Positions 1 through 64,000 of a DNA stretch of 64,000 bases are shown one piece after another (the stretch's first letter is position 1; every line of letters starts with the position of its first letter). The DNA comes from Miscanthus floridulus (lineage: Eukaryota; Streptophyta; Magnoliopsida; Poales; Poaceae). Position numbers and translations under genes: made by a program. The notes beneath the pieces were generated by a model that ran no database searches, was not told where the DNA came from, and saw nothing but the letters and a program-made list of their open reading frames with translations. The stretch spans positions 75,020,791 to 75,084,790 of the forward strand of contig NC_089584.1 of assembly GCF_019320115.1 (NCBI RefSeq). Reading direction: 5' to 3'.

Positions 1-34
1 GATGCAAAGTAAGATTGATTCTGCATAAACTAGA

Positions 35-1570
35 TTATAAGGTTATAAAGCAACTCATAATGCTTGAAACAGTATTTAGAGCAGGAGGAGGAGGGGCTAG
101 AAACAGTGCTAGAGGTTGCCCGATTGCAGCATAAACACCACTCATATATTCAAACATCTGTAGCTCCATCCTCTGGCGCTCTGCCTCCGTCCTCTGGCGC
201 TCTGTCTCCATCTTCACCTCTAGCTCCTTCTGGCACCTTGTTTCTTGTTCTAGCTGAGCCTACAATATTTCATCCCAATGTTACAATGCAATGCAAAAGT
301 ATGTAAAAATCAATGAACGATGAATAAAACAGAAATAACCTGGAGTGCGTTCGTCTGGAACCGTGTAGAGTCCGGCTGTGGGCGTATCGCTAGACTAGAA
401 CCTGTGCTCCATGCTTGAATCTGGGAGAGTGGGAGTACTGGCCGTGTCGATGGTGCCATCACCAATCCAGAACCGACCATGCATCTTGCCACCTCCCACC
501 CTCATGACCACTTCTCCATCAAGGTCATGGGCGCTCGGATCGTACTCTAGGCCACAGACCTGCCTTGCCATTGATGTGTATCCTTCAAGATGGCTGTGGA
601 CGGACTCATTGTTGTACACTGAGGGCGGGTCCTTTGGGTTGTAGGCGACGTCGAACGTCGCCTTCCCCTTGTGGGCCAAAGCATATGCCACAAACTAGGT
701 GCAGGACTGGCCACCATGTGACGCCAACTAAAAAAAAGCAATATGATTAGAAATTATGCAGAGTTGAGCGTTAGAATAAAGAAATAAATTTGCGTACCCA
801 TCTAGCCACGTATTCTGAGAGGTTGAGGTTGCCTTGATGGTGTGTTGGACCCGGCATCAGCAAACGCCGCTCCCAGCAAGCGTTGTGATTCTCCTGTCAC
901 GCGGGGTCGCATCACCTTTCCACCATCCGGGCCTAGCACTGCATATCGTAGGCGCACCAACACAGAGGCACCTACGTCATCAAGTATATGACATATTAGA
1001 TGATGAAATTAAGCGCAATAAATCTCAGAAAAAATAAGTATTAATTTTCTATATTTACCTTCATGTATTGTTCCGAGGTCAGGCTCATGGTTCTTGCCAC
1101 CCTTTTAGGGATCCTCTCTCTAAGAAATTCCGCGTGGTATTGGATCACGGCCGGGATGCGCACCTCGTAGTGCATGTCCTTGACGAGTTTCTTGGTGGCT
1201 TTGTCAGCCACAACATCCGTCTTTGCCTCGTATCCCTCCTCGCATCTAAAGAAATCCTACATATAGACGTGATGTATGCGGTGTATCCAGTCATTAATGT
1301 CCAATCAATACGATGTATTGAGCAATGTAGTGCGAGAAAGACTTACCCAAAGTTTGGCCTTGACACGCTGTGCCTTATCGGCGAAACACCTGCCCTCTCG
1401 ATTAGTTGTGTCGGAGATGGCAGCATAGTGGGCCCATGTGTAGGCCGGCTCGATAGTTCCGCCGAACTGTACCAGGCCAGGGAACTTTTCCTTGATCAAA
1501 AGACCAAGGATGCCGTTCACATGGCGTGCATGAACAAGATGTTCAAAAATTCTTTCTATTTCTCTAGCAA
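35..1570 (-). pseudogene. Ptta/En-Spm family transposase, partial, multi-exon
   Basis: Minus-strand exons encode the plant Ptta/En-Spm transposase type. A first exon has the segment GRCFADKAQRVKAKLW and ends at a GTAAGT donor near 1346. A second, about 1059-1256, carries CEEGYEAKTDVV and a conserved stretch ending at a GTAAAT donor. Later segments have the family motifs THHQGNLNLSEYVARW near 800, GGGKMHGRFWIGDG near 480-520, and a Gln/Arg/Met-rich tail at 35-217. Such proteins act with the CACTA transposase on element ends. I see no clean full reading frame: the start is not evident, one exon needs a frame change near 880-900, and the 3' end may lie outside the window. Expression is doubtful. 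Confidence 0.75.
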
Positions 1571-1804
1571 GGCCTCAAAATGGACTCAATAACATGAATA
1601 TCATTTTCCACTCATTTTATTCCATTATTTGAATCACTTGCAGTTCAAATTTGACTTATACCAAAAAATTGCTTTAAACGCAATAAATTAATTAAATATA
1701 TCAAACGGATTCAGAAATATACCAAATTTTAACATGTAGTAACACATGTTGTACGTGGATGTAGAAAAAGTTTGGAGGGCAGGAGAGGAAAATAAGTTTT
1801 GTAT

Positions 1805-2134
1805 TTGCCGAGTGCTGGCTAAAAACACTCGACAAACTGATCATTTTGCCGAGTGCTGCGGCAAAACACTCGGCAAAGTTGCACTTTTGCTAACGACCGG
1901 CACGCCGTCAGACGGCCGTCGCACCTGCCAGTCACGTGATATGATTTTGCCGAGTGTTAATTTATTGCCGAGTGTCTTATATTCTACACTCGGCAAATCT
2001 GGTTTTTTACCGAGTGTAATATGTATGCCGAATGTCTTATTAACTACTCGGCAAATTAGCTCTTTGCCGAGTGCCCTATTTATTGCACTCGGCAAATAAA
2101 TAAACACTCGGCATATTTACTGTTTCCGGTAGTG
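1805..2134. repeat. CACTA subterminal repeat array and terminal inverted repeat
   Basis: About a dozen copies of TTTGCCGAGTGT and its complement ACACTCGGCAAA occur in 330 bases, ending in the TIR CACTACCGGAAAC (reverse complement at 2122-2134). In CACTA elements such arrays bind the element-encoded TnpA-like protein. The motif is a hallmark of grass CACTA families. Confidence 0.9.
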
Positions 2135-2137
2135 TCA

Positions 2138-2702
2138 GGGATACGCTGAAAAAATATGCTAAAATGTTGAGGCATAGAGCACAATGACGAAGGAGAAACA
2201 GTACAAGGACTGCAGTTGCTTTGATGATTTTAATTTTATGAGCGTGCCAAGACATTGGTTTCTGCCTTGGTTTGCTCTTGTATATGCATGCAATCCCCTA
2301 TGGGATTTATTAATTACAGCTCATGTGTATGCTCAAAAATACTACTTTTTCTTAATTATTATTCCAAATTTACTATTTATTAATTTATTAATTATATTGG
2401 GCAGACTCATTTAGCTTAATCTAAGCCATTAAATTAAATGATCATAAAATTCAACAATACATGTTCATTATTTTATAAGCAAGATTCAATTAGACATAAA
2501 AATAACCATTTTTTTTCTGAGACATAGTTACAGATGCAAACACTCGCATACACGAGCGCACACTCAGATAAAAGTGAGCACCCAATCAAGTCGAGAACTT
2601 AAACCCGAGTAGACAGGTTCCACAATAAGAAACCCAACCAGCTAAGCTACACTCATTTCACAATTTTTAGTTTAGTCTAAACCAATAGATGATCGCAAAC
2701 TT
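2138..2702. other. Non-genic spacer between two CACTA elements
   Basis: AT-rich sequence with no ORF of recognisable content. A stretch near 2515-2655 (ACACTCGCATACACGAGCGC and following) looks like a worn dispersed repeat, but I cannot name it. Confidence 0.5.
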
Positions 2703-3000
2703 CACTGGTGCAGGACTGGGCATCAGTCCCGGTTGGGAAACCCCCTTTAGTCCTAAATTTTCAACATGGATTGCGAATCCGGGACTAAAGGCCTCCTTTA
2801 GTCCTGGTTTTTCAATAGAGATTGCGAATCTAGGACTAAAGACCTCCCTTTAGTCCTGGTTCTGACAATCGGGACTGAAAGTGGACATTTAGTCCCGGCT
2901 GCTATTACCAACCGAGACTAAATGGCTCTTAGGCATTGCACCGGGGCTAGCACTTGCAGTCCTAGTTGGTGTTCCGAACCGGTACTAAAGGTTTCTTTTT
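2703..3000. repeat. Left subterminal repeats of CACTA element A
   Basis: Alternating copies of TTTAGTCCCGGT and GGGACTAAAG in both orientations follow the CACTGGTG terminus. The matching array lies at the other end (16459-16732). Confidence 0.85.
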
Positions 3001-3529
3001 TTCGATTTCATTCCTTTTTATTTTATGATTCCTTTTGAATTCAATTCTTTTTTGTTTCGATTGGCTTTTTTTATACGAATTCTATGATGCTAATATATGT
3101 CCACGTATAAGGATCCGTTTGAGCATTATACATAAATAACACACTAAAATGTATAAAACTACATATATATATAAATATTTCAAGAGGTTGTACACACATG
3201 GAATATGTACATAATAAAGTCACAAAAACCTTGTACTCATGTCCTTGGCATTTCGTTCAACCCTAATGTTCAGTCATATGGCTACTATGTATTACTTCTT
3301 TAGGGTCATAGTGGTATGTGCCTTTGGGATCTATGACCTCATCTATAAGAAATCCTGCCAATGCCTCTTGAATTGGTTTGATCTGGTCACGTCACATAAC
3401 CTTTTGCTTCCTCCATTCAATCTTCAATTCGAATAAAAGGAAAAGTATAAATATATATATATATATATATGATTATATATATATCAACACAATAGTAATA
3501 AATAAATTATGTATATTTTTTACATACTT
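3001..3529. other. AT-rich non-coding part of CACTA element A
   Basis: Simple T- and TA-rich sequence, including a (TA)n run near 3450-3485. I see no gene. This is probably the 3' untranslated part of the Ulp1-type ORF and the element's internal spacer. Confidence 0.5.
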
Positions 3530-5280
3530 CGAAGATCTCTTTACTTGTTCTCCTTGGGTACTCCATGATGAACTCGCAAACGTAGTATCTACATAAGCTG
3601 TTCCCCGATCCCAGCTGTAGACACCACTTTACGAGAAAAAGATTCATCAACAACCAATGAAGCATGGTAGTAATGAATTGAACTAAATAAAGATGAGGTG
3701 ACCTAGCTAGTACTTACTGGGTATTGGACTACATTCAGAGGCACTTTCCATTGACCATAATGGCGTTTCTTGGCGAACCTTTTCCAAGCACTGCCCAACA
3801 AAATAAATAAATAGAGTTATATCAATAAAATGGCATAAGTGAGTATATAGTGTGCGGGACCGAAATTACCACAGGAGAATATCTATCATTTCTTGGTAAT
3901 TTTCTCAGGGTTTTGTCGTTGAGTCAAAGATGTTTACAACGCTCCTGGGCATATTGATGACTAGCAATATTCATTGATAGCTACATGTTTATAAGCAGGC
4001 ATAACTCATTAACTAAAGTCAACATGGAGTAAGCAAAATAAAATGAACACACGACATTAATGCTCACTTGAAGTTGTAAGAGAAGAGTATCAATATCTTA
4101 TCATGTTGGTTATCTAAGAACCTAAACAGATTATTCTCCACTTGAGGTCTCCATCTATCATATCGAGTAAGTGTGTCCTTGAATGTGCGATTCAGATCCA
4201 TGAAACCAACATCAGTTAACCCTTTTCTCTTTAGTTTCAGCATCTCATATCTGCATTTATATAGTACAAAAGAATATATATAGTGTGAGGATAACTATAT
4301 ATAAACAATGAACTAACATGCAAGTTACTTCAATTATAGAAAGAATCATCTACAGACACCAACAACTAAGGACAGATTTGTCAAGAGCGTCCCGGTTTAA
4401 TAGTTGGTGTAATTCATTGAACTCAATATGTAAAACATCATAGCCATTGAAGTAATGCTCTGGTCTAATTCTGACAATAATCAATGCCTCATCGTTGTCA
4501 TACGCTCTTAAGTACCACTTGTTTAACAAGAACATTTGCGTACCCAATGATGACAAGGACTTAGGGTTGATAAGACTCCTACCATACTCAAAGGTCCGGT
4601 AAATATCAAAGTTGACTATTGGTATCGATCCTCCCCTAATGAGTTGTTGAGGTGTGAGACCTGTTGTGGCCATGAAGTCTTGGAGTGCCTCCCTATCGAT
4701 TGGATTGCCTTGTGCTCTATACAATCATCCTCAACAACTAGCGGGTCGATAGATTGCTTAGATTGCTGCTCGAGCTATGCAACATCTTTCTCTACTCTCT
4801 TTGCTTTCTCAGACGCCTTATATGACTTATCAAGAGAGCGTTCATAGTCCGATAATGGTGAGGGCTTATGTGCATCACAGTGCTTTTTCTCGCGCTCATT
4901 GATTTTTTCCTTAGTTCTCGTTGAGCTATGTAGTGCGGCTTTGGCGGGTTTTTTTGAAGTTCCTTCTTCTTTGCTATTGATTCTGCTACACTTTGCTTCT
5001 AGTTTTCCAAATCATTTTGTACTGCCACTTTTCATTCCTCTTTAGACTTCTTGTAAGGCAGCTTCTTTGGAGGGGGCTTTGTTTTACGATGGCTGGCTTT
5101 CTTTTTCACCCGGGACTTCACCGGGGCGGGGGCCTCTTCTAGCTCTGCGGCACGGGAGGTGGAGGGGGAGACCGCCTTGGAGGAGATGGAGATGGAGATG
5201 TAGCCATGCCATGGAATGCATCATCATCGTCCAGAGCATCATCATCGTCCATAACATTATGATGATCATCATGGGATAGA
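3530..5280 (-). pseudogene. Ulp1-like (C48) cysteine protease ORF of a CACTA element, decayed
   Basis: Read on the minus strand, the ORF starts with a Pro/Arg-rich segment and the common PPKKLPY motif near 5070. A 124-codon block (4350-4724) follows, whose end resembles the FHVDF...LWDLYNLRALDTSL region of these proteins. An exon at 4067-4255 contains GFMDLNRTF and ends in LFSYNF before a GTGAGC donor. A last segment near 3545-3605 has LCRYYVCEFIMEYP, matching the catalytic-Cys block LCGYYVCEF with Gly changed to Arg. The family comprises SUMO-protease-like proteins carried by many grass CACTA and Mutator elements. Stops and frame changes between segments suggest a pseudogene. Confidence 0.75.
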
Positions 5281-5391
5281 AGAACTGGACTCTATGAGAC
5301 CTGTGAGTACAACAATGATTATTACACGAGAAGCTAATGATTGAGAATGATTAATTATTAAAAATTGTTTTGTTCACTTTCATCTGCACCT

Positions 5392-5947
5392 ACCATTCTT
5401 TGCCTTCCATTGCAGCAATTCAAGTGTGGTACCCAACTTTTTTTTGTCCCTCTTCGCAAGTCGGGTATAGCAATTTTTTGTGATCCTCTAGCATGCGCTC
5501 GAACTTAATCTTCTTCTTTTCACTTTGGCATACTCTCTGTGCATCACGGATGGCCTGACCAAGATCATCAACGGGCTCATCTTGTGCCGCTACCTTTTCT
5601 TTAGCTTTTCCATTGCAGTATCATCAAAGGCACCGTATTCAGCAAAACCATGAATAATAATGTTGTCATTGGTCCCCTTCTTCTTCATCATCTTCTTCCA
5701 TTATAACACCTCTTTCTCCATGCTTAGTCCAACAAATATAGTTTGGCATAAAGCCCGACATAAACAGGTGTTCGTGTAGGATCCTTGAGTAAGAATAATC
5801 CTTCTCATTCTTACATAGAACACATGGGCAGCACATGAAACCATTCCACGTATTTGCCTTGGCCACATTTATGAATTCATGCACGCCCCTAATGAACTCT
5901 AGTGAGCGGCGGTCTGCATTGTACATCCATTGCCGGTTCATCTGCAT
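5392..5947 (-). pseudogene. CACTA transposase (TnpD/tnp2 type), N-terminal remnant
   Basis: The first 93 codons form a transposase-associated domain: RQWMY at the start, EFIRGVHEF, then CCPCVLCKN as Cys-rich metal-binding core, a conserved His in HEHLFMSGF, and WTKHGE at the end. After stops and a frame change the same strand encodes the next conserved block, IKFERMLEDHKKLLYP and LLQWKAKNG. The catalytic transposase core that should follow is absent, and within about 110 bases the Ulp1-type ORF begins. This is an internal deletion, so the element could move only with help from an intact relative. Confidence 0.85.
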
Positions 5948-6225
5948 TACATGATGTACACCACATCAAAAAGTTGTAATAACCCATATTATACAACATG
6001 CATGATTAATAGTTAATTAAAAGATCTAAAAGATCTATCAATCAACCTGATTAATTAATATCCTATACCACATAGCCGTTTCACGTACTCTCGAACATTA
6101 ATTTATTAAAGCCTTGATACAATGTAGACAATCCCATATAGCACTAAACAAACTAAACCTACAATGCACTTCAGCAGAATAAGGATTTCACGACTAATTC
6201 CAACTAAAACAGACAGATCATTCTT

Positions 6226-6623
6226 CTACTGGTTCACTGCCTCATCATACAAAGGTGCCCTCTCACCAGTCGCCTCAGTCGTCTTTGCAAGAGATTTTTG
6301 GACGTGCTCAACATACTCTTTCTCCCAGTACCAACCGTCACATGATCTAGTGCCATCCCACCAAAATTACAACAACAAATAAAGAACTTTAATCAAAATC
6401 ATCATGAAAAATGGCTACAAAGCATAACGAAACATGACAAAAAATTACTCACTTCGTGATCCAGACACGTGTAGAAGATGTGCCCTTGGTTGGGACCCTT
6501 CTTCTTCACCCTATACTCCCTCACGGTCTTCTGCCCACACTTGCCACACGCAATGAGAGGGAGGTCCGACCTCAATTGCTTAGGGACCCCATGCGAGGCC
6601 AAGGACCCAAAAGTAGTCGTCAT
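6226..6623 (-). CDS. GRF-type zinc-finger small protein inside CACTA element A
   Basis: The first exon (about 6453-6623) begins at ATG and encodes LPLIACGKCGQKTVREY followed by a Cys before LDHE. It ends at a GTGAGT donor. About 100 bases on, the same strand encodes SCDGWYWEKEYVEHV and an acidic tail ending in TAG. Two CxxC-like cysteines, a later Cys pair and the aromatic WYWE block are the pattern of GRF zinc fingers, which bind nucleic acid. The exact acceptor is unclear: the nearest AG leaves a one-base phase problem, so the gene may be broken. It lies upstream of the transposase on the same strand. Role unknown; host-derived cargo or an element accessory protein are both possible. Confidence 0.45.
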
Positions 6624-6718
6624 CTACGACTCTCTATACTCATTTTTCATGAACTACTATAAATTTCTCATTTTGTGAACCATGAAATTAAATGAGCTAT
6701 ATACTAAAAAACCTTTTA

Positions 6719-7090
6719 TTTCTCTATTTCTAAACCATGAAATGAGACAATGAAGGTGCATACTAGTTTTGATGAGCTACTATAAGACTCCTTCATCTAA
6801 ATATGCAAACTATCAAGTGATTTTGAGCTCAAATGGCATATTAATAAAAAAATATCCACCATTATCCCAATCTAGAAAACCAAAAATTTCTCTATTTCTA
6901 GACCATGAAATGAGGCAATGAAAGATGCATACTAGTTTTGATGAACTACTATAAGCTTCCTTCATCTTCATATTCAAACTATCAAGTGATTTCAAGCTCA
7001 AATGGGTATATAAATAAAAAAATCCACCCTCATTCCCAATCTAAAAAATCACAAATTTCTCTATTTCTAAACCAAAAAATGAGCAATGGT
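6719..7090. repeat. Tandem repeat, about 169-bp unit, two and a fraction copies
   Basis: Units start at TTCTCTATTTCTA (6719, 6888, 7057) and each contains ATACTAGTTTTGATGA and CAAACTATCAAGTGATTT. A more diverged partial copy may lie at 6640-6700. The repeat is in the 5' part of element A, upstream of the GRF-type ORF. Confidence 0.8.
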
Positions 7091-7526
7091 AGTGATGAAA
7101 CATGGGAGGATGAAGTTGGTAACCTTTAGAACCAAAGAATGGATGGAGGAATGAAGTCTTCACTAGTCCTGCAAGCATTAACTCCTTCCACGAGCAAGAA
7201 CAGAGAGCAGGCAGAGAGCTTGAAATGGCTCGTGCTGGGGGAGGAAGAAAGAGAAAGTATATAGCCCGGGACATGTAGTCTAGTTTATCATATAAACCCG
7301 GACTACATGTACAATTCTCACTACAAGAAATCTTAGGATCTATGATGACATGTTATCATCATAAATTCTGATATATTTGTCATAGCAGTTATATTTATGA
7401 CGATTGCATGACGAAAAACCATTCGTCCAAGATCATGCATGGTAAATCATGTTTAATGACGACTGCATGTTTTTTCATCATAATTTTTAATGACGATCTA
7501 ATTAAAGAGTCGTCACTAAATGTCCT

Positions 7527-8170
7527 ATGGCCTGGCTAGGCCCATGTACTAAAAAGGCTATTACTAGGCCAAATATAATTACGGGCCTAATTTATTATAT
7601 GCCAAGCCCATTTGTAGAAATAAAATTGATACTAATTTATTATAGGCAAAAACGGTGTAAAGTTTGCAAGGGAAAAGGCAATGTAATCTTTAAATCTAGT
7701 ACCAGGCTAACAACTACAAAGTAAAATTGTGGCAGTGCATAGACAAAATTTGAAGGTAAACAACAAAATGGAACAACCCATCAAGAAGGCAGGCTTCAAT
7801 TCTCTAAACCTCGTTGCCTGAGCAACATGCTGATACAAAATCAGTTAGACATGGAGGAAATCTATTTGATAGCACATTGGAATCACTAAATGAGTTTACA
7901 TGGCAAACATAGAACAATAGTCATAATGCCTGAATCGCTCATTCATGTGGAACTGTAGACCTAAGAAGCAACAGAAATCTCATGTAGGCAAGCGGCTAGG
8001 CAATATGAATCAATAGACGCAGGGACTACTGAGACTGACGCAATCTAAGCCATGCAATCAATTTGTACATGCAGGGTTCGTTCTGACTGAGCTAATGTAA
8101 CCATAATAAGGACACGATGAAGCAGAAGAAAAAAACACTGAAACGTAGATTGGTTCCACTTTCTAGAGAT
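7527..8170. other. Internal non-coding part of CACTA element B
   Basis: Moderately AT-rich sequence without recognisable coding content. It separates the subterminal repeats from the GC-rich captured segment. Confidence 0.4.
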
Positions 8171-8429
8171 GAACCTATACTATAGCAGCAGAGGGGGGAG
8201 CAGAAAACGTGAAACTTGTACCTAGTAGCATAGATTTGAGGATCAAAGAGGCACTCAAACCACGACTTGAGGAGGAAGCACCTAGATCCGTCCTATGGAC
8301 TCCTTCACGTCGGGTAGCTAGCAGCCGAGGAAGAGAGCGACGGCCTCGCTCCATCACTAGAGAGCGGTAGCAGCAAGTGGTGCCGACATAGATCGAAGGT
8401 CGTTCCGTTGAGGGAGAGCGGCAGTGGCA

Positions 8430-8723
8430 GCGGCAGACGGCGCCGGCGTAGGTCGAAGGTCGAAGGTCGCTCCATGGAGGACCAGGCCGGCCTCTTTGAC
8501 AAATGTCTTTTGCACAATCTGCATCCACCAATTTGGCATACATGACAAACAAGATCGAGGCAAGCAACAGAAGAGGGGAGAGGGGCGCAGCGCAGGGATG
8601 GATCCGGGACCTTGGACTTGACGGAGCGCTTGATGAGGAACCATAGCCCAAGCATGGGAAGAATGAAGAGCCCCAACGACGTGTAGTAGCTCGCCTGCGA
8701 GTACCCTGTCCCGCCGCATCGAG
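8430..8723 (-). pseudogene. Captured two-exon host gene fragment, unidentified membrane protein
   Basis: On the minus strand one frame reads GYSQASYYTSLGLFILPMLG, continuing into WFLIKRSVKSK. That stretch is a plausible membrane segment followed by a basic loop. The exon ends at 8611 before GT. A 92-base GT-AG intron (8519-8610) joins it in phase to IVQKTFVKEAG at 8518 and downwards. The clean intron and hydrophobic-then-basic pattern point to a real host gene piece, possibly an organellar membrane protein. I do not recognise the gene, and no full ORF is seen. Surrounding sequence (8175-9030) is GC-rich and may be further captured exon or 5' UTR. Confidence 0.5.
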
Positions 8724-9208
8724 CAGGACCGCGGCATGGTCTAGTGACGCGTGCACCGGGGTGCTACGGACTCGCCTCCTCGGCTTAGCTTGCCACCGGG
8801 GGCGCACGGAGACTACCATGCCCCACGGCAGCGCTAGCAACCCACCGCTGTTGCCCGCTCGATCTGGTGTGCCCTCGGCTAGTGACGCGGGCCAACACCT
8901 GATCTGGCGACCCCCTGGCCGGAGATGTGCGTCGGCGCCCGATTTGGCGTGTCTGTGGCTGAAGAGAGGGAGAGGCATCGCGAGAGAGACCAGGGAGGGA
9001 GGGTGGCGCGATGAGGCTCGAGCACAACCTTGAGAGGAACGAAGGGGATTCCCTGGAGACTATTATATGCTAGGGTTTTCTGATCGGGATCATTTTTAGC
9101 CATCAGATCATGAATCGAGTGGCTGTGGGTGACTGGGCTGATATGGGCCACAACGAAGTTATTTTATTTTCATTTTTTACATAATTAAGAATATTTAGGG
9201 ATAGCAAA

Positions 9209-9670
9209 TGTGGGGGTATTAACTCCTATACCCTTACGGCTAGGCTTGGGCCGGCCTAGACCAGGGGGTCTGGCCCACTAGAAGACGAAGTGCGGCCTGG
9301 CCAATCTGCTCGGAGTCCCGCGCAAGGAATCAAGGCAGATTTGGAGATCAAGCAAGATCCTGGTCGGTTAGAATAGAGATCCTTATCCGACCACCTATGG
9401 AAATTATAACTGGTTAGGATTAGTTTTCAGATCTATAACCCTGCCCCCTAGACTATATAAGGCGGGCAGGGGACCTCTCTCAAAAACATCTCTTATCGAC
9501 ATACAACAATACAATCAGACGCAGGACGTAGGTATTACGCCTTCACGGCGGCCGAACCTAGATAAAACCTCGTGTCTGCCTTGCATCACCATCTTGTTTG
9601 TAGCTTGCGCATCTGCCTACCGATAATCTACTACCTTGGGCATACCCCTAGCGACCATATTTCATCGACA
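9209..9670 (+). repeat. 5' LTR of Gypsy element 1, with TATA box
   Basis: A 462-bp LTR with TG...CA ends. A TATATAA box at 9454-9460 follows a CCCTGCCCCC stretch, the expected promoter position. The LTR is GC-rich in its first 100 bases. Only the final 90 or so bases have a partner at the 3' end. Confidence 0.9.
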
Positions 9671-9671
9671 A

Positions 9672-9692
9672 TGGCGCGCCAGGTAGGGGGTG
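9672..9692 (+). other. Primer binding site of Gypsy element 1
   Basis: TGGCGCGCCAGGTAGGGG lies one base after the LTR end, the position and type of sequence where a tRNA 3' end would prime minus-strand DNA synthesis in Gypsy elements of this group. I did not assign the tRNA. Confidence 0.7.
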
Positions 9693-9710
9693 TGCATACT
9701 GCTCCCCAGA

Positions 9711-12108
9711 AGAACAAGATGGTCATCATCCCCGGGATCCATGGCTACGCCGAACGGCCTCACATTCACCATCGGCCAGATCACCTGAACCACTGGCTCC
9801 GACAACTTCATCGCCATGACCATGGAGGAGGCGCGGATCCGATCTGCGTCGACCACTGCTTCACCGGCATCGGCTATGGCTCCGACCACGTTGGATCTAG
9901 CTCCGGCTACACCTGCATCGTCTTCGGCCACACCGACAACCCATCGTCCGCTTCCTCACTACAAAGGGAGGCAGATCGACAACACCGACCTGCTCGACTC
10001 CATCGATCGGGTCGACACCTAGCTTGCTGAAATCCTAGCTCTGGTAGATTCGATTCAAAATCAACCTACCGAACAAGTAACCACTACCCACAATAGATCT
10101 ACCCGACCAGCTCGGGCCAGTCATCCTGCATGACTCGGTACAAATCTCGTGGTCACGTCTACTCCTAAAGGGCGCTCTGTTCATCGCCGATCAGCCCCCG
10201 CAATGGGTCTCCGGTTCTCCAAGTGCGAAGCCTTGATGGAGAATTACCAGGCTCAGCCCTATGGCATGCGCAACTTCATCAACATGGTTCGGATTGAGGA
10301 GTATCAAGAAGGATCGGTCCACACAGTTCAAGAGGGTGGCTCAAGCTCCCTGTCCGGCATCGCATCTAATGGCTCCGTCCATACTGAGCTCCAGCATCGT
10401 GACAATGAAGAAGTTGAATACGATCTGGATATCCCAGACCACTCCCCGGGTTTCCCACGATTCCCATCTTTCCCACCAAGGCGAGGAGACTTGATCAATG
10501 TCGTCAGTAATGATGAGCCACTGACAGTTTGCAAAACAGAACAAGAAAGGCTAGCATGCAATATTGATCGGTTTAATCGCCGACAAGCCGAAGCCAAGGC
10601 AGAAGAGGAGGCACGACGCATAAGGGTCCAGCCACATGATCTTAACAATGCCTTTGATAGGGTAGGGGACAAGCAGGTCTTCAGGACTCCAAGTGCCAAC
10701 ATAGCTATTGCTATGGCGATAATGCAACTACTACCCAATACCCTAGAAATCCAGGTAGTTCGTGATGATATATAAGCTTACCTGATGGCTGCTATGGCCT
10801 AGACCGCAGAGATTGCAAATCAAGCTCGAGCTCCGTCCGTCTCAGTCGAATCAAGCTGCAGCCGCTAGTACTCAAGTCGCTCATAGCCACCCAACCAACG
10901 TGGCTCGTGCAACAACAACCCATTAGACAATCATCAAGGCGGAAACGGTGGTCACGATGGTGGTCAGGACGACATCCGCCGCGATTACCGGGATGACAAC
11001 CGCCAAGACAACCGCGACAATCACTGTGATAACCGTGGTCACAGGGTCAACCAGGGGGCAATCAAGATTGCCATGATGGCAATAACGATCTCCGCCATTA
11101 CATCGGAGAACACGATCTGTGCGATCGCATTAACCGAAGAGCCAATGATCGTGCATCCCATGAAAGCTATCGCTGTATGGAATATGATACCACCTATGGC
11201 CCTCTAGGTTTGAAGCAGTTTACCCCTTACCTTCGCCAAGTCATATGGCCCAAAAACTTCAAGCTCGAAAAACTCTAGAAGTACAACGGCAAGGAAAACC
11301 CTGAGTTATGGGTCATGCTCTACGAAACCGCATGTAGATTAGCCATGGCTGACGAGCACGTCATGTCTAATTACTTCCCAGTCGCCGTCGGCCATGCAGG
11401 CCACCAATGGCTGGTCAGCTTGCTGGTGAACTACTTTGATTCTTGGCAAGAGCTCAAGCAAGCATTCATCGACAACTTCATTGCTACTTGCGAACAACCC
11501 GGCAACAAATATGATCTACAGCGGATTCGAGATCGCAAAGATGAGCCACTGCATGAGTACGTCCGATGCTTCTCAGAGATGCACATCAAGGTCCCGTCAA
11601 TCTCCGACAATGAGGCAATCAAAGCTTTCATCATTGGTCTCCGCTTCCACGATGCCCTAAGGGACAAGCTCCTCCGCAAAAGACCTGAATCGGTCACAGT
11701 GCTCCTAGCCACTGCTAAAAAATATGCAGATGCCGATGATGCTAAAAAGATAATCGTCGAAGAAGCAGCAAGGGTTCCACGCTCCGACCACCCCCCACAC
11801 CGCGATGACTACCACGGCAACCGTGGTTGGAACAACAATTTTGATTGCCGCAACCAGCACAACGATTCCCGTGACCACCGCAACCAGCGTAATCAGCGGC
11901 GTAATCGCCGTGATTATTACAGGGGCAAGCGTGCTCGGGAAGATGACGACGAAGTCAACACCGTTAAAAAAGGTGGCGGACATCGCAACTAGGAAGAAGA
12001 CTATGCCAAAGCATTGAAAGGACCCTGCCAGCTCCATCCTAAGTCAAACCATACCATGAAGAATTGTCGTGCTCTCAAATCTATCTACATGCACCAACAT
12101 GCTCCGGA
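9711..12108 (+). pseudogene. gag of Gypsy element 1, interrupted
   Basis: Capsid-type coding sequence broken by stops into several frames. The N-terminal part is low in conserved features. At 11315-11720 a clear Retrotrans_gag domain contains YFDSWQELKQAFIDNF and LHEYVRCFSEMHIKVPSI. It is followed by a basic Arg/Asn/His-rich nucleocapsid stretch (NRRDYYRGKRAREDDDEV) and then a Cys/His segment, GPCQLHPKSNHTMKNC. Gag would package the element RNA in cytoplasmic particles. The stops and a change of frame near 12000 mean no complete Gag can be made here. Confidence 0.8.
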
Positions 12109-12109
12109 T

Positions 12110-13030
12110 ATATCCGACAAGCCTAACGACGCAGGGGAGCAGCATAATGAGGACAATGATGATGAAGACGCAGATCCCCGTCACAAGTATGTCAAGCCAA
12201 CCGACCACGTCCACACCATCATTGGGGGCAAAGTGTCCATCGAGACCAAACGAGAATGCAAGCTGCTCGCCCATGCTTGCTTGAACGTGGCCAACGCCGA
12301 CAACCTTATCGCCGATCCGCGGCTCCCTCCTTGGTCTCACCATGAGATCTCCTTCAGCAAAAAGGACCAATGGGCTACAATACTTGAGCTAGAGCGTTTT
12401 CCTCTGGTTCTCGATCCTTGTATCAATAAGGTTCAGTTCGATAGAGTGCTGATTGACGGTGGCAGTTCCATCGATATACTGTTCAAGAACAGTTTGCCAG
12501 CCCTGAAGATAACCTAGGCTGATCTCAAGCCATATGAGGCACAGTTCTAGGGTGTTCTCCCCGGACAGAGCTCCACACCTCTTGGGCAGATCACGCTACC
12601 TGTGCAATTTGGTACCCCAGACCACTTCCGCACCGACTACGTCAACTTCGTGGTCGCTAACTTCGAAGGCACCTACCATGCTATCCTTGGTTGACCAGCG
12701 CTCACCAAGTTTGTGGCCATACCTCACTATAGGTATCTGGTGCTCAAGATGCCTACTAAGAAGGGGGTTCTAACTCTCAGGGGCAACATATACACAGCTT
12801 ACACCTGCAAGGATGACAGCTTCAAAATAGCAGAGGCCCATGACCTCTCTATTCGCATGGCCGAGACCACGCTCGATGCCAAGAAGACCCCAGCTGACCA
12901 CCTGGAGATCCCAGAGCTCGAGGCCCATGCAAGAACATCATGTCCAAAGAGCACAAAGTGATCCAGCTGGTCGACGGTGATCCCAGCAAAATGGCCCTTA
13001 TTGGGGCCAACCTGGATCCTAAATAGGAAG
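12110..13030 (+). pseudogene. Retroviral-type aspartic protease region of Gypsy element 1
   Basis: The active-site block reads VLIDGGSSIDILF at about 12445-12485. Downstream, the flap/core region and a linker ending NLDP lead into reverse transcriptase. The reading frame is stopped by TAG at 12515 where Trp is usual, at about 12547 (also Trp), by TGA near 12692, and by TAG at 13026 before RT. The enzyme would cleave the Gag-Pol precursor. It is recognisable but not expressible from this copy. Confidence 0.75.
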
Positions 13031-13047
13031 ACGCGCTCGTCAGGTTC

Positions 13048-14195
13048 TTGAGGAGCAACGTGAGTGTGTTCGCATGGAAACCCGCTGACATGCCCGGTGT
13101 ACCTTGGAACTTGATCGAACACTCCTTAAATGTCGATGGCAAGGCCAAACCTATCAAGCAGAAGCTACGACGGTTCGCTCACGATAAAAAGGAGGCTATT
13201 AGAGTAGAAGTTACACGGCTTTTGGTAGCCAGATTTATCAAAAAAGTGTATCATCCGGAGTGGTTAGCCAACCCAGTTCTTGTACGCAAAAAGAATAATG
13301 AATGGAGAATGTGCGTTGACTACACTGATCTCAACAAACACTGCCCTAAAGACCCCTTTGGCTTACCTCGCATAGATGAGGTCGTAGATTCAACTGCCGG
13401 TTGCGAGTTGCTTTCCTTTCTTGATTGCTACTCTGGTTATCACCAGATCACTCTCAAAAAGGACGACCAGATCAAGACATCCTTCATCACGCCCTTCGAC
13501 GCCTACTGCTACACGACCATGTCATTCGGGCTCAAGAATGCTGGGGCTACCTACCAATGCGCCATACAGGCCTACCTCAAAGATGAGATAAAAGACGACC
13601 TTGTCGAGGCTTATGTTGACGATGTAGTTGTTAAAACCAAGGAAGCATACACCCTTGTCGACAACCTCGAACGTACCTTTGCAGCTCTTAACACATTCCA
13701 ATGGAAATTAAACCCAAAGAAGTGTATCTTTGGTGTTCCATCTGGTATATTGCTCGGCAACGTCGTTAGTCACGACGGCATACGCCCTAACCCAGAGAAG
13801 GTAAAAGCTTTCTTGGACATGAAGCCACCAAAAAGGTGAAGGATGTTAAGAAGCTTACCGGATGCATGGCTGCCCTCAGTCGTTTCATATCAAGATTAGG
13901 CAAAAAAGGACTACCGTTTTTCAAGCTACTCAAAGCATCCGAGAAGTTTGAGTGGTCAGAGGAAGCAGACGCTGCCTTTGCACAGCTAAAACAATTCCTT
14001 ACATCAGCTTTGGTCCTCACTGCTCCCAGAGAAGACGAAACCCTCCTTTACATTGCGGCAACTAATCAAGTGGTCTCCACTGCCATGGTGGTCGAGCGCG
14101 ACGAGCCCGACCACATCTACAAGGTACAGCGACCAATTTATTTTGTCAGTGAGGTGCTCAATGAATCCAAGACCAGGTACCCATAGATTCAGAAA
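13048..14195 (+). pseudogene. Reverse transcriptase of Gypsy element 1
   Basis: An open stretch of 263 codons holds most of the RT: VYHPEWLANPVLV, the fingers block WRMCVDYTDLNKHCPKDPFG, SFLDCYSGYHQI, MSFGLKNAGATYQ, and the catalytic YVDD box in EAYVDDVVVKT near 13607-13628. A frameshift near 13836 leads into the thumb and connection segment (GCMAALSRFISRLGKKGLPF), which ends at TAG 14184 where Gln is usual. The family makes cDNA from element RNA in virus-like particles. Compared with the protease region it is well preserved. Confidence 0.9.
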
Positions 14196-15498
14196 TTGAT
14201 CTACGCCATACTAATCACATCCCGAAAGTTGAAACACTACTTCAATGGATATCGCGTGGTGGTCATGACTGAGTACCCTCTGGGAGACATCATTCGCAAC
14301 AAGGATACAAACGGGCACATCGTCAAATGGGCAATGGAGCTATGCCCTTTCTCCTTGGAATTTGCAAGCCGTACTACAATCAAGTCTCAGGCACTTGTCG
14401 ATTTTATCGTCGAGTGGATAGACTTAAGCACACCTGCCTCTCAGGGGCCCGTCGAGTATTGGAAGATGTACTTCAATGGCTCTCTCAACATCGACGGCGC
14501 AGGAGCAGGAGTCCTTTTCGTATCACCATCTAAGGAGCAGCTCCGATATGTCCTCCGGATTTATTTCCCGGCGTCTAATAACACCGCCGAGTACGAAGCA
14601 TGCCTACACGGTCTGCGCATTGCGGTTGAGCTCAGTGTCAAACGTCTCTATGTCTACGGAGACTCGGCTCTGGTCATCAACCAACTCAATAAGGACTGGG
14701 ATATGACCAGCAAAAAGATGGACGCATACTGCAAATCGATCAGAAAGCTGGAAGGCAAGTTCTATGGCATCGAGTACACACATGTGGTCCGGGACAAAAA
14801 TCAAGCAGCAGATGCGCTGTCAAAGTTAGGATCATCCCGAGCCAAAGTCCCACATGGCGTATTTGTTCAAGACCTGCTCACGCCCTCCATCAAAGAAGAA
14901 GATCCCACGGTCGACAAGCCTCTAGACCAGCTATTGGTGGCTACGGTTCCAACGTCAAACACCACCAAACCACCTCTAACCACTAAGGAGACTGACTGGA
15001 GAGTACCTTTCATCAAGTACCTAACAAATGGTAGCGGTTACACCGATTGGACAGAAAACGAATGCCTGATGCGTCACAGTAAGCAGTATCTGCTTGTTGA
15101 TGGCAAATTGTGGCGCAAGAACATGAAGGTGGAAATCTTGATGAAGTGTATAACCCAGGAGGATGGTGAACATCTCCTGGACAAAATCCACTCTGACTCC
15201 TGCGGCAACCACGTGGCCTCGAGAACGCTAGTTGACAAGGCTTTTCGAGCAGGTTTCTATTGGCCGTCAGCCGTAGCCGACGCCGAGAAGCTAGTCCGCC
15301 ACTGTGAAGGTTATCAGTTCTTTGCCAAGAGAATCCACGTACTAGCACATGAGATTCAGACTATACCAGCCTCTTGGCCCTTCGCATGCTGGGGACTGGA
15401 AATGATCGGGCCTTTCAAACCGGCCCCTGGGAAATTTACATGCGTCTTTGTGCTGATCGACAAATTCTCCAAGTGGATAGAGTACATGCCCCTGGTCA
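14196..15498 (+). pseudogene. RNase H and N-terminal half of integrase, Gypsy element 1
   Basis: A 434-codon open stretch begins in the end of the RT connection. It holds an RNase H domain (YFNGSLNIDGAGAGVLF; EYEACLHGLRIAVELSV; YGDSALVINQLN; NQAADALSKLG) and an integrase HHCC finger in which the second Cys of HCEGC is replaced (HCEGYQFF). The integrase core then starts with the first catalytic Asp region (GLEMIGPF; Glu stands where Asp is usual) and IDKFSKWIEY. It breaks off there into LTR sequence, so the remaining catalytic residues and C-terminal domain are lost. Confidence 0.88.
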
Positions 15499-15589
15499 CC
15501 ATCTTGTTTGTAGCTTGTGCATCTGTCTGCCGATAATCTACTACCTTAGACATACCCCTAGGTAGACTGCTGACCATATTTCGTCGACA
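15497..15589 (+). repeat. Remnant of the 3' LTR of Gypsy element 1
   Basis: The stretch CCATCTTGTTTGTAGCTTGT through GTCGACA matches the last part of the 5' LTR with several changes and a short extra segment (GGTAGACTGCT). The rest of the 3' LTR, the polypurine tract and the integrase end are deleted. The intact GCAAA TSD shows that the deletion happened inside the element. Confidence 0.88.
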
Positions 15590-15594
15590 GCAAA

Positions 15595-16458
15595 TGATTT
15601 CAAACAAAAAGGTCACCAACAACGAAGTTATAAAATTCATCCAGATTTATAACTTTTGTTTGAACAATTTAAAATTCAAATTTTAAAATATGAGAGATAT
15701 ATAACTTTTGTTTTAGTCAAAGTTGTTGGTGGTTAGGTGTGAGGTTCATGGTTCGATTCTTGAGTGGTGAGGTTTATTTTGGATTTTTTGTGAATTGTGT
15801 GCGTAGGCCTACTGGGGTCAATTTGTGTGCGCAGGCCTACTCTACTGCCCCCGCGTGGACACGAGCCTACCTGTTGACTTGGGCTATCTTTACCTGGTAG
15901 AAAATAAATATATATAATAACTTGCATAGAAAATAATTACATGTTGATATCCTGATTCAAATCTTGTCACTGTCTTGTTTTTATTTTATTTTCTAGAGCT
16001 TTTAGCTCTACCTTATGAAAATTATATCTTTTTTATATGACCTAAGAGGAAGATGAATTTTTTGTTCTATTTTCCAAAAATAACTTTACATATAGAGCTT
16101 TTTTATATGACGTGAGATGAAGATGATTTTTTTGTTTTTTCAAAAATAGCTAGAGCCCATTAAAATACAAATGACAATGGGACCAAATTTCCAATTTATA
16201 GGTAAATAAAATTACAAACTAATATTGTCAATAATTTATGACAACTTTAAGGTAGCATGTTATGACGGAACATAGATCATCATAAACAAACTACTTCTCT
16301 TGGTTATGACGATTTTTATTGCGTCTTAATGACGAACACAAAATTTTAGTCAGAAAGTTATTCTCCTCCTGAAAGTCGTCATAAAATAGAATGACTTATT
16401 GACGAATTGACTCATCGTCACAAAAAAATTGTCATAGATTCTCAGATTTCTTGTATAG
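15595..16458. other. Right arm of CACTA element B, non-coding
   Basis: AT-rich sequence with no gene seen. From about 16200 it becomes rich in GACGA/TCGTC words, the right subterminal region, and ends at the degenerate terminus TTGTATAG. Confidence 0.7.
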
Positions 16459-16732
16459 TCTAGTCCCATTTAGAGCCATCAACCAAGATTAAAGGTTTAG
16501 TCACGGCTGGTAGCTCCAACTGGGACTGGAGGGTGACCTTTAGTCCCGGTTTGAGCCACCAATCGGGACTAAAGGTCCCCTCTTGCTCTCCTTACAAAAG
16601 CTACGCCTCTAGCCATTGGGCAGGAGACTTTAGTCTCGGTTGGTAGCTCCAATCGGGACTAATCTTTTCTTTAGTCCCGGTCCCAAAAATGATCGGGACT
16701 AAAGCCAACCGAAAGTCTATTCTCTACTAGTG
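16459..16732. repeat. Right subterminal repeats and TIR of CACTA element A
   Basis: Repeated TTTAGTCCCGGTT and ATCGGGACTAAAG motifs in both orientations end at CTACTAGTG, the inverted CACTAGTAG terminus. CTT follows as the TSD. Confidence 0.88.
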
Positions 16733-16735
16733 CTT

Positions 16736-16948
16736 GTTTTTGGCATAATCCATTAGATGATCATAAAACACTTATTACGGTATCTTTATTGTTGTAAAGA
16801 TTCAGCTAGACTCATCACCGGTATTATCGTCAGTTGTCAGATGTTTATGGTAATAATGCATGCAATGCAGAGGCATTATTCGAGCATATGTAGTTTCAGT
16901 ATGGTAAAACAAGCAAGGCAAGAGTAAAGAGTTCTCAGTGTGTGCTTA
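16736..16948. other. Short unique spacer after CACTA element A
   Basis: No ORF or repeat was recognised. This joins the left flank (before 2703) in the pre-insertion locus. Confidence 0.4.
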
Positions 16949-17301
16949 GGGGGTGTGTGCTTCCCGCCTTCTAAAATTTAATCCATATCACGTCGACTAC
17001 AGTAAACATGTTTGACATTATTTAAAGTATTAAACATAGACTAATTATAAAACTAAATATACACATTGAGACTAATTTATGAGACGAATCTATTAAGCCT
17101 AATTAGTCTATGATTTGATAATATAGTGCTACAGTAAATATGTGTTAATGATAGATTAATTAGGCTTAATAGATTCATCTCATGAATTAGTCACGGCTTT
17201 TGTAATTAGTTTTATTATTAATATCCGAACACCCGATATGATAATAGATATGATATCCGATGTGACACCTCCTGGACTTTATTTTCTGGATCCAAACACC
17301 C
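16949..17301. mobile_element. MITE with GGGTGT...ACACCC ends
   Basis: The segment starts GGGGGTGTGTGCTTCC and ends GGATCCAAACACCC, imperfect inverted repeats. Inside are the words CTAATTAGTCTATGATTTGA and its inverted partner (TTAATTAGGCTTAATAGATTC), a very common grass MITE body. It is AT-rich and non-coding. Superfamily is not certain; PIF/Harbinger- or hAT-type is likely. Confidence 0.6.
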
Positions 17302-17302
17302 T

Positions 17303-17427
17303 TTTTTGTTTGGCTGGGGCTGAAACGATCGTATGCGATCGTGAATTATTACTACTGGCTGGTTTGGTGTGAGAAAAAATACTATTCTAACTGAAAATTT
17401 ACGATCATTTATGACCAAGCGAACATG
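17303..17427. mobile_element. Short MITE, inverted relative to the copy at 18303
   Basis: The sequence from GTTTGGCTGGGGCTGAAACG to ACCAAGCGAAC has inverted ends. Its middle, TGTGAGAAAAAATACTATTC, is the reverse complement of the GAATAGTATTTTTTCTCACA core found in many grass intergenic regions. It abuts the preceding MITE. Confidence 0.5.
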
Positions 17428-17429
17428 CT

Positions 17430-17857
17430 ACAGAACTTCAGCAGGGTTTGAAGGCATGGGTGAATCGGTCAATCCGTCCGTCGGGCTCGGCAGCCTTGAC
17501 TGGACTGGACGAAGCTGAGAGTAACTTTTGCCTTTTGGAAGTTGTATGTGTACTGTCGTCTCGTCTGGGCCGGCCCTTTGACCTCCATGGCTGTAACATT
17601 CTGAATCATTTTGCACGAGTTGAGAAAGTGATGCACGACGTGATGAGAATTGAGATGCATGTTGCATGGCATAATTTTGGCCAGGCAGGATGTCACGAGA
17701 CGGCGCGCGCCATCTCGGCCTGCTGAAATCATCAGCAACGAGCGGCGCCAGAGACCAGCAGAACAACGCTGACCAGTGACCAACGCACTATGTTTGCCAA
17801 AGAAATCTCCGGACCGCTCCGCCCCCTTGTTTCCTCCAATACCCGTCTTTTTCCTAT
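17430..17857. other. Unassigned sequence, no gene supported
   Basis: Overlapping ORFs of 60-130 codons on both strands show no recognisable domain and no consistent splice structure. GC is higher than in the flanks. Confidence 0.4.
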
Positions 17858-18302
17858 GAACCATTCAAATGCAGCACCTGCCTTCAATATTCATGTGTTC
17901 TACCATAAATATTGAAGGTGCTGGTGTTCTCTAATTCAAAAGTCAAAACATTGTACCAAATGTTGCCTTTTCTGTTCAGGAACAAATTACTGCCATGTTT
18001 GGCCATGGTTCATATTTTAAACGAGAAAAATCTGCCGTAGCCGTTTGACTATTTACATGTCAAGTTGTCAACATGACTTGCTTTTTCTACAACTTTTGAT
18101 CTGCAGCTGCAGGATATGCAGACAAGACGAAGCACAGCAGAAAGGGAGAAAGATGGTAGCACTGGTGCCAAGGACCAAAACTTCACGGACCGTGTTACCT
18201 CGTACCCACCGAGGTTAACCGAATTTTAGATCATTTTTACTCAAAATGTGCTGAATCCAAAAATTGTATTTTTTTTTACTCTCAAACTGCACAAAACATA
18301 CC

Positions 18303-18400
18303 GTTGTTCGCTTGAACTTATCAGCCCGGCTTATCAGCCATGATATAGTATTTTTCTCTCACAACAAATCAGTATAAGCTGGCTTATAAGCCGTAGAAAC
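18303..18400. mobile_element. Short MITE with TTCGCTTG end and AGTATTTTTCTCTCAC core
   Basis: GTTCGCTTGAACTTATCAGC, then TATAGTATTTTTCTCTCACA, then GGCTTATAAGCCG. This is a very common grass intergenic MITE body, related to the inverted copy at 17303-17427. Confidence 0.55.
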
Positions 18401-18550
18401 CATCGGCCGATTGAATTTTCAGATTTTGTTCATATATACACAAATTTTACTAAATTCGCAGAGAATGATCATGAGATCCCTATCATTTTCTTGTGAACTA
18501 TTCAAATGCAAAACTTTTAAATGTTTATGTGTCCTAAAATATCATGAGTT

Positions 18551-18880
18551 TACTTTCCAACAAAGAGCTTTAGATCCAAGGCAGGTAGCAGGTTTGTGTA
18601 AAGATGATATAAACCAATACCGCAGGGCAATGGAGGCGACGTTTCAGCAGGAGACAACGGCTGATTGATGAGTTGATGCAGGCTTCTTTTCCTTCTCGTC
18701 CCCAGTTTTTCTGCTGAGCAGGCTTTCTTTGTTAGGCTAAGTAGAATAGATGTTTAAGGTCCTGTTTTCCAAGTTGTAAAATAGTTTTGCTTTTGCTTTG
18801 CTTGTATAGTTTTGTTTCTTTTTCTATCGTCTAATAATATTTACGTCAAAGCTTTTGCCGTCTTCGCAAAAAAAAAAAAA
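18551..18880 (+). mobile_element. 5'-truncated LINE-like (or processed) insertion with poly(A)
   Basis: A 330-bp segment ends in a run of 13 or so A and is flanked by a 10-bp direct repeat ATCATGAGTT (18541-18550 and 18881-18890). The 3' part, CAAAGCTTTTGCCGTCTTCG before the A-run, resembles grass LINE 3' ends. Target-primed reverse transcription gives this structure. A short ORF remnant ends in a stop near 18666; its identity is not clear. Confidence 0.75.
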
Positions 18881-19134
18881 ATCATGAGTTCCAGGCATGT
18901 GTGGGTACTCTCGCGTGCAGTGCTCCCTAGCTATTTTCTCGATCGTGTTCTCTAATTCTAAACATTGTACCAATTGGCCTTGTCAACAAGACTTGCTTTT
19001 CTAGAACTTTAATATTTGTCCCGCGGAAAATGTGGTGGCAGAAGAGGAACCATATAGCATGTTTTTTTTTTCAGCAGGAAGGTAGAAAAGGTGGTGGCAA
19101 AAACCAATTATCAAAGGTTTTGCTACGGTACTAA

Positions 19135-20106
19135 GAAATGGTTGTGAACTATGGGTCTGGATGGCTATAATCACATATTACCTCATAAGAGGTTATAGAA
19201 GAAATATTTTTTAAAAAAGATAGAAATTAAGCAAAATTTTATGTAAATATCTATAATTTAGATCTCACATGCATGCAAACATGCAACCGTATATGGATGG
19301 TTCCCAACATGACATGGAACATTTTCTCTACCCCTACAATACACCAGTTAGAATTAATCTACAGCCACACAGTAAATACCTGCTCCACAGTCATAACTTA
19401 TGCTACATCCACACCCATAGATACACCTGGAAAATATAACACCATCGAAATGAAGACACCAGATCATCTCACAGTGCATTCTCTCTCCTTAGTCAACCAA
19501 ATCCGACGGCCATCGTTCAATGTGTCTGCTACTCCCCCACGGGCGCACGCCCTCCGTTCGCCCCCAGCCGCAGTGCCCGTGCCCCGCAGCCAGAGGAAGC
19601 CCCGCGGCTCCCTGGCGCACCGCGACTCCTCCTCTCCCACGCACACACGAGACGCGACGACTACTCTCCCACGACGTTGCGCCGGGACGGGAGGCCACCA
19701 GGGCGCCGGACCACAATCCGCAGCAGCAGGAGGCGCATCGGTGCTGTAGTCGTCCAAGCCCTCGGTCGCCGAGGAGACTGCATCCGGCCGGTCCTCGGTC
19801 TTGCAACGGTGGCGTGCACAGGAGGATGTCGATGGCGTGCGGATGCGTGCGCGGGAGGGGAGCCTCCTGGCAGCGGCGGCACGCCGTCACTGATGCTGGA
19901 GCAGGTATTAATCCGCCAATTCATGCCTCAGTTCGGAATTTAGGGTTCCAAGTTTGGGGAAAAAAATTGGGGATGATGGCGGCGCGGCGGAGGCAGACAT
20001 CGAGTAAGAGGCAGGTTTGATTTGTTCTGCATGTTATGGTCGTCGCCGGCGAATTAACGGGGCGGCAGGGTGGTCGTCGCCGGCGAATTACTTCCTGTTC
20101 GTGAGT
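19135..20106. other. Spacer with a GC-rich, CpG-rich segment; gene not established
   Basis: The first 350 bases are AT-rich. From 19495 to 20100 the sequence is GC-rich and has several overlapping ORFs, and ends in a near-perfect 20-bp direct repeat GGTCGTCGCCGGCGAATTA (about 20039 and 20071). This looks like the 5' end or promoter of a plant gene, perhaps cut by the Helitron-like element that follows, but no protein family is visible. Confidence 0.4.
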
Positions 20107-20483
20107 ATCTATATGTTTGGAATAAGAGAAAAAAAATACTAAACTACCCTTTAGTCTTACGGGAGAGTTTACGAGAGGAACCGGTGGTTCCTCCCAAGCA
20201 TAGTAACAAAGTTCTTAATCTATTATGTTATTTAGTACTTGTATATATTAAATTATGAGATAAATTTTGAAATGGATTACTGAATTGCTAAATATGTTTT
20301 AGCAAATTGCACATGAAATTTTTTAGATCCGCCACTGTTTGGTAGAGATCATGTCAACTAGCCATCTGTTGAGTCACTGTTTTAGGAATTTGTGAAAGCA
20401 TATGACGTCAGCCGTGTTGAATCATATAGTACTCGAGCACTAAAAACTTCGATGACAAATATTGCTTTCCACTTGCATCTCAG

Positions 20484-20564
20484 GTGGCTAAATTGCTAGA
20501 AGTTCTACCAAATCGATTGACAGCTGATGTGCTGGAGCAACTTCGTCTAAGTAAACAAGCATCG
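20484..20564 (+). pseudogene. Captured exon, unidentified gene
   Basis: An 81-base open segment between CAG and GTATAA borders encodes 27 residues starting VAKLLEVLPNRLTADVLEQL, helical in character. I do not recognise the gene. A further exon-like piece at 20676-20734 reads NLKQMLVDLLNEIAHLID and then stops, in agreement with a terminal exon of the same donor gene. The two are separated by about 110 bases of intron-like sequence. Confidence 0.45.
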
Positions 20565-21536
20565 GTATAAAAACTACATTCTAGAATCAATTTCAGCGGC
20601 CACTTCTCAAAACTTTATTTTGATTTTATTTATGTATGTACTCATGTGTCAAGGTTGAGCTGGGTTCATGAGCAGGTAACCTCAAACAGATGCTTGTTGA
20701 TCTCCTAAATGAAATTGCACACTTGATAGATTGAGTGATAACATGACCTATTATGTCTTGCTATGCATGAGTGTTTTTCAGATTAAACTATGAAAAAAAA
20801 ATATCGCCGTTTGGTTGTTTTCATGTGCATCCCTGAGATAAACCCGTGGCGTAGACACGCCTGAACCCTAAACACTCGCAGGTTCCAGGAGCGGACGACG
20901 TTGGCGGCAAGCGGGCGGCCTCGACGGAGTTAGCGCAGTGGAGGAATACACGCCTGAACCCTAAACCCTCGCAGGTTAGCATCTATACTTTCGTCCTTAA
21001 TTTATTCTATACTGAAACTACATAGAGAAGATAGCAATGCGGATGTGGTAGCTGGATAGAGATAGCAACACAACGTCCTGATATTTGCATCTTTCAGTTT
21101 CATACGGATCCAAATACAATACATGAATTCTACTGTGGTTAATTAAAAACAAAAAAGGCCATGCCGTGCTCCCTCAGGCGTAAATGACTGTGGACTGTGG
21201 GAGGATTTCATGAGTCGGGCGGCCATGTCGTGCTTCCTCAGTTGAAAATGACTGTTTTTGCTTTGCCATCTTACAAGTTCAACCGGTTTACTGTTCTGTA
21301 TAGTGTTGATGCGAATTTTTCTTCTGGTTATCTCTCCTGAATTGAAAATGCAGGTCATGTGGTCAACATTTATTATGCTCATCTAAATCCCCAATAGCGT
21401 ACTGCTTGAGGTCAAATGGCTACATTAAGAAACAGGGCAGCAGGTAACTTAATTTTTATGTGCATGTCGCTCTTTATATTTCCATCTTATGACCTGCTCT
21501 TTGAATGACGTTCCATTTCCATTTTATGCTTTTAAG

Positions 21537-21651
21537 GTAATTTGGAGCATACACATCTGGTCAAGGGCTTGAACTACGCTCTACTTGACAAAGTACTGAG
21601 TGAAATTGAAAAGAAACCTGATGCAGAGGATGGGAAGGATGCAAAGTCATG
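21537..21651 (+). pseudogene. SMU2: Captured exon of a RED/SMU2-like splicing factor gene
   Basis: The exon is bounded by AAG and GTAATT and encodes NLEHTHLVKGLNYALLDKV followed by LSEIEKKPDAEDGKDAKS. The EHTHLVKGL(D/N)YALL core is the signature of RED (IK) proteins, the plant SMU2 orthologues that act in the spliceosome with SMU1. Only this one exon is evident; neighbouring exons of RED are not found on either side at the right spacing. The piece therefore looks like Helitron cargo, not a functional gene. An adjacent exon-like segment at 21355-21442 has an open frame, but I could not match it to RED. Confidence 0.7.
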
Positions 21652-22113
21652 GTAATTGCCAGCTTTATGTCATGTCATCACAATTTTCCCCTTATATCAT
21701 GGTAACATTGATTAGGGTTGAAAAAGTCACTTAAGCAGTTTGTATTTCGAATGTTGTAGTATGCCTATAATAGTTACGGCCATGTGCATGTTATTCGGTT
21801 ACTCACTTGTACAGAAAGCAAGACAGTACAGAAAAATTTTCCATGATGACTCAATTATATGGACTGAACTTTTTTTTGTTAGCTCTAAGTTTTGGAGTTT
21901 GAGTTGATTTAAGAGATTCAATTTCTTTCCTCCTTATTTTTAGGAGAGTCTTATTTGTGAATAAATTTATTGTTCCTGTAATGTAACTTTCAGTGCTTAG
22001 TTCAGGGATATGGAAACAACTTTGACAAAGCACAATTAGCTAAGTACTTCAAATTTAATAGAATTAACTTTGACTTAATATGACCCGTAGCGTTAGCACG
22101 GGCAATATACTAT

Positions 22114-22344
22114 ATTAATAGTTAATTGGTCTACGTGGAGTTGTATTTTATCCCGTGGTACCAAAATGTGATCGAGTTGTATTTTTTTCTAGAATGTGAC
22201 AAATATAGAAGTGCATTTCAGTTATTTTTTATTTAAATTGGAACGTGAATATGTTGGTAGCGTGAACATTGGTCTTGGACATGTTGGTATTTAAATTATT
22301 TATTTATTTTCATAATTTCGACATTAGTATTTTTTGAACGTAAG
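22114..22344. other. AT-rich spacer, nothing recognised
   Basis: No ORF, repeat boundary or gene motif was seen. Confidence 0.4.
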
Positions 22345-22346
22345 TA

Positions 22347-22606
22347 CTCCCTCCATCAACAAAAGAATACAACTCTCGTTTTTCGAGAAGTCAAATAATT
22401 TAAACTTTGACTAAAATTATATAAAAAATTACTAACATTTGTAATACAAAATTAATATCATTAAATTAGTTATAAAATATATTTTCATAATAAATTTATT
22501 TAGAGACATAAATGCTAATAGTATTTGCTATAAACTTTGTCAAACTTAAGATAGCTTGACCGATACGGATCCATAATTGTATTCTTTTGCGGACGGAGAG
22601 AGACTA
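22347..22606. mobile_element. Stowaway-type MITE (Tc1/Mariner)
   Basis: The left end CTCCCTCCATC after TA and the right end GGACGGAGAGAG are imperfect inverted repeats of the CTCCCTCCGTC type. The body has the common GTCAAA/TTTGAC words (ACTTTGACTAAAATTATAT; AAACTTTGTCAAACTTA). A TA target duplication fits on the left; the right end has a small change. Confidence 0.75.
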
Positions 22607-22839
22607 CATGTTGATAATGGAATCCGACTGTCAGTCATCAGAACATAACTTTTTGACGTCGATCTGTTATAGGTTTATACACGTGACATGTGTTTGATAC
22701 GTGATGTACCACTCCCGTACAGGCCCGGCACAGGTGCTAGGCACCCATTGTAGTATTGTACGGGCGCACCCGGCACCTCATTATCGAATCTCTTATAGTA
22801 GATATATTATTCGATGTTTTTTTTTCTTTTTTTTATGTT

Positions 22840-24301
22840 TATATAGAAAATGGACCTTAGGTCTATTTATTTTAGATTTTAGTGTTTGATGATCAACACA
22901 ACTAAATTGGACTAATGAATTTACAAGTAATTGTTTTGTAGTTCAATAGGGTGCAAGACGTGACTTGGACGAAGGCGACGTGATAATCCCACGATTAACA
23001 CCATAAGCAAGATCGTAGAAGCACAAGAGTAGATCCAAGACATCAAGCAAAGTCCAAGCACGAAGATAAAAACTAAGCCGGACACAAGATCACGAAGAAA
23101 CGAGCTTCACAGAGGTGACCGGACGCGGCCCTTATAAAACCGGATGCGTTTGATCAAGATGCTCGGCAACAGCAGGCGTCAGCAACAGCGACCGGACGCT
23201 AAGGATTAAAAGTGACCGAACGCTAGCGGATAATCGACCGGACGCAAGAACTGCAGCGTCCGATCGAGTCCAGAGAGGTTCTAGAGCGGCGACAGCACGA
23301 CCGGACGTGTCCGATCAACGCGCGCTCCAAAGGTCGAGACGACCGGACACGTCTGGTTAGGACGACAGCAGCATCCGGTCAGTAGTAGAAAGGTGGGTTT
23401 CATCCCCAATGACTACTTTCTTAGTGGGGCTTATAAATAGACCCCCAACCAGCCATTTGAGTAGAATGGAGCTGAGAAAACATATCAAGGGTGTTGATAC
23501 ATCATTTTAGTAATCTCCACTTGCATAGTACTTAGTGATTCATTGGGTGATTAGCGTAGGTGCTTTGCGAAGTACTTAGGTTGATTAGACCACCACTTAT
23601 GCGCTTACTCTAGGTTTATGCCTAGTGTTTAGTGAGGTTTGCACACCTCTTATCACTCGGTGCTTGCGCGCACCATTGTTGTATATCGAAGGAACTTGTA
23701 GTCTTGCGAGATCACATCAACCGTGTTTGTGGTGTGGCCGCTACCATATACCGAAGGGAACAAGGCTCATGGTGATTCGTCCGGAAGCTTGATAGTGAAG
23801 ACAGCGGAAAGCGATTCGGGAGAGGTTTGCCGGAAGGCACATCGGAGACCCACTTGCGCGTGGAGAAGGCCCGAAGCTATCTACAGAATTACCCAACCGG
23901 GAGTTTGGCCCTTGCGAGGGATTCCTTGTGAGGGGCTCCAACGAGGACTAGGGAAAGCTTGCGCGCTTCTCGATACCTTGGTAAAAATACCGGAGTCATC
24001 GATGGGAGTTTGTATATCTCTACCTTACTCTTTAGCTTCCGTATTTATATTACAATCTTGGTTTGTGCTTTACTTTTCTAGCTTACTGATAGACTAGTTG
24101 ATATGTTTAGAACCTAGGTTGCATAACTCCTTTTGCAGTAGAGATAGCAACATACTAGCAAAACCGTAGTTGCACATTTAGATAGTTTATCTTTTGCATA
24201 GGTTTTACTAAGGGTAGCAAAAGAGGGCATAAGTTTAGAGTTAGAGTTTTAAGTTGTCTAATTCACCCCCCCCCCCTTTTAGGCGTCGTGGTCCCCTTTC
24301 A
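22840..24301 (+). repeat. 5' LTR of the Copia element
   Basis: A 1462-bp repeat ending in CCCCTTTCA. It begins TATATAGAAAATGG, where the 3' copy has TGTAAGAAAAATGG, so the terminal TG has mutated to TA. It carries many GACCGGACG/CGTCCGGT words between 23110 and 23390. It lacks two segments, about 60 and 35 bp, present in the 3' LTR. A C-run of about 13 lies near its end. Confidence 0.9.
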
Positions 24302-24302
24302 A

Positions 24303-24316
24303 TTGGTATCAGAGCT
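24303..24316 (+). other. Primer binding site, initiator tRNA-Met type
   Basis: TTGGTATCAGAGCTGG directly after the LTR contains TGGTATCAGAGC, the complement of the plant initiator tRNA-Met 3' end and the usual Copia primer site. Confidence 0.9.
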
Positions 24317-24380
24317 GGTTGGCTCAATTTGGACCTTTGGCTTCACCGCCGTTGAGCCAACACTATTTAGAGTGGTTGGG

Positions 24381-26541
24381 ATGGATACTTTTAGGCCTCT
24401 GCACTTTGACGGCACTAACTTCCCCTACTATAAAGCTAGAATGGCTTGTCACTTTAAAGCGGTAGATTTGGGTGTTTGGAGAGTCACTTGTGACGGGATG
24501 AAACCCATTAAGAATCCCGATAAATCCACAAAGAGTGAAGAAAAAGAAATTCATTTCAATGCTAGAGCTAAAAATTGATTGTTTGAATTTTTTAGCATGG
24601 ATGTGTTTTACTAAGTGTTCACTTTAAATACGGCACATGAAATTTGTTTAAAACTCCAAGAGCTCCATGATGGCACAACTAATGTCCGTGAGCAAAAATA
24701 TTGTCTAGCTAAACAAAATTATGATTCCTTTAAAATGAATGATGATGAGCTTGTTCGTGATATGTATTCTCGTTTGAATCTAATTATCAATGAGCTCTAT
24801 TCAATAGGATTAACAAAGCTAGATGATGCAGGACATCGTGAGGAAGATCATCTCCGTGCTACCACAAAAGAAATATGTAAGCTTCATCAGCATCCTTCAC
24901 AACATGGAGGACTTAAACAGCATAACCCCAGACATAGTCATTGGCAAGATAGTGGCATTTGAAATATCATGCAAGATGGGTCAAGAAGAAGCCCCTTCAT
25001 CAAGCAAAGGCAAAGCTCTCATATGTAGTGAGAAAAAGAAGATGAAGGGCAACCAAGTTAGACAAGCTAAAGCTCAAACTCCTCAAGTGAATATGAAGAA
25101 GAAGATGAGGATGATGACAACAAAGAATCAAGTTATGATGATCAATCTTCCCCCTCCACCTCTGACCTTGATGAAGAATCTATCAAGCTTATCAATAAGG
25201 TGGAGAAGATGATCCAAAAACTCAATGTCAAGGGTGTTCCCATCCAAATTCAAGATTTCATCTTCACCAATAAAAAAATGAGCAAAGAAAGAAAGGATGC
25301 TATGGATGCAGTGAGTTGGGGCACTTTGTGGAAGTTTGTCCAAACAAGACCACACCCAAGACAAAGAAAAAGACGTGCAAGGACAAAGCCCTCACATCAA
25401 TAAGGTCATGGGACAAATCTTCAAGTGAAGAAGAAGACCACCACAAGAGACGCGGGCACAAGCACTCATCATCAAGCACCTCATGTGTGTGCCTTATGGC
25501 ACAAGGTAACAAAAAGTCTATCCCTAGTGATAGTGACAATGATAGTGATAGTGATGATGAGCTACCTTCTTATGATAAGATTGTGCAACAAAATCTTAAC
25601 TTTGCTAAAGTTTGCACTAGTCAACAAAAAAAGCTTGAAAAATTAAAAGAAAAACTAGATAGCTCACAACAAGCTTATGCTACCTTGCTTGAACAATATG
25701 AAACTTTTGCCAATCTTAATACGAAGCTATATACTAAAATTGAGCAACTTGAGACTAGTGCAAACACTAAATAATTACACAATCAACGATGAGCAACTTG
25801 TAAACAAAAAATGAAAAATTAAAGGAAAAGTTAGCTAGCTCACAAGATGATTATAAAAGTTTGCTCGCTAAAATGGAAACCATGTGTAAACATTGTGATG
25901 AGCTAACTAATAAAGTTGCTAATCTTGAAGTCGTTGGTACAACCCCCACCAAGGCACCTAAAAAGAAAGGTTCAATTTTTGACATGTCTAAAAAAGATGC
26001 CTCTACTTCTTGTAATGATTTACGCTTAGACTCACCCTTGTGCAACCAAGTTTGTATTGAGAAAGTTGTTGTAAAAACATGCACACAAGTGGTTGCAACG
26101 GAGAATGGGCAACTCAAGCAAGAAGTGGCTCACCTCACTAAGGACTTGACTTAAGTGAAAGGCAAGACAGAGCAAGCCCAACTTCATCAAGATAACACCG
26201 TCAAGGGAGTGAAGAAGCTTGATGAAGGACAAATCATGGTTTGCTATGTATACCACAAGGAAGGCCACAAGTCAGTTTGAGTGCAAGGTGAAGAATGGGG
26301 GAGGAGCTAAGAAGAAAGAGAAAAATAAAAAGGAAACAAGCAAGCTCTCCAACACCTACACCAACAAGGTGGACAAAAGGCCTCCACACCCTATCTCTTG
26401 AAGAAGAAGAAAAATAACAAGGTGGTGGCCATCAAGGTGAACAAGCAAGCCAACAATGGGGCCAAACATATTTAGGTGCCAAAGGAGATCATTTCCAATA
26501 TGAAGAGCACCAAGAAGGTTTAGATCCCGAAAGAGAAGTGA
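24381..26541 (+). pseudogene. gag of the Copia element, several stops and frame changes
   Basis: From ATG at 24381 the frame reads MDTFRPLHFDGTNFPYYKAR, the start of SIRE-type Gag. Next come LQELHDGTTNVREQ, MNDDELVRDMYSRLNLIINE, IISVLPQKKYVSFISILHNM and IGKIVAFEISCKMGQEEA, a DUF4219/UBN2-like capsid region. A zinc-knuckle remnant (GHFVEVCPNK) is at about 25316, followed by a Ser/Asp-rich segment, two coiled-coil stretches and a Lys-rich tail. The order is intact but split over at least four frames, with a stop at 24576. Gag would form cytoplasmic particles and bind RNA; this copy cannot make it in full. Confidence 0.8.
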
Positions 26542-28120
26542 GAAGTCCGATGGACTTTGGAGAATTTGGAGACTTGGCAAAGTATGGGTGCATTTCATGG
26601 GGTGCATCATTATGGACAAGGAAATTGCCAAGTGGGTTAGTGAATACTATGGAACCAAATTCCCCTCCCTATGATAGGTAACTAGATTTAATTTCTCACA
26701 ATTTCAATGAGCATCTAGTTCATTTTCATGCCTAGGTTTGCATTTGCATGTTTAATCTTTTGTCTTGCATACACTAGGTATATCTTATGGTAGGCTTGCT
26801 TGGTTTCATTCTTAACCCTTGGAGCAAACCTATATGGTTTAAATTGTTTAGGAGCACTGGCACATAGCTATGTTTTACAATTGTTTATCTAATATGTGCC
26901 AAAGTCTAAATTGTAGATAATTTCTCCCGAATATCACATCCGAAATGATTCTCACATTCATGTGATATCATCTTTCAAGTGGTATTTTTATCCTAAAATC
27001 AATGTGCATGTATCCTACAAGTATTTCATATTTGTGTGCACAAATTTAGGGGGAGGTTACTCTATAAGTTGGATGCTTTGAGACTAACACCATTTCAAGC
27101 TTATCATGCGTGTAGTAGTCTCATTGCAAGGAAAATGGAGTCCCTGGAGTTAAGCATCATACTTCAAATATCCACCACCCATTGCAAGTGGTATAAATCA
27201 AATTGGTTTCCACATGTGGTATTTCTAAACCGATATCATCATGTTGATTTCACTTTGGTATTTATATGCTTTTTCCATGTATTATATAGATTAAACTCCC
27301 TTGAGCATTAATTTGCCAATTATGCATAAACTACATTCTCCATCATATGCATGCATATATTTAGGGAGAGCTTAGTTTATGTAATGTGAGAGTCAAATTT
27401 TGTGACCTATTCCACTCCACATACAAAGGATCACAAAGTTTGACCCTCCCTTGTGCTACTAATGTCTTCCTTTTCGGTGTTTGATTCTAAAGGGGAAGAA
27501 TTTGTAGGACCAAAAGCAAGCCCGATCATAATAATTTACAAGTAGGTAATAGTCCGAGAAAGGGAGGATAGTGGATTATAGAGTTAGGGTGAGGCTTAAA
27601 TCCATAATACCATATGGGGACGTTTACAAGGGCAAGATAAGATTCCAAAGATGTTTACATGTGGCATCTCCATCATATGTATGCATATATTTAGGGGGAG
27701 CTTAGTCTATGTAACGTGAGAGTCAAATTTTGTGACCTATTTCACTCCACATACAAAGGATCACAAAGTTTGACCCTCCCTTGTGCTACTAATATCTTCC
27801 TTTTTGGTGTTTGATTCTAAAGGGGGAGAATTTGTAGGACCAAAAACAAGCCCGATCATAATAATTTACAAGTGTTAATGGTCTAAGAAAGAGAGGATAG
27901 TGGATTATGGAGTAGGGGGAGGCTTAAATCCATAATGCCACATGGGGATATTTGCAAGGACAAAATATGTTTTCAAAGATGTTTACATGTGGTATCTTTT
28001 AGCATCATATAACCTTGCCCTTTGCATTGCATCCTAGCAAGTAAATAATTTCTAAAATTCCAAAATTTTTATTATTTGCTTATGTTTGGTCGTGTTGTCA
28101 TCAATCACCAAAAAGGGAGA
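26542..28120. other. Non-coding interior of the Copia element
   Basis: AT-rich sequence where pol would be expected. I find no RT, integrase or protease motifs. It contains a tandem duplication (27340-27998) and a polypurine tract, AAAAAGGGAGAGA, just before the 3' LTR. Confidence 0.75.
27340..27998 (+). repeat. Tandem duplication, 330-bp unit, two copies
   Basis: Copies start CCATCATATG at 27340 and 27670 and both end GATGTTTACATGTGG(C/T)ATCT. They share a block of GGGGGAGAATTTGTAGGACC type and AGTCAAATTTTGTGACCTAT. Differences are few, so the duplication is fairly young or homogenised. Confidence 0.9.
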
Positions 28121-28123
28121 GAT

Positions 28124-29679
28124 TGTAAGAAAAATGGACCCTAGGCCCATTTACTTTGAATTTTAGTGTTTGATGACCAACACAACCAAATTGGACTAAC
28201 ACATTTGCAAGTAATTATTTTGTAGTTCAATAGGATGCAAGACGTGACTTGGATGAAGACAACAAGATGATCCCACGATCAACACCATAAGCAAGACCCT
28301 AGAAGCACAAGAAGAGAAGATCCAAGATATCAAGCAAAGTCCAAGCACGAAGATTAGAAATCAAGCCGGATGGAAGATCGCGAAGAAATGAGCTTCATAG
28401 AGATGACCGGACGTGGCCCTTATAGCGACCGGACGCGGCCGATCAAGATGCTCGGCAACAGTAGGCATAATCAGCAGCGACCGGACGCTGAGGACTAAAG
28501 GTAACCGAACACGATGATGGCACTGTTCATCATCTCGGCAACACATTCAGCACTGACCGGGACGCTGGCAGATAATCGACCGGACTTAGGAGCTGCAGCG
28601 TCTGATCGAGTCCAAAGAGGTTCTAGAGCGGCGACAGCGTGACCGAACGTGTCCGATCAACTAGTGACCGGACTCAACAGTGCGTCCGATCAACGCACGC
28701 ACTCCAACGGTTGGGACGACCGGACGCGTCCGGTTAGGACGACAACAGCGTCCGGTTAGTAGCAGAAAGGTGGGTTTCGTCTCCAACGGCTACTTTCTCA
28801 ATGGGACTTATAAATAGACCCCCCAACCGGCCATTTGAGTAGAGTGGAGCTGAGGAAACATACCAAAGGTGTTGATACACCATTTTAGTAATCTCTACTT
28901 GCATAGTGTTTAGTGATTCATTGAGTGATTAGCGTTGGTGCTTTACGAAGTGCTTAGGTTGATTAGACCACCTGCTTATGCGTTTGCTCTAGGTTTAGGC
29001 CTAGTGTTTAGTGAGGTTTGTACACCTCTTATCACTCGGTGCTTGCGCACATCATTGTTGTACATCGGAGGGGCTTGTAGTCTTATGAGATCACACCAAC
29101 CGCGTTTATGGTGTGGCCGCCACCGTGTACCCAAGGGAACAAGGTCCGCGATGGTTTGGCCGGAAGCTTGATAGTGAAGACGGCGGGGAGCGGTCTGAGA
29201 GAAGTTTGCTGGAAGGCACATCAGAAATTCACTTGTGCGTGGGGAAGGCCCGAAGCTATTCCATGGAGTTACCTGACCGGGAGCTTAGGCCCTTGCGAGG
29301 GATTCCTTGCGATGGAGCTCCAACGAGGACTAGGGGAAGCTTGCGCGCTTCTCGATACCTCGATAAAAATACCGGAGTCATCGACGGGAGTTTGCATATC
29401 TCTACCTTACTCTTTTGCTTCCACATTTACATTACAATCTTGGTTTGTGCTTTACTTTCCTAGCTTAGTGATATGCTAGTTGATAGGTTTGGAACCTAGG
29501 TTGCATAACTCTTTTTGCGGTGGAGATAGCAACATACTAGCAACACCGTAGTTTCACATTTAGATAGTTTATCTTTTGCATAGATTTTGCTAAGGATAGG
29601 AAAAGATGGCATAAGTTTAGAGTTAGAGTTTTAAGTTGCCTAATTCACCCTCCCTCTTAGACGTTACGATCCCCTTTCA
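28124..29679 (+). repeat. 3' LTR of the Copia element
   Basis: A 1556-bp repeat with TG...CA ends, matching the 5' LTR throughout. Two indels account for the length difference: an extra stretch near 28505-28560 and one near 28655-28690. It has the same GACCGGACG-rich zone. Confidence 0.9.
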
Positions 29680-29684
29680 ATGTT

Positions 29685-31108
29685 TTCTTAACATTCTAAT
29701 TAGTTAGTAATTACATAACTATTGCATGCACTTCAAAAATTTAGAGCTATGCTTTGTTTGAAATTTTACCTCTGATGACGTAACCGGAGTACCTTAATTA
29801 GCAAGGACCAATTATCCAACTCCGACTCATTTTGCAATCACTAAGATTTTCAGTAACTGGGATTAATTTCCAAATAATTTGTTCGAGATATGCTGAATAG
29901 AAATTCATATTCTTTCCGAGCTTGTTAGCGTCTAGATGTCTGGACGGATCGGGCGTCCAGAGGCCCGTGCTTATAGTCATTTTCCGTGTCATTTCGGGCG
30001 TCCACGTGGGGCCTGTGCCACCCTGAACGTCACCAGCATCGAGAAGAGAGGGAGGAGGCGGTGGATCCCTAGCCGACATTAGGAGGAGGAGGAGACACCG
30101 AGACGAGGCAGTAGAAGGCAAAAAGAGAGATGAAACATCTGATCTACTTTTGAAATATTCAGATGTAACATTTGTAATATATGTCTAAAATCAGATGAAA
30201 CATTTGAAACATACATCTAGAACACTTGCAAAAACACCTGAAAACACTTGATACCATTAAAAACATACACAACATCCAAATAAAACACTTACAAACATAT
30301 GTAACATCTAAATAAATACACTTGTAATACTTGCAACATTCATCTGAAAATAGATGAAACATTGGGAACAAAAGCTTGAAACATATGTGTACAACCATTG
30401 CAACATACATAAAACAGTTGTAACATACATCTGAAACACTTGAATCAGACGTTTGCAACATGCGCTTTCAAACGCAACATCTACTTGCTGCTCGGACGAA
30501 AATGGAGGTTCGTCGACGTGGAGCTCGATACTACGGAGTGACACGGAGGTCGCTGGTGTGGAGCTCGTCAGCGGCACAGATCTCAACTAGGGCCACGACA
30601 GGCGGATGGACCGTGGCCGCAACGGAAGGCGCGAGTATGGACAGGGGCGGCGCGGGGGAGGGCGAGATCCGTCCAGCGAGCAGAGACGCGCGGCGCTAGC
30701 GAGGCGGCGTGGGGGTGGACAGGATCCATCCCGTGAGCACGGGCACGCAGCGCGCAGGCGCCGCCGAGCGAGCAGGTGATGCGAACAGGGCGACCCAGGC
30801 GGGGTCGGCTCCGCAAGCAGGCGAGGTTCGTCCGAACATATGGAAGACCGAACAGGCGCGTTACCGTATTCTTTTCTGTGCAGTAATCACAGTAATCAGT
30901 GACATTGTCATAATAATAAGCGAATACGATGTTTGTAACCTCACAGAATCGAAGTCGTTAGCCGCATGCATGCCAGATATTTTCCTTATTTTTCCTATTT
31001 CTCAAACTAAAATAACGGTCCACGATTATTTAGAGGTACTACGGCAAAACCCAACATCCAAACTTATGAGGATTTAGAATACGCCAGCAAGCACAGTATC
31101 CAGAGAGA
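29685..31108. other. Intergenic region with repeats; no gene supported
   Basis: From 29920 to 30060 there are CGTCCAGA/GTCTGGACG words, and from 30480 to 30830 a GC-rich segment with short ORFs on both strands but no domain. The degenerate ACAT-repeat array between them is listed separately. The whole may be one worn DNA transposon, but I could not define its ends. Confidence 0.4.
30130..30470. repeat. Degenerate short tandem repeats, GAAACATACATCTGAAACACTT type
   Basis: Irregular repetition of words such as GAAACAT, ACATCT, CACTTG and TTGCAACAT over 340 bases, without a fixed period. Similar arrays occur in grass DNA transposons. They explain the Phe/Cys/Met-rich minus-strand ORFs here, which are not genes. 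Confidence 0.65.
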
Positions 31109-31114
31109 TTTATT
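31109..31114 (-). terminator. Candidate polyadenylation signal of the AG-peptide gene
   Basis: AATAAA on the minus strand, about 220 bases past the stop codon of the AG-peptide gene. The distance is plausible for a plant 3' UTR. Prediction only. Confidence 0.45.
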
Positions 31115-31332
31115 TTGACAGCAAAATGGGCATAAAGCACAAATTAATTTACACATAATTGGACAGAGCAATTGCCATCCCTATAAATGAGAGAACTTTT
31201 AGCGCTCTGTGAGCAAGGTGGCTTCTTAATTTGTTGCAGCAGCTCTCCATAAACTTCCATTAGGATAACATATAATTAACCTTTGAGTAGAAGCCATGTG
31301 AACGATGGCACGACGGAGTATAAGAGAACTGA

Positions 31333-31518
31333 TCAGTGGGCAAAATATGTGACGAACAGCGCCGCAAACATGAGCAAGTACGCGATCGCCTGATCAATGG
31401 CCTTCGCATCAACCGCCCGCGTCGTCGTCGCCGGTTTGTCCTGCGCCATGGAGAGCTGCATGAGCCCGGAGAAGAAGAAGGCCGTGAACAGAAGCACGTA
31501 CACCTTCAGGGCCACCAT
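31333..31518 (-). CDS. Arabinogalactan-peptide-like protein, intact copy
   Basis: A single-exon ORF of 61 codons. Residues 1-25 form a signal peptide (basic/hydrophobic MVALKVYVLLFTAFFFSGL, cleavage near SMAQ). The mature part is very short: QDKPATTTRAVDAKAIDQAI followed by a hydrophobic C-terminus, YLLMFAALFVTYFAH. The AIDQ(A/G)IAY(L/V)LM block with a hydrophobic tail is the hallmark of plant AG-peptides (DUF1070 family), in which the tail is replaced by a GPI anchor at the plasma membrane or wall face. The usual Ala-Pro repeats are almost absent: one Pro and three Thr only. The upstream TATA element and the diverged second copy at 61581 support a real gene. Hydroxyproline glycosylation is therefore uncertain. 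Confidence 0.82.
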   Translation of the reverse strand: MVALKVYVLLFTAFFFSGLMQLSMAQDKPATTTRAVDAKAIDQAIAYLLMFAALFVTYFAH

Positions 31519-31662
31519 CTTCCCTATACCTATACGCTTGTTTGAGCGGAAAGAATGATTAATTTGCAGGGCGTGCTATGCTAGCTTGGAACGAGAAGTG
31601 AATGGCGAATGTGTTGCTAGGTAGGGAATTAGTATGATGTTTGTAGCAAGGCCGAGGAACGG

Positions 31663-31682
31663 GCGATATAAATAGGGTAGAA
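31663..31682 (-). promoter_or_regulatory. TATA box of the AG-peptide gene
   Basis: Read on the minus strand, CCCTATTTATATCG about 150 bases before the ATG. The same element and about 200 bases around it are conserved upstream of the broken second copy (near 61900), which supports a promoter role. Confidence 0.65.
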
Positions 31683-31689
31683 CGAGCTA

Positions 31690-32630
31690 CCGAGCTACTT
31701 GTGAAGTGCCAGTGTGCTTTGTTTGAAGAGGATACCAAGGAAAACTTTGAAGAGAGAAGAGGAATAGGTCAATCTGTTTGTCCGGGTGTGGCTCGGCAGT
31801 ATTGACTCGAAGACAGTAGTCGCGTGATGACCAAGTTCAATTGTTAGAGTGAGATGGCTGCTTCTCCTATTATTAGCTCCTAGCATCGTACTTTGCCACT
31901 TAGTTAGGTCATTCTAGCTTTGCTACGTACATAATTTTTTATTATATTTTTAGCATATAGTATATATATAGGTGTATAGATAAAACTATGCACTTAAAAG
32001 AACGATGATGCTCCAACGTTCGTCCTACTTCCAGATGCCAGACGTTACGTGGTCTTATGGCTTCCACATATTTTACCCACCACATAAATATTCTTTCTAG
32101 TTCCATCTCGTCTCTCTCTCCTACGTCTCTCCATTCAAAGCAATAGAAAGAGGAAGGATGTCCAGAACAGAACACACCCGACGCATGGCCGCCATACTCC
32201 ATTTGTGCCCCCACTCTTCGCCTCAGGTTCACGCAATTGTGGAGACTGAGCCGCCTTCTTTCCCTCTCCCATTTGCTTGCCCTTGCTCCTCTCCCTCTCG
32301 CTCTGCTCAAGATCGCAGGCACCGAGCGCCATGACCGCCCGCCCAGCTTCCACGGCCGCCGCTAGCTCCCGTGCCTCCGAGTGCCCTCCTCCGTGCAACC
32401 TCCGTTCAAACCAACCACCGCATTGGCTTCCTCACCCCCCTGCAGCTCGCACACCTCTTCGCCGGCCTCAAACGCCCCGCTGAGCTCCACGCGCGCTGCC
32501 ACTGAGCTCCGCGCCACCGGCATCTACGCGTCGTCGCTGAGCTCTGCGCGCTACCGCCGGCGAGCTCTACGCTGCCGAGATCCGTGTGTCGTTGTTCTTG
32601 CTCGAACTGCGGGCCGTGGCTTGCTCTGGT
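31690..32630. other. Upstream flank and GC-rich segment, no gene established
   Basis: 31690-31870 is the upstream region shared with the second AG-peptide copy. 32100-32630 is C-rich with overlapping ORFs on both strands; these show compositional Pro/Ser/Arg bias only. A 35-base segment, TTGTTCTTG.TCGAACTGC and following, recurs at about 32591 and 32701. Confidence 0.4.
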
Positions 32631-32636
32631 AGCATT

Positions 32637-33104
32637 AGGTGTGTTTGGCCATTACTAGACATCGCCGTGGCCATTACTAGACATCTGGTGGCGGACAGGC
32701 AGTTGTTCTTGGTCGAACTGCTGGCCGTGGCTTGCGTCGTCAGGCACGACGGGAGCGTCCCATGAGGAGGTTCGAGCCCCGCAGACATGTTGGCAGCGAG
32801 CACGCCGGTGACGACGCGAGCCCCGCAGCCCGGAATCAGCCGCGCTGGCTATCTTCCATGCTCTGATTCGCAAAGAGGTGGGCGCAAACCATGTGTTCGA
32901 CGAATTGTCTCAAAGACGGTGAAGTTACCTGCCAAACAAAAGGTTATTCTATCTCAGCCGAATCAGAAACAAGCTAGATGTTAGCCAGGCTTAAATTGTG
33001 TAGGCAACCAAATAAATCTATCTTAGCTTGTTAGACACAGTCTTAGGCTAGTCCGACTTATTTCCTGGCCAGGCTAGAAGAAAGCCAGGTAACCAAACAA
33101 ACCC
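32637..33104. mobile_element. Possible non-autonomous DNA transposon with GTGTGTTTGG/CCAAACAAAC ends
   Basis: The left end GGTGTGTTTGGCCATTA and the right end GTAACCAAACAAACCC are imperfect inverted repeats. CATTA/ATAAT words flank them. Internal sequence is non-coding with a short duplication (GGCCATTACTAGACATC twice). The superfamily is not clear. Confidence 0.4.
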
Positions 33105-33109
33105 ATAAT

Positions 33110-33483
33110 GTTCGGCTAGCCATCAAACGAAACCGACCTAAGGCGGTTTTTAAAGGCTATGCACAGTGGAGCTGAAAACTGGTTTGACAAACCAGACTGA
33201 GCCAGGTTTGTTTGATTTGGCTCAAATTGTCTCAAATTTGATTCTTTTCATTTAAATTTGATTCCCAGACTCAAATGCAACCTCTCTGACTTCTTTTTGC
33301 TATCAACAGTAGTCTTATGTAGATATGTCACATTTAATTTTGCAAGTTCGATGGGAATGATATTGAAGTATCTTTCCACATTTTCTTCACCGTAATGTAC
33401 TCCGTTGTTCTTCCACCGCAAGGGGGTTTCCTGAGAATTAGCAGGAATATTTACTACATGTACAGGGTGGAGTTGCTTAATTA
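33110..33483. other. Intergenic spacer, nothing recognised
   Basis: AT-rich, with a CTCAAATTTGATTC-type duplication near 33225-33275. No gene was seen. Confidence 0.35.
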
Positions 33484-33581
33484 GGGCCTGTTTAGGAGGA
33501 CTCTAGTTCTCAAAAAAACATATCTGGAGCTCCGGATCACTCAGATCCACTGTGAAGCAGCTCTACCATAGATTTTGGCTC
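33484..33581. mobile_element. Half of a MITE, cut by the LTR of Gypsy element 2
   Basis: GGGCCTGTTTAGGAGGACTC, then CTGGAGCTCCGGATCACTCA and AGCAGCTCTACCATAGATTT, the left half of a common grass MITE that normally ends in the inverted GAGTCC..AAACAGGCCC. It stops at the LTR border. The other half is not found beyond the 3' LTR at 61383. Confidence 0.6.
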
Positions 33582-33743
33582 TGTGGGGGGTACGACCCCG
33601 GATATCCACGGCAGACCACATGGGCTGTGCCCCCAAGGGCGGCCTAGCCCACAAGACGAAGTCTTGTGGAGCACGGCGCTGCTCGGCGCGTCCCGCAAGA
33701 TACCGGGAAGATATCCTAAAGATACTACGAGATCTGTTAGGAT

Positions 33744-34778
33744 CATAGTTTTTACGGCGGCGTGGCGAGACGCGGCCACCCACCACCTTCACACCTTTAC
33801 AGCGTCTATGGCGCGCGGCGTGGCGACGCCATACACACATCGGCGTGGCGAATACATACATTATAGTCTAGGATATTAGGAAATTATATTGACAAATGGT
33901 AATACAAATGTAGCTTAAAAGGTACATTTCATCTTCCTGGTGAGTTTAATTAAACAAAATAAACACTTCAGCACTAATCACGTTGAGGAACTTATGATTT
34001 CTAGACTAGGCTGGGTTTCGGTTTTAAGGATCCAAACGGGCCGTTATGGAAACAGGAAAGAAATTGCGTCTGTTTCCGGCCCAGCAGGCCACAGGATCGA
34101 GCCTGCCAGTCTGCCACTCACCTCGACCCGTTCAAGTCCTAACCCTACCAGGTCACCACACCGCCGCCACGAGGGGGAGGGGGAGCAGGAGCAGGAGCAT
34201 CCACGAGAGGAGATCGAAGGAGATTCCCATTCGCCCCCATCTGTGTCCCATCTCACCAGAAGCGAAGCCGGAGGAGGGAGGAAGGAGATCGCGAGCAGCC
34301 GGAGCCGTTGCCGGAACCCGAGAAGATGAAGACGTTTGACCCGTGGCCGGATCCAGGCGGGGGCGACTGGCTCTGGCTCGGGTGAGGCCGACGGAGGGCG
34401 GGGGAGGCCGACGGAGGGCGAAGCGGACGGATTTCCAGGCGGGGGCGGGCGGAGGGCGACCGTCCCGACGGCCGACGGCGGCGGCGGCTCGGAGGGCTGC
34501 TTGCGGTTGCGTCTCAGGCTCGGTCTCGGAGGGCTCCAATCGGCCACTCGGCTTATACAGGTACCCTCACGGCCTCACCCTCACCCTCACCGTCTATTGC
34601 GCCCGCCACAGCGCACAAAGGCGCCACAGGACGCCAAATCGGCACCACGGGGATGCCACGGCGCTATGGCAGACGCCATACACGTTGGAGCTATGGTGTC
34701 GCCATGGCGAGAGCCAGAAAAATGCCACGGCGATTGGCGACGATATGGCGTCGGTATAGCGATACCTTAACAACTATG
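33744..34778. mobile_element. hAT-like non-autonomous element inside the LTR
   Basis: The 1035-bp insert has 11-bp terminal inverted repeats, CATAGTTTTTA and TAACAACTATG (one mismatch), and an exact 8-bp target duplication GTTAGGAT (33736-33743 and 34779-34786). An 8-bp TSD with short TIRs is typical of hAT transposons. No transposase is encoded. Internally it is rich in GGCG and CGCC words near both ends and GC-rich at 34100-34560, where it may carry host sequence. Confidence 0.85.
34326..34385 (+). pseudogene. Possible captured first exon, ATP synthase 6-kDa-subunit-like start
   Basis: Within the hAT-like insert, after a GC-rich 5'-UTR-like stretch, a short frame begins MKTFDPWP and then departs into unrelated residues and a stop after 19 codons. 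FDPWP following a start Met resembles, from memory, the beginning of the small mitochondrial ATP synthase 6-kDa subunit of plants. Only eight residues support this, so it is a weak call. It would be host sequence picked up by the transposon. Confidence 0.25.
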
Positions 34779-35134
34779 GTTAGGATACGTATGATCTCAT
34801 GATTCTTGTAATCTGTTATTACTTTTCGGTTATCTCCTAGATCTAACAGACTTGTAACCCTGCCCCCCGAACAATATAAGGCTGGCAGGGACCCCCTCCA
34901 AACACACGCAATATTATACGATAGCCAATACAATTCAACAGACAACAGGAGTAGGGTATTACGTCGCGCTGACGGCCCGAACCTGTCTAACTCGTGTGTC
35001 TCTATTGCCTTCTTGTTCTCGATTACACGCATCTCTGCCGATCAATCTACCTTTGTGGGATACCCCTTGGAGTACTACTAATGATATTCTATCGACAGTT
35101 GGTGCACCAAGTAGGGGTGTGTGTGCTATTTCCA

Positions 35135-36240
35135 TGTCGAACAAGATGGTACGTTTTGCAGGCTCTTCGTCCCTCCCACAGCCCGGCCAAATCTTTACGA
35201 TCAGATCGATCTCGTGGATCATCAACGCTGATGGAGTTGGAGAGCTCATCGAGCCAGTGCAGACCAATACTGCTCCAACCACCCCAACACCTATGACTGT
35301 AGATCCGATCTTGGAACCACCTCTGAGGTTGCTTTCGTCGACAATTCGCCGCCCGCTCCCCTGCACCCAAGGAGGCAAATCAACAACGATGATCTGATCA
35401 CATCCATCGATCAGGTTGGCTAGAAGCTTGTTGATTACCTCTCCATCGTAGAATCAGCTCTGACCACTCTGGTCCAGCGCTAACCACCCAACGATTCAGA
35501 TCTATCGGAGGCAGATCGAGAAACTCCAGGGGTTACGACCCTACCCTTTGGGCTCACCAGTGTCGCCGCTGTCTATCTTGATGCCCTAAGGAGCAAAGTC
35601 GCCGACCAGGTTGGAGATATCCATCCTCTCGCCGACTAGATCGCCGACCAGCTCCCGCTGGTCGTCAACATGCTACACGTCGGCCGACGACCCAAAGCAT
35701 CCCTCCAAACCATCCTAGAGGAGAATCCAGACTCTGAGTCCCAGGGCTCTACGGAGACTGTCGCCGAAACCACCGCCGAAAAACCTCCTTTCCCGCCCTT
35801 CTGTGGAGGCACAATCTTCAATGTCAGCGTCGACAGCTCCCGTGGGAAGGGGAAACCAAGGAGGATCGCACCGCCCATGTCAATAGGAACATCAACCATG
35901 CACAACGCCGTGCAAACGAAGCTGCCCTTGTGCTAGCCGAAGCTGCTCGCAACAATTAGCTTGACTCGCAAGGAAGGTCGCGCCAACTCCAACGCAACCT
36001 CGATGATGAATTTGTTTGTGTTGACGGCCATGACGTCTACAAGACTCCAAGCGCCCACCTGGTCGTGACCGCCAACGAGCTCGCCCGGCTCCCGTAGACA
36101 CTGGAGGTCGCCAAGGTCGCCATCATGTTTAAAGCGGCGCATTGCCAGGTCAACGAGATCCGCCAGGATCAGAGACCTTCCTACTCGATGAGCTTGATTT
36201 GCTGATTAGCCATGCCAAGATCTAATCGCCGCCCCAGCCA
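35135..36240 (+). pseudogene. gag N-terminal remnant of Gypsy element 2
   Basis: Following the primer site, a frame reads MSNKMVRFAGSSSLPQPGQI, then low-complexity Thr/Pro-rich sequence. Later pieces include a Glu/Pro segment (35670-35936) and VYKTPSAHL-like sequence near 36040 that parallels VFRTPSANI of Gypsy element 1. The conserved Retrotrans_gag core and the Cys/His segment seen in element 1 are missing: the sequence passes within about 80 bases into protease. An internal deletion of roughly 1 kb is likely. The remaining parts have many stops. Confidence 0.65.
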
Positions 36241-36266
36241 AAGTCATTTCGCCGACTAGCACCACG

Positions 36267-37037
36267 ATGATGGACAACCTCTCCTGCCGGGTGCTCACCC
36301 TCAATGCGGGAGGCACCATTGACAACCCCAGCTATCGCCCCTGGTCCGAGGTCCCCATCACCTTTAGCATGGCCGACCAGTGGGTGGACATCCCTTACAC
36401 AAGGTGTTTCCCCCTCGTCCTTGATGCAACCATCCAGAAAGTACTTTTTAGAAAAGTGCTCGTCGACGGTAGAAGCGCTCTGAACCTCCTCTTCACCAGA
36501 GCCCTAAAGGAGCTGGGGCTTGGGATAGGAGATCTCACACCCTTTGACTCCTCCTTTTGGGGTGTGGTACCTAGCAGGGCATCCAAACCGCTTGGAGAGA
36601 TCACCCTATCAGTACAGTTTGGCATGGCTAGCAACTACCACGTCGAGCACATCAACTTCTACGTCACTGACTTCAACATTGCCTACCACGCCATACTTGG
36701 TCGGATAGCTCTAGCCAAGTTCACGGCCGTACCACACTACGCCTATCTGGTGTTGAAGATGCTTTCGCCTGCAGGAGTCCTGGCCCTACAGGCCAACCTC
36801 TCTATCGCCTACGCCTATGAGATAGAGAGTCTCGCCCTCGCCAAAGCCACCGACCTCTCCATCCAGATGGCTAGTGTGGTCACCAATGCCAAGACGGTGC
36901 CCGCCGATGACTTGGAGATCCCATCGCTAGAGCCTCCTCGTGCCTCCGCCAAGTCCAAGGAAACAAAGGAGGTTGGCCTTGGCCTCGATGACCCCTCCAA
37001 GACCATGAAGATTGGGGCTCACCTCGACCCCAAATAG
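36267..37037 (+). pseudogene. Aspartic protease region of Gypsy element 2
   Basis: An open stretch of 256 codons. The active-site block reads VLVDGRSALNLLF near 36455-36500: Asp and Ser are kept, but the second Gly of the DGGS motif is Arg. The C-terminal half carries LGRIALAKFTAVPHYAYLVL and a linker ending DPK before TAG. This enzyme would process the Gag-Pol precursor. Arg next to the catalytic loop should impair it. Good length and frame suggest recent decay compared with the gag part. Confidence 0.75.
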
Positions 37038-37059
37038 GAAATCACGCTTGTCTCCTTCC

Positions 37060-38425
37060 TACGTGCCAACGCCGACAAGTTTGCTTGGAAACCTACAGAC
37101 ATGCCAAGGGTACCACGGGAGAAGATCGAACACTCCTTGAATGTCTCACCGACCGCCATACTGATCAAGTAAAAACTCCGACGATTCACGCTAGACAAGA
37201 AGGAGGCTATTAGGGTAGAAATAAAATGGCTCCTAGCTACCGGATTTATAAAAGAAGTGTATCATCCTGAGTGGATAGCAAACCCTGTTCTTGTTCAAAA
37301 ATGAATAAAGAATGGAGAATGTGCGTTGATTACACTTATCTCAACAAACACTGCCCTAAAGACCCCTTTGGTCTGTTTCGGATAGACGAGGTTGTAGAGT
37401 CCACCGCCGGCTACGAACTGCTCTCCTTCCTCAATTGTTACTCCGGCTATCACTAGATATCCCTCAAGGAAGACAACCAGATCAAGATGTCGTTCATCAT
37501 GCCTTTCGGTGCATATTGCTATACCACCATGTCCTTTGGACTCAAGAATGCTGGGGCGACCTACCAAAGGACCATCCAGATGTGCCTCGATCAACAGATA
37601 GGCCACAACGTCGAAGCTTACATCGATGATGTGGTCGTCAAGTCCAAGACCATCGATAATCTCATCGCCGACCTCAAAGAAATGTTCACCAACCTGAAAA
37701 GGTATAGATGGAAGCTGAACCCTTCAAAGTGCATCTTTGAAGTTCCATCCGGTATACTCCTGGGCTACATCGTTAGCGCCCGTGGCATTGAGCCCAACCC
37801 TGACAAGGTCTCCGCCATCACCAACATGAAACGGCCAATGTCCATAAATGATATACATAAGCTTATAGGTTGCATGGCTGCTCTCAGCCGCTTTATATCG
37901 TGCCTCGGCGAAAAGGGACTACCATTCTTCAAACTCCTCAAGGCCTCCGAGCGCTTCTCCTGGTTGGAGGAGGCAGATACAACTTTTGAGCAGCTCAAGT
38001 TGTTTTTAACGAAGCCTCCGATCATGACGGTGCCTCGACCAGACGAAACTCTACTAATCTACATCGCCGCCACTTCGCACATCATTAGCACAGCTATCGT
38101 CATCGAACGCGAGGAGGCCAGACATGCCTACAAGGTGCAACGTCTAGTCTACTTCATCAGCAAGGTCCTTAATGAGCCCAAAACTCGTTATCTGCAAATT
38201 CAGAAACTGTTATATGCTATTCTGATCATGTCACACAAGCTCCGCCATTACTTTGAGTATTACAAGATCGTCATGGTCACCGAGTTCCCTCTAGGGGACA
38301 TTCTCCGCAATAAAGAGACCAATGGCCTCATCAAGTGGGTTGTTGAGCTCGGCACTTACTCCATTGAATTCAGAAGCAGGCCTACCATCAAGTTACATGC
38401 GCTTGCTAACTTCGTTGCCGACTAG
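37060..38425 (+). pseudogene. Reverse transcriptase and start of RNase H, Gypsy element 2
   Basis: RT motifs in order: FAWKPTDMP, VYHPEWIANPVLV, then a one-base deletion near 37301, WRMCVDYTYLNKHCPKDPFG, SFLNCYSGYH then TAG at 37454 where Gln is usual, MSFGLKNAGATYQ, and catalytic YIDDVVVKSK near 37619. The thumb and connection follow (GCMAALSRFISCLGEKGLPF). A stop at 38423, where Trp is usual, ends the piece. It is clearly homologous to Gypsy element 1, so both belong to one lineage. Confidence 0.88.
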
Positions 38426-40216
38426 ACCGAGATCCAAGAGCTCATCCCTGCTACTTGCCCCGAGCACTGGGTGATGTACTTCGATGGCACCCTCAACATC
38501 AACGATGCTAGTGCTAGCATTTTGTTCATTACGCCGACCAAGGATAAACTCCGATACATTCTCCGAATACATTTTCCGCCCTCCAACAACACCATCGAAT
38601 ATGAAGCGTGTCTCCACGGACTCCGTATAGTCGTTGAGCTCGGCGTCAAACACCTCATGGTATACGAAGACTCTGCGCTGGTCATCAACCAGCTCAACAA
38701 AGACTGGTCCTGCTCTAGTGAGAAGATGGACGCATATTGCGCCAAAATCAGGAAACTCAAAGGGAAATTCTACTGTATCGAGTACAACCACGTGGTACGA
38801 GATCCAAATCAGCTCGCCGACCACCTATCTAAGATAGGCTCTTCTCGCGCTGCGATCCTGCATAGGGTTTTTGTTCAAGACCTCTTTACGTCGTCTATTA
38901 AGGAAGAGAAGGAAGTTCAAGAAATTCCCCCTGCCAAGCAGCTAGTACTTACAATACCTTCACCGGCCGCCGATTGGAGGGAACAGTTCATCAAGTACCT
39001 CATCAGCACCGACGTACCTACTGATAAGACTAAAACCGAATGCCTAATCCGTCGAAGCAAGCATTACGTGCTGGTGGATGGGAACTTGATGAGGAAAAGT
39101 GCTAAGGAAGGGATACTGTAGAAATACATCACCCAAGAAGAGGGAGTGAAACTACTTCTCGAAATTCACTCTGGTTCCTACGACAACCACGCCGCCTTGA
39201 GAAACTTGGTCGACAAAGCTTTTTGAGCTAGATTTTACTGGTCTACGACCATCTCCGATGCAGAAGACCTCATCCGACATTGTGAAGGATGCCAATTTTT
39301 CGCCAAGCAGATACACGTGCCGGCACAAGAACAGCAGACCATCCTAGCTTCCTGGCCTTTTGCATGCTAGGGACTAGACATGATCAGGCCTTTCAAGCCA
39401 GTGCCAGGTGGTTTCCGGTACGTGTACATCACCATCGACAAGTTCTCCAAGTGGATCGAATACAAACCACTTTGTTTTGGCTACTACAAAGAAGATAGTC
39501 GAGCTCTTCGAAGATATTATCCATAGATTCGGTCTCCCGAACAACATTATCACCGACCTCAGAACTACATTCACTGGTCATCATTTTTGGGACTTCTGCG
39601 AAGACTTATGCATCTCCATCAAAATACGTCTCCTGTTGCCCATCCTAGAGCTAATGGCTAGGTCGAATGGGTGAACGACATGATTCTCGATGCCCTCAAG
39701 AAGAGGCTATATCAGAAAGAGGAAAAGCATCTGGGCAGATGGCTCAAAGAGCTACCAGTTGTGGTCTAGGGACTGCGCACTCAAGCTAGTCTTAGCACCA
39801 GTGTGTCTTCATATTTCTTGGTCTATGGCTCTGAGGCTATACTTCCAGTGGACATTGCTTTCCGAGCACCTAGGGTGGAACATTACGATGAAGAGCAAGC
39901 CGCAACTGTTCGGATAGAGGACGTCGATAGGGCCAAAGAAGAACGCTTGATCACCTGCATCCAGACATCTAGATACCTAGAAGGCTTGCGAAGATACTAC
40001 AACCGTAACATCAAAGGTCATTCATTTGCTATCGTCGACCTCGTTCTCTGTAGAAAGTAGAAAACTGAAGGGATGCATAAGCTCTCCTCCTCCTAGGAGG
40101 GGCCTTACGTGGTCAAAGAGGTTACCCGACCAGGGTCTTACCGCCTATGCGACTTGGACGGAATCAATATCCCCAATTCATGGCATATCGAGCACCTTAT
40201 AAGTTTCTATCCTTGA
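38426..40216 (+). pseudogene. RNase H and integrase of Gypsy element 2
   Basis: RNase H: MYFDGTLNINDASASILF, EYEACLHGLRIVVELGV, YEDSALVINQLN (Gly-Asp changed to Glu-Asp), DHLSKIGSS. Integrase: the zinc finger in EIHSGSYDNHAA with HCEGCQFFAKQ, the first Asp in GLDMIRPF, then IDKFSKWIEY, LPNNIITDL where ITDNG is usual, and the final catalytic Glu region near 39665. The C-terminal part ends HIEHLISFYP. At least six stops and one or more frame shifts are present, among them TAG at 39119, about 39368, 39768 and 40096. Confidence 0.85.
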
Positions 40217-40383
40217 AACACTCTAGATATGTACTCTCCACTCCAAATGAAGTTTTAGTCGCCATAATTTGACTCCATTATTTCTCCATTACGGTTTAAT
40301 CTCCATTTGCGGTCGCTAGCTCTAAGCTACTCCTTAATAAACTCCAATACGTGATCTCCATAAATGCTCTTGCCATTTTCTCC

Positions 40384-40914
40384 ATATCTTCCAAGATACT
40401 TCGCCAACCACCGAGCAGCACACAGTTATGTTCTGTGCTCTATGGAGAAGACCCAGTCTCTGATCTCTCCCTACACATGCTATGGGCTCCGTGCTCTGTG
40501 TTATGGGTGGTCGGCTGTGGTTCCTTGGTCACACCTGTTCCTCCTACACATGCACGGGCTCCACGCTCGACGTTATGGACTATGGGCTAGCCAAGGCCAA
40601 GAGCCCAGTAAAGAACTAACTACTCGGATGCTACTTATACTACTGTATATCTCCAAGATATTTTGCCAACCGCCGAGCAGTAGACATTTCGCTCTGTGTT
40701 CTTTGTAGAGGACCCAGTCTCCGATCTCTCCCTACACGTACTACAGGCTCCGTGCACTGTGTTATCGGTGGTCGACTGTGGTTCCTTGGTCATGCCTGTT
40801 CCTCCTACATGTGCACAGGCTCCGCGCTCGATGTTATAGACTATGGGCTAGCCAATGCCAAGAGCCTAGTGAAGAGCTAACTACTCGGACGCTACTTATA
40901 CTACGTATAATTGC
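40384..40914 (+). repeat. Tandem repeat, about 262-268 bp unit, two copies
   Basis: Both units contain CCAAGATA(C/T)TT(C/T)GCCAACC, GAGCAG, CCCAGTCTC(T/C)GATCTCTCCC, a ...GGTTCCTTGGTCA... block and CTACTCGGA(T/C)GCTACTTATA. The repeat lies between the integrase end and the antisense ORF, a place where Tat elements often carry tandem repeats. Confidence 0.88.
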
Positions 40915-41077
40915 GTTAAGGCTAACACTACAATGATTTTTTCTTTGAAATACTGGCAAATTGCATAAACATGCACATATCACTTTACAACATTTATACA
41001 TATACATAAATGTCTATCTGCGCCTTTGCGTGTTTTAACTACCCTCTCCAGTTGTTACAGATCACTCTCCGAGCAGG

Positions 41078-44000
41078 TCATTTGGCTTGGTCATCACCGT
41101 CCATCTCGCCAAACAGGTCGACGTCGCTGGCCAGCTTCTTCGTTGTGTCCTCCACCTCATCTTCCAACTGCTGATGCTCCGTCGCGCCCGTCCCTCTAGC
41201 GAATCCAGCCCCTATCGCTTGAAGGTCAATAACAAGGTAGTGGGACCGGACCACCGCTAGAGCATGTGTAATGGCGGTGACGGTGGCATCACGGTTGAAG
41301 CTTTTGAAGTTCTCCAATGCCGCCTTGCACCTGTCGATGATGGTGTATGGGCACTGTAGCCTACCGTCGAGCTGAGGAGCCACCTCCATGTCAACATAGT
41401 TGAGTATCGACTTGACTTTGGCAACTATGGCATCGAGCTTGCTCCTCTAGGTCCTAGCCTACTACTCCAGCACATCGAACTACGCCTTGGTCCTCCGATG
41501 GTACTCTGCAGGCATCATAAAGATCTGTCAAGTAAAGAAATTACTCTAGCAGTAACTCCGACCACGAAGTACTTACCTTTAGCTCCTTGGCCAGCTTCTC
41601 TACCCACCCAGCCGTCTTCTTCTCCTCCTCCTGGAGTTGACTGAAGACTTGGCATAACTGGCCAAGCTCCGCGTCTTGCTCTACAAGCATAACGGTCATC
41701 AGCAACAATAAGACTTCAGCAATGCAAAGTAAATTCGCCGATCCGCCATACCTTTTTTTCTGCTCAAGAGATGTTCCAGCAAGCTGCTCGAACATTGATC
41801 TCTAGCTACTTCGAAACACTCATCAGCTGCTCGAAGATGGTGGCCAGCATGCTTGGATCCTGCCCCAGCAACTACTCAGACACTAGTCACCTAGCTGCTC
41901 GGATAGAGCCCCCTTTTGGTATTCCAATCTCGCGCAGTCAGCCTTGACAAGATCCCACTCGCTGCTGGGCCCTCTAGGATGTTTTTCTCCATGAGCTTCA
42001 TCGCCTCCTTTAGTTTTGCGTTCTCCTCGATGAGGGGCTCCATCCTCTTGATCAGCTGTCAGCCGTTGTTCGGTAGTTTCGAGCTATACCCTACAAAAGC
42101 ACCAAAATTATGAAGAACTCCAATCTCCAACGTCAAACATGATCATTGATGGCGCAATGCTAACCTTGATCTGCTTCATTGCTGTAGAAAGGGTGGACTC
42201 TAGCCTCCTGAGCTCCCTGGTGGTGTCTTCCTCCTCAACGACCACCACTTCGTTGCCCGCTTTGTGGAGGATTCAAGATGGCTTGAGGTCATTGATTCCT
42301 CATGCTCAATTTCTTCCACCTTCGTCCTCTTCCTCCCATAGCTGGGGGAACCACCAGGGGGCTCGGATGGCCACACAGCATGTCCGATCACGCCCTCCGA
42401 CGCCTCAGGGAGGCACCGTCTGCTCCTTCAGGCACCACTGACTTCTCCGCTCTAATCTCTTGACGTGGCGTCGACAACTCCTAGCTTCCACCTCGAAGGC
42501 CCTAGTCGGCTCTCTACTGTTGCCCCGGGCACTGCTGCCGGCTCATCCGCCATCGACGCCAACCGTTCTCTGCCACCATGTTCATCAGCAGCATTGGTTG
42601 ACTCCTTCGCAAGCCGCTGAGCACCTGGGGACTCCGGGACGAGGTCTGCTAGACATTGTTTCCTGCAGCTAGGGACCTAGTCCCTAGCAGCTCGCCGGTT
42701 TGACCAGATAGATTCAAATCCTCTATATGCCTCGCTTTGCATCAGATTAGCTCATCAATCACCAAAAGAGATAAAGCTACGATAGCAAAATAAATCCAAG
42801 GTAAGGATACTTATGTGTCGGCCTCCCGGTACACTTTTCTGAACCGGCGATGCCTACCCGAGCCCCTAGGCATGGCCCTAGGGTTGACCTGCACGCCCTG
42901 AGGTTGAGGTCTTGCAACCTTCATCGTTGGCGTCTCTTTCGCCTGCTACTCGGGGACTTCAGCCTACTGCTGCTCGGGGACTTCCTCCCCTTCCTTCGAT
43001 TGTACCTCTACGCGCGTGTTGCGTGGAGGTGCTTGAGAGCTTGGTGGAGGAGCCACTAGAGCCCTGTCATCATCCAGCCACTCAAACATCGCTGCACTTT
43101 ATGTACGAGTGGTCTAGTCACCGCCAAGCGAGATGCTGCCCGGCTTGTGGGGAGCAGCACCCGTTGTCTTCCTCTTCTTCTAGGCCGGCTCATCTACCGC
43201 TGCCCTCTTCCCCTGGACTTTCTCTGATACCGGGGGAGGACTCTCCGTCCGACCAGCGTCCACACCTTCGGACTCCGACGAGGCACTGATGGCACCCTCC
43301 TCAGGCTACGTTGTTGGCTGGGTGTCTACTGCCCTCGGTCAATCGCTCCTTGGCATGCCCGAGAAGTACGCCGCTCGTTCCTACGAATGGATCTTTCCAT
43401 AAGTGAATCAGTACACTGCTCGGCAACGCTACAGGATAAAAAGGATCATGAACAAATAATTGAGACTTTTACCTAAGGAGGCTGGTTCATGTAGTTAAAG
43501 GCCCTCGTCTGCCCTGACACGCTAAATGAGGCATTTGGAGCAAAAAGCCCTATGGCCCGCTCTAGCATGTCGTCCTTTGACAGCCTCTCCGACCTCTCCT
43601 GGGTACCGTCGGTGTCCCCCTTGAGGTCAAAGCCCGTGTGGGCCCTCTCCTTGTAGGGATGGATGCGGCGCACTATGAAGCTCGCCACCACCAACCCGAC
43701 GTTCATCTTCACACCCTTTATTAGGCCGAGGAGCTCCCTCACCTACTCCATGTTAGCACTGCTCGGCCTCTCCGACCAGCTCCTCTGGTTCTCCAGAACA
43801 TGGTTGACGTCATAGCGTATGGCAGGATGGCTCTGCTTCATGTAGAACCACCTGGCGTTCCACCCCTTCAGTGAGGTGTTCAGCGGTACAGTGATGTACT
43901 CACCCGCCATTCCATCATGGAGTTAAAGATAAACGCCGTCGACCACCTTCGAACCGCCGCCACCCTTCTTCAGTCAGAATAGATGATGGAAGAGGTTGAA

Positions 44001-44369
44001 GTGGGGAAGAACTCTGAGATATTCCTCACAGAAATGGATAAAGATAGAGATGTGCAAGATGGTGTTTGGGTGGAGGTTGCACAAACTAATTCTCTAGAAC
44101 TCCAGCAGATCCCTTAAGAAAGGATGAACGGGAAAACCTAACCCGTGCCAGAAATAATCTTCAAAAACTACTACTTCATCAGTATGCGGCATTGGGAAGG
44201 GCTCACCACTGGCTAGCCGCCATCCAGTAGTGACATAGTTAGAAAGAACCCTGCCTCCACCATCCTATTGATCTCCGCCTCCCCCATGTTCGACGACACC
44301 CACTTGTTGTCACAGCTGGCTCCGGCGGTCGACTTCTTTGGGTTTCTAGCTCCCTTCTTTGACGCCATC
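41078..44369 (-). pseudogene. Antisense ORF of Gypsy element 2 (putative gypsy type transposon protein, Transposase_28-like)
   Basis: The minus-strand ORF starts MASKKGARNPKKS at 44369. It continues with the family features FFLTMSLLDGG, FPVHPFLRDLLEF, LHPNTILHISIFIHFCEEYL, SLKGWNARWFYMKQSHPAI and, near 43500-43740, MRELLGLIKGVKMNVGLVVA. The rest (41078-42000) is coiled-coil and acidic, ending EMDGDDQAK. Such antisense genes lie between integrase and 3' LTR in Tat elements like Grande and RIRE2; their function is unknown. Stops (for instance after LLDGG) and frame changes make this copy inactive. Its upstream region is cut by Gypsy element 3 at 44706. Confidence 0.8.
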
Positions 44370-44706
44370 TCTTAGATCTGGTTTGGGATTGGAGGCGGAA
44401 GTGCATGTGAATCTGGAAGTGCGAGTGCTGAGGAGGAAGATAAAACAGCAAAGTGGCAAAGGTGGGAGCGTGGGGTGCTGCGGCATAGTTATAAAGCACT
44501 CCCCCCACCTTTCGCATTCGAGGGATTTTGGGAAATCGCTCCATGATTTACGCTCCTCCAAATTCTCTACAACAGCGTGGTGGGCTGTTACCTGGGCTTT
44601 CGCGCAACTGCAGCCCGTATCGCCCATTTATCGCCGTAATTTGTTATTGCTCACTGAATATTCACCGACTTCACCGTCATCTGTTACGGCTCAGTAATTA
44701 CTACTG

Positions 44707-47700
44707 TGTAACACCCTAGGTGTTTGGCTTCTACAAAAGTGCATTTCATTTCATAAACATGTGTATCATCCATCTCATCATGCCATTGTCACTGAAACAT
44801 ACATATGCAACATTCGCAATTCTGTTTGTTTCATACTTGATTTGCTTGTGAATGGTAGTAGTGCAACATGTGAATGCAACATGAGTTTCTCATACCTTGA
44901 AACATGGCAACATGGTAGGAATGTGGCAAGTTAAAATTGCAACAAAAGTAATGAAACATGTGAAACATGGAATTGCAACATTTGAGTGAATTGATTATTT
45001 TGTTGCTTCATCACATGTGATCATTAGAAATTGGTATAGCACTTGTGTAAAGTGGTTGATAATGGTCTAATACACCTTAACTACACTTAGGGTAATTGTT
45101 GGGACATTGTTCATGTGGATCAAAATGACAAAAATGCCCTCAAGTGGAGGTTTGAATTAGAAAGACCTACAGAGTGCCACTGTTTGACCGATTCAAAAGA
45201 CCAACCTAGAGACCTTGCATGGCTGTGCACCCTTTACGAAAGTTGTAGCCAATTTATCAAGGAACAAAAGTCTCAATATGACCATCTCATGAAAATGGCT
45301 AGAACATGTTCAAACAAGGCCCACAAGTCATATTTCCATGCTGAATTCACACTTAGAAAATTTGCTAAGTCATAAACCCAGTTTCAGTTGGATCGAGCCA
45401 ACTTTGGCTTGATGTAACTTCTGATCCATGGCGAATTAGATGATGGTCCTTGAAAAGAAGTTGTAGATGGATGGTAGGCCTACAATTTTCATGTACATTG
45501 TTTTTGCAATGGATCAACGGTTTAGCCGTATTAAAATGTTGAAGTCGCACTGTCAGGCGGTTCCAGTTGTCTGAATGTGAGCTACAGTAACTGACAGCCA
45601 TCAGACAATGAACGCTACGTGGGTGACACTCGTCGCCAGTCTCCTGCTCATGCTACCACGTGCCATGGACGCCCTGGCACGGCCAGCCACGACTTGAGCA
45701 ACACCCCACGTGCCTGCCCGACCGAGTCGTCAGCTTCATTTGCATCTCCTTCGCCTCTACCGCGCGCAGCACCGAAGCCGCCGCAGCTCCTACATTTCTG
45801 ACCGAGCTTCGCCATCACCTCACGCGCTCGCCACTAGAAAAACGCGTCAGCCATCTTGTCCCTAGCTTCGTCGTGATCTCCTCTACCACCTCCACCTCTC
45901 AGCTGGGTCGATTGGGGCTTGGTAAGGGCGTATTCGTCATTTCTTCCACCGCCGTCATGGCGGGACCTCGCCGGAGTTGGCGCTTCACATGGCCAACTAC
46001 CACTGCGGACTCCCTATCCTCTCTATCTTGCTTGGGTAGCTTGATAGCAAACTACGGAAGCTCGTACCGAGCCTATCCGCGTCCTACGTGGTCAGACCTC
46101 GCCGAAGCTGGCGTAGCCGTGGCCGTGCGCCGCCATGGCCGTCGCCATTGCCTTTAGCTGCGGCAATAGCTTCAATTGATGGCACCACTAGATGCGCATG
46201 GGTGAGGCGAATACCGTAGCACCGATGGCCTCGCTAGAGCTGCCACCGGTGACGAGCTACGCCACCGTCTTTTCTTCCTCCCCTGCCTGTCTCTCTATCT
46301 CGCGGGGTCCCTTTGTCAGTCGCTGAGCCAAGGCGGGAGCCAGTGTGGGCCGCATCGTGTCTAGGCCATGCCAGCGCATGCATCGCGGGCCACCGTGTCC
46401 TTCGGGCTGGCCCAACAGTAGAGTTAGGGTTTCAAATTCGTTTTGGTTTTATTCTTTTCACAGATTTGTGTATATATTCAAAAATATGTATCTCCTAGTT
46501 GGTAGATTCAAATGATGTGGTTCCAATTTTGTTGAGTTCATGATAATGTCTAGTTTATATTAAAAATATAATTTATGCCAAGTTCTGTTATGAAAAATGG
46601 AGTTGCTAATTATCTCTTTTAATCATGAAGAAAATAGGGGTAATTATATCTTTTTCTATGTAGCACCAAATGGCATGAAATTTTTATGGTGTACTGCTCA
46701 TGTCATGAATAGCTTGTAGTTAAATTTTCATACATTTTGGACACTGTATGTAGGAGTTAGAAAATTCTCTTATTTGCATGGATGGATCTTGTGTGAATTT
46801 TCATAATTTTTCTATAGATCCAGTAAAGGTAAAAATTGGTGAGTGCTATTCTTATGCTATAGTGATACTAGGAAAAATAAGAAATCTGTTGCTTGACACT
46901 TTTCAATTGGGTTTCCTAATTATGCTAGAAATAGACATGCCCTCTATTATTTTTGATACAACAAGTTTTGCTTAACCAATGGCTTTGAAATTGTTATGGT
47001 AGTATATGTGAAGCATGAGATAGCTACTGTAATTTTTGTAGATTTTTTTTGAACAGTTTTACTATATATTGCTTTAATCACCTAATTAACTAAATAAATT
47101 AGAAAAGGACATTAAATAATTTATTTAGAGGTTGGCACTATACTTTCTGATATTCCTCTGGTATGTGCAACAAGTTGGTAAACTTGGTTTGGTCCAATTA
47201 TGCTTTTGCATCATCACTAAATAATTAATTTAGTAAACCTGTCATTTCTGGACATATTTTAGGTTTACTGGAATTCAATTTGGTTAACGTAAGAATCATG
47301 CTTTGATGTTTACAAGTGAATTGTAGAGAATTTCATAAGCTTTCCAGAATGTCCTCTTGCAAGTCATTTAGATTTGTAGAACTCTTGTTGTGATTGAATT
47401 AAGGAACTACCCGTGTGCATATGAAACTTCTGTTGTTTTAAGTATGCCTTTACTATTTCTAAGTTTGTGGTAATGTTCCTAGGTGTTAGGTCTTTAACTG
47501 AAGATGAGCATCTTTATCTTAGGTTATGCAAGTTAGGTAAGTTGATCTTGTTCTTCAAGTTAAGATAGATACATGTTTTAAAGTGATTTGAATAGAGCTA
47601 TTCTTAATCGGTAAACGAGTGTCCAGTGATGCTTTCGTTAAACACTTACTGTGATTCATTCATCATGAGCATTATGTCATTCCTTATGCATCCATCATAT

Positions 47701-49385
47701 TTATCTTATGCATCAACATGCAATAGGTGTACCGGAGGGTGTGACACTGCTGGAATTCGAGGAACCAAGCGGGGAGCAGCAGTAGCCAACACCAGAGGTT
47801 CAGGAGGTGCAGCCCTCAGGAGAAATGCCAGACGAGGTCGCCGTTGAGTGCCCGGATCACCGTCCATGCAACTTTGTGAAAGGCAAGCCCCGGAGCATAT
47901 TAAGCCTCCAAATTTCTAAAATGCAGTTAAAGTATTATTGTTATATATATATATATTGTTGCATTAAGTTTAGGTGTTGGATGCAAACATTTGCTACATT
48001 GGTTATCTAATCCTTGTCCAGATATTGATACACTGAATCCTATGTAGCTCTGCTTCATGTAGTGCTTAGCCCTGCTTAAACGCGGTAGAAGTCGGGTGAT
48101 TTCCTGTCACCTACGAGATATAGGAATATACATATGGCACGGTTGGCTATATTTGCTATCGTGGAAAAGAACCTGGCTTAATTTGAATTGAAGACCGGGC
48201 GGAGGCTTGCCGGTTTGCAGTGACTCCGTCTGTGTCGCTTAAGGACTAAATCTTGGAGCCTTTCCTGTTCATGTTGAACGCATGCCTCTCTCTTAGTTGG
48301 TCGTGTCTGAAGACCGACCACAAAGCCGAGTAGCTCACCTTAGGCCAGGAGTCGATAAGTATAAAGTACGCCTCAGAAGGGAGCCGTAGGCATGAGTCCA
48401 AGGGCAGGTGATTTAAAAGTCCTGATCGTCCTGGCAGAAGGGTAATCCCTGAGAGTGCTAGCGCTGATCGAACCTGCGAATTTGGTTTCTGAGTTGTTCC
48501 AAAGGTGACCCACGGCTACCCTTGCAAAGTATGCCAGGGTGAGAGTTAGGAATACCCCCTCAGCTGAGTTGTAATTTGATTCGAGTCGCCGTCTCTCCCG
48601 GTTAGTGAGAACTTGACGGGCTTATCTCCAATGTAGATACACTAAATAACATAATGGTTCAGAAATAATGATATGATGATGACAGCCTTATTATACCTGC
48701 TATGGTTAGTATTGTTTGCTCCTAATAAGTGAGTGCTCTAGTACAGGTGCAAATCTAGTGGACAGGTAAATGATGATCAACTTGATGCGAAGTTTAAATG
48801 GGTTACTATATTCATAAGCTCTTTTATGCAACTGTGTCTAGCTAGCCCACCTCATAAGCCTTGCATGACCCTTGGTGTCTTTTATTTCTGGTTTTGATGG
48901 GTAAGTCTAGCTGAGTACCTTCTCGTACTCAGGGTTTATCTCCCACCTATTGTAGATGACCAGTTCTACTTTGGTTGCTACAAGTATTGCCTTCTCCTGG
49001 CTGGGGATGAAGACTAGACCATTGGGCGCAGTCTCTCGTAGTTCTCATACCTGATGATGCTTTTGTGGGACATGACTCAGATTTGGCAATGTATCTGAAA
49101 TTATGAAGTTATGTACTAAACTATGTTGCTTCCGCAAATTTGAACTTGGTTTGTAATATTTTATTTAAACTCTGATGGATGTAATCCGAATGCTACTTGT
49201 GAAATGTTGTAACGAATAATGTGTTGTGTTAAATCACTACGATCTTGGTTTGTATGTCGAGAGTTGGTTGAAATCCTTCGTGATTTCTGAACTACCAGGA
49301 TTATGGGAGCTTAAGTACATGAATTTGATCACTTCGGTGATTGTTTTTGTACTTACGTTCTTATGATTTGGTCGGTTCTGTTACA
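44707..49385 (+). repeat. 5' LTR of Gypsy element 3 (4679 bp)
   Basis: TG...CA ends (TGTAACACCC; GGTTCTGTTACA). The LTR contains a GC-rich zone (45600-46430) with ORF-like stretches, a long AT-rich centre, and a 3' part with the CTTCTCGTACTCAGGGTTTA block. It is matched along its whole length by the 3' LTR. ORFs in it start at non-AUG codons or are low-complexity, so I annotate none as genes. Confidence 0.92.
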
Positions 49386-49387
49386 GC

Positions 49388-49399
49388 TGGCATCAGAGC
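49388..49399 (+). other. Primer binding site of Gypsy element 3
   Basis: TGGCATCAGAGC lies two bases past the LTR, one base different from the initiator tRNA-Met complement TGGTATCAGAGC, and is typical of chromoviruses of this type. Confidence 0.85.
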
Positions 49400-49646
49400 A
49401 AGATTTGACACTAAACATATCATTTGTGTATTTAAAACAAAAGTATTTGTGAAAATCCTAAATTAAATACTAAGTATTGCTAGTGGTCATATCCCTTATG
49501 CCCAAATAAGGACTCTTAGGTGGCTTATTAAAGTACTAACTTGGGGGTTCCTGCTTGTTTCTGTTTCATTATCCATACGGCATGCTATTGTATGGATGCC
49601 ATCTGCTTGGGTGGTAATGTATGGATCAAAGTACCTCTACGCTCTG

Positions 49647-49652
49647 GTAAGT
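49647..49652 (+). promoter_or_regulatory. Candidate splice donor in the leader of Gypsy element 3
   Basis: CTG followed by GTAAGTGAG is a near-consensus plant 5' splice site, about 260 bases after the LTR. Acceptor-like AGs lie immediately before the ATGs of the accessory ORF (50141) and of gag (51152). Prediction only. Confidence 0.45.
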
Positions 49653-50141
49653 GAGAGTTGTGAGAGCATGACCGTCCAACCGTCGGTCTAGGGGAGAGTA
49701 GTTGTGGTTGCTCGCATACTTACATGTTCAATCATGTATCTATAAGAGTACTTAAGTGTGGGTATCTTTGTCGGGTAGCTGTGATACTAGAATATATACA
49801 TCAAGGGGATGTATGTACGAAAGTATTTAGTTTACTGCTTACTTTACATGCATTTTGGGAAAGTATTGGGCTGAAATGAAATTTTCTGCAGGTACACTAA
49901 CAACGTATCGTTGTAGAACGACTAGCTACCGTATACGAGAGGACGTATGTATGCCACCATATATTTCGCTAGCCTTTAAATTTTTATAGGTTTGTGAGGA
50001 CGTACGGGTCGTGCATGCATCATGTTCAAGCATACATAGCATTTTTTGCATTACTCCCTCCTTTAAAATTGATGGTCTCGACTAATTAAATTTTGTATCC
50101 CTTAAATGATTCTCCCCTTACGTTGCAACTTTTTGCTACAG

Positions 50142-50738
50142 ATGGCGCGCATGAAACGCACTGCTCGCAAGTCCGCTGGAGGCAGGGCGCCTCATCACCG
50201 ATTAGCTCCTCGTGAGCCCCGTCCGGAGCCTACTAAGGCGGAAAGGCTGAGGGCATTGCTGGCCCGGGTGACTACTGAGAGGAATGTGGCTCAGCACTGT
50301 TTGGAGCAAGTAACACAGGAATAGGACCAAGAGACCCTGGAGGTTCAGAGGTTGATAGTTGCTCACCGCAACTGTGAACGTATGTTGATTCATGTGCTAA
50401 ACCAATGGAATGAAGCTAGGCACAAGGAGAATGTGTTGAGAGCGCGACAGGTAGAACTAGAGCAGCAGTTGGCAGCTGTCGAAGAGTACAATGACCATCT
50501 CCATGAGGAGGTTCACCTGTTACACAATCAGCTTCACCCTCTCCTACCACCTAATGAAGAGAATGACAATGAGGATGAGATGGGCTCTGGTGTCATCATG
50601 GTTGAAGGTGATGATGACATTGAGGTTAATGGACCTGAGGACATTCCACCTGAAGAGGAGGAAGATGAGGAGTTAGAGCCTGCTAGTGATGAAGATGGAG
50701 GAGAGATCTTCGACACTGACTCTGAGGACGATGCGTAG
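50142..50738 (+). CDS. Accessory ORF with histone-H3-tail-like N-terminus and acidic C-terminus
   Basis: A frame of 198 codons, open apart from one TAG at codon 61 (50322-50324). Residues 1-17 read MARMKRTARKSAGGRAP, identical to the histone H3 start at 13 of 17 positions; Lys4, Arg8, Lys9 and Ser10 equivalents are kept, Lys14 is Arg. Residues about 25-130 are charged and helical, with a probable coiled coil (RQVELEQQLAAVEEY and following). Residues about 139-198 are extremely acidic, ending GGEIFDTDSEDDA. The ATG sits directly after TTTTTGCTACAG, an acceptor-like site. There is no histone fold. It lies in sense between leader and gag, so it is probably expressed with the element. I do not recognise the family and infer no function; an H3-tail mimic or histone-binding protein is possible. 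Confidence 0.65.
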
Positions 50739-51152
50739 TTTAGCTTACTACTTAGCTAATGCGCTAGAGCTAGTCTTTTGTTGATCCTCATGCATGAACG
50801 AGTAGCTTATAATAAGTTAATCATTGGGATGTAATATCAAACCTTAAGTTACCTTTGATGTCAGTTTGGAACCTCTATGGCCTAGATGTAACCTATCAAA
50901 CATGTTGTGCTCCACGTATGTGAGGCTTTGATAATTTCCGTCTATGCGGTCTATCGATCTCGTTGTTGGTTAAGTTCATCGCATTAATGTGTCAATTGAT
51001 GCGCTTGATGAGTTGTGTGATTGTGATGGATGATTGTGCCTCTGTTGATTATATAAATGCATTCTCTCCAATGGAATCAGTTTGGCATAATTATACAATT
51101 CATCTACAAAAATTTCCACATCGTCAGTGCTCATTGGCTATACATTTTGCAG
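50739..51152 (+). other. Spacer between accessory ORF and gag of Gypsy element 3
   Basis: T-rich sequence without coding features, ending in CATTTTGCAG directly before the gag ATG. Its composition is intron-like. Confidence 0.5.
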
Positions 51153-52155
51153 ATGGCTTATAACCTTCATCGCGGTCGTAGCATGGGAGATGAGGAACAA
51201 CCACCTCCTCCACCGCCCACCCTAGCTGAGCTAATGCAGACAATCGTCGAAAGTCAGCGCATGCTAGCTGAGGCTATGCACCAACTGGCTAATCGTGATG
51301 ACCGACATGTCCGCCAGGGACCCGAGCCAAACCAGTATAGCAGCTTTAAGGACTTCATGGACACAAAGCCTCCTATCTTTCGAGAGGCAGAAGAACCATT
51401 ACAAGCTGATGAATGGTTGAGTACGATAGAGCAAAGGTTTGGATTGCTCCGATTGACAGAAGGTATGAAGGCCTTGTATGTAGGACACCAGCTCCAAGGC
51501 CCTATAGGCATCTGGTGGACCCATCATAGGACCACCTTCCCTGCAAACGTCGAGATAGTTTGGGACCAGTTCCAGACAGCTTTCCGGGGACATTTTATCC
51601 CTCCTGGTCTCATGGCCATTAAGCATACTGAGTTTATGAAGCTAACCCAAGGTAACAAGAGTCTTAATGAATACCTGCAGGCATTTAACAACCTAGCGAG
51701 GTATGCTCCCGAGTTCGTTGATACTGACGCCAAAAAGATAGCTAGCTTCAAGAGGGGACTTTCCCCTAAACTGATGAAGTCTATGGGCAACTGCAAGTGT
51801 GTCACCTTTAATGAGTTTATCAGTGACACCCTGACTCAGGAGAATAATGATAAGGTGTATGCTGCTTCCAAGACCTGTAAAAGAAACTTTGAGGCGGGTG
51901 CTTCTCAGTCTAAAGCACCAGTGGTATCTAAAACCTAGTATCGTCCACCTAATGCTAATGTCCGGTACCGCCCACCTCAGAAGAAGAATCAAGCTAAAAA
52001 CTAGTTTTCGCAGGGGGTATACAATTTCCTTGCCAAAGAATACCTCTAGGCAGGGCAGCTCCAATGTTCCGCCAGCAAACAGGCCGTGCTGGAACTGTAA
52101 CCAGCCTGGTCACTGGGCTAATAAGTGTCCCTATCCTTCCAAGCAGAATGCTTAG
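51153..52155 (+). pseudogene. gag of Gypsy element 3
   Basis: From ATG at 51153: MAYNLHRGRSMGDEEQ, a Pro run, a helical segment (LAELMQTIVESQRMLAEAM), then the Retrotrans_gag core. That core has PPIFREAEEPLQADEWLSTI, YVGHQLQGPIGIWWTHHR, WDQFQTAFRGHFIPPGLM, EFMKLTQGNKSLNEYLQAFN and YAPEFVDTDAKKIASFKRGL. It is open for 262 codons to TAG at 51936, with another TAG about 70 bases on. A CCHC zinc knuckle follows in a shifted frame (CWNCNQPGHWANKC, 52080-52130). Gag forms the particle and binds element RNA. The capsid core is intact and the nucleocapsid is cut off by stops. Confidence 0.88.
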
Positions 52156-52810
52156 GGAAACGTCCATCAGGGGTGTGTTCACTACACTACTATGGAGGAA
52201 ATTCCTGCTGGTGAAGTGGTCACTGCTGGTAAGTTCCTCGTTAATGATCACCCTATCGTTGTGCTCTTTGATTCAGGTGCTTCACATCCTTTGTGAGTTC
52301 TACTTTTGCATCTATGCATAAGATGAATGTGATTACAATTGTCAAGGGTGGTTATTATATTAGTGCTGCTGGGAATAATATCATGACTAACCAAGTAGTT
52401 AAATATGTAAAGATTGATATTGGGATTGAGAGTTCCTTGCAGATCTAGTAGTTCTACCAGGGGTAGGAATCGATGTAATCCTAGGAATGAAGTGGATGAG
52501 CGAGAATGGAGTGTTGATTGATACATCAACCTGTGTGGTAATGTTGAGAGATCCTATGGATAAGAAGGGTTTTCTAGTGCAGTTACCTTGTGATATCGCT
52601 ATCCACAATATAGCCAATGCTACCCTAGCCAAAGCCATTGAAGATATACCAGTTGTCTGTGAGTTTCCAGATGTCTTCCCTAATGACTTGCCTGGATTAC
52701 CTCTAGACCATGAAGTAGAATTCAAGATAGAACTCATTCCGAGTACAGCTCCTATTTCTCGAAGGCCCTATAGAATGCCGCCCAATGAGTTGGCTGAGCT
52801 AAAGATTTAG
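52156..52810 (+). pseudogene. Protease and start of reverse transcriptase, Gypsy element 3
   Basis: The protease active site reads VVLFDSGASH at about 52255-52287, followed by a likely one-base deletion that breaks the frame. YYISAAGNNIMTNQV is in a second frame. From 52487 the frame [17 protein letters not shown] leads into [17 protein letters not shown] and the RT entry [16 protein letters not shown], ending at TAG 52808 where Gln is usual. The protease would cut Gag-Pol; it is broken here. Confidence 0.8.
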
Positions 52811-54135
52811 TTGAATGAGCTATTAAAGAAAGGTTTGATTCAGCCTAGTTCTTCTCCTTGGGGTTGTCCGGCTATCTTTGTGAAGAAGAAGGACGAGTCT
52901 CTACGCATGTGCGTGGATTATCGCCCCCTTAATGCTGTTACCATCAAGAACAAATATCCTCTTCCTCACATCGATATTCTGTTTGATCAGCTCTCTAAAG
53001 CTAAGGTATTCTCCAAGATCGATTTGAGGTCTGGCTACCATCAGATCAAAATTCGTCCTGAAGATATACCTAAGACAGCTTTCTCTACTCGTTATGGCTT
53101 GTTCGAATACCTTGTCATGTCCTTTAGGTTAACAAATGCTCCGACACACTTTATGTACCTAATGAATTCGGTATTCATGCCGGAATTGGACAAATTCGTC
53201 GTCGTGTTCATTGATGATAACCTTGTATATTCTCAGAATGAAGAAGAGCATACTGAACATCTGAGAATTGTGTTAACTCGATTACGTGACAACCAGCTTT
53301 ATGCTAAGTTCAGCAAGTGCGAATTCTGGTTAAACAAGATACCTTTTCTAGGTCATGTGTTATCTGGAGATGGAATTTTGGTTGACCCTACTAAGGTGCA
53401 AGAAGTCCTAGATTGGAAGGCACCTACTATGGTCATAGAAGTCCGAAGTTTCCTAGGTTTGGCTGGCTATTATTGTCGCTTTATCCTGGATTTCTCAAAA
53501 ATCGCCAAACCCATGACTCGCCTACTTCAAAAGGATGAGAAGTTTGTGTGGACTCTGAAGTGTGAAGAGGCTTTCCACACTTTGTGGACCTTACTAACCT
53601 CTGCTCCTGTATTGGCACAACCTAACATCGAGAAGCCTTTTGATGTCTACTATGATGCATGTGGCACCGGTTTGGGGTGTGTTCTTATGTAGGAGGGCCG
53701 AGTCGTTGCTTATGCTTCGCGCCAGCTTTGAAAGCATGAAATCAATTATCCTACCCATGACTTAGAGCTAGCCACGGTTATTCATGCCCTGAAGATTTGG
53801 AGACATTACTTGCTTGGTAATGTGTGCAACATCTATACTGACCATAAAAGTCTCAAGTACATCTTTACGCAACCCGAGTTGAACATGCGTCAACGATAAT
53901 GGTTAGAATTAATCAAAGACTACAACCTTCAAGTGCACTACCATCCTGGCAAGGCAAATGTGGTTGCTAATGCCTTAAGCAGAAAGGCCTATTGCAATTC
54001 CTTAGTTAGTGAAGACTTTCATCTAGCACACCTCCTTCATCTTGTAGTACTCCACAATATCACTGTGGATTGCTCTCTTAGAAGTCGAATTATCGAACTG
54101 CAGAAGACTGATGTGGGTGTGTTTCACATCAAGTA
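52811..54135 (+). pseudogene. Reverse transcriptase and RNase H, Gypsy element 3
   Basis: A 293-codon open piece has all RT blocks: [71 protein letters not shown], the catalytic FIDDN box (53207-53221; FIDDI is usual), and thumb/connection [20 protein letters not shown]. RNase H starts [17 protein letters not shown], is stopped by TAG 53690, then continues RVVAYASRQL, stop, [26 protein letters not shown], and ends NVVANALSRKA. It makes DNA from element RNA and removes the template. Asn after the catalytic aspartates is unusual but not necessarily inactivating. Confidence 0.88.
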
Positions 54136-54139
54136 GAAG

Positions 54140-55520
54140 ATGAAAGAGCAAGAGACCAAGCACTTTAGGGTCAATGACAAAGGAATTCTCTGGTTTAATG
54201 ATAGGCTTGTAGTACCCAAAGACAAAGAACTTAGAAATCAAATTATGGCTGAAGCCCATTCTTCTAGATTGTCCATCCATCCTGGTAGCAGTAAAATGTA
54301 TCAAGATCTCAAGCTGTATTATTGGTGGACCAAGATGAAGAAAGAAATCGTAGCCTACGTGGCAAGGTGCGATAACTGTTGCAGAGTCAAGGCTATTCAC
54401 ATGAGGCCCGGATTATTACAACCACTCTCTATTCCTGGCTGGAAGTGGGAAGAAATTGTCATGGATTTCATTGTTGGATTACCCACTACCAAAAAGGGTT
54501 GTGATTCCATCTGGGTTATCGTAGATCATCTAACTAAATCCGCTCACTTTATTCCGGTCAAGTCTACCTATCACCCTCACAATTATGCTGAGATTTATTT
54601 TCAACAAGTGGTACGTCTCCATGGTGTACCCAAATCCATTATTTTAGATAGAGGACCGCAATTCACGGCTCGCTTTTGGGAGTGCTTACATCAGAATCTT
54701 GGCACTCATCTAATCTGCAGTTCTGCCTATCATCCGCAAACATCAGGATAGACTGAGCATGTTAATCAAATTCTTGAAGACATGCTTAGAGCTTGTCTTA
54801 TCTCTTGCAAAGGCTCTTGGGAGGAATGGTTGCCTCTCGCTGAATTCTCTTATAACAACAGTTATCAAGAGAGTATCAAAATGGCTCCTTTTGAAGCTCT
54901 TTATGGCCACAAGTGTAGAACACCTTTAAACTGGGTGGAACCCAGAGAAAGAAGATTCTATGGTATTGATTTTGTAAAGGAAGCCGAAGAGCAAGTCCAA
55001 ACTATCTAGAAGAATATGACTGCCGCATAGGCTAGACAAAAGAGCTACGCTGATAAGAGAAGAAAACCTATTGAGTTTGAAGTAGGTGACCATGTTTATC
55101 TGAAGGTATCCCCTATGAAAGGAGTAAAACATTTTGGAATTAAAAGGAAGCTTGAGCCTCGATATGTTGGACCTTACCAAATTATCAAGAAAAGTGGAAG
55201 AGTAGCCTATAAACTCAATCTACCATGTGAAATGGGAGCTATATTCCCGGTATTCCATGTGTCTCAGCTGAAGAAGTGTCTCCGTATTCCTGAGGAAAGA
55301 GTAGCTACGAGGAGAATCAACTTGAAATCTGATCTTTCTTATGAGGAGAAGCCTGTGCAGGTTCTGGATACTCAAGAAAGAGTGACTCGTAGATGAGTAG
55401 TTAAGTTATATAAGGTAGTTTGGAGTAATCATAGTGATCGGGATGCAACCTAGGAGCGGGAAGATTATCTAAAGGAAAATTATCCGGCTTTCTATATTAA
55501 ATGGTACGCTTTCCAAATCT
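54140..55520 (+). pseudogene. Integrase with chromodomain-like tail, Gypsy element 3
   Basis: The zinc finger starts HPGSSKMYQDLKLYYWW with CDNCCRVK closing the HHCC set. The catalytic core has MDFIVGLPTTKKGCDSIWVI, SIILDRGPQFTARFW and the third acid near TEHVNQ; TAG stops stand at 54749, 55007 and 55028. The GPY/F module is KLEPRYVGPYQII. After it comes a degenerate chromodomain (VVKLYKVVWSNHSDRDAT, stop, EREDYLKENYPAFYIK). In chromoviruses this tail steers integration to heterochromatin by reading histone marks. It is the part of the element that could connect with the H3-like accessory ORF. Confidence 0.88.
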
Positions 55521-55537
55521 TGGGACAAGATTTTTTT

Positions 55538-55551
55538 TAAGGGGGGAGGGC
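55538..55551 (+). other. Polypurine tract of Gypsy element 3
   Basis: AAGGGGGGAGGG directly before the 3' LTR, the expected primer site for plus-strand DNA synthesis. Confidence 0.85.
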
Positions 55552-58500
55552 TGTAACACCCTAGGTGTTTGGCTTCTACAAAAGTGCATTTCATTTCATA
55601 AACATGTGTATCATCCATCTCATCATGCCATTGTCACTGAAACATACATATGCAACATTCGCAATTCTGTTTGTTTCATACTTGATTTGCTTGTGAATGG
55701 TAGTAGTGCAACATGTGAATGCAACATGAGTTTCTCATACCTTGAAACATGGCAACATGGTAGGAATGTGGCAAGTTAAAATTGCAACAAAAGTAATGAA
55801 ACATGTGAAACATGGAATTGCAACATTTGAGTGAATTGATTGTTTTGTTACTTCATCACATGTGATCATTAGAAATTGGTATAGCACTTGTGTAAAGTGG
55901 TTGATTATGGTCTAATACACCTTAACTACACTTAGGGTAATTGTTGGGACATTGTTCATGTGGATCAAAATGACAAAAATGCCCTCAAGTGGAGGTTTGA
56001 CTTAGAAAGACCTACAGAGTGCCATTGTTTGACTGATTCAAAAGACCAACCTAGAGACCTTGCATGGCTGTGCACCCTTTACGAAAGTTGTAGCCAATTT
56101 ATCAAGGAACAAAAGTCTCAATATGACCATCTCATGAAAATGGATAGAACATGTTCAAACAAGGCCCACAAGTCATATTTCCATGCTGAATTCACACTTA
56201 GAAAATTTGCTAAGTCATAAACCCAGTTTCAGTTGGATCGAGCCAACTTTGGCTTGATGTAACTTTTGATCCATGGTGAATTAGATGATGGTCCTTGAAA
56301 AGAAGTTGTAGATGGATGGTAGGCCTACAATTTTCATGTACATTGTTTTTGCAATGGATCAACGGTTTAGCCGTATTAAAACGTTGAAGTTGCGCTGTCA
56401 GGCGGTTCCAGTTGTCTGAATGTGAGCTACAGTAACTGACAGCCATCAGACAACGAATGCCGCATGGGTGACACTCGTCACCGGTCTCCTGCTCATGCTG
56501 CCACGTGCCGCGGACGCCCTGGCATGGCTGGCCACGACTTGAGCAACACCCCACGCGCCTGCCCGACCGAGTCATCAGCTTCATTTGCATCTCCTTCGCC
56601 TCTACCGTGCATAGCACCGAAGCCACAGCAGCTCCTCCATTTCTGACCGAGCTTCGCCATCACCTCGCATGCTCGCCACTTGAAAAACGCGTCAGCCATC
56701 TTGTCCCTAGCTTCGTCGTGATCTCCTCTACCACCTCCACCTCTCAGCCGGGTCGATTGGGGCTTGGTAAGGGCGTATTCACCATTTCTTCCACCACCGC
56801 CATGGCAGGACCTCGCCGGAGTTGGTACTCCACGCGGCCAACTGCCACCGCGGCCTCCCCATCCCCTCTTCCTTGCTTGGGTAGCTTGATAGCAAACTCT
56901 AGAAGCTCGTACCGAGCCTATCCGCACCCTACGGGGTCGGACCTCGCCGGAGCCGGCCAAGCCGTGGCCGTGCGCCGCCATGGCCGTCGCCATTGCCTTT
57001 AGCCACGGTAATAGCTTCAATTGATGGCATCGCTAGATGCGCATGGGTGAGGCGAATACCATAGCACCGATGGCCTCGCTAGAGCTGCCACCGACGACGA
57101 GCTACGCCGCCGTCTTTTCTTCCTCCCCTGCCTGTCTCTTTGTCTCGCGGGGTCCCTTTGTCAGTCGCTGAGCCAAGGCGGGAGCCAGTGTGGGTCGCGT
57201 CGTGTCTGGGCCACGCCAGCACGTGCATCGTGGGCCACCGTGTCCTTCGGGCCGGCCCAGCAGTAGAGTTAGGGTTTCAAATTCGTTTTGGTTTTATTCT
57301 TTTCACAGATTTATGTATATATTCAAAAATATATATCTCCTAGTTGGTAGATTCAAATGATGTGGTTCCAATTTTGTTGAGTTCATGATAATGTCTAGTT
57401 TATATTAAAAATATAATTTATGCCATGTTCTGTTATGAAAAATGGAGTTGCTAATTATCTCTTTTAATCATGAAGAAAATAGGGGTAATTATATCTTTTT
57501 CTTTGTAGCTCCAAATGGCATGACATTTTTATGGTGTACTACTCATATCATGAATAGCTTATAGTTAAATTTTCATACATTTTGGACACTATATGTAGGA
57601 GTTAGAAAAATCTCTTGTTTGCATGGATGGATCTTGTGTGAATTTTCATCATTTTTCTATAGATCCAGTAAAGGTAAAAATTGGTGAGTGCTATTCTTAT
57701 GCTAGAGTGATACTAGGAAAAATAAGAAATCTGTTGCTTGACACTTTTCAATAGGGTTTCTTAATTATGCTAGAAATAGACATGCCCTCTATTATTTTTG
57801 ATACAACAAGTTTTGCTTAACCAATGGCTTTGAAATTGTTATGGTAGTATATGTGAAGCATGAGATAGCTACTGTAATTTTTGTAGATTTTTTTGAACAG
57901 TTTTACTATATATTGCTTTAATCACCTAATTAACTAAATAAATTAGAAAAGGACATTAAATAATTTATTTAGAGGTTGGCACTATACTTTCTGATATTCC
58001 TCTGGTATGTGCAACAAGTTGGTAAACTTGGTTTGGTCCAATTATGCTTTTGCATCATCACTAAATAATTAATTTAGTAAACCTGTCATTTCTGGACAGA
58101 TTTTAGGTTTACTGGAATTCGATTTGGTTATTGTAAGAATCATGCTTTGATGTTTACAAATGAATTGTAGAGAATTTCATAAGCTTTCCAGAATATCCTC
58201 ATTCAAGTCATTTGGATTTGTAGAACTCTTGTTGTGATTGAATTAAGGAACTACCCGTGTGCATATGAAACTTTAACTGTTGTTTTAAGTATGCCTTTAC
58301 TATTTCTAAGTTTGTGGTAATGTTCCTAGGTGTTAGGCCTTTAACTGAAGATGAGCATCTTTATCTTAGGTTATGCAAGTTAGGTAAGTTGATCTTGTTG
58401 TTCAAGTTAAGATAGATACATGTTTTAAAGTGATTTGAATAGAGCTATTCTTAATCGGTAAACGAGTGTCCAGTGATGCTTTCGTTAAACACTTACTGTG

Positions 58501-60237
58501 ATTCATTCATCATGAGCATCATGTCATTTCTTATGCATCCATGATATTTATCTTGTGCATCGGCATGCAATAGGTATACCGGAGGGTGTGACACTGCTGG
58601 AATGCGAGTAACCAAGCGGGGAGCAGCAGCAGCCAACACCGGAGGTTCAGAAGGTGCAGCCCTCAGGAGAAGTGCCAGACGAGGTCGCCGTTGAGTGCCC
58701 GGATCACCGTCCATGCAACTTTGTGAAAGGCAAGCCCCGGAGCATATTAAGCCTTCTAATTTCCAAAATGCAGTTAAAGTATTATTATTATATATATATA
58801 TATTGTTGTATTAAGTTTAGGTGTTGGATGTAAACATTTGCTGCATTGGTTATCTAATCTTTGTCTAGATATTGATACCATAAATCCTATGTAGCTCAGG
58901 TTCATGTAGTGCTTAGCCCTGCTTAAACGTGGTTGAAGTCGGGTGATTTCTTGTCACCTGTGAGATATAGGAATATACATATGGCACGGTTGGCTATATT
59001 TGCTATCGTGGAAAAGAACCTGGCTTAATTTGAATTGAAGACCGGGCAGAGGCTTGCCGGTTTGTAGTGACTCCGTCTGTGTCGCTTAAGGACTGAATCT
59101 TGGAGCCTTTCCTATTCATGTTGAACGCATGCCTCTCTCTTAGTTGGCCATGTCTGAAGACCGACCATGAAGCCGAGTAGCTCACCTCAGGCCGGGAGTC
59201 GATAAGTATAAAGTGCGCCTCGGAAGGGAGCCGTAGGCGTGAGTCCAAGGGCAGGTGATTTAAAAGTCCTGATCGTCCTGGCAGAAGGGTAATCCCTGAG
59301 AGTGCTGGCGCTGATCGAACCCGCGAATTTGGTTCCTGAGTTGTTCCAAAGGTGACCCACGGCTACCCTTGCTAAGTATGCCAGGGTGAGAGTTAGGAAT
59401 ACCCCCTCAGCTGAGTTGTAATTCGATTCGAGTCGCCGTCTCTCCCGGTTAGTGAGAACTTGATGAGGTTATCTCCAATGTAGATACGCTAAATAACATA
59501 ATGGTTCAGAAATGATGATATGATGATGATAGCCTTATTATACCTGCTATGGTTAGTATTGTTTGCTCCTAACAAGTGAGTGCTCTAGTACAGGTGCAAA
59601 TCTAGTGGACAGGTAAATGATGATCAACTTGATGCGAAGTTTAAATGGGTTACTATATTCATAAGCTCTTTTATGCAACTGTGTCCAGTTAGCCCACCTC
59701 ATAAGCCTTACATGACCCTTGGTGTCTTTTATTTCTGGTTTTGATGGGTAAGTCTAGCTGAGTACCTTCTCGTACTCAGGGTTTATTTTCCATCTATTGC
59801 AGATGACCAGTTCTACTTTGGTTGCTACAAGTATTGCCTTCTCCCGGCTGGGGATGAAGACTAGACCATTGGGCGCGGTCTCTCGTAGTTCTCATACCTG
59901 ATGATGCTTTTGTGGGACATGACTCAGATCTGGCAATGTATTTGAAATTATGAAGTTATGTACTAAACTATGTTGCTTCCGTAAATTTGAACTTGGTTTG
60001 TAATATTTTATTTGAACTCTGATGGATGTAATCCGAATGCTACTTGTGAAATGTTGTAACGAATGATGTGTTGTGTTGTGTTGAATCACTACGATCTTGG
60101 TTTGTATGTCGAGAGTTGGTTGAAATCCTTCGTGATTTCTAGACTACCGGGATTATGGGAGCTTCAGTACATGAATTTGATCACTTCGGTGATTGTTTTT
60201 GTACTTACGTTCTTATGATTTGGTCGGTTCTGTTACA
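55552..60237 (+). repeat. 3' LTR of Gypsy element 3 (4686 bp)
   Basis: Collinear with the 5' LTR, with scattered single-base changes and very small indels (for example TTGTGTTGTGTTG near 60070). The TA-repeat stretches, the GC-rich zone and the TACTCAGGGTTTA block are all present. Confidence 0.92.
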
Positions 60238-60242
60238 TACTG

Positions 60243-60925
60243 TACAACCGTTACTCCGGTTTTGTCTCCGTGATTTGTTTTCTCGAAGATTTTCACTTGT
60301 GGATGATGGACTGCGTCATCAATATGACATGGTTCCTCACCGTACTAGGGACTTTCTTCTGCCTGTTTCTGACCCTGGCATCACGTGACCACGTCACCTA
60401 CTGTCAGGCTCGGGGCTAAGTGGGCACACTTCACCTTACGATGAATGTGCTTTTCTCATTTTGGGGCTATACTCGGGGACTGGCTGCCTGCTCGGCTGGT
60501 CTTGTGTTTTTCTTTACTTTGGACCCTGGCACCATGTGACTACGTCACCTACTGTTAGGCTCGGGAACTAAGTGGGCACACTTCACCTCGCGGTGAGTGT
60601 GTTTGCTTTAATCTGGAAGACTCCGCGCCTCCTGAAGCTGAAGAAGACTATCTCTCTTTCTCGTGATCGGACTCTAAGTGGGCACACTTGGTCCACTACG
60701 AGGAAATTTTTGATTTTAAACTTGAGCTCCTTACATCCTTATGACAAGCCTAACTTGGGATACGCTGCTCGGCGACGGTTCACGCTGCTCGGCGACGGTT
60801 CACAACTGCTCAGTAACTCATCACGGTGGTCGGACCATGAGTTTGACTGCTCGGTTTTGTTCGCACCTGCTCGGAGAAGCTCAAGACGGTGTTGCACAAC
60901 GGATACAAGGCGCTCGGGGACTAGC
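60243..60925 (+). other. Distal interior of Gypsy element 2, with direct repeats
   Basis: This continues element 2 after the nested element. A block CACCTACTGT.AGGCTCGGG..CTAAGTGGGCACACTTCACC occurs twice (about 60390 and 60545), and CTAAGTGGGCACACTTGG once more (60673). A 20-bp unit GCTGCTCGGCGACGGTTCAC is repeated at 60764-60803. No gene was seen. CGCTCGGGGACTAGC precedes the LTR. Confidence 0.75.
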
Positions 60926-61382
60926 TGTGGGGGGTACGACCCCGGATACCTACGGCAGACCACATGGGTTGCGCCCCCAGGGGCAGGCTAGCCCACAAGA
61001 CGAGGCTTTGCGGAGCACAGTGCTGCTCGGCGCATCCCGCAAGACACCGGGAAGATATCATGAAGATACTATGAGATCTGTTATGATACGTATGATCCCA
61101 TGATTCATGTAATCTGTTATTACTTTTCGGTTATCTCCTAGTCTAACCGACTTGTAACCCTGCCCCTGGACTATATAAGGCGGATAGACCCTCCCTCCAA
61201 ACACACGCAATATCATACGATAACCAATACAATCCAACAGACCACAGGAGTAGGGTATTATGTCGCGCCGACGGTCTGAACCTGTCTAACTCGTGTCTCT
61301 GTTGCCTTCTTATTCTCGATTACACGTATCTCTGCCGATCAATCTACCGTTGTGGGATACCCTTCGAAGGTATTCCCGATAC
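60926..61382 (+). repeat. 3' LTR of Gypsy element 2
   Basis: A 457-bp repeat starting TGTGGGGGGTACGACC, with TATATAAG promoter word near 61173. It matches the 5' LTR well up to GTGGGATACCC; the last 25 bases differ (CGAAGGTATTCCCGATACA against GAGTACTACTAATG... CGACA). The right end is therefore approximate. Confidence 0.8.
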
Positions 61383-61580
61383 ATCATCATTAGTTTGCTC
61401 GTAGCCCTTTTTTTTGTAAAGAATTGACAGAAACCTGATCGGAACCAACTGAACTGACGCACGAGTACGTGCGAATCAGAACCTATAACAGCACTACAGC
61501 AACAGCAAGGGGCTCATCTGCTTCAGTCCACTCATGATGCTGTACTACTGTCTACTGAGGCAGCAGCGATCATCACTTCA
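61383..61580. other. 3' flank of the AG-peptide pseudogene
   Basis: No other feature was seen. It probably contains the former 3' UTR, which is diverged from that of the intact copy. Confidence 0.4.
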
Positions 61581-61765
61581 TCAGTGCGCGAAATAGGTGA
61601 CGAAGAGCGCAGTGAACATGAGCAGGTACGCGATCGCCTGATCTATACCCTTTGCGTCAATCACCCGCGCGGCCGCCGGCTGCTTGTCCTGCGCCATGGA
61701 CAGCTGCATGAGCCCGGAAAAGAAGAAGCCGTGAACAGCAGCACGTACGCCTTCACGGATGCCAT
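61581..61765 (-). pseudogene. Arabinogalactan-peptide-like gene copy with frameshift
   Basis: This is the second copy of the 31333-31518 gene, in the same orientation. It spans 185 bases from ATG to the aligned stop against 186 in the intact copy. A single missing base near 61728 (AAGAAGCC where the intact copy has AAGAAGGCC, plus strand) shifts the frame in the signal peptide after MASVKAYVLLFTA. After the shift the old frame still encodes AIDQ-type and YLLMFTALFVTYFAH residues. Non-synonymous differences are few, and about 200 bases of promoter including TATAAATAGGG are conserved. It is a recent pseudogene, or the base loss is a sequencing error. Confidence 0.78.
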
Positions 61766-61844
61766 TTAGAGCTGCTGAAGCTGAAGAATTAAGAATGGAA
61801 ATGTAAATGCGCTGCGAAACTGATATGCTTTTTGCTTGCTAGTT

Positions 61845-62080
61845 GCTAGCTAGGGAATTAGTTTGATGTTTATAGCAACGCCGAGGAATTGGCAAGTATA
61901 AATAGGGTAGGACGAGCTACTTGTAGTGAAGTGCCAGTGTGCTTTGTTTGAAGCGGATACCAAGGAAAACTTTGAAGAGAGGAGGAATAGGTCAATCTGT
62001 TTGTCTGGCTTGGGCGCGGCAGTATTGACCTGAAGGCAGCAGTCATGGGGGTGACGACCAAGTTCAATAGGGCTGGCTGT
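61845..62080 (-). promoter_or_regulatory. Promoter region conserved between the two AG-peptide copies
   Basis: GAGGAATTGGCAAGTATAAATAGGG and the following 180 bases align with 31620-31865 (GTGCTTTGTTTGAAG.GGATAC, AGGTCAATCTGTTTGTC, CAGTATTGAC). On the minus strand it supplies the TATA box (CCCTATTTATA). This shows that the duplication included upstream control sequence. Confidence 0.7.
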
Positions 62081-62089
62081 CATGGCATT

Positions 62090-62731
62090 TACCACGTTTT
62101 TTACCATTTAGTTTTTTTTTTCACATCAAAGCAATGGAAACATGCATAGTAAACTGGAACGAATTTGTTGGTTATAATTAATAAGATTTAAGAGTGAGTT
62201 GAGTTAAGCCATTGTACATTTTTGTTGATGCAAAGATAGATCAAACACCACAAAAAGATATAGCGCTCGGATCGCAAACATAGATAATGCAGTGTGATTC
62301 TGCCAAAACCGAACTAGCTGGTTTCCGGAATCAGCCTAGCCAGTTTTCTCAGGTTTTGCCATGAACGCCCAAGAATAGTAACTATCATGCTTTCACGGTG
62401 AGGAGCGTCTAGGTTTACGAGCAAACCAGCAAAGGGTTACTATCGCACTTACGTGACGAAGAAAAACTAGTCAAGGCAAACTAGCAAAGATGTCATCAAA
62501 GCTCTGAGAGAGACCCCATCGGGGAAAGGATGTTGATAGGTTATCCTAAGTCGGCCAGCAAACCTAGAGTGTCATCCTTAGCCGTCAGATCAAGCGATGA
62601 GCAACAACTTAGAGGTTTGGAAGATGTTAGACCAAAAGAGAGGTAGAGAGTGGATTGATTTTTTATTCGATTATGTATTGAATACCCTAATTGGCCATGA
62701 CCTCCTTATATTTATGGGTTATTTTGATCTA
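62090..62731. other. Intergenic spacer, nothing recognised
   Basis: No ORF with recognisable content. A T-run is near 62110. No transposon ends could be defined. Confidence 0.4.
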
Positions 62732-64000
62732 GGCCATTATAATTCTCCGAGTTTTGAGAAATGCCATTATAATTCATCTATTTGGAGATCTGCCATTACA
62801 ATTTCATCTCTCTCGTATCCATGCCATTTTCTATGGCTGCCGCGTACAAGGCCCACCGTCAGGCACGTATGCCTACGGGAAGGCATATAGACGTCAAGTC
62901 CTTGTCTCCTCCGTTAGACCGAGCGCGCCCGCGGCGGGCGAGTACGCGCCCACGGCGACCTACGCGTGAGCGGAGCGGCGGCGTGGCCTACGCGCGAGAG
63001 GGAGCAGCCGCGCTCGCCCGCGGCGGCCTGCACACGAGAGCGACGGGGCGCTCCTGGTCGTTGGCCCTGCAGGCTACATGTTGTCGTCAGGCGTGCAGTT
63101 GTGGTGGAGGTAGCATAGCCCACGCGCGATCCGGGTGCGCGTGCGAACAGCTGCCGTGCGGGCACGTGTGTGAGCAGCCAACGCCACCATCACCGCGAGC
63201 GCGCGCGAGCACCTGCAGTCCCAGCACGCCGATGCGGAGAATGAAGTAGAGGGCGCTGATGTCTGTGGGCCTCCAACCCCGTCCCGTGCTGCCCATGGAG
63301 GAGACGAGGAGCACAAAAGAGCAGGCTGTGGCACCTGCTCCAACACACCAAGAGGCCGCAGGAGGAGTTCGTTGCCGCCGTTGTCCGTGGAGGGCACGTC
63401 CAGGCCTGTGGAGCTCCCTGTTCGTGCCTGTGGAGCTGGTGGCATGTTGGCTCCACCGAGTGAGGCCACGGCCTTCGCGCGCACCAACCTGCAGGCCGCT
63501 GGTCCTTGCGAGCAGGTCGCATCGAGACTGGCAAGCCGCGGGCGAGCGCTCCTCCTCGCGTGCAGGCCACCTTCGGCGAGCGCGGCCTCTCCGCCTCCCA
63601 CAGCCGGAAGTCGTGCGCGACGCACTCTACGGCGTCGACGGTCGAGAAGAAGAACGGCGCACGCGAACAACAGGGCTGCCAGGACGCCTCCCACGCCGGA
63701 CCCCGCCACCGCGTCGAAGAAGTCCGCGAGCCGCGCTGCTGCAGCGCGGCCTCCAGGCGCACCAGCGCGGCGCTGGGCCGCCGTCTATGGAGAGGACGCA
63801 CACCTCTTCTGTGCTGGCGGCTACCCGTGGGGGCCGAAGGCGGAGCGACGGCGCTCAATCGCTCATCCGCAACGGCCTGCGTGCGAGCGATAGCAGGCTC
63901 GGTCGGAGAAGATGGGGACTTGACGTCCGTATGCCTTCCCGTAGCCATATGTGCCTGACAGTGGGCCTTGTACGCGGCAGCCGTAGAAAATGGCAGGGAT
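62732..64000. mobile_element. Probable Pack-MULE with long TIRs, running to the window end
   Basis: The block GCCATTTTCTATGGCTGCCG through GACGTCAAGTCC (62822-62904) returns inverted at about 63910-64000 (GGACTTGACGTCC to GAAAATGGCAGGGA) with only a few differences. That gives inverted repeats of at least 85 bases with the outer end outside the window. Long TIRs around GC-rich sequence without transposase are the Pack-MULE form of Mutator-like elements. The left border (about 62732, GGCCATTATAATTCTCC) is a guess. Confidence 0.65.
62960..63900 (-). pseudogene. Captured GC-rich host sequence, partly receptor-kinase-like
   Basis: The interior of the MULE is very GC-rich with long overlapping ORFs in several frames, so ORF length means little. 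On the minus strand one frame contains GLCYLHHNCTP near 63085-63125, similar to the G(L/I)xYLHHDCxPP motif of plant receptor-like kinases. Further up it has a hydrophobic segment followed by arginines (GVLAALLFACAVLLLDRRRR), like a membrane anchor. The two are not joined by recognisable kinase subdomains. I infer captured fragments, perhaps of a receptor kinase gene. Confidence 0.35.

What the first reader, a model, noticed from the sequence alone, without database searches (positions are those of the whole stretch)
50142..50738. Transposon accessory ORF that starts like histone H3 (MARMKRTARKSAGGRAP)
Seen: the first 17 codons of an ORF between leader and gag of a 4.7-kb-LTR Gypsy element match the histone H3 N-terminus (MARTKQTARKSTGGKAP) at 13 of 17 positions, including the ARKS motif of H3 K9 and the K4 equivalent. 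No histone fold follows. Known: chromoviruses of the Tekay type carry an integrase chromodomain related to readers of methylated H3, and ARKS is the target motif of H3K9 methyltransferases. Inference: the protein could be methylated like H3 and bound by chromodomains, either the element's own or the host's, as a decoy or targeting aid. I do not know this ORF from published families.
Basis: partly seen in the sequence, partly recalled or inferred. Interest (0 to 1): 0.9.

Follow-up and report, generated by a model that had tools for sequence, protein, structure and literature searches.

The report
Retrotransposon protein wearing histone H3 tail
A many-copy family of plant jumping genes carries an accessory protein that begins with a close copy of the histone H3 tail, probably taken from a host histone gene and kept by selection, which suggests that the element imitates chromatin to handle the plant's silencing machinery.

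Summary
The window copy matches H3 at 13 of the first 17 residues (15 of 22), but its frame is broken by a TAG at codon 61. It is a decayed member of a many-copy family in a 2.68-Gb plant genome. Of 204 retrieved proteins (partly fetched by the tail itself) 104 carry the tail, with H3 K4 kept in 101 and K9 in 102.

A second many-copy ORF0 family in the same genome has a different middle but an even closer tail: L135 reads MARTKQTARKSTGGRAPRHQLAP. Of 18 such copies read, 16 keep H3 residues 1-13 unchanged and 17 have 19-20 of 22 identities. Between the families the tail gives dN/dS of about 0.14, so it is not drifting.

Nine intron-type host H3 genes read have a 24-codon first coding exon; in three it starts directly after CAG, as ORF0 does, and ORF0's H3 likeness ends near codon 24. 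The second family shares up to 57 of 66 nt and exact runs of 26-29 nt with such genes. Capture of an H3.3-type exon is the best origin. Function as an H3-tail mimic is inferred: a silencing decoy is most likely, targeting aid or nuclear import the rivals.

The parts
44707..49385 (+). 5' LTR (4679 bp), preceded by target-site repeat TACTG 44702-44706
49388..49399 (+). probable primer binding site TGGCATCAGAGC (resembles the initiator-tRNA-Met type; recalled)
   Evidence: sequence
49647..49652 (+). candidate 5' splice site GTAAGT in the leader
   Evidence: splicing itself not shown
50106..50141 (+). 36 nt in frame upstream of the tail (MILPLRCNFLLQ if unspliced), preceded by TAA, ending in the candidate 3' splice site TTTTTGCTACAG
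50142..50213 (+). H3-like tail, 24 codons, same length as the first coding exon of nine intron-type host H3 genes
50214..50543 (+). coiled-coil part of ORF0, broken here by TAG at 50322-50324; in the unbroken relative P0012 residues 32-134 are predicted as one long helix
50544..50738 (+). acidic C-terminal part (30 D+E, no K or R in 64 residues) and stop
51153..51938 (+). gag, also starting directly after a candidate 3' splice site (TTTTGCAG|ATGG)
52487..55497 (+). decayed pol: RT, RNase H, integrase by Pfam, then a type-II-like chromodomain region judged by eye; several stops
55552..60237 (+). 3' LTR, followed by target-site repeat TACTG 60238-60242

Best explanation
ORF0 of this Tekay-like Ty3/Gypsy element is a conserved accessory protein that displays a copy of the histone H3 N-terminal tail on a coiled-coil body with an acidic end. 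The tail most likely entered an ancestral element as the 24-codon first coding exon of a host H3.3-type gene, and purifying selection has kept it while the rest of the protein changed. After removal of the first Met it would present A1-R2-T3-K4...R8-K9-S10 as a free N-terminus, twice per molecule if the helix dimerises, while the acetylatable lysines K14, K18 and K23 are mostly replaced by R or H. I think it engages host writers or readers of the H3 tail and acts mainly as a decoy that weakens or redirects the H3K9me2/CHG-methylation silencing of the element (for example SUVH4 and CMT3-type proteins; pathway recalled). Shown here: sequence identity, recurrence, selection, DNA likeness of the second family to intron-type H3 exons, predicted helix. 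Inferred: Met removal, dimerisation, nuclear location, methylation, binding, decoy action.
For: Tail in 104 of 204 proteins; in these K4 is kept in 101, K9 in 102, S10 in 102, while K14 is R in 99 and K18 is H in 99. Second ORF0 family: 26 loci read, 25 with the ATG; of the 18 of the abundant type 16 keep H3 1-13 unchanged and 17 have 19-20 of 22. Median dN/dS of the 21 tail codons: 0.14 short vs long, 0.15 short vs P0203 type, 0.18 P0203 type vs long; Fisher p of the median pair 2e-4, 9e-4, 0.017. Within the short family (93 copies) transversions seen in one copy are 62 changing to 14 silent, those in five or more copies 13 to 10, Fisher p 0.024. Exon anatomy: nine of nine intron-type H3 genes read have AAG|GT after codon 24, three of them CAG directly before the ATG. 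Long type: up to 57 of 66 nt shared with an intron-type H3 gene; 26-nt exact run, p 0.001-0.002 against random synonymous codons for L127 and L134. AlphaFold2 of P0012: one helix 32-134, tail and acidic end disordered. Two of two long-type loci tested lie upstream of a gag 60-62% identical to the window's.
Against: No binding, methylation, localisation or expression data. DNA likeness to H3 is weaker elsewhere: short family silent sites p 0.05-0.15, and 0.8 under H3 codon usage; P0203-type copy L125 p 0.10 and 0.19; for the long family only uniform codon choice was used as control. Upstream introns show no clear likeness (2 of 27 comparisons, window against the near-identical genes L103 and L104, reached the maximum of 60 shuffles; one more reached the 95% level). 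A cross-species test against upstream sequence was inconclusive. Three of 104 proteins have R at K4 and two have N at K9. AAA/AAG codons escape CpG decay, so their invariance among dead copies proves little.
Confidence: 0.5

Rival explanations
1. Targeting aid: the tail is modified like H3 and bridges the integration complex to chromatin readers (or to the element's own type-II chromodomain), steering insertion.
For: Type-II chromodomains have no known partner (PMC6317226, PMC3350952, passages). In sunflower the Tekay group with a 5'aORF inserts mostly in chromosome arms while two groups without it are centromere-biased (PMC11728184, passages), though that aORF showed no amino-acid similarity to grass ones.
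Against: Type-II chromodomains lack the first and usually the third aromatic cage residue. No evidence that ORF0 meets integrase or gag.
Confidence: 0.25
2. Nuclear import signal: the tail is used only as a basic H3-type import signal, with K>R changes keeping charge while escaping acetylation.
For: Basic tail (9 K/R, 2 D/E in residues 1-31 of the window copy); K14 and K23 replaced mainly by R. Grass 5'aORF proteins are predicted nuclear (PMC11728184, section 2.5 read). Import of H3 by karyopherins is recalled.
Against: Import signals tolerate much change (recalled), but H3 1-13, including non-basic T3, Q5, T6, T11, G12, G13, is unchanged in 16 of 18 long-type copies, and tail dN/dS is near 0.14.
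Confidence: 0.15
3. Convergence rather than capture: the H3-like tail arose stepwise under selection for mimicry, without a histone gene as donor.
For: Silent sites of the short family and of L125 do not prove DNA descent; upstream introns are not convincingly alike.
Against: 26-29 nt exact runs in several long-type copies and 13 silent matches of 18-20 in L127 and L134; 24-codon exon limits and CAG|ATG.
Confidence: 0.12
4. Chance likeness or passive drift in a dead copy, with no function of the tail.
For: The window copy itself is broken; CGN, ACG and GCG codons are decaying.
Against: Recurrence, second family, dN/dS.
Confidence: 0.03

Closest known systems
ORF0 / 5'aORF of grass Tekay-type elements (Retrosat2, RIRE3, RIRE8, ZMsat2, Sorsat2, maize Tekay, Sb7; PMC3485330, PMC11728184)
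   Same: Extra ORF upstream of gag-pol in a Ty3/Gypsy element with long LTRs; long helix; function unknown.
   Different: The word histone occurs in neither main text (term searches); PMC3485330 found ORF0 sequence-divergent and offered enzyme-like predictions.
Viral histone H3 mimics with ARKS-type motifs (PMC10208167; only the search listing with the start of the abstract seen)
   Same: Foreign protein carrying an H3-tail motif; proposed interference with host chromatin.
   Different: Here 22-24 residues at a true N-terminus, probably a captured exon, in a plant retrotransposon family. For SARS-CoV-2 ORF8 the mimic role is disputed (PMC10833455, search listing only).
Host histone H3 genes of the intron type (H3.3-like; label recalled)
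   Same: First residues and 24-codon exon length.
   Different: No histone fold; K14, K18, K23 mostly changed; coiled coil and acidic end instead.

Membership tests
Tekay-clade Ty3/Gypsy element | Paired LTRs with target-site duplication | tested here: met
   95.8% identical LTRs, TACTG repeat
Tekay-clade Ty3/Gypsy element | Order gag-RT-RNaseH-integrase | tested here: met
   Pfam hits in order in four frame pieces
Tekay-clade Ty3/Gypsy element | Type-II chromodomain at integrase C-terminus | tested here: inconclusive
   Motif-like region seen by eye, broken by stops; no profile search made
Tekay-clade Ty3/Gypsy element | RT phylogeny | not tested
   No reference set used
Grass ORF0/5'aORF family | Sense ORF between leader and gag, LTRs above 3 kb | tested here: met
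Grass ORF0/5'aORF family | Sequence homology to published ORF0 proteins | not testable with these tools
   Published sequences not available here
Histone H3 | N-terminal tail sequence | tested here: met
Histone H3 | Histone fold | tested here: not met
   No histone family in Pfam scans; P0012 modelled as one long helix
Histone mimic | H3-tail motif kept by selection | tested here: met
Histone mimic | Modified by H3 enzymes or bound by H3 readers in the nucleus | not testable with these tools
   needs bench work
dsRNA-binding protein (long ORF0 only) | DRBM profile match | tested here: not met
   No DRBM in the Pfam scan of one long ORF0, L134; PMC11728184 reports only weak structural likeness for maize and sorghum ORF0

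The most novel reading that the evidence does not exclude
A lineage of grass retrotransposons captured the first coding exon of an H3.3 gene and turned it into a dedicated histone-tail mimic: a probably dimeric, hardly acetylatable H3 tail that is methylated at K9 and soaks up or reroutes the H3K9me2-CHG methylation loop, so that the element blunts its own silencing.
Probability: 0.35. Interest if true: 0.96.

Novelty: new variant of a known kind. Interest (0 to 1): 0.9.

Why it matters
Extra ORFs of plant LTR retrotransposons have no known function, and the partner of type-II chromodomains is unknown. A conserved H3 tail at the start of ORF0 makes both questions directly testable. It would be a case of histone mimicry by exon capture in a transposon, and could help to explain how such elements multiply in genomes that silence them through H3K9 and CHG methylation.

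Tried and rejected
Led nowhere: scans of viral contigs and genome contigs with P0012 matched patterns (20 and 147 stretches) but none encoded a relative. Foldseek against PDB found no match for the ORF0 model. Pfam gave nothing above a curated cut-off for short, long or P0203-type ORF0 (only weak coiled-coil-like hits). H3.3-intron likeness upstream of ORF0 was tested and not convincingly found. Silent-site likeness of the short family to H3 genes was not significant (four copies asked, L071 not in the row set, three answered). The cross-species comparison of tail and upstream change was inconclusive (258 pairs; tail medians 4-6 of 21 residues against a neutral mean of 7.7, P of 4 or fewer 0.07). 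Splicing could not be inferred from database proteins that start at MARTK, because gene callers choose starts freely. One search timed out and was rerun smaller. In one search five copies were asked for the longest-run test and four answered; L020 (23 nt, p below 1/1500) was picked after seeing its T at H3 T11, so that p is optimistic.

Considered and rejected: that the H3-like residues drift freely; that the window frame is an intact ORF.

Selection of rows: copies came from the best 150 scored of 10287, 10922 and 10370 first-look candidates; candidates are not copy counts. 70 loci were fetched (30 automatically, 40 chosen by me), 30, 26 (6 automatically, 20 chosen by me, 8 of these for their long open frames). 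Identical rows were dropped before counting (70 to 68; 100 to 93; 60 loci of 3 kb or more to 57). One search took tails with ATG directly after AG and at least 13 of 22 identities, which left out one of 26 loci (L126). The transversion test leaves out those in 2-4 copies (5 changing, 3 silent).

Full report
What is in the window. The element lies at 44702-60242: two LTRs of about 4.68 kb (44707-49385, 55552-60237; 95.8% identical over 4687 columns) inside a perfect TACTG repeat. Gag, reverse transcriptase, RNase H and integrase follow in order; pol has several stops. Between leader and gag, 50142-50738 encodes MARMKRTARKSAGGRAPHHRLAP..., 13 of 17 and 15 of 22 identical to H3. The frame is closed by TAG at codon 61, 50322-50324, so this copy cannot make the full protein. 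The window sits in a genome of 2,684,536,002 bases in 2420 contigs; that size, with C1-C19 looking chromosome-sized, suggests Miscanthus (inference; no call names the organism).

Relatives. A protein search with X at the stop found 219 proteins at E up to 0.01, of which 120 were listed. Two more searches, made with the N-terminal parts of diverged relatives, brought the set to 204. Of these, 104 carry an H3-like start with at least 10 of 22 identities; since two searches used that part, this is not a population frequency. The other 100 are mostly fragments beginning inside the coiled coil, with a few shifted, deleted or cut starts (P0192, P0196, P0201, P0202). Identities to H3 1-22 run from 11 to 19, with 58 of 104 at 17 or more. 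K4 is kept in 101, K9 in 102, S10 in 102, G13 in 101, L20 in 103. K14 is R in 99 and K18 is H in 99. R at K4 occurs in three and N at K9 in two. T11 is kept in 51 and Q19 in 56. At least one such lineage is probably not of this species: P0081 finds no better than 74% among the 150 places scored here.

Own-genome copies. In 68 distinct copies, K4, K9, G13, P16 and L20 are unchanged in the 67 that align there; much of the variation sits in CGN, ACG and GCG codons and looks like CpG decay. Of 93 distinct copies, 30 keep 17 or more of 22 residues. Of 49 copies without gaps to the window frame, 13 have no stop; these were chosen by score, so this is not a genome estimate.

A second ORF0 family. Two database proteins, P0203 and P0204, carry the tail on another body. 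Searching the own genome with P0203 gave 150 scored matches out of 10370 candidates, most about 70% identical over residues 3-91, with open frames up to 363 residues. I read 26 loci, 20 of my choosing. 25 have the ATG, each directly after AG. In the 18 of the abundant type, 16 keep H3 1-13 unchanged and 17 have 19-20 of 22 identities (the other has 18); for example L135 reads MARTKQTARKSTGGRAPRHQLAP. The eight P0203-like loci have 13-18 of 22. The long protein (L134) continues with a domain without Pfam match above cut-off, then a coiled coil and acidic end related to the window ORF0 (63% over 57 residues). Two of two long-type loci tested are followed by a gag 60-62% identical to the window's; of four P0203-like loci two showed a partial gag match (51-57%) and two none. 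The long protein searched against PDB again hits histone H3 through residues 1-24 (E 4e-6).

Selection. For 21 tail codons, Nei-Gojobori counts give median dN/dS of 0.14 for 92 short against 18 long copies (1656 pairs), 0.15 for short against 7 P0203-type copies, 0.18 for P0203-type against long, and 0.11 for six little-decayed short copies against long. Fisher p for the median pairs is 2e-4, 9e-4, 0.017 and 3e-4. Within the short family, transversions found in one copy are 62 changing to 14 silent (ratio 4.4; 5.5 expected from opportunity), while those in five or more copies are 13 to 10 (p 0.024). In the tail the only shared changing transversion is at codon 6 (R/L, H3 Q5). A comparison across species against upstream sequence was inconclusive.

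Origin. The own-genome H3 search (97 matches) found intronless H3 genes and intron-type genes whose first coding exon covers residues 1 to about 25. Nine intron-type genes were read: in nine of nine, codon 24 is followed by GT; in three (L103-L105) the ATG directly follows CAG, in two (L101, L102) TAG, in four neither. ORF0 also begins directly after (C/T)AG (G at 50141 in 55 of 57 copies), and its H3 likeness ends at codon 22-24. The long family shares up to 57 of 66 nt with the intron-type gene L102 and exact runs of 26 nt (29 in L141) with such genes. Against random synonymous codons p is 0.002 or less for L127 and L134 and 0.01-0.03 for L133 and L135, but 0.10-0.19 for the P0203-like L125. 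For the short family the silent match is not significant, while run tests of three ordinary copies give p of 0.008-0.03. Upstream introns are not convincingly alike: 2 of 27 comparisons, with near-identical genes, reached the maximum of 60 shuffles. I conclude that capture of an H3.3-type exon is likely, not proven.

Anatomy and mechanism. AlphaFold2 on P0012 with 22 sequences predicts residues 32-134 as one helix, most of it above pLDDT 90, and disordered ends; Foldseek finds no PDB match. The last 64 residues of the window protein hold 30 acidic and no basic residues. The simplest reading is an oligomeric rod that shows H3 tails. K4 and K9 are kept while K14, K18 and K23 are mostly changed, which fits a tail meant to be methylated or read but not acetylated. 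I favour a decoy for H3K9me2/CHG silencing; a targeting aid and a nuclear import signal are the rivals. Dimerisation, nuclear location, modification and binding are inferred. The leader has a candidate donor GTAAGT (49647) and both ORF0 and gag start at a candidate acceptor, so ORF0 may be made from a spliced RNA; this is unproven.

What is known. Grass Tekay-type elements have an ORF0/5'aORF of unknown function (PMC3485330: outline, sections on origin and on ORF0, passages; PMC11728184: passages and section 2.5). The word histone occurs in neither main text, nor in that of PMC7264820 on additional ORFs. Searches of the held library for histone mimics with retrotransposons, for ORF0 with histone H3, for ARTKQTARKS with transposons, for the H3 tail with chromodomain elements, and for the tail letters showed no report of this feature in the listings seen (one search found 0 papers). 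Several of these lists were capped (15 shown of 218 and of 10,521), and only open-licence papers are held, so this is not proof of absence. Type-II chromodomains lack cage residues and have no known partner (PMC3350952, PMC6317226, passages).

Noticed in passing
window 51150-51158 and 50139-50144: Both gag and ORF0 start exactly after CAG, with a GTAAGT in the leader (49647), suggesting alternative splicing of one leader to two ORFs.
   Followed up: partly
L127-L134: The long ORF0 has a central domain (about residues 30-145 in L134) without Pfam match; PMC11728184 reports weak DRBM-like structure for maize and sorghum ORF0.
   Followed up: partly
window 23596-24231 and 28975-29613: A second pair of direct repeats about 5.4 kb apart (85-91% identical), perhaps another LTR pair.
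   Followed up: no
window 27337-27543 and 27667-27873: A 207-nt direct repeat pair, 96% identical, start to start 330 nt.
   Followed up: no
ORF0 codon 59 in own-genome copies: 18 of 49 ungapped copies share a stop at codon 59, 10 at codon 103, 7 at 102; may mark passenger sublineages or recurrent decay.
   Followed up: no
P0126, P0161, P0175 (tail position 5): Three database proteins read MARTRT..., with R at H3 K4 while K9 is kept, which may separate the roles of the two lysines.
   Followed up: no
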